From a virus: a stretch of DNA of 21,923 nt. The position numbers and the translations under genes are program-made. The notes beneath the pieces are model-generated. The model saw nothing but the letters and a program-made list of their open reading frames with translations. It ran no database searches and was not told where the DNA came from. Numbering within the stretch: the stretch's first letter is position 1; each line of letters starts with the position of its first letter. Location: the IMG/VR virus record IMGVR_UViG_3300009508_000072, positions 1 through 21,923 of that record; one strand, written 5' to 3'. This document shows, piece after piece, positions 1-21,923 of this stretch.

Positions 1-1
1 A

Positions 2-1951
2 CGTTACAGCTTTGCTAATGATGCTCGTGCTATGAACCCCTTTGCTCGTAAAGATGAAATCCTTTATGGCTATGGTGGTGTGAAGAATGAAGTCTACGGT
101 GCTGGTAGTTCTATCCCTAAGACATTAGCTCAATCAGCCTCTGTTAACAGTGAGAGAGCTTATACTGCTGCTTCTATTAACAGCTTGATGAAGACTGCCA
201 TCTCTAACGGTATCCTTGAGAACCTTTCTGAGATTTCAGGTATGACCCTACGTCAGAAGTTAATGAAGGCTTCGTTTAAGAACAATGAAGTTGGTCGTAA
301 ACTTGAGCTTGAACGTAAGAAGATTCTATTCCGTATGCAGAAGAGAGGCTTCGGTGATGCAGCTTGGGAATCAGCTATGCGTAAAGCATCTGACTTCCTG
401 TATGACACTGGAGCTAAGAAGACATCTCAAGTTGTAGCTGATGTCCTCTCAACAAACCCTCTTACTGCTCTACGTGGTATAGTATTTGATATGAAGTTGG
501 GTATGTTCAACCCAGTTCAACTTTACATCCAAGCCTCACAGACTATTAACATCATGGCTATTGCAGGTATTGATGGTATCCGTGGCACATCAATAATGTT
601 GCCTATGAGAGCAGCCCTAATGAATGGCGACCAAGCTGTTATTAAAGCTATTGGGCAGAGTATCTCAGGTGTCTCAGGGTTAACTGCTGATGAGTTCCTA
701 GAGATGGTCACCATGTTTAAGAACAGTGGTCGTTCATCTGTGGGTAGTTCTGTTAATGAGCTATCTAATAGTGGCATGAATGGCACCTTCTTCTACGGGC
801 CAATATCTCGTACAGTTAGTACAGTACGTGAGAAGGGTAGGTTCTTCTTTAATGAAGGGGAGCTTATGCCACGTATGTCAGCCTATGCTACAGCCTACGT
901 TGAGTTCGGTAAGAAGTTTCCTAATGCTCTACGTAACACACCGTCAGCACAACGCTGGATAATGAACCGTCAAGATGTTCTTACCCAAGGTATGACATCC
1001 GCTTCTCGTACTCCTATAGATCAAGTACCCTTCACTCAGTTCTTGTCGTATACCTTCCGTATTAACGAAGCTATCTTTGCTGGTAGCCTAGGCGGTAAGG
1101 CTGTGCTTAATGCTGCTGAGAAGTTTAGACTAGCTGTAGTCCATACAGCATTGTTTGGTGCATCAGCTTGGACAGCTACTGGCTTTGCAATGGACTGGTA
1201 CAAGCATAACTATGGCACTGAGCTTGACGATCAGACTTGGAGAGCAATGCGTAAGGGTGCTATTGATACTGTCATCACTGAGCTTACAGGTGTTGAGTCA
1301 TCCCTTGCATCACGTCTAAGTAACAGTGACGGTATGTTCATGCTGATGAAAGACTTTGCTGAACAGAGTATCTTTACTGCCGTGTGGGGGCCATCAGGTC
1401 AAGTAGGAGTGGAGCTAACTACTACTGCTCTTGGTACACTTAACGACTTGGCTAAGGCTGTCGTAGGTAAGACTGACTTTAAACCTGTTAAGGAGGACTT
1501 GATCCAGTTTGCTCGTCTATTCTCTACAGGTAACCAAGCCTACAATGCTTACACTGCATTTAGGTTCAACGAAGTAATGACACGTAACAATGCCTTACTA
1601 GATAGCAATGTAAGTGAAGCTGAAGCTATCTTTGGTTTGTTTGGTGTACCTATTGAAAGACATGAAGATGCTTGGAAATTTACTACGTTCTCTAAATTCG
1701 ATAAAGTATTCGATAAGATGTCTGCTGCTAGTATTCAAAAAGCATTCAACACATATGCTACAGCTTTCCGTGAAGGTGACTACGACCAAGCTAAAGCTAT
1801 TGCTAAGGCTATTGCACTAAAGTACAGCAGTATGTCACCACTAGAACGTCAACGAGTAGATAGACTTGTCTACCAAAGTGGCACACCAATCATTGACTCG
1901 TTAGTCTTGCAAGCTCTACGCTACGACTCAGGTCTTATCTCTGTTAAATAA
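2..1951 (+). CDS. Large internal virion protein, C-terminal part (T7 gp16-like), 5' partial
   Basis: The reading frame is open from base 2 with no stop, so the gene begins before the window; the ATG at 32 is only the first internal Met. At least 649 residues are visible. It is rich in Ala, Ser and Thr, with long amphipathic helical stretches and no enzymatic motif that I recognise. It lies directly before a second large virion protein carrying a lysozyme domain, on the late strand. This is the usual place of the large internal core/ejection proteins of T7-like phages, which leave the capsid with the DNA and form a channel across the cell envelope. The family call rests on size, composition and position rather than on a motif. 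It ends 11 bases before the next start. Confidence 0.6.
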   Translation, partial: RYSFANDARAMNPFARKDEILYGYGGVKNEVYGAGSSIPKTLAQSASVNSERAYTAASINSLMKTAISNGILENLSEISGMTLRQKLMKASFKNNEVGRKLELERKKILFRMQKRGFGDAAWESAMRKASDFLYDTGAKKTSQVVADVLSTNPLTALRGIVFDMKLGMFNPVQLYIQASQTINIMAIAGIDGIRGTSIMLPMRAALMNGDQAVIKAIGQSISGVSGLTADEFLEMVTMFKNSGRSSVGSSVNELSNSGMNGTFFYGPISRTVSTVREKGRFFFNEGELMPRMSAYATAYVEFGKKFPNALRNTPSAQRWIMNRQDVLTQGMTSASRTPIDQVPFTQFLSYTFRINEAIFAGSLGGKAVLNAAEKFRLAVVHTALFGASAWTATGFAMDWYKHNYGTELDDQTWRAMRKGAIDTVITELTGVESSLASRLSNSDGMFMLMKDFAEQSIFTAVWGPSGQVGVELTTTALGTLNDLAKAVVGKTDFKPVKEDLIQFARLFSTGNQAYNAYTAFRFNEVMTRNNALLDSNVSEAEAIFGLFGVPIERHEDAWKFTTFSKFDKVFDKMSAASIQKAFNTYATAFREGDYDQAKAIAKAIALKYSSMSPLERQRVDRLVYQSGTPIIDSLVLQALRYDSGLISVK

Positions 1952-1962
1952 GGAATAATTTA

Positions 1963-4290
1963 ATGGCTATCTTTCAGGACTTACAGTCGCAAGTAACTCC
2001 GATGCAACCAATGTCTGCCCCTGAATTGGGGCCAAGCTATACTTCTGCTCTTAATTCTTTGTCAGGTTTATTCTTAAGTGCACCTAAACCAACAGGGTCT
2101 ATGACGGAGAAGGACAAGTATGCTGCATCCATTGATGAGCATCGTCAACGTATAGGGAATGAAAACTGGACACCAGCTACGAGTACCTTTAGTGAGCTTC
2201 AAGGCTTTGGTGTTAAGTACCCTGAGTTTAGTTCAATAGCTATCGGTGATGCTAAGACTGCACTAAATCCTGAGGTAGCCGCAGCAGAGACTGAGTACAA
2301 CTCACAGACAGACTTCCTTAAATCTCCTCAAGGAGTCTATGCTATTCAACTAGCTAATCAAGTTGCAGAGACAAACCCAGCAAAAGCTAGAAGTATTGTT
2401 TCTAACGCCCAAGCTGACTACCTTAAGAACAATGCAATGGCTGCTGATCTACAGCAACAGGCTTCAATGACAGGTGATAAGACTACTCTTGCTAACAAAG
2501 CCTGGGATGTAAGTAAGTCTCAAGCTAAGACTGAGGCTGATGTGCTTGGTCGTGCTGTCACTGAGTTAATGTACAGCTTTACCACTAATCCAACTCAGTC
2601 CATCAACATTGGTGAGATTGCAGGTGGAGCACTCATTGGCTTCTTACCTAATCTAAGGGGTAATGAAGTTATTAATCGGGAAAACCTACCAAGTATGCTT
2701 AGCTTAGCTAGAGCTTCTTTAGAAGATAGGTTTACTAACTTAACTTCTGACATCAGTACACTAGGTAAGGCTGATCTAGGCACAGCCCCTGAGGATTGGA
2801 GCAAAGAAGTATTTAAACTATTTGATACTCAAGCTGCATGGGCGACAAAGAACCTAGACCCAACTGAAATGAAGAAACGTCTAGAGAATAATGCTATGCT
2901 TGGTATTGAGGCAGCAGGTGTTCCTCTGTCGTTAATGACTGTTGTCAATGCAGCGGCAGGTAATGACCCATCAGCTTCAGCAGCTTTCATGTCTGCATTT
3001 ACTGGGGCTAAGGCTCAGCTTGTAGATTACTTAGAAGCTGGTGAGTATGCTAAGGCTAAGACACTCCTTAATGAGTCGTCTAATAAAGACTTGACAGATG
3101 CTCGTGCTGCATTCATTGAGCTTGCCCTTATCATGGGTGGCAAGTCAGACGTAGCTGTACCTTACCAAGAAGTTATACGTGAACAACGTGACATAAAGCT
3201 TGTTGATAGTACTGCTCAGGCTGTCCTAGCCCACAAGGTTCTTCAAGAACGATCAGGTGAGCCTCAGGCTTGGAGTGCAGATCAGTGGAGACAGTCATTC
3301 GAAGAAGTCAATGCTCAGTTTAACCGTGGGTTACAGCTTAACACTGCTTACCGTGATGACTTCATTAAGTTCTTTTCATCTGACGTAGCACTAACAGGTA
3401 GTGCAGTACGTGACAGTGTAGCTGCATTGAATGAGCAGTACCCTAATGTAGGGTTTACTCTTACCTACAACAAAGCTGGTGGTGTAAGCATAGGTCTAGC
3501 TAAGTCAATCAAAGAAGCATTCCCTAATGTTAGAGAAGGTGACCTTAAAGTCCTAGAGGCTGACATAAATAACTCCGTTCAGTCAACTAATAGAAAGGCT
3601 GCACCTAAACTTGAAGCTTTAAACTATAAGCTATCAGTTCTTAACGGCTTAGGTGACGTAGGTTCATCTGCTGTTGACATCATTGGTGCTGAGCTAGGCT
3701 TAGACCTAACAGGTAGTGCAGTTCCAGTACCTACCACCCTACCTCTTGGCACTATTGTACCTAGTGAGGGGGCTATGATTGCAGGGGATACCCGTCAGGC
3801 ACTAGACGCTACGGCTACTCAGTCACAGCCAGTGCGGTCAGCCTTTGACTTAGTTCGTAACTTAGAGGGATACCGTGAGAACTCTTACTACGATGTCAAC
3901 GCTTACCGTACAGGCTACGGCAGTGACACTGTAACTAAAGAAGATGGCACTGTAGTTAAAGTATCTAAGGGTACTACAGTTACCCGTGCTGAAGCTGAAC
4001 GTGATTTAGCTCGTAGGCTTGCTGACTTCAACGCTGCTGCTGAACGTAAGGTAAGTACAGCTATCTGGTCTAACCTAGATGAGCCTACTCGTGCGGCCCT
4101 TACATCTATTGCTTACAACTACGGCAGTATACCTGATCGTCTGATGGAGGCTATTCAATCAACAGACAATGAGCTTATAGCTGCCGCTGTTGAGACACTA
4201 GCAGGTGATAACAGTGGTGTTAACCGTGATCGTCGTATGCAAGAAGCTGAAGTAATCCGTAGCGGTCAAGTAAAAGCTTACGTGGAGTAA
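1963..4290 (+). CDS. Virion protein with C-terminal GH24 (T4-type) lysozyme domain
   Basis: This 775-aa protein has a long helical, Ala-rich body (about 1-600) with no motif I recognise, then a low-complexity linker (about 590-620) and a lysozyme domain from about residue 625. The domain shows the T4-lysozyme catalytic spacing E-x8-D-x5-T at E635, D644 and T650, in the context LEGYR, YYD and RTGYG. Further on, AYNYG (about 711-715) matches the conserved helix of the family. Such virion-bound lysozymes cut peptidoglycan locally during DNA entry. It follows the gp16-like gene after 11 bases, with an AAGGA Shine-Dalgarno about 9 bases before the ATG. The lysozyme domain is secure; the identity of the N-terminal body as an internal or tail protein is inferred from its neighbours. 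Confidence 0.8.
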   Translation: MAIFQDLQSQVTPMQPMSAPELGPSYTSALNSLSGLFLSAPKPTGSMTEKDKYAASIDEHRQRIGNENWTPATSTFSELQGFGVKYPEFSSIAIGDAKTALNPEVAAAETEYNSQTDFLKSPQGVYAIQLANQVAETNPAKARSIVSNAQADYLKNNAMAADLQQQASMTGDKTTLANKAWDVSKSQAKTEADVLGRAVTELMYSFTTNPTQSINIGEIAGGALIGFLPNLRGNEVINRENLPSMLSLARASLEDRFTNLTSDISTLGKADLGTAPEDWSKEVFKLFDTQAAWATKNLDPTEMKKRLENNAMLGIEAAGVPLSLMTVVNAAAGNDPSASAAFMSAFTGAKAQLVDYLEAGEYAKAKTLLNESSNKDLTDARAAFIELALIMGGKSDVAVPYQEVIREQRDIKLVDSTAQAVLAHKVLQERSGEPQAWSADQWRQSFEEVNAQFNRGLQLNTAYRDDFIKFFSSDVALTGSAVRDSVAALNEQYPNVGFTLTYNKAGGVSIGLAKSIKEAFPNVREGDLKVLEADINNSVQSTNRKAAPKLEALNYKLSVLNGLGDVGSSAVDIIGAELGLDLTGSAVPVPTTLPLGTIVPSEGAMIAGDTRQALDATATQSQPVRSAFDLVRNLEGYRENSYYDVNAYRTGYGSDTVTKEDGTVVKVSKGTTVTRAEAERDLARRLADFNAAAERKVSTAIWSNLDEPTRAALTSIAYNYGSIPDRLMEAIQSTDNELIAAAVETLAGDNSGVNRDRRMQEAEVIRSGQVKAYVE

Positions 4291-4294
4291 TCAC

Positions 4295-4417
4295 ATGGCT
4301 AAGAAAACTAAGAATAAGAAGGTAGCACCTAAGGGTTCACACTATATGCCTGACGGTTCTTTGATGAAGGACTCAGCTATGAAATACAACAGCAACAAGA
4401 AACAAACAAAGAAATAA
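4295..4417 (+). CDS. 40-aa lysine-rich basic protein
   Basis: A short gene four bases after the lysozyme-bearing virion gene. GGAG sits 7 bases before the ATG, inside the end of the upstream gene. The product begins MAKKTKNKK and ends KKQTKK, with about one third Lys and a central segment HYMPDGSLMKDSAM. It is the last gene of the rightward unit, and its stop codon lies at the foot of a strong hairpin. I do not recognise a family. Its charge suggests binding to nucleic acid or a virion partner, but that is a guess. Good ribosome binding site and position make it a likely real gene. Confidence 0.6.
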   Translation: MAKKTKNKKVAPKGSHYMPDGSLMKDSAMKYNSNKKQTKK

Positions 4418-4444
4418 GGGGAACATTTCTTATGCTCCCCCTTA
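4415..4444. terminator. Hairpin terminator between convergent units
   Basis: The arms TAAGGGGAACAT (4415-4426) and 4432-4444 pair around a 5-base loop (TTCTT), with one bulged C and one A/C mismatch. The left arm starts in the stop codon of the 40-aa gene, and the right arm ends 5 bases before the stop of the DUF3310 gene on the other strand. Neither side has a clean U-run, so it may act as a weak two-way terminator or an RNA end-protecting stem. Confidence 0.55.
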
Positions 4445-4449
4445 CTTAG

Positions 4450-4788
4450 TTAGTCTTGTTCTTCTTCTATACTAGCAATCAACATCTCGGCGTAGTGGAT
4501 TACTTTACGTAAGTCTTCTACGCCGTTTTTCTGTTTGTACCTACAGGTATACTTGATGATGTTACCCTCACAGAATGCTAAGTTGTTAGCTAGGATAAAC
4601 TCAATAGGTTGGATGTTCATGTCCTTGTAGTGACTGCCACCTACCTGCTGAGTCAATGGGTCATCCTCATCATCGCCCATGTAGTGGTCAAGACATTCAT
4701 GGCACTCACCGTAGTCGTCTAGCCAGTGACCACACTCATTGCAGGTATCCTTAAAAGGATTGAACGGTTCAGTTCCCCATTTAGCCAT
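4450..4788 (-). CDS. DUF3310 protein with N-terminal zinc-ribbon-like segment
   Basis: This 112-aa protein has two parts. Residues about 16-33 hold CNECGHW and CHEC, a four-Cys pattern like a small zinc ribbon. From about residue 50, SHYKDMNIQPIEFI, FCEGNIIKYTCRYK and DLRKVIHYAEMLI match DUF3310, a small phage family also found near T7 early and nucleotide-metabolism genes. Its function is unsettled; some databases label it a nucleotide-kinase-like protein on thin grounds. It is the last gene of the leftward unit, 3 bases after PhoH, with AAGGA inside the PhoH stop region as ribosome binding site. The DUF3310 assignment is from recognised sequence; zinc binding is inferred. Confidence 0.8.
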   Translation of the reverse strand: MAKWGTEPFNPFKDTCNECGHWLDDYGECHECLDHYMGDDEDDPLTQQVGGSHYKDMNIQPIEFILANNLAFCEGNIIKYTCRYKQKNGVEDLRKVIHYAEMLIASIEEEQD

Positions 4789-4791
4789 GTC

Positions 4792-5499
4792 CTATAGTCC
4801 TTCTTCTAGGAATGCAATCACCCAAGCCTTACATATATCAGAACGTACAATGTCGTCAACTGTAAACTCAACGACAGGTATGCCCATGTTATACTTCTTA
4901 GCTAGGTGCATGATCTTACTTAAGCCTGACTGTTCTTTAATGTCAGACTGTCGTAGGTCACCATTGATAATGATCTTACAGTTATCACCGATACGAGTGA
5001 GTAGCATCTTAACCTCATGGATAGTAAGGTTCTGTGCCTCGTCTACAATTACAAAGGCATTACTGAAGCTACGGCCACGCATAGTAGACAGTGGTGCCAT
5101 CTCAATGTTCTTATTCTTGACACCAGTCTCAACGACACCCTTACCAAGTTGGTGTTCCAAGACTTCAAATACTGGTAGAACCCAAGGGGCATACTTTTCC
5201 TCCAATGTTCCTGGCAGGTAGCCTAAGTCCTTACCTACCGATACGTTAGGTCTAGTTATGATGATCTTCTCAATCCTCTTTAAGGCATAAGCATTAGCTG
5301 CTGCTGTAGCTGCAATGTAAGTCTTGCCTGTACCTGATGGGCCTAAGACTATGACCTGCTGACTACTCTTCAACGCTTCAATGTAAGCCCCTTGTCTGTC
5401 GTTCATAGGCACAAGAGTGATGAGCTTGCTTGTGCTTTCAACTTCAGCACCCTTGTACTTAGTGGCACGTTTAGTACGCTTAATTGGTTCTTGTAGCAC
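4792..5499 (-). CDS. phoH: PhoH-like ATPase
   Basis: PhoH-like P-loop NTPase, common in marine phages and often discussed in connection with phosphate stress, though its phage role is unproven. Walker A reads GPSGTGKT at about residues 53-60 and Walker B VIVDEAQN at about 150-157; the segment IINGDLRQ (sensor region) and ITRP are also typical. Start choice: the longest frame opens with a GTG at 5544 and overlaps the previous gene by 65 bases, with poor spacing. The GTG at 5499 has GGAG exactly 7 bases upstream and overlaps the previous gene by only 20 bases, so I prefer it (235 aa). The N-terminus is very basic (KRTKRATKYK). It lies between a small putative nuclease and DUF3310. Confidence 0.88.
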   Translation of the reverse strand: MLQEPIKRTKRATKYKGAEVESTSKLITLVPMNDRQGAYIEALKSSQQVIVLGPSGTGKTYIAATAAANAYALKRIEKIIITRPNVSVGKDLGYLPGTLEEKYAPWVLPVFEVLEHQLGKGVVETGVKNKNIEMAPLSTMRGRSFSNAFVIVDEAQNLTIHEVKMLLTRIGDNCKIIINGDLRQSDIKEQSGLSKIMHLAKKYNMGIPVVEFTVDDIVRSDICKAWVIAFLEEGL

Positions 5500-5926
5500 T
5501 GATAAGCTCCGCTTCTTTGTAAGGGATGTGAAAGAACTCTTCACCCTTCATGATGTTACGACCACGAGCAGTGGCTAGAGATTCAGGTGTAAGCTGTAAT
5601 CCTTTAATGTACCAGCACTGTGACATATCATTACTGAATACGTAGAAGTTTACCTTACCGTCATACTTCTTAAGCAGTCGTGACTTACGTTCAGGTATAC
5701 GTATCTCAGTCCAATCCTCAGGCCAATCACCTGTCCATGCACGTTTAACTTCAGCCTCATTATGGTATGTGATACCATCTTTAATTGAGACTACATCTGC
5801 GTAGAAGTTCTCCTTTACTTCTTGCACTTCATGCCCTGCCTTTTTAAGGATAGCTACTAATGCTTCCTTAGCTGGGTTGTCATGCTTGTCGTACAATGTT
5901 CTACTGAAGGGTTTACGTACAGCCAT
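5480..5926 (-). CDS. Conserved phage protein, possible PD-(D/E)XK-type nuclease
   Basis: A 148-aa basic protein. I do not recognise a named family with certainty. It shows a pattern suggestive of the PD-(D/E)XK nuclease core: YADVV (Asp at about 44), then about 14 residues later NEAEVKRAW (E-x-K at about 59-61), followed by a strand-helix-strand pattern with KKYDGKVNFYVFSND. This resembles Holliday-junction-resolvase or restriction-like folds, but the motif is short and could be chance. The ribosome binding site AAGGA is about 6 bases before the ATG. It stands about 50 bases downstream of the RNR stop and overlaps the PhoH start, in a cluster of nucleotide and DNA metabolism genes. Confidence 0.6.
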   Translation of the reverse strand: MAVRKPFSRTLYDKHDNPAKEALVAILKKAGHEVQEVKENFYADVVSIKDGITYHNEAEVKRAWTGDWPEDWTEIRIPERKSRLLKKYDGKVNFYVFSNDMSQCWYIKGLQLTPESLATARGRNIMKGEEFFHIPYKEAELISATRTN

Positions 5927-5980
5927 TAACTTTCCTTTACAATAAATGAGCAGTTTAATGTCAGTGCTCAGGACATAGTA

Positions 5981-7912
5981 CTAAGTTAAGTCAACCATCT
6001 CACAAGAGTTACCACTACAGGCAAAGGTGCTAGTCCCTTTAGAGGTATCCTCAGTTTCAAACTCAGATAGCTTAGCCCAGTCAATACGGTCAGGCATTAC
6101 AGATAGTAGTGTCTCGTAGTCATGCTTACTGCAATCTTGGTAAGGTGCTTGCTGATAAGTGTGGTCATCGTGTGGTAAAAATGACACACCTGATACCTCA
6201 TCAAAGTTCTTGAACACCCAAGCTCCAACTTCTAACCACTCATGTTCACGTACTGTGATAGTAACAGATGGCTTATGCTCACACCAATGACGTTGGTATG
6301 TAAGCCACAACTCTAGCTGTTCGATAGCTGTCATGTCGTTACGTGTTACCGAACCTTCAGGTGACTTCTGAGGGAAGCTAAAGACTGTAGTGCTATCAGG
6401 CTTTCTTACATCTGGTTCAGAAGGGATACCCTGTGAGATCATAAACTGTGTCAGAGGGTCTTTGTTATCACAACGAACAGTACGAATATAATAGGCTGAA
6501 TGCCTAGCGTGAATCCCAGAAGCGGAGTCAACCAGTTGTGAGACTGTACCCGAAGGTTTAACGCAGGTGATAGCAGTAGAAACAGGGATACCAAGCCGCT
6601 CAGCCCACTCAGCATTAGTAGCAACAGCGACATTACGTAACCTTTCTAGTGTAGCTTCTAGCCCTGCATTAGCATGGGTCAGTAGCTTGTTGTCCATGAT
6701 ACCTGTCAAGCTCACACCTAGCAGACGTTCTTCCTCTGTATTCTTCTGCCAGATCTTACGTAGGTAGGGGAAGTTAGTTAAGGTAGACTGTATAGTGCCA
6801 AGGATAGTAGCTAGTCTAACCTTTCTTTCAAGGTCATCAATGGTATCAGTAGCACGTACTACAATTTCACTGAGGTTGCAAAATTCGTATGGACGTAAAA
6901 TTATCTCGCTGCACGGGTTGCACCCGAACTCAAACTCTGTGTTACGCCTACCATTCTTAGCTGCTTGCTTCTTAGCTGCTACACGGGAGAAGATACCACG
7001 TTCACCTGACTTAGACTTAACCAAAGAAGTCCACTCAGTTAGGAATGTTTCCATGTCAGGCTTCTCAGTGTAAGCAACTGAGTTGTTAGCTAAGGCACGT
7101 TGGCCTTGTCTCTTGATATTTTGTGCTGGATCATCCCACCATTCCCCTGACTTAGCATTACGCATACGGTCATCAGATAAGTTAGACAGAGAGATCATAG
7201 CACTGCGGCGTACACCACCGACAACTACTACCTCACCTATCTTACACATGATGTCATGTACTTCAATGCTTGAGAGCCTACGTCCTTCAGCATCTTTAAA
7301 CTTATCAGTTACAAAGTTGAACAGATCAACCAATGGTGCTGGGCCTGATGCACGGCCACCAAAGACTTTAAGTTTAGCACCTGCAGGGCGTACCTTAGAC
7401 ACATCCCATGTAGGAATCTCACCTGAGTAGAGCATAGCAATCAGCTTACGTAGTCCTTTAGCCCAGCCTTCTTTGCTGTCGTGTACTACGATAATGTCTT
7501 CACTTTTGAATAGGGTAGGTACTTCAGGTAGCTTGCTGACGTACTGACTTTCAACGGAGAAGCCTACACCTGTGCCACATAGCAAGATATACATAGCCTC
7601 ATCGAAGGACTTCATGTCGTCTACTGGTAGGTAGCTACAGTTGTAGCCAGCAGTGTTGTCACGATCCAAGGCTGGGCCAGCAGTCATTACACTACGCATA
7701 GATGGCATAACCTCTAGGTTAAGTATAGCTTCACGTAGTTCAAGAGCTATACCTACAGTGTCAATGTCTAGGTTACGTCTAACAACATTGTCCATGAAAC
7801 GATCTACTGTTTCACCCCAGTTCTCACGGCGTTTATCCTCCTCAATCCAACGAGCATACCTTGAGGTAGCAATGAAAGATTGATAGTCAGTGGGTAGGTA
7901 GTTGTTAATCAT
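5981..7912 (-). CDS. Class II (adenosylcobalamin-dependent) ribonucleotide reductase
   Basis: Converts ribonucleotides to deoxyribonucleotides with a B12-derived radical; it matches the single-chain RTPR type (Lactobacillus leichmannii enzyme). In this 643-aa form the catalytic segment GCNPCSEI places the radical Cys at about 334 and its Glu at 336. The substrate-reducing Cys pair is at about 92 (GYNCSY) and 345 (FCNL), and the C-terminal C-x4-C (ACSGNSCE, about 632/637) is the redox relay. It is shorter than the usual ~740 aa. Start: the ATG at 7912 forms an 8-nt overlap (ATGATTAA) with the DUF1127 stop and has GGAG 10 bases upstream. The ATG at 7933 lacks a good site. Host B12 would be needed. 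Confidence 0.95.
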   Translation of the reverse strand: MINNYLPTDYQSFIATSRYARWIEEDKRRENWGETVDRFMDNVVRRNLDIDTVGIALELREAILNLEVMPSMRSVMTAGPALDRDNTAGYNCSYLPVDDMKSFDEAMYILLCGTGVGFSVESQYVSKLPEVPTLFKSEDIIVVHDSKEGWAKGLRKLIAMLYSGEIPTWDVSKVRPAGAKLKVFGGRASGPAPLVDLFNFVTDKFKDAEGRRLSSIEVHDIMCKIGEVVVVGGVRRSAMISLSNLSDDRMRNAKSGEWWDDPAQNIKRQGQRALANNSVAYTEKPDMETFLTEWTSLVKSKSGERGIFSRVAAKKQAAKNGRRNTEFEFGCNPCSEIILRPYEFCNLSEIVVRATDTIDDLERKVRLATILGTIQSTLTNFPYLRKIWQKNTEEERLLGVSLTGIMDNKLLTHANAGLEATLERLRNVAVATNAEWAERLGIPVSTAITCVKPSGTVSQLVDSASGIHARHSAYYIRTVRCDNKDPLTQFMISQGIPSEPDVRKPDSTTVFSFPQKSPEGSVTRNDMTAIEQLELWLTYQRHWCEHKPSVTITVREHEWLEVGAWVFKNFDEVSGVSFLPHDDHTYQQAPYQDCSKHDYETLLSVMPDRIDWAKLSEFETEDTSKGTSTFACSGNSCEMVDLT

Positions 7913-8117
7913 TTGAGTGTTTCTCCAAGTCATCTTTACGGAAGATCAAGTCTGTAATTTCGTTTCGGTTAATGCCAATATCTTTTAGCTCACGGTCAGA
8001 TAAGGAGTAAAGATATTTAATAGTAGCCCTATGCTTATGCCAAGTAGATACATAACGCAAGAACCTAACGACACAATTCTCAAAGATTATCTTACTAAGT
8101 TTATCAACGGTTATCAC
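7905..8117 (-). CDS. DUF1127 small protein
   Basis: This 70-aa basic protein has the segment RATIKYLYSLSDRELKDIGINRNEI at about residues 29-53. That is the DUF1127 signature (L..L.D..L.DIG..R.EI), a family abundant in Alphaproteobacteria. In Rhodobacter sphaeroides the DUF1127 protein CcaF1 binds RNA and affects RNA processing and turnover, so a role in steering host RNA or physiology is possible here. The start is a GTG with a near-perfect AGGAGG 5 bases upstream, placed inside the end of mazG (14-nt overlap). Its stop overlaps the RNR start by 8 bases. It sits within the nucleotide-synthesis cluster and is probably translated strongly. Confidence 0.8.
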   Translation of the reverse strand: MITVDKLSKIIFENCVVRFLRYVSTWHKHRATIKYLYSLSDRELKDIGINRNEITDLIFRKDDLEKHSND

Positions 8118-8454
8118 CTGATCCTCCTAACATCCCTCTTGCCTTACGGCTTTGCAATTTAATTAAATTCATCTCAGCTATCTCAGATAGATCGTAGCCT
8201 AAGTCATTAGCTAGTGCAGCTACGTACCACATGACATCACCAAGTTCCTTAGCTAACTCAATGTCGTCTAGTGTCCCATCACGTAGCCACTTCTTAATCT
8301 TCTCAGCTACTTCACCTGCCTCACCACATAAACCTAGTGCAGTATAGAGTATCTTATCTTTATAGATAGCAGTAGTCATTACCTTCTCTTGATACTCATC
8401 CAAGGATAGTGGTTCCTTATCTTGGAATCGTTCTATGTCCTCACCTGTAATCAT
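8104..8454 (-). CDS. mazG: MazG-like nucleotide pyrophosphohydrolase
   Basis: This 116-aa all-alpha protein has the MazG metal-binding pattern: CGEAGEVAEKIKK (E45, E48) followed by LAKELGDVMWYVAAL (E70, D73). MazG enzymes hydrolyse nucleoside triphosphates to monophosphates and pyrophosphate. In marine phages they are thought to clean aberrant nucleotides, with an effect on ppGpp also proposed but disputed. It overlaps the 61-aa gene upstream by 4 bases (ATGA) and has AGGA 7 bases before the ATG. It stands in the same leftward unit as the class II RNR, so a nucleotide-pool role fits. Confidence 0.9.
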   Translation of the reverse strand: MITGEDIERFQDKEPLSLDEYQEKVMTTAIYKDKILYTALGLCGEAGEVAEKIKKWLRDGTLDDIELAKELGDVMWYVAALANDLGYDLSEIAEMNLIKLQSRKARGMLGGSGDNR

Positions 8455-8636
8455 TCTTCAATCCTCTTCCATTCTTCTAGCTCAGCATCTAAATTAAAGT
8501 AGTCCTTAGTATCAATGAGTCCCTCAAGTACTAACATCTTAATGACAAACTCTTCTGATATATCATTCTGTTCAAGGAGTAGCATCAGTCCATAGTTCTC
8601 GAACAGTGCTGTAATCTTACTCTCCAAGTCAAACAT
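8451..8636 (-). CDS. Hypothetical 61-aa acidic protein
   Basis: Small acidic, predicted helical protein (MFDLESKITALFENYGL..., ending AELEEWKRIEE). I do not recognise the family. It is the first gene behind the promoter at 8681-8710, with AGGAG about 9 bases before the ATG, and it overlaps mazG by 4 bases. Its leader position, good ribosome binding site and coupling to mazG make it a real gene. The Leu/Glu pattern would fit a small adaptor or inhibitor, but nothing in the sequence fixes a function. Confidence 0.65.
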   Translation of the reverse strand: MFDLESKITALFENYGLMLLLEQNDISEEFVIKMLVLEGLIDTKDYFNLDAELEEWKRIEE

Positions 8637-8680
8637 TTAACCTTACTCCTACTCTAGTACAAGGGTTAGTTTGGTTGCGA

Positions 8681-8710
8681 AGTATACACCATACTGGTGG
8701 TGTTTGTCAA
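8681..8710 (-). promoter_or_regulatory. Sigma70-type promoter for the mazG-DUF1127-RNR unit
   Basis: On the minus strand TTGACA (8710-8705) is followed by an 18-base spacer and TATACT (8686-8681). It lies at the end of the 71-aa gene and about 38 bases before the 61-aa start. The -35 is a perfect match and the -10 matches 5 of 6 consensus bases. Confidence 0.75.
8686..8703. promoter_or_regulatory. Operator-like inverted repeat in promoter spacer
   Basis: ACACCA-TACTGG-TGGTGT: perfect 6-bp arms around a 6-bp centre, fitting exactly between the -35 and -10 hexamers of the promoter above. That is the classical place for a repressor or MerR-type activator site; the 18-base spacer adds to that idea. 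No regulator gene can be named in the window. Confidence 0.4.
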
Positions 8711-8922
8711 TGCCCAAGATCATAGGATACCTTACCCTCTTCAATGGTTAGAGGTTCAATAGACTTGCCAAAGTGTGCCTTGAAGGCCATAGCTGTCTTC
8801 ATATCCTCGAAGTAAATCTCTTCGTCGAATAGATCACCATCACACTCAACGAGGCAGACACACAGGATCATGCCTTCCTCATCTTCTATTGGGCCGTTAA
8901 GAACTCTGTGTACTTTTGTCAT
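8707..8922 (-). CDS. Hypothetical 71-aa acidic protein
   Basis: Acidic protein (MTKVHRVLNGPIEDEEGMILCVCLVECDGDLFDEEIYFEDM...). I do not recognise it. The predicted pattern is beta strands followed by a helix (KTAMAFKAHFG), so a small alpha/beta fold is likely. It overlaps endonuclease I by 4 bases (ATGA), so it is probably translated by coupling; the Shine-Dalgarno is weak (AAAGAG). Its end reaches the -35 of the next promoter, which marks it as the last gene of its unit. Confidence 0.6.
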   Translation of the reverse strand: MTKVHRVLNGPIEDEEGMILCVCLVECDGDLFDEEIYFEDMKTAMAFKAHFGKSIEPLTIEEGKVSYDLGH

Positions 8923-9320
8923 TTCTCTTTAATCCATTCTATAGGTATAAGTTTATCAGCGTAAAGGAATCCATTCTTAATACACCAGTCAGCATAAGTA
9001 GTCTTGGAACCCTTGCTTATCTTAGCCCTAGAGTTACTGAAAACAAACCTGATGTCAAGCTCTTTGTGTTGTTTCTTGACGAGCAGATGTTTCTTTCTAT
9101 CTGCTGCTACAAACCTACCCTTAGACTCAATGATGATATTGTTAGGTAGGATGAAGTCAGGGGTGTATGTCCTGACCTCATTGACTTCATACTTAATCTT
9201 CTCAGTCTCATACTTAACTGGAACCTTTAAGACTTTCAACTGGGTAGAGATAGTCTCCTCTAGACCTGAACGGTAGCCAGCTTTGATTGCTCTCTGCCTA
9301 GTTGTAAGAACCTTAGCCAT
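8919..9320 (-). CDS. Endonuclease I (T7 gp3-like Holliday-junction resolvase)
   Basis: This 133-aa protein matches T7 gp3 along its length: RSGLEETIS, TYTPDFILPN, IIIESKGRF, DRKKHLLVKKQH, ELDIRFVFSNSRAK and KLIPIEWIKE. The active-site residues fall at E21 or E22, D55, E65 and K67, nearly the same numbering as T7 (E20, D55, E65, K67). The enzyme resolves branched DNA and helps break down host DNA for reuse. Start: the ATG at 9320 overlaps the upstream stop by 8 bases (ATGGCTAA) and gives the family's usual length; an ATG at 9332 is possible but has no clear ribosome binding site. Confidence 0.93.
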   Translation of the reverse strand: MAKVLTTRQRAIKAGYRSGLEETISTQLKVLKVPVKYETEKIKYEVNEVRTYTPDFILPNNIIIESKGRFVAADRKKHLLVKKQHKELDIRFVFSNSRAKISKGSKTTYADWCIKNGFLYADKLIPIEWIKEK

Positions 9321-10176
9321 TAAGCTTCTCATTCACCCGTGGCTCAGACACTACATTAACTAAGAACAGTGGGCCTGTCTCATACAGGAAGGTACGTACC
9401 TCAGGGTAGCAAGCCTTCTTGAACTCACAGTAGGAGCAAGCCATAGCAAGCTTCATGTTAGGGCTAGTCTTTGACTGAGGTACAGGTGGGATACGGTACT
9501 CAGGGATAGGCCCAGCTACTAATGCCCTAGCCTTATCCATCTCATTCTCTTTGTTAGCCATGTCATCTGTGAAGTCGTAGACATCTAAGCAGATGTTACC
9601 CAGTGTCTTATCAACAACCAGGAATGCACCCTTAGTCTTATGCTCTACTAAGTTATCATCCTTACCACCGTATACGTAGGAGCTAAGCTGGCTGATGTAA
9701 CCAAAGGGGTCGTTGTCACGTAGGCTACCATCCTTAAACTTCTTAAAGGAAAAGGTAGAGGCTGACTTAACATCAACGGTAACACCATCAATGACAGCAT
9801 CCCTACTACCCTTAATACCATGTACGTTTAGCCTAGACTGCATACCTGTGACAGTGTGACCTGCTGCCATAGCTAACGACAAAGTTAGTACCTCAATCAT
9901 ATCACCAAAGAAGAACTTCAAGGTAGCGCTAGCAGGTAGCTCCTCAGCTACATCACATCCATTCACCTTGTACCATAGCTTACGATCACAGTGTGTGCCT
10001 ACTGAGGACAAAGACAGGTAGTTACGTGGACGTTGTACTTCCATGAACCTCGTCTTAGCAAGCTCAGCCATTGACTCAGAGAAGTAGTGAGTGATTGCAT
10101 TGTCCCATCCACCCATACCTTTAAGAACATCTTGGATGTCCTCTACTAACGTGTCTATAGTTTTATTATTTGTCAT
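9313..10176 (-). CDS. Cas4/RecB-like PD-(D/E)XK exonuclease with Fe-S-type cysteines
   Basis: This 287-aa protein has the RecB-family nuclease core: GSRDAVIDG (D126/D130), VDVKSAS (D135, K137) and QLSSY (Q163, Y167). A Cys at 63 (THCDRKLW) and a C-x2-C-x5-C group at 247, 250 and 256 match the four-Cys iron-sulphur site of Cas4/AddB-type enzymes. Many T7-like marine phages carry such a nuclease in place of the T7 gp6 exonuclease, for host DNA degradation and recombination; that role is inferred. The frame is open further upstream (to 10242), but the ATG at 10176 overlaps the previous gene by only 11 bases and is preferred. Its Shine-Dalgarno is weak, so coupled translation is likely. Confidence 0.85.
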   Translation of the reverse strand: MTNNKTIDTLVEDIQDVLKGMGGWDNAITHYFSESMAELAKTRFMEVQRPRNYLSLSSVGTHCDRKLWYKVNGCDVAEELPASATLKFFFGDMIEVLTLSLAMAAGHTVTGMQSRLNVHGIKGSRDAVIDGVTVDVKSASTFSFKKFKDGSLRDNDPFGYISQLSSYVYGGKDDNLVEHKTKGAFLVVDKTLGNICLDVYDFTDDMANKENEMDKARALVAGPIPEYRIPPVPQSKTSPNMKLAMACSYCEFKKACYPEVRTFLYETGPLFLVNVVSEPRVNEKLNG

Positions 10177-10339
10177 GATATACAATAACCTTTCCAGTAT
10201 TCCATGTCTTTGCATACTCCTCAGCCTTAGCTTTGTCAACAAAGACTAACGGCTCACTGTCGTAAGTGAAAGGGTTCTCAGCACTGGCATACATCCACTC
10301 ACCAAGTTCTATTTCAAACATAACTCTATACTTAGGCAT
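10166..10339 (-). CDS. Hypothetical 57-aa protein
   Basis: Small protein with the pattern MPKYRVMFEIELGEWMYASAE..., then FVDKAKAEEYAKTW and KVIVYHDK, which reads as beta-beta-alpha-beta. I do not recognise a named family, though the layout resembles small phage proteins of the KTN/HicA-like size class; this is only a fold impression. Start: an upstream TTG at 10360 would extend it, but the ATG at 10339 has AGAGGA 8 bases ahead and forms an 8-nt overlap (ATGCCTAA) with the previous stop. Lies directly before the nuclease gene and overlaps its start. Confidence 0.65.
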   Translation of the reverse strand: MPKYRVMFEIELGEWMYASAENPFTYDSEPLVFVDKAKAEEYAKTWNTGKVIVYHDK

Positions 10340-10493
10340 CACCCATATCCTCTGTTTCAAGACCCTTCTTGATAAGCTTTACGAAACCATACTCAAATAT
10401 TTTATGGTATGTTTCTGCACTTAAGTCAAGTGTGAGTGTAGCTGTCCCGTCCTCATTGTCTGTTATAGTTTCTATTTTAATAAGATCATTCAT
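10332..10493 (-). CDS. Hypothetical 53-aa protein
   Basis: Reads MNDLIKIETITDNEDGTATLTLDLSAETYHKIFEYGFVKLIKKGLE and ends in an acidic tail. Two predicted strands are followed by one helix; proteins with this layout occur as orphan small genes in many tailed phages, but I know no function. AGGAG lies 7 bases before the ATG and the gene overlaps both neighbours by 8 bases (ATGAATGA upstream, ATGCCTAA downstream). These joints and the strong ribosome binding site make it convincing despite its size. Confidence 0.7.
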   Translation of the reverse strand: MNDLIKIETITDNEDGTATLTLDLSAETYHKIFEYGFVKLIKKGLETEDMGDA

Positions 10494-10641
10494 CTTTCAA
10501 CTCCTTGATATGTTTACGAAACCTTTTGTTGTAAGCACGTTTGATCTTCTTTAACTGACCACTCTTCCATAGTAAAAACTTACGAGCTTTAGTAAGTCCA
10601 TCATACTCGTCACCACCCTTCATTGGTATTCGTTTAGTCAT
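10486..10641 (-). CDS. 51-aa strongly basic protein
   Basis: Reads MTKRIPMKGGDEYDGLTKARKFLLWKSG and continues with KKIKRAYNKRFRKHIKELKDE. The C-terminal half is a Lys/Arg-rich helix. Small basic proteins with a KGGDEYD...AR...L.W..G pattern are widespread in tailed phages and are usually left unnamed; nucleic-acid binding is a fair guess. GGAG sits 8 bases before the ATG. It follows ThyX after 83 bases in which I see no clear promoter, so it is probably read from the promoter upstream of the SSB gene. Confidence 0.7.
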   Translation of the reverse strand: MTKRIPMKGGDEYDGLTKARKFLLWKSGQLKKIKRAYNKRFRKHIKELKDE

Positions 10642-10724
10642 CAGCTAATCTCCACATAAATAATATCAGGGTATTAGTAACACTCATTTTAGGTTGATTA
10701 ATAATACTATAATGTTAGTAGCCA

Positions 10725-11345
10725 TCATAGTAATCTCAATGCTTGCCACGATACAGGGAATAACTCCCACATCTTATCACTGATCTTGTCGGCTACGATA
10801 CGTGTCTCAAGTTGTGTGTCAGGCTTGCATCTTTCATTACACATCTTAGCCCATGCACCTACCGTACCTGACCACCACCATTCAGTCATAGTGAACTGAG
10901 GTAAGTAGCCACGTGCTTGCTCAGGACAAACACCAGCCTCTAACATTTCACGGTATGTCCTAAGAGAAGTGTAGTTTGCAAACTCTACTAAATCTTTACT
11001 GGGGTATACAACACCATCACTACCTTGTTTCTTATCCTTAGCCCTACCCCTGAATACATCAGGCACATATATCTCAGGATCATCATCAACGTAACGCCGT
11101 GACACTTCATTCCAAGGTAGGTACTCATGCTTAACTAAATGTCGTGCCACTACGATGGGTGCCTTAACAACAAAGGTTGCATAGGCATGATTAAAAGGTG
11201 AGGTGTGCTTGTGCTCAGCTAAGTAGCTAACTAACTTAGCATCCTTCTCTAAGAGTTCATCACTCCTCTTGTTAAAGCTAACACGAGCAGAGTTAACTGT
11301 TGCTAAATCTGTACCACCGTGGTGCTCATACGTTACTTCAATCAT
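10725..11345 (-). CDS. thyX: Flavin-dependent thymidylate synthase ThyX
   Basis: Makes dTMP from dUMP with FAD and folate. The 206-aa protein begins MIEVTYEHHGGTDLATVNSARVSF, the family's normal start. The signature region VARHLVKHEYLPWNEVSRRY (about 66-85) holds NEVSRRY, but the canonical RHR-x7-S is KHE-x7-S (K72, H73, E74, S82), as in a divergent phage-type subgroup. The C-terminal part (CPEQARGYLPQFTMTEWWW) matches too. Start: an ATG at 11351 lies only 3 bases after AGGA, while the ATG at 11345 has proper spacing (9). It stands after the SSB-like gene and, with class II RNR, gives the phage its own dNTP supply. Confidence 0.92.
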   Translation of the reverse strand: MIEVTYEHHGGTDLATVNSARVSFNKRSDELLEKDAKLVSYLAEHKHTSPFNHAYATFVVKAPIVVARHLVKHEYLPWNEVSRRYVDDDPEIYVPDVFRGRAKDKKQGSDGVVYPSKDLVEFANYTSLRTYREMLEAGVCPEQARGYLPQFTMTEWWWSGTVGAWAKMCNERCKPDTQLETRIVADKISDKMWELFPVSWQALRLL

Positions 11346-11362
11346 GCCCATACTTCCTCTAC

Positions 11363-11851
11363 TTAAGCTGCTTCTATATCAGCATCTGGTTTCTCGTACA
11401 CTACGTGCTCAACAATCTTAACTGAGACGAGAGAAGTACGAGCATACATCTTACCATCTTGACCCTTGAAGGTAGACACTAAGTTAGTAACCTCAGCTAC
11501 TGATCCATTACCAATCATACCGTTGTCGTCAGTCCAAACCTTACCAGCAGCATCAGTAACTACTGGTGCACCACCAGCCTGAGCTACTACAGTACCATCC
11601 TTCTTAGTGACAGTGTGCTTACGTTCAAACTTAATGACTAGCTCACCGTCCATCAGACGTTTCTGTACTGGCTTCTTGGTAGTGCCAGCCTTCTGTAGCT
11701 TAGCAAACTCTTCCTTGCTAAGTACTTGAGACACAGTGTAGGCACCATCACACACAGCATAGGCACCTTGGTAGCCCTCCATGTCACGGTTACCCTCGAA
11801 GAGACGTGCCCATTCGATAGGGCCAGTAGTTTTAACTTCAGTATAAGCCAT
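11363..11851 (-). CDS. Single-stranded DNA-binding protein (gp2.5-like)
   Basis: A 162-aa protein with beta-rich segments (GELVIKFERKHTVTKKDGT, GSVAEVTNLVSTF, ARTSLVSVKIVEHVVYEKP) and an acidic tail (PDADIEAA). This layout, an OB-fold with an acidic C-terminus that contacts polymerase and helicase, is that of T7 gp2.5-type ssDNA-binding proteins. The pattern IGNGS...V.VKIVEHV.YE is typical of phage SSB-like families. It lies right after the polymerase, 18 bases from its stop, behind its own promoter at 11925-11952. The assignment is moderate; no single catalytic motif exists to confirm it. Confidence 0.7.
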   Translation of the reverse strand: MAYTEVKTTGPIEWARLFEGNRDMEGYQGAYAVCDGAYTVSQVLSKEEFAKLQKAGTTKKPVQKRLMDGELVIKFERKHTVTKKDGTVVAQAGGAPVVTDAAGKVWTDDNGMIGNGSVAEVTNLVSTFKGQDGKMYARTSLVSVKIVEHVVYEKPDADIEAA

Positions 11852-11869
11852 CTTTGTATTCCTTTTATG

Positions 11870-12904
11870 TTAGTGGGTGTCACCCCAAGTTCTGCCGATG
11901 TCGGTTGACCCAGCAAGTGGACACAGTATACTCAATTTCTTTCCCGTGTCAACAATAGATTGTCGTTGAATGCTACCTAATAATTCAGCATCATTCATAC
12001 TACCCTCTACCTCAGTCTGCCACTCATCGTGAGGCCAAGTAACTAACTTATACTTGATGCCTAACTTGTTAGCAGCAGTAGCCCAAGTCAATGCTGAGTG
12101 CTTCATAACAACAGCCTCACCATTCTGTAGCATCCCAGCCAATGCCTTATGCTCAGATGGAACTGGAACCTTACGTCCATCTAATCCCTTGAACCATCCA
12201 CGTTTAGCTATGTGAGGTACGACTTTCTTCTTCAAGTCAGACAGCCCTTGGATGGAGTTCATAAAATTATCTACAGCTTCACCTGCCTCACGTTGGTTAA
12301 CCTTAAGGATCGTTGCCACCTTAGCGACACCAGCCCCTAGAAGGAAGGCATAGATGAAAGTCTTTGCCATGTCTCTAGTAACGTGAGATATACCCAAAGC
12401 TTTACGATTAAGATTATGAATATCAGTTTCATCTTCTTTCCTTCCACTTACAATAGCATGGATGTACTCCTCTGAGTTCATCAGGTGTGCCAGGATACGT
12501 AGCTGGATACCCTCAGCATCCGTACCTACTAGGTAGTTACCATCCTCTACAATCCATAGGCTTCTCATACGTCCATCATACTCAGACTTAACAATCTCTA
12601 CTGCTGTCTTAGGTGTACCGTGGAAGGCAGCAGGTACGTTAGCTTGGTTAGGTGCTGAGTGTGCCATGCGTCCAGTCCATGCACCGATGTGTGTGAACCT
12701 ACCGTGGATACGCCCATCATCCTTAACGTGACCTACCCATTCGGCTAGGCTTGAACGTCTACCCTCTAAGGTTAACCATTCAGCTAGGTTCTTAGCCCCT
12801 TCAGGTGCATCCTCAGGTAGAGTAGAGAGGTTGTCTTCGTTACACATCCACCCGTACCTAAGAAACTTTTCTCCACGAGGGTCTGTTTGCTTGTTGTCTT
12901 TCAC
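11870..12904 (-). CDS. DNA polymerase family A, C-terminal (polymerase) part
   Basis: This 344-aa piece matches T7 gp5 from the late thumb to the C-terminus. Motif A VGTDAEGIQLRILAHL has its Asp at 129, motif B RDMAKTFIYAFLLGAG holds R177, K181 and Y185, and motif C WPHDEWQ is H292-D293-E294. It ends GRTWGDTH, like the T7 terminus. All catalytic polymerase residues are present. It starts with a GTG that has AAGGA 8 bases upstream and overlaps the exonuclease-domain gene by 47 bases in the +1 frame. The two pieces together cover the whole T7-type enzyme without a gap. This is either a true two-chain polymerase, a programmed +1 frameshift, or a one-base sequence error. Confidence 0.93.
   Translation of the reverse strand: MKDNKQTDPRGEKFLRYGWMCNEDNLSTLPEDAPEGAKNLAEWLTLEGRRSSLAEWVGHVKDDGRIHGRFTHIGAWTGRMAHSAPNQANVPAAFHGTPKTAVEIVKSEYDGRMRSLWIVEDGNYLVGTDAEGIQLRILAHLMNSEEYIHAIVSGRKEDETDIHNLNRKALGISHVTRDMAKTFIYAFLLGAGVAKVATILKVNQREAGEAVDNFMNSIQGLSDLKKKVVPHIAKRGWFKGLDGRKVPVPSEHKALAGMLQNGEAVVMKHSALTWATAANKLGIKYKLVTWPHDEWQTEVEGSMNDAELLGSIQRQSIVDTGKKLSILCPLAGSTDIGRTWGDTH
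11925..11952 (-). promoter_or_regulatory. Sigma70-type promoter inside the polymerase 3' end
   Basis: On the minus strand TTGACA (11952-11947), a 16-base spacer and TATACT (11930-11925). It lies in codons of the last 25 residues of the DNA polymerase and about 67 bases ahead of the SSB-like start. The same hexamers and spacer length recur at 15639-15666. Confidence 0.65.
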
Positions 12905-13760
12905 GATCCCATTCCTTATGTCCCTTAGTCTTATCCACTGGTTGCCACCCTGCTTCCCATAGTCTGTCGATCCTATGCTGAGGTGACGATGGCCTAAAGG
13001 CTTCCCAATCGTAGCATATTAACTCATCATCTACTACGTAGCTAGTGACGTACTTGTTCTTAGCAGCAGTGACGTTAGAGTATAGCTCACCATTAGCCTT
13101 AGTCCTATACTTAATCCTATTAACTTCTACTAACTTAGGTGGGAAGTCCTGTTGAAAGCCACCCTCTAAGTCAGCCATTGATAGTTCAATCTCAGCTAAC
13201 ATATCAACTGCCTCAGCTAAGTCAAACTTAAAGCCATTGGTAGTCATCTGTTCACATAAGATCTGTATGTCATGCTCACACCTTAATGCTAACTGCCAGG
13301 ATAGGTCATTGATAATGCTCTCAAATTTTCTGTAGAGTTTTACTGTGACCTTCACATCTTGTTGGCAGTAGTCAACCATCTCTTGTGAGTAGTTCGCAAA
13401 GTCTTTGAAGTCTCCCTTCCAACAGTTAAGTCTTACTCCCCACTCCTTAAGGCTATGCCCACCCTTGATGTTGTAGTCTACAAGGCGGCTAACAATAAGG
13501 GTATCAACAACAGAGCTAAGGTTAATGCAATCCTCTGCGACCAACCTGTTAATAACGGGTACATCAAAACCAATACCATTGTGGAAAACAAAGGTGTCAA
13601 CTGTTCTGCAATACTCAATGAACCTCTCCTTCTCTTCTTGTATGTGTGACACATGGGTGAAGGTGTTCATCTCACCAGTGTCTAAGTCCTCAGTGCAGAT
13701 CACCCATATCCTTTCAGGTGTTAGGCTCTCCGTTTCAATGTCCATTGCTACCCTACTCAT
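12858..13760 (-). CDS. DNA polymerase family A, N-terminal 3'-5' exonuclease part
   Basis: A 300-aa piece with the three exonuclease motifs intact: Exo I AMDIETESL (D7, E9), Exo II FHNGIGFD (H60, N61, D66) and Exo III YCQQDVKVT (Y131, D135). It then enters the T7-like thumb (FRPSSPQHRIDRLWEAGWQPV, like T7 FNPSS...LQEAGWVPT) and stops. Proofreading should be active. Start: three ATGs in a row follow AGGA; the third (13760) has the best spacing and forms an 8-nt overlap (ATGAGTAG) with the upstream stop. The end overlaps the polymerase-domain gene by 47 bases in another frame. Confidence 0.93.
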   Translation of the reverse strand: MSRVAMDIETESLTPERIWVICTEDLDTGEMNTFTHVSHIQEEKERFIEYCRTVDTFVFHNGIGFDVPVINRLVAEDCINLSSVVDTLIVSRLVDYNIKGGHSLKEWGVRLNCWKGDFKDFANYSQEMVDYCQQDVKVTVKLYRKFESIINDLSWQLALRCEHDIQILCEQMTTNGFKFDLAEAVDMLAEIELSMADLEGGFQQDFPPKLVEVNRIKYRTKANGELYSNVTAAKNKYVTSYVVDDELICYDWEAFRPSSPQHRIDRLWEAGWQPVDKTKGHKEWDRERQQANRPSWRKVS

Positions 13761-13965
13761 CATCATTCCTATTTAAGATAGAGTTCCATATAATCTCAAG
13801 GACATTATAGGGCCAGATGATTGACACTAACAAGATTTTAAAGCCATTGTATCCATCAGTGTCTGTTAGCATGAGTACTGTGATGACGTGCCAGTAGTAC
13901 AGGAAGAGACCTAAGAAGTAGAAACTTCCTGCTGCTGTAGCCATATAATTAATTTCAATCATCAT
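13753..13965 (-). CDS. Small membrane protein with two transmembrane segments
   Basis: This 70-aa protein has hydrophobic stretches at about 10-32 (AAGSFYFLGLFLYYWHVITVLML) and 42-60 (FKILLVSIIWPYNVLEIIW) around a short polar loop (TDTDGYNG). It ends in NRNDDE. I do not recognise the family. It sits between primase/helicase (1-base TGATG joint) and the polymerase (8-nt overlap), so it is made together with the replication proteins. A role at the membrane, such as holding replication there or acting on the host, is only a guess. Confidence 0.65.
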   Translation of the reverse strand: MMIEINYMATAAGSFYFLGLFLYYWHVITVLMLTDTDGYNGFKILLVSIIWPYNVLEIIWNSILNRNDDE

Positions 13966-15581
13966 CAGTAATTACCACCCTTCTCACTAAGTATAAATGT
14001 ATCAGGGTCAAACGACAACTGACCTGCGTAGCCTGTCATACCTGTCGGTCTATTTTTTAACACTAATAGCTCAGTAGTATTCCTAGCATCGGTATCATCA
14101 GCCATCTTATCCCTCTTTAATTTAATAACAACTGATGCCCTCTTGCCTATCATACGGCTGTCACGGATAGCACCATCATCATTCTCATGTGCGATAGTAA
14201 CTATACCTACATTAAGTTCTGCTGCAAGTCTAGCTAGTTTAGTAGATAGCTGCGACAAGAATTGTTCTGCACTCTCATCACCATGCCGTGAGTAGGCTAA
14301 GTCTTGGATAGGTTCAAAGAATATGTAGTGTACACCACAGGCTTGAGATAGGAAACGTATCTGCTCAAGGATAGAGCTTGGGTCATCGTCTACACCAATG
14401 GTAAACTGGTATAAGTTTTCCTTCTCAGTCATTAACTTGATAGCTTCATCGACCTCAGTCTGATTAGTTATCAAGTCCTTACGAGTGACGTTCTTATCTA
14501 GTAGGTATGAAGCTAAGCCTAGTAGACTTCTCTTCTTCACCTCTTCCATGTGACAGATAGCAATAGGTATGTCGTCATGCTTCATGAGTAAGTTAAACTC
14601 TAGGTATCTCATGAACTCAGTCTTACCGATACCCTCAGGTGCTTGGAACACAGTGAAGTGTCCCCTCATTAGGCCCAGGATTACATCGTCTAAGGCTTGG
14701 ATACCAGTGGATACGTAGCTGCTATCATCCTCATCATGTATGATAGAAAGGAACTGTTCAGTAGTATTAAAGATGTTCTCAGGTATATACTTCTGTGCAT
14801 TCCACCATGCGTTAGAGTAATCCTTAGCTGCACCAGCCTGAAGGAACTCATTGGCATCCTTGTATTTGTCGTGAGGTACATTGTACACACGGTTAGGAAA
14901 GATGTTAGCTAACTTCTGTGCGACACCGTCTGACTTACCATCACTGTCGAAGGAGAGGTAGATCTTCTCGAAGCTACCCAACCAGTCCTTACACTTCTCG
15001 AATAGCTTACCCGATGGTGTAGCTGATGGCAGTGATACGACAGGATACTTTGAACCTAACATCTGATAGGCTGACAGTGCATCAAGTTCACCCTCAGTTA
15101 TGGTCACTGCCTTAGCACAACCAGCATTAAACTTATCCATACCAAAGAGTTCATCACCTTTGAATCCATTCTCAGCACGGAAAGATTTAGGTAGTGTCCT
15201 TACCTTCTTACCACCAGCAGGGTAGATGTAGTCCTGCTTAACTGGCTCACCATTATTATCTACATAGGTAGTCACGTTATAGAAGGACATCACATCCTTG
15301 TTGATGTCACGGTAACCTCTAATGACTGGTGTCAGTAGGTTATCAACGACAGATAACTTAGTAGAGGTAGAGGTAGGAGATGTAGAGTTAACAACTAACT
15401 TCTCCTCATTCATTGAGGAGGATGTAGGGTACTTCTCATTAGCCCAAGGTAGCATCTTATCCTTTGATGGATACTTCCTGCTACATGAGTGACACTTACC
15501 GTATCCCTCTGTGTTGTAGGAGAAGGCATCAGTTGAGTAGCATCCCTCATATGGGCATGGTTGGTGTGGTAGTTCAGCCAT
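13965..15581 (-). CDS. Primase/helicase (T7 gp4-like)
   Basis: This 538-aa protein shows all parts of the T7 gp4 type. An N-terminal zinc ribbon has C9, C14, C30 and C33. A TOPRIM primase core follows, with TITEGELDALSAY (about 160-172) and YLSFDSDGK (D212, D214). The RecA-like helicase has Walker A APEGIGKT (about 314-321), then ICHMEEV and VGIVTIAHEND. It unwinds the fork and lays primers for the polymerase. Start: the ATG at 15581 has AGGA 8 bases upstream, while the ATG at 15590 lies on top of that site. It is the first gene behind the promoter at 15639-15666 and is followed by the membrane protein and polymerase. Confidence 0.95.
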   Translation of the reverse strand: MAELPHQPCPYEGCYSTDAFSYNTEGYGKCHSCSRKYPSKDKMLPWANEKYPTSSSMNEEKLVVNSTSPTSTSTKLSVVDNLLTPVIRGYRDINKDVMSFYNVTTYVDNNGEPVKQDYIYPAGGKKVRTLPKSFRAENGFKGDELFGMDKFNAGCAKAVTITEGELDALSAYQMLGSKYPVVSLPSATPSGKLFEKCKDWLGSFEKIYLSFDSDGKSDGVAQKLANIFPNRVYNVPHDKYKDANEFLQAGAAKDYSNAWWNAQKYIPENIFNTTEQFLSIIHDEDDSSYVSTGIQALDDVILGLMRGHFTVFQAPEGIGKTEFMRYLEFNLLMKHDDIPIAICHMEEVKKRSLLGLASYLLDKNVTRKDLITNQTEVDEAIKLMTEKENLYQFTIGVDDDPSSILEQIRFLSQACGVHYIFFEPIQDLAYSRHGDESAEQFLSQLSTKLARLAAELNVGIVTIAHENDDGAIRDSRMIGKRASVVIKLKRDKMADDTDARNTTELLVLKNRPTGMTGYAGQLSFDPDTFILSEKGGNY

Positions 15582-15638
15582 TTGTAACATCCTTTCTTTT
15601 AGTTAATGTGTACATTGGAGGGTGGCAGGACAAGCCTG

Positions 15639-15666
15639 AGTATACAAAGGTTTTACTTTCTGTCAA
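15639..15666 (-). promoter_or_regulatory. Sigma70-type promoter for the primase-polymerase unit
   Basis: On the minus strand TTGACA (15666-15661), a 16-base spacer and TATACT (15644-15639). It lies in the end of the 35-aa membrane-peptide gene and about 51 bases ahead of the primase/helicase start. Confidence 0.7.
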
Positions 15667-15760
15667 GCATTATCTTTACTAACATAAAAAGAATAGGGAA
15701 CCATACAAACATGGATAGCATAGCCCCCAGTATCAGTAGAGAATTAAAAGTCTGGCTCAT
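15653..15760 (-). CDS. 35-aa single-span membrane peptide
   Basis: Reads MSQTFNSLLILGAMLSMFVW and continues as a hydrophobic helix before KIMLDRK. AGGGG lies 7 bases before the ATG, inside the upstream 84-aa gene, which it overlaps by 17 bases. The frame extends upstream to 15838, but this Met has the ribosome binding site. One transmembrane helix with a short basic tail fits a holin-like or spanin-like peptide, and a SleB-type hydrolase is two genes upstream. That lysis link is an inference only. Confidence 0.6.
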   Translation of the reverse strand: MSQTFNSLLILGAMLSMFVWFPILFMLVKIMLDRK

Positions 15761-15998
15761 AGAGATACCCCTTTGCAATGTGTTCCTCAAGGTAACGTAG
15801 TTCAAACTGTAGCTGGTCAGCCTTAGCTTCTTCTTCAAGCCACTCAGCCTCCTCTATAGCAGCCCTCAGGTGGCCTCTCCTACTACTGGCTAGGGTAACC
15901 CTATTCAAGTTGGCAACACCCGTCCTAGCCCTCTCTATGGAAGCCTTAAGGTCATCCCCTTCAAGTTCATACCCCATTGGTTCTTCATACATAGCCAT
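15744..15998 (-). CDS. Hypothetical 84-aa helical acidic protein
   Basis: Very helical and charged (LKASIERARTGVANLNRV, then RAAIEEAEWLEEEAKADQLQFELRYLEEHI), with a likely coiled coil at about 43-72. I do not recognise a family. AAGGA is about 10 bases ahead of the ATG, and the gene starts 3 bases after the stop of the SleB-like gene. An ATG two codons later is an equal alternative start. Confidence 0.6.
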   Translation of the reverse strand: MAMYEEPMGYELEGDDLKASIERARTGVANLNRVTLASSRRGHLRAAIEEAEWLEEEAKADQLQFELRYLEEHIAKGYLYEPDF

Positions 15999-16001
15999 AA
16001 T

Positions 16002-16388
16002 CTATTCTTCCTTCTCTATATAAAATGTATGGTTGCCCCATTGACCAACCTCTTTTAATTTATCTGCCCAGTAGGGCCTACTGTCAAGTGTGTGGTAGTG
16101 AGTAGCTGCTGAGCATATACCACAGCCATTGAGTAGCATATCGTAGGCAATTATCTGTGCCCTAAGGTAAGCCTCTACATTCTTAGGCTTATCTGGCTTG
16201 CCATCATGTGTCCAAGAGAAAGCTTTCTTGCTATATACTACGTCACATATCTCATTGGGAAACTTGTCACTATAGACACGGTTCATTGTAACCTCAGCGA
16301 CCAATAGTTGACCGTCATAGTCTTGGTTACGTGCCTCCCAGTATACGTTTAAGGCTAGGCAAGTAGCTGCTGCCGTCGTTAGTATCAT
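16002..16388 (-). CDS. SleB/CwlJ-type cell wall hydrolase
   Basis: This 128-aa protein is nearly only the hydrolase-2 (SleB) domain: CLALNVYWEARNQDYDGQLL (catalytic Glu at 18), VAEVTMNRVYSDKFPNEICDVVY, FSWTHDGK and ATHYHTLDSRPYW. The family cleaves peptidoglycan glycan strands and is used as an endolysin by several marine phages. The N-terminus is short and not a clear signal peptide, so export would need a holin or the 35-aa membrane peptide nearby. It overlaps the methyltransferase-like gene by 4 bases (ATGA). It lies on the early strand, far from the structural genes. Confidence 0.85.
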   Translation of the reverse strand: MILTTAAATCLALNVYWEARNQDYDGQLLVAEVTMNRVYSDKFPNEICDVVYSKKAFSWTHDGKPDKPKNVEAYLRAQIIAYDMLLNGCGICSAATHYHTLDSRPYWADKLKEVGQWGNHTFYIEKEE

Positions 16389-17095
16389 TGTTTGTTAGCC
16401 TCATATACTGCACGGGCAAAGCCACGTGGGGTTGCTGATCTAATGTTCTTGGTCTTCATACTCTTGCCACCTAGCTTGAGGTGCTGCCTAGCATAGCCAT
16501 CCTCCACTGTGACAGGTCTAAAGGATGGCATCACAAAGCCATTGCCTGTCCATAGGCAAGTCTTCTTAGGGTAGGCATCACGTGCAGCTATGTATTGAGG
16601 CCACTCAGGATGCTCAGCCTGACACAGTGGTATATACCCACCATATAGGTAAGGATGGAAGGAGTAGTCAGGCTTACGCCACTTGGTTGCTAGCACAGAG
16701 ACAGGGTTTTCCACATAGTATGGCACCCCTAAGTCATCAAACAATTCACCACACCACATAGCATAGGACACAGCCTTGCTTTGAAAGTCAGGGTCACGGC
16801 CAGCCTTTGACTTAAAGTGTGCTGCCCCACTCACTGCCATATCTGTGCATACTGGGAAGGCCATAGCAAACGACACCCTTTGATCTTTAAAGCCATCATA
16901 CATAGCACAGATAGTTTCATAGGAGTGCAGGTCAGCGTGTAGATATTGGATAGATCCACCACCCTTAAAGCTTTCAATCAGTTGGTCGTCATGTTGAATG
17001 TCATAGGCGTAGCACTCATAGCCTGCCTCAGCCCACGGTTTAAGTGCTTCACCTGTGAAGTCATAAAGACTTATTACTATTCCCTTGCTTGTCAT
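16385..17095 (-). CDS. C5-cytosine methyltransferase-like protein
   Basis: A 236-aa protein with a Rossmann-like start, SLYDFTGEALKPWAEAGYECYAYDI (SAM-binding region, about 9-32). A Cys motif FPVCTDMAVSG at 80-90 (Cys 83) takes the place of the PC motif. YYVENPVS at 127-133 corresponds to the ENV motif. It is shorter than full C5 methyltransferases (over 300 aa) and has a Pro-Val-Cys instead of Pro-Cys, as in short phage Dcm-like proteins. It might protect phage DNA, or have taken on another base-modifying role; activity is not certain. It overlaps both neighbours by 4 bases and has AAGGG 8 bases ahead of the ATG. Confidence 0.7.
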   Translation of the reverse strand: MTSKGIVISLYDFTGEALKPWAEAGYECYAYDIQHDDQLIESFKGGGSIQYLHADLHSYETICAMYDGFKDQRVSFAMAFPVCTDMAVSGAAHFKSKAGRDPDFQSKAVSYAMWCGELFDDLGVPYYVENPVSVLATKWRKPDYSFHPYLYGGYIPLCQAEHPEWPQYIAARDAYPKKTCLWTGNGFVMPSFRPVTVEDGYARQHLKLGGKSMKTKNIRSATPRGFARAVYEANKQ

Positions 17096-17289
17096 GCATC
17101 TACCCCTTCTAATTCTTTCATGCTCAGTAGCAGGTCGGGCAAGCTGTCAAAGCAAGCCACACTCCTGTTGTCCTTAGTCGCTAGGTATCCCTCTGCCCAG
17201 TCAAACGACAACACCCACCCTTGCCACAATACCTTGCGTCCATTGCATATCATAGCCATAGTCTTTTCTATTTGTCCTAAGGTCATCAT
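17092..17289 (-). CDS. Hypothetical 65-aa protein
   Basis: Reads MMTLGQIEKTMAMICNGRKVLWQGWVLSFDW and goes on to SLPDLLLSMKELEGVDA; a beta-hairpin between two helices is likely. I do not recognise it. AGGGG lies 7 bases before the ATG and the gene overlaps both neighbours by 4 bases (ATGA), part of a chain of coupled small early genes. Confidence 0.6.
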   Translation of the reverse strand: MMTLGQIEKTMAMICNGRKVLWQGWVLSFDWAEGYLATKDNRSVACFDSLPDLLLSMKELEGVDA

Positions 17290-17522
17290 TGCTTCACCCC
17301 TAATTTAAAGAATACCTGACAAGCTTTATCAAACCCGTGACTGTCTACGCCCCTGCTAAACTCCCCCTTAGTTATGTTATTCCCTTTAGTGTTAGTCATC
17401 TTTGTTAACCTCTCCTCTCCTGCTACCTTATCAGTCACCCAAAGGTATCCCCCTAGCCATTCGGCTATGTAGCTAGTGCTTTCCCATAGATCCGGAAGCT
17501 CCGTCTTATATTCTTTTAACAT
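17286..17522 (-). CDS. Hypothetical 78-aa protein
   Basis: Reads MLKEYKTELPDLWESTSYIAEWLGGYLWVTD, followed by a basic, Gly/Asn-rich middle and a C-terminal helix (DKACQVFFKLG). I do not recognise it. GAGGGG stands 7 bases before the ATG, two bases after the stop of the preceding small gene. Probably an early host-takeover type gene from its place, but nothing in the sequence proves this. Confidence 0.6.
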   Translation of the reverse strand: MLKEYKTELPDLWESTSYIAEWLGGYLWVTDKVAGEERLTKMTNTKGNNITKGEFSRGVDSHGFDKACQVFFKLGVKQ

Positions 17523-17524
17523 AT

Positions 17525-17680
17525 CTATTCCCCTCTAATTACTTTAAAATATTCTAGGTTCTTATCTTTCTTCATGCTCTTGATATACTCAAGCAACAAT
17601 ACACTTTCTTCCCCTATAGATGCCGACCATCTTTCTATTGGTTCATCTTTAAATTTTAGGTAGACCTTTAACATACTCAT
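17525..17680 (-). CDS. Hypothetical 51-aa protein
   Basis: Reads MSMLKVYLKFKDEPIERWSA, then SIGEESVLLLEYIKSMKKDKNLEYFKVIRGE. A beta-alpha-beta pattern is likely. GGAG is 8 bases before the ATG, and the start overlaps the stop of the upstream membrane peptide by 4 bases. Unknown family. The strong ribosome binding site and coupling on both sides support a real gene. Confidence 0.6.
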   Translation of the reverse strand: MSMLKVYLKFKDEPIERWSASIGEESVLLLEYIKSMKKDKNLEYFKVIRGE

Positions 17681-17766
17681 TTGAAATACTCCCCCCATGT
17701 TTCAGCTATTAAAGCTGCAGCACATATGATTAAGAAAAAGATTGTAACGTAAAAGATTATTTCCAT
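17677..17766 (-). CDS. 29-aa membrane peptide
   Basis: Reads MEIIFYVTIFFLIICAAALI and ends AETWGEYFK: one hydrophobic helix with a short polar tail. It joins the upstream gene by a TAATG overlap and the downstream gene by ATGA, with GGGG 7 bases before the ATG. Function unknown; small inner-membrane peptides of this kind are frequent in early regions of phages. Confidence 0.5.
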   Translation of the reverse strand: MEIIFYVTIFFLIICAAALIAETWGEYFK

Positions 17767-18359
17767 TAGTCTACCCCATGTATTCTACGCCATGCCACCC
17801 ATGTAGCAGCTTGCATTTGATAGGCTGTCATTCCGTGTTTCTTGCCTGCCTTGCTATAAGCTGCCTGCAATTCAAGGCGAAGCTTCTTGCCTATGCTTGG
17901 CACCTCCTGCATGGTACGTCTGTCAGCGTTAGCAATGCACCATGCATGGCCATCAATCACACAAACATCAGCACCCATGATGCACAAGAAAAAGTCTGTT
18001 ATCTTTGGGCCTCTCAATATGAATGCTGTATCATTAGCATCATGTGGCATAGATTGTAGGATTGACCAAGCTTTATCTCTCATTGTCTTATATGTGCATG
18101 GTGTGCATTCTTCCAAGTATCCACCATCAACAAATGTTTTACACATGTAATGTGCATCAACTAAATTTCTATTCCATTTATTTGTAGGGGATAATGCCGC
18201 AACTACACCAACAACAATGTGCAAGGGTAATTGATGACAATCAGCCATGCTTTGGCATTCTTGCAATGCATTTGTGTACCATGTTTTGCCGTGCTGCAAT
18301 TCATTGGGCGTTACTTGTTCAAAGACTTTCAAGATATTCTTTACATAATGCTTTGTCAT
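17766..18359 (-). CDS. Conserved phage protein, possibly glycosylase/HhH-like fold
   Basis: A 197-aa protein with segments I know from many tailed phages without a firm function: VVAALSPTNKWNRNLVDA (about 51-68), ILRGPKITDFFLCIMG, DVCVIDGHAWCIAN and AYQMQAATWVAWRRIH. The order of an LSP..KW..N helix, a conserved ..GPKI..FF segment and an Asp-containing IDGHA recalls helix-hairpin-helix DNA glycosylases, but the classical Lys/Asp HhH-GPD motif is not seen. Treat the fold as a guess. AGGAG lies 9 bases ahead of the ATG, in the end of the upstream gene. Confidence 0.65.
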   Translation of the reverse strand: MTKHYVKNILKVFEQVTPNELQHGKTWYTNALQECQSMADCHQLPLHIVVGVVAALSPTNKWNRNLVDAHYMCKTFVDGGYLEECTPCTYKTMRDKAWSILQSMPHDANDTAFILRGPKITDFFLCIMGADVCVIDGHAWCIANADRRTMQEVPSIGKKLRLELQAAYSKAGKKHGMTAYQMQAATWVAWRRIHGVD

Positions 18360-18363
18360 TGCC

Positions 18364-18615
18364 CTATGCTCCTACCATTGTTGCATCTGCTAATTGATTG
18401 TATTTCTTACCCTGTCTTACTTCACCTAAGATAAGCTTATACACCCATGCGCTACTAATTGCATAGGTAAACATTGCATCTGATTTAGTAATAACTTTAA
18501 TGGGTGCCCCTCCGTCTACACCTTGAGGGGATAGGACGATAGAATATCTAGGCCCGCCATTGGGTGTATTGGTCAAGCGCTTCATGTCCAGTATTTGATA
18601 TTTGTTATATGTCAT
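18364..18615 (-). CDS. Hypothetical 83-aa protein
   Basis: Reads MTYNKYQILDMKRLTNTPNGGPRYSIVLSPQG, then a helix (SDAMFTYAISSAWVYKLILGE) and a short polar end. I do not recognise it. AGGGGG is about 9 bases before the ATG. It is the second gene of the early leftward unit, 16 bases after the 57-aa gene. Confidence 0.6.
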   Translation of the reverse strand: MTYNKYQILDMKRLTNTPNGGPRYSIVLSPQGVDGGAPIKVITKSDAMFTYAISSAWVYKLILGEVRQGKKYNQLADATMVGA

Positions 18616-18631
18616 AGTATCTTTCCCCCTA

Positions 18632-18805
18632 TTAATTGAACTTAGTTGAACGAATAATCATAGCGGCATAGTCGGGGCGATTAGATTGTACCCAACCGTT
18701 ATTGCAACGCAAGCAAAGCTTTTCAGTTACATCATTATAGCTGACATAGTAAAAGCCAGTCACCTTGCACAATTCCTTAATGTCTTTCCAGGTTGTCTTT
18801 GTCAT
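18632..18805 (-). CDS. Hypothetical 57-aa protein, first leftward early gene
   Basis: Reads MTKTTWKDIKELCKVTGFYY, then SYNDVTEKLCLRCNNGWVQS; Cys at 13, 31 and 34. I do not recognise it; the LCLRC pair might bind metal but one partner is missing. The frame stays open to 18853, but that start would lie upstream of the transcript start predicted from the promoter at 18843-18870. The ATG at 18805 has AGGA 9 bases ahead and is the better start. First gene of the early unit. Confidence 0.65.
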   Translation of the reverse strand: MTKTTWKDIKELCKVTGFYYVSYNDVTEKLCLRCNNGWVQSNRPDYAAMIIRSTKFN

Positions 18806-18842
18806 ATCATTTAATCCTTGTTTAATTGTTTCTCTTAATCTC

Positions 18843-18870
18843 GATATATACAAGGTTTTAAAAGTGTCAA
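18843..18870 (-). promoter_or_regulatory. Sigma70-like promoter for the early leftward genes
   Basis: On the minus strand TTGACA (18870-18865), a 16-base spacer and TATATC (18848-18843; 4 of 6 to consensus). It lies about 38 bases ahead of the 57-aa start at 18805. The -35 and spacer equal those of the two replication promoters; the -10 is weaker. Confidence 0.55.
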
Positions 18871-18973
18871 GGGGGAAAAGAATAATAAAATGTCATTAGC
18901 ATACTTAATAGAACGACAACTATAGACTGATAGACAGACCCTATTAAAAAGTATGGGGTTGGGTGTACATACC

Positions 18974-19009
18974 ATACGTAAGTATGTATTGGTATCAATA
19001 CGTTAGTAT
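18974..19009 (+). repeat. Two 12-bp direct repeats, 24 bp apart
   Basis: ATACGTAAGTAT (18974-18985) and ATACGTTAGTAT (18998-19009) differ at one base and start 24 bases apart, close to two and a quarter helical turns. Each copy is itself near-palindromic. They lie between two leftward promoters and could be protein binding sites. Confidence 0.5.
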
Positions 19010-19052
19010 AAAGGATGGGTGGAGTAGGTGTATTTGACTTGCAATGTGTTAT

Positions 19053-19080
19053 ATTATAACATATGTAATAAATATGTCAC
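19053..19080 (-). promoter_or_regulatory. Second sigma70-like leftward promoter
   Basis: On the minus strand GTGACA (19080-19075), a 16-base spacer and a perfect TATAAT (19058-19053). Its transcript would run left across the direct repeats at 18974-19009 and on into the early genes, giving a long untranslated leader of about 240 bases. Confidence 0.5.
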
Positions 19081-19225
19081 AGTAGTGGTATCCTGGCCAC
19101 AATGTTGCAGGAATATCACAATGTGTTACCTAGAAGACACACTTAGGGGCATAGAGGGGGTTAGGGGGTAAGCCCTATTCATGAAATACGACTAAAGATT
19201 TTCTATATAAAATTTACTACCCTAC

Positions 19226-19266
19226 AAAAATAAAGAAACCCTCCACCAGAATTAACTGGGGAGGGT
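19226..19266 (-). terminator. Strong intrinsic terminator on the minus strand
   Basis: ACCCTCC (19238-19244) pairs with GGAGGGT (19260-19266) and CCAG (19246-19249) with CTGG (19256-19259). This gives an 11-bp stem with one bulged A and a six-base loop (AATTAA). Read leftward it is followed at once by TTTCTTTATTTTTG, a good U-tract. No protein gene on the minus strand lies to its right. Confidence 0.8.
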
Positions 19267-19283
19267 CAACTTGTCGAGGGCCA

Positions 19284-19335
19284 ACTTCAAGTATGTTACT
19301 TTAAGTATGTTACTTTAAGTAACTTACTTTAAGTA
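19284..19335 (+). repeat. 14-bp tandem repeat array, four copies
   Basis: The core ACTTTAAGTA starts at 19284 (variant ACTTCAAGTA), 19298, 19312 and 19326, exactly 14 bases apart. Copies are joined by TGTT, TGTT and ACTT. Each core with flanks forms a short palindrome (GTTACTT-T-AAGTAAC or CTTACTT-T-AAGTAAG). The spacing and palindromic nature recall iterons or repeated operator sites. Confidence 0.75.
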
Positions 19336-19403
19336 AGGGTACTATAGACGAAGTAAACTCCTACTCCTATAATATTCTAATGTAGAAGGAGTTGTCTACC
19401 CTT
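19335..19403. repeat. Long imperfect inverted repeat between the two repeat clusters
   Basis: AAGGGTA (19335-19341) pairs with TACCCTT (19397-19403), GAC (19347-19349) with GTC (19394-19396), and AACTCCT (19356-19362) with AGGAGTT (19387-19393). The AT-rich loop holds TATAATATT. The stem joins the four-copy and the two-copy 14-bp clusters into one symmetrical structure, in DNA as a cruciform or in RNA as a hairpin. Confidence 0.55.
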
Positions 19404-19423
19404 TAAGTAACTTACTTTAAGTA
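19400..19423 (+). repeat. 14-bp tandem repeat, second cluster of two copies
   Basis: The core recurs at 19400 (variant CCTTTAAGTA) and at 19414 (ACTTTAAGTA), again exactly 14 bases apart. The run from 19402 to 19426 repeats the end of the first cluster (TTTAAGTAACTTACTTTAAG) base for base. Confidence 0.75.
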
Positions 19424-19463
19424 AGGGGAATACTATTAGGGCCCCTCTCGGAGGGGTAATGAA

Positions 19464-19492
19464 ATTATACATGGTTTTGTCGTACTTGTCAA
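19464..19492 (-). promoter_or_regulatory. Perfect consensus sigma70 promoter, leftward
   Basis: On the minus strand TTGACA (19492-19487), a 17-base spacer and TATAAT (19469-19464): full consensus in both hexamers and spacing. Its transcript would start near 19457 and run into the repeats and the terminator at 19226-19266. Confidence 0.85.
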
Positions 19493-19516
19493 GCCCCCTA
19501 CTAATAATACATGGGG

Positions 19517-19545
19517 TTGACAGATAAAATAAGGTGTGGTATAAT
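19517..19545 (+). promoter_or_regulatory. Perfect consensus sigma70 promoter, rightward (late/structural unit)
   Basis: TTGACA (19517-19522), a 17-base spacer and TATAAT (19540-19545), full consensus. It lies about 62 bases before the terminase-like start, with the transcript start expected near 19552. The 24 bases between the two back-to-back -35 boxes, together with the boxes, form an inverted repeat: TGTCAA-G-CCCC and GGGG-TTGACA. Confidence 0.88.
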
Positions 19546-19577
19546 TGCAACATTGCCTTAATTATATAAATGCCTTT

Positions 19578-19595
19578 AGTAGCTAGTAGGCTACT
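19578..19595 (+). promoter_or_regulatory. Hairpin in the 5' leader of the rightward transcript
   Basis: AGTAGC (19578-19583) and GCTACT (19590-19595) pair around the loop TAGTAG. It lies between the start of transcription and the first gene, 18 bases ahead of the ATG. It may shape translation or stability; no riboswitch family is recognised. Confidence 0.35.
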
Positions 19596-19613
19596 CTTGC
19601 TAAGAAAGAACTA

Positions 19614-20150
19614 ATGAATCTCATGATGTTCTCTATAGATCAATTAAAAGCTAGTAACGGTAAGACTATGAGTAAGAGGCTCTTCTATGAGCTTTGTTAC
19701 ACTGATCCCTCTCAGGCTCTCTTTACATTGAAGGAGAGAGACTTAGTAGTTAGGGGTAAGACTATGTTGTCGTTACAGCAGCTATACCTTAGCTTAGTAC
19801 CTAACGACCCAACTGAGTATGAGTTTGCTATGACTCTCTTTGGTTCATGGGAGATATGGCAAGACTTTAATAAGTCACCAGTACTCAAGCCTTACATTGC
19901 TCGTTGGCGTAAAGAGGCTGAGATTAAAGTTAAGAGTGAGGCTATTAAGTCTATAGCTGAGGAGATGAGGAGTGGTGGTCGTTCCTCCTTCGGGGCAGCT
20001 AAGCTTCTCCTTGAACGTGGTTGGTTAGATAAAGAGGCTGCTTCTCAGGCTAAGCGTAAGCTTCAAGAGAAGGAAGATGAAGAGTTAGACAAAGAAGCTC
20101 GTACTCTTCTCAGTGAGGATGCTGAACGTTTAGGGATTAGGGTAAACTAG
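19614..20150 (+). CDS. Terminase small subunit-like protein
   Basis: This 178-aa protein is helical, with KTMSKRLFYELCYTDPSQALFTLKERD, LSLQQLYLSLVPNDPTEYEFAMTLFGSWEIWQ, PYIARWRKEAEIKVKSEAI and AAKLLLERGWLDKEA, then a charged coiled tail. The pattern (LFYE..., LFTLK..., LYL...DPTEYEFA...W..W, PYI..WR.E...) is that of proteins usually called terminase small subunit in marine podoviruses. They recognise phage DNA for packaging. No HTH motif is plain. It is the first gene behind the strong rightward promoter. The ribosome binding site is weak (AAGAAAG). The large subunit is not in the window, so the call stays moderate. Confidence 0.55.
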   Translation: MNLMMFSIDQLKASNGKTMSKRLFYELCYTDPSQALFTLKERDLVVRGKTMLSLQQLYLSLVPNDPTEYEFAMTLFGSWEIWQDFNKSPVLKPYIARWRKEAEIKVKSEAIKSIAEEMRSGGRSSFGAAKLLLERGWLDKEAASQAKRKLQEKEDEELDKEARTLLSEDAERLGIRVN

Positions 20151-20153
20151 CAA

Positions 20154-20447
20154 ATGAGTAAGAAGCCTAACATAACTAATATTGCTTCAGGTTATGCAAG
20201 CAACACACAGCTTAATGCTAACTTCCAGGCATTACAGAATGCTTTTGATAATACTCTGTCGTTAGATGGCAGTACTCCTAATGCTATGCAAGCTGACTTT
20301 GATTTGAATGGCAATGATCTACTTAACGTACAGTCTATCTATGTTAATGGTGTTAACATCTTAAATGTTTTAGATAATGTAACTGTAAGCACAGCTTCAC
20401 CTTCTGGTGGTAACAATGGTGATATTTGGTTTAAAGTATCTAGCTAA
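20154..20447 (+). CDS. Short tail-fibre-type protein (97 aa)
   Basis: Reads MSKKPNITNIASGYASNTQLNANFQALQNAFDNTLSLDG, then STPNAMQADFDLNGNDLLNVQSIYVNG. The segment NxNFxxLxxAF.NTLSLDGSTPN.M.ADFDLNGNDLLN is common at the N-terminal end of phage tail fibres and in short separate fibre parts, where it forms a helix followed by beta repeats. Here it is a stand-alone protein ending SGGNNGDIWFKVSS, a segment also typical of fibre ends. It starts 3 bases after the terminase-like gene and precedes other appendage genes. Confidence 0.65.
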   Translation: MSKKPNITNIASGYASNTQLNANFQALQNAFDNTLSLDGSTPNAMQADFDLNGNDLLNVQSIYVNGVNILNVLDNVTVSTASPSGGNNGDIWFKVSS

Positions 20448-20479
20448 TTAAGAATTAAAACTAATAAGGGAATTAAACA

Positions 20480-20872
20480 ATGGCTGCTCTATCAGATTAT
20501 GCTGAGAAGCTTGTACTTGATTGGCTAATGACTACAGGGTCTGCCACTCGTCCTACAACTTGGTACATAGCTCTATACACTGGTGCTCCCTCTGATTCAG
20601 GTGGTGGTACTGAGGTATCAGGTAATGGTTACGCAAGGCAATCAGTTGCATTCGATGCAGCTTCATCCCCTGGGGGCACTACAGCTAATTCAGCAGATGT
20701 GTCGTTCACTGCTAGTGGTGGTTCCTTTGGTACTGTAACTCACTTGGGTATCTTTGATGCTTCAACAAGTGGTAACCTTATCTGGCATGGCTCGTTGACA
20801 GCTTCTAAAGCTATTGACGATGGTGACACACTTACATTTACAGCGGGTAACATTGACCTGACTATGGCCTAA
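20480..20872 (+). CDS. Phage tail/appendage protein (130 aa)
   Basis: Contains SDYAEKLVLDWLMTTGSATRPTTWYIALYTGAPSDSGGGTEVSGNGYARQSVAF, a pattern I know from a wide family of small phage virion proteins (helix followed by a beta-sandwich, with the WYIALYTG and GYARQ marks). The rest is Ser/Thr/Gly-rich strands (FGTVTHLGIFDASTSGNLIWHGSL). It probably sits in the tail or capsid decoration; the exact site is unknown. The ribosome binding site AAGGGA lies before the ATG. Confidence 0.7.
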   Translation: MAALSDYAEKLVLDWLMTTGSATRPTTWYIALYTGAPSDSGGGTEVSGNGYARQSVAFDAASSPGGTTANSADVSFTASGGSFGTVTHLGIFDASTSGNLIWHGSLTASKAIDDGDTLTFTAGNIDLTMA

Positions 20873-20883
20873 GGCATAGCATC

Positions 20884-21645
20884 ATGGCCGATGGGTTCCG
20901 TATATCTGAGTCTGGTGATACAAGAATCTCTGAGGCAGATGACCTTAGGATTACTGAACAGATATTCTTTGCCTCAGCTTCTCTAAGCAACTCATCTGGC
21001 TACTACCGTGTAGATGAACTAGATAACTCTCGTGTATCTGAGGATGGAGTAGCTAGGGTATCTGAAGACTTTGATTCTGTAGCCGTTACCTTTACGGGTG
21101 AGATTACTAAGTACAGTGCAGTTTCTCTACAGGCATCAAGTAGTTTAGATAACTTAGCTGACGTTTATCAAAAAGGCTCTACTTCTCTAACAGCTACTGG
21201 TACTTCTTCTTTCTTAGCAGTAGCTGAAGTATATACCTCAAGTTCGCTTACCTCAGAGGGTACTACTACTCTAGTAGGTAAAAGAATAAGAGGAGTAGAC
21301 AGTTCTTTATCTTCAAGCTCAACTATTGAAACATCCTTTAACTTTATCTTTGGTGGGTTGTTTAGAGCAGACCCAGACTTTGAATACGGAAGAGCTACAG
21401 AAGAAGGTGATGTAAGAGTAACAGAAGCTAACGATGTAAGGATTGTCGTTAACATTGCACCTAATGGTGCTGCTAGTTCTATGGTTGCAAGTGTAACTTA
21501 CATTGTCTTTAGTTCTACAGCCTATGTTAAGTACGAAGGTGAATGGAAAGAGTTTACACCTACAGTAAAACAAAGTGGTGAGTGGGACGACCCAATAGCC
21601 ATCTACAAGAAAATTGACAGTATAAACTGGAAGAGAGCATACTAA
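20884..21645 (+). CDS. Virion appendage protein with 8-residue R[IV][ST]E repeats
   Basis: A 253-aa Ser/Thr-rich protein. Three clusters of an 8-residue repeat are visible: RISESGDT-RISEADDL-RITE (6-25), RVDELDNS-RVSEDGVA-RVSE (42-61) and RATEEGDV-RVTEANDV-RI (170-187). Between them lie low-complexity beta-type stretches (SLTATGTSSF, SSLSSSSTIETSF). It ends with a Trp-containing segment (YEGEWKEFTPTVKQSGEWDDP). Such repeats are known from phage tail and baseplate proteins, but I cannot name this one. It lies between a tail-type gene and a fibre gene and starts 11 bases after the former. Confidence 0.65.
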   Translation: MADGFRISESGDTRISEADDLRITEQIFFASASLSNSSGYYRVDELDNSRVSEDGVARVSEDFDSVAVTFTGEITKYSAVSLQASSSLDNLADVYQKGSTSLTATGTSSFLAVAEVYTSSSLTSEGTTTLVGKRIRGVDSSLSSSSTIETSFNFIFGGLFRADPDFEYGRATEEGDVRVTEANDVRIVVNIAPNGAASSMVASVTYIVFSSTAYVKYEGEWKEFTPTVKQSGEWDDPIAIYKKIDSINWKRAY

Positions 21646-21647
21646 CA

Positions 21648-21923
21648 ATGGCAAATATTAAAATCTCAGATATGACTGCTGCGGGTGCTGCTTCTGGTAC
21701 CCAAGAGTTTGAAGTTAATGATAGTGGTGCAACAAGGAAGATAACGGGTAACCAGCTATCTGCTTACGTCAGGGGTACAGTTACTTTAGCTGACTTAAGC
21801 ATTACAGCTACTACTGCTGAATTAAACTATGTCGATGGTGTTACCAGTGCAATACAAACACAATTAAATAGTAAGTTCTCAACGGCTGGTGGTGCCCTAA
21901 CTGGCTCAGCACAAGGATCAACT
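21648..21923 (+). CDS. Tail-fibre-like protein, N-terminal 92 residues (3' partial)
   Basis: Starts two bases after the previous stop and runs off the window. It reads MANIKISDMTAAGAASGTQEFEVNDSG, then KITGNQLSAYV and DLSITATTAELNYVDGVTSAIQTQLNSKF. The TTAELNYVDGVTS.IQTQLN.K motif is very common in the shafts of phage tail fibres, where it recurs along the fibre. Probably a host-contact fibre or a long side fibre. The full length and the receptor-binding end are outside the window. Confidence 0.75.
   Translation, partial: MANIKISDMTAAGAASGTQEFEVNDSGATRKITGNQLSAYVRGTVTLADLSITATTAELNYVDGVTSAIQTQLNSKFSTAGGALTGSAQGST

Follow-up and report, generated by a model that had tools for sequence, protein, structure and literature searches.

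Near the right end of the T7 genome the promoter phi-OR fires toward the terminal repeat, and transcription halts near the junction at the CJ pause. The lambda OOP and 6S RNAs combine a host promoter, a short non-coding RNA and a terminator, and the OOP promoter influences replication (PMC12197685). Another phage non-coding RNA gene, that of phi29 pRNA, lies near the genome end (PMC6266182). The unit described here shares anatomy with each of these systems and is a full member of none. It lies in a window of 21,923 nucleotides (positions 1 to 21,923 of IMG/VR virus record IMGVR_UViG_3300009508_000072), which comes from a cobavirus (Zobellviridae, near Veravirus). Cobaviruses are among the most abundant marine phage groups reported (PMC6918029); they have T7-like replication genes and direct terminal repeats (DTRs) (PMC6775973) and are without an RNA polymerase of their own (PMC6775973, PMC6918029). 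The literature searched contained nothing on cobavirus transcription and no right-end RNA in these phages.

Two convergent arms and genes for cobalamin RNR, ThyX, MazG, PhoH and a T7-like primase/helicase place the window with the Veravirus-like Cobavirinae. Among named phages it lies closest to Lentibacter phage ICBM2 and to Roseobacter phages CRP-5 and CRP-4. Gene order is that of ICBM2 and CRP-5 as far as the fragment extends, and the primase and late gene are 57% and 66% identical to those of ICBM2. The ICBM2 record carries an annotated 159-bp DTR, and the ends of this genome are known from published read mapping (PMC6775973). At the ICBM2 right end the late gene is followed by the late promoter, an outward promoter TTGACA-17-TATAAT, about 250 nt, a terminator (GACTCC..GGGGTC-TTTTGCTTT), then ...AGAAAATCTTTAGTCGC and the start of the repeat, ATTGTACATACAG. 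The same order is seen in CRP-5 and in the window. Because the ends of ICBM2 are mapped and this order is shared, the unit is placed at the far right terminus of the linear virion DNA, facing the end, back-to-back with the late promoter and outside the early operon. By homology to ICBM2, it points at the terminase cut and DTR about 50 nt past the terminator, within a cut-site region at 19180..19225 (minus), with the DTR predicted to start at about 19187, between AGAAAATCTTTAGTCG and TATTTC. Across loci the distance from the end of the terminator hairpin to the cut site has a minimum of 41 nt and falls at 41-47 nt in 28 of 47. The link to the gene at 18805 implied by an earlier note on this sequence is thereby overtaken: that gene belongs to the opposite end of the linear virion DNA, as do the other early genes, which in the window appear to follow the unit; they adjoin it only in concatemers or in the assembly.

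The first late gene (phrog_8035; 19614..20150, plus) stands beside the unit. In several other Zobellviridae (ICP2, GP100, CW02, CVT22, GX1 and T5S1) the phrog_8035 gene lies directly before TerL, which suggests that its product is the small terminase subunit; the assignment rests on gene order, since a fold search of the protein gave no TerS match. In cobaviruses this gene has changed its place and now stands next to the cut site at the genome end. The late promoter (TTGACA-17-TATAAT, 19517..19545, plus, 12/12) is predicted to drive the late arm.

Other conserved sequences were observed at the genome ends. A palindrome, TGTTATATTATAACA, at 19047-19061 in the predicted terminal repeat of the window overlaps a minus-strand promoter GTGACA-16-TATAAT, and very similar palindromes are found at the ends of ICBM1, ICBM2, SIO1, P12053L, CRP-4, MEP401 and relative L004. 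CRP-like palindromes, TTTGTGATCACAAA, are repeated just inside the terminal repeat in L029, L031, L043, L048, L050, L066, L082 and L090-L100. At the left genome end, ICBM2, ICBM1, SIO1, CRP-4 and some environmental relatives have in common a second conserved non-coding element, CATCGGCAA[AG]CAAACACCG, about 40 nt, then GAGCAAG[CG]CCTAGCAA (L255:475-550, L102:349-427, L103:2067-2143, L013:40610-40683, also L062-L065), which had no Rfam or tRNA match.

All parts of the unit lie on the minus strand of the window. The outward sigma-70 promoter (19464..19492) has a full-consensus score of 12/12 with a spacer of 17, as read in the earlier note, and transcription is predicted to start at about 19457. 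Directly after this start is a GC hairpin, CCCCTC-CGA-GAGGGG (19442..19456), followed by an upstream-arm repeat copy with the palindrome CTTACTTTAAGTAAG (19401..19432), a central imperfect hairpin, AGACAACTCC...GGAGTT...GTCT (19336..19400), resembling one in L003 and L004, and a 14-bp repeat array with three more ACTTWAAGTA copies (19285..19344), so that repeat blocks flank the hairpin. All four ACTTWAAGTA sites of the window fall within the unit and none elsewhere (8 strand hits against 0.3 expected). The predicted RNA of about 230 nt (19226..19457) ends at an intrinsic terminator (19226..19266), in which ACCCTCCCCAG (19266-19256) pairs with CTGGTGGAGGGT (19249-19238) across a TTAATT loop, giving 11 pairs with one bulged T, and the U-rich tail TTCTTTATTTTT ends at 19226. 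A simple terminator scan missed it, probably owing to the bulge; the stretch containing it folds at -21 kcal/mol. There is no ATG in the unit. The longest frame, which opens with TTG and has no ribosome-binding site, spans 12 codons, and no shared ORF or coding leader peptide was found. The segment 19336-19400 lies in opposite orientation in the window and L028 compared with L004 (antisense alignment score 38; shuffled maximum 20), as if it had been flipped between its own flanking inverted repeats.

Folding of 19225-19458 gave -74.4 kcal/mol, compared with -52.8 +/- 4.6 for shuffled sequences (z = -4.74; 0/200 as low), and z was -3.9 when the terminator was left out. Thus the promoter, the 11-bp stem with its U-tract, the 5' GC stem, the repeat array, the imperfect hairpin and the missing start codon, all noticed earlier from the letters of the window, hold up on closer inspection. 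The unit has its own promoter, its own intrinsic terminator and no ORF between them, as expected of an autonomous phage small-RNA gene of the OOP/6S kind.

Conservation was followed through an alignment of the late gene, which yielded 80 loci, of which 44 distinct upstream regions were counted. With a cut-off of at least 11/12 for the promoter and a terminator required within 300 nt, the outward promoter is present in 39 of the 44 and the promoter-terminator pair in 38, while over ten rounds of shuffling the mean was 0.7 promoters and the pair never occurred. The exceptions are CRP-4, L039, L092, L097 and L099, in which the promoter is weakened or absent at this cut-off, and L080, in which an apparently longer terminator hairpin was missed by the filter. 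The outward promoter is mostly 12/12 in the relatives; the late promoter is mostly 11/12, in most of them as TTGACA-17/18-TATACT. The terminator stem covaries: across 28 relatives 88% of cells are paired, 37 cells are changed on both sides, and the covariation score is 0.44 against 0.22 (0/500 shuffles). Hairpins at the 5' end occur in 65% of distinct relatives, compared with 38% in shuffles (maximum 57%) and 6% behind the late promoter, and their stems differ in sequence yet still pair (UCAGCCC/GGGGUGA, GCUGC/GCAGC, AUCCC/GGGAU, UCCG/CGGA). The stems at both ends are thus kept in relatives, as the reading of a structured RNA had anticipated.

Between these ends the RNA is far more variable. 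Its length ranges from about 105 to 255 nt, the interior evolves fast, and mean z over 31 RNAs falls from -3.5 to only -1.6 without the terminator; because length and sequence vary so widely and this value is weak, a large share of the interior may be free of constraint. The clades were too divergent for a structural alignment of the interior over the whole set, and clade alignments yielded only the 5' hairpin, the terminator and a few local stems. Some sequence does recur. The motif TAAGGACA is present in 12 of 31 distinct RNAs and CAGATTC in 9 (expected <0.1), and TAAGGACA followed by GTYCAGATTCT is found directly before the terminator in many clades; the motif is not clearly single-stranded. 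Palindromes of the ACTTWAAGT type also recur in other clades, so a repeat-binding protein, one of the partners proposed at the outset, is possible. A replication primer, also among the candidates then named, is a possible role as well. Titration of ribosomes through the GGAG and CUCCU segments found no support: they were seen only in the small clade of the window, pair with each other and are inverted in L004. Of the overall interpretation given in the earlier note, the discrete structured non-coding RNA unit is upheld by conservation and covariation, while its relation to the 18805 gene and the ribosome titration are not.

Searches for a known counterpart were negative. At gathering and relaxed thresholds no Rfam family matched the unit beyond chance, a search for tRNA and tmRNA found none, and named phages searched by BLASTN with the unit gave no relevant match. 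A pattern search of viral contigs with the 15-nt hairpin returned mostly unrelated contigs. A search for host mimicry of the conserved motif gave 77 hits over unrelated bacteria, close to the number of about 60 estimated by chance, and these matches look fortuitous. In the window, ICBM2 and CRP-5 no antisense target was consistent or scored above shuffled RNA, translation starts included. The ICBM2 record annotates a terminator at mid-genome but neither the one at the right end nor the RNA. That central bidirectional terminator of cobaviruses is also intrinsic, but it separates the two arms at mid-genome, unlike the one at the right end.

The unit can now be set against the described systems. 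Like lambda OOP and 6S it joins a host promoter, a short non-coding RNA and a terminator; unlike them it belongs to T7-like lytic phages and lies at the physical genome end by the terminal repeat, with no gene opposite to which it is antisense and no late operon downstream, and its complementarity to phage translation starts is no better than that of shuffled queries, whereas OOP is of the antisense type. The resemblance to phi29 pRNA lies in being a non-coding RNA gene near the genome end, but neither length nor interior is conserved, there is no Rfam match and the unit is missing from related phages with the same late gene; because of this last absence it is probably not a generally needed part of the packaging motor. 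By homology to the ICBM2 DTR, its promoter would fire toward the terminal repeat from the right end, as phi-OR does. It differs from phi-OR and CJ in having a host sigma-70 promoter in place of a phage RNA polymerase promoter, a true intrinsic terminator and a structured RNA, and the CJ sequence ATCTGTT is not found near the genome end.

The promoter-terminator pair is absent from Siovirus (ICBM1, SIO1, P12053L) and from phage T5S1-k141_653015, although both carry the late gene and have a cut-site region that can be recognised, and the outward promoter is absent from Methylophilales phage MEP401 too. A tree of the late gene agrees with confinement of the unit to the Veravirus-like part, with losses, although several long branches make the deeper placements unsure. 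Since Siovirus and further Zobellviridae have the same late gene but lack the unit, it is an accessory of a single lineage and probably no packaging component common to all Zobellviridae.

We prefer to read the unit as a gene for a stable small RNA because both ends of the RNA are structured, the unit is non-coding, and it has a consensus promoter and a terminator of its own. That the host transcribes it into a phage small RNA not described before, and that this product is what counts, has, in our judgement, an even chance of being right. The analysis establishes how the DNA is arranged, that this arrangement is conserved, that it does not code for protein, that the terminator covaries and that the 5' stems change yet still pair; from this we infer transcription, stability and action in trans as follows. 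From the consensus promoter at the right genome end, which faces away from the late promoter, host sigma-70 RNA polymerase would make an untranslated RNA and would stop at the intrinsic terminator just short of the terminase cut and terminal repeat. The RNA would owe its durability to its 5'-terminal hairpin and to the stem of the terminator. Without depending on the early operon, the unit could be transcribed from the linear DNA on its entry, and more strongly once copies have built up. The RNA would most likely act in trans, binding a protein or a host RNA through its repeated or conserved elements, for which the ACTTWAAGT palindromes in the clade of the window and GGACA.GTYCAGATTCT in other clades are candidates.

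Chance promoter- and terminator-like sequence without function is hardly credible, being refuted by covariation and by 38 of 44 relatives against none in shuffles. The act of transcription may matter and not the RNA, a possibility that we take seriously and still consider unlikely. The unit could then be a right-end origin or DNA-processing element, by analogy with T7 phi-OR or lambda pO, at which host polymerase would open or prime the genome-end DNA and the terminator would block run-through into the cut site. Its orientation toward the terminal repeat, the spacing between hairpin and cut site, the fast-evolving interior and the combination of T7-like replication genes and DTRs in phages without an RNA polymerase (PMC6775973) are consistent with such a role. 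The role needs neither a 5' hairpin nor a conserved sequence motif, however, and the late gene is retained without the unit in Siovirus and other Zobellviridae (in Siovirus along with the cut-site region); the missing CJ pause sequence also argues against it.

The distance between the -35 elements of the two promoters clusters at 24, 35-37, 48-49, 57-59 and 69 bp, with a period of 11-11.5 bp (R 0.65, null <0.0005; 30 distinct loci; 19487-19522 in the window), though the clusters stem partly from shared ancestry. This phasing, the presence of both promoters in nearly every relative and the confinement of the palindromes to the unit would fit an outward promoter that helps to regulate the late one. 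In this view polymerases moving apart, together with a regulator at the ACTTWAAGT repeats, would adjust late transcription through supercoiling or through competition, and the RNA would be a by-product needing termination. We regard this as rather improbable; the 5' hairpins are left unexplained by it, and the late promoter of Siovirus stands without a partner. Lambda 6S RNA offers a parallel for a short leader that is terminated, and across a concatemer junction the unit is oriented toward the early genes, so it could in principle be an early-operon leader, read through across the terminal repeat with an antiterminator as at lambda pR'-tR' with Q or in a put-like manner. This is disfavoured because in linear DNA the unit falls at the right end, the early genes being at the other end of the infecting molecule; moreover, nearly all relatives retain the strong terminator, and read-through would re-express early genes at the wrong time. 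Such a leader appears highly improbable.

For the phages themselves, the small RNA, or its transcription as far as the border of the cut site, might aid terminal-repeat formation or packaging and replication where no phage RNA polymerase exists. We offer this as a doubtful suggestion; if true, the unit would be a host-polymerase counterpart of T7 phi-OR or phi29 pRNA. Kept in dozens of relatives and encoding no protein, the unit has a strong claim to represent a new family of phage small RNAs, one that is directly testable in the cultured members ICBM2 and CRP-5.
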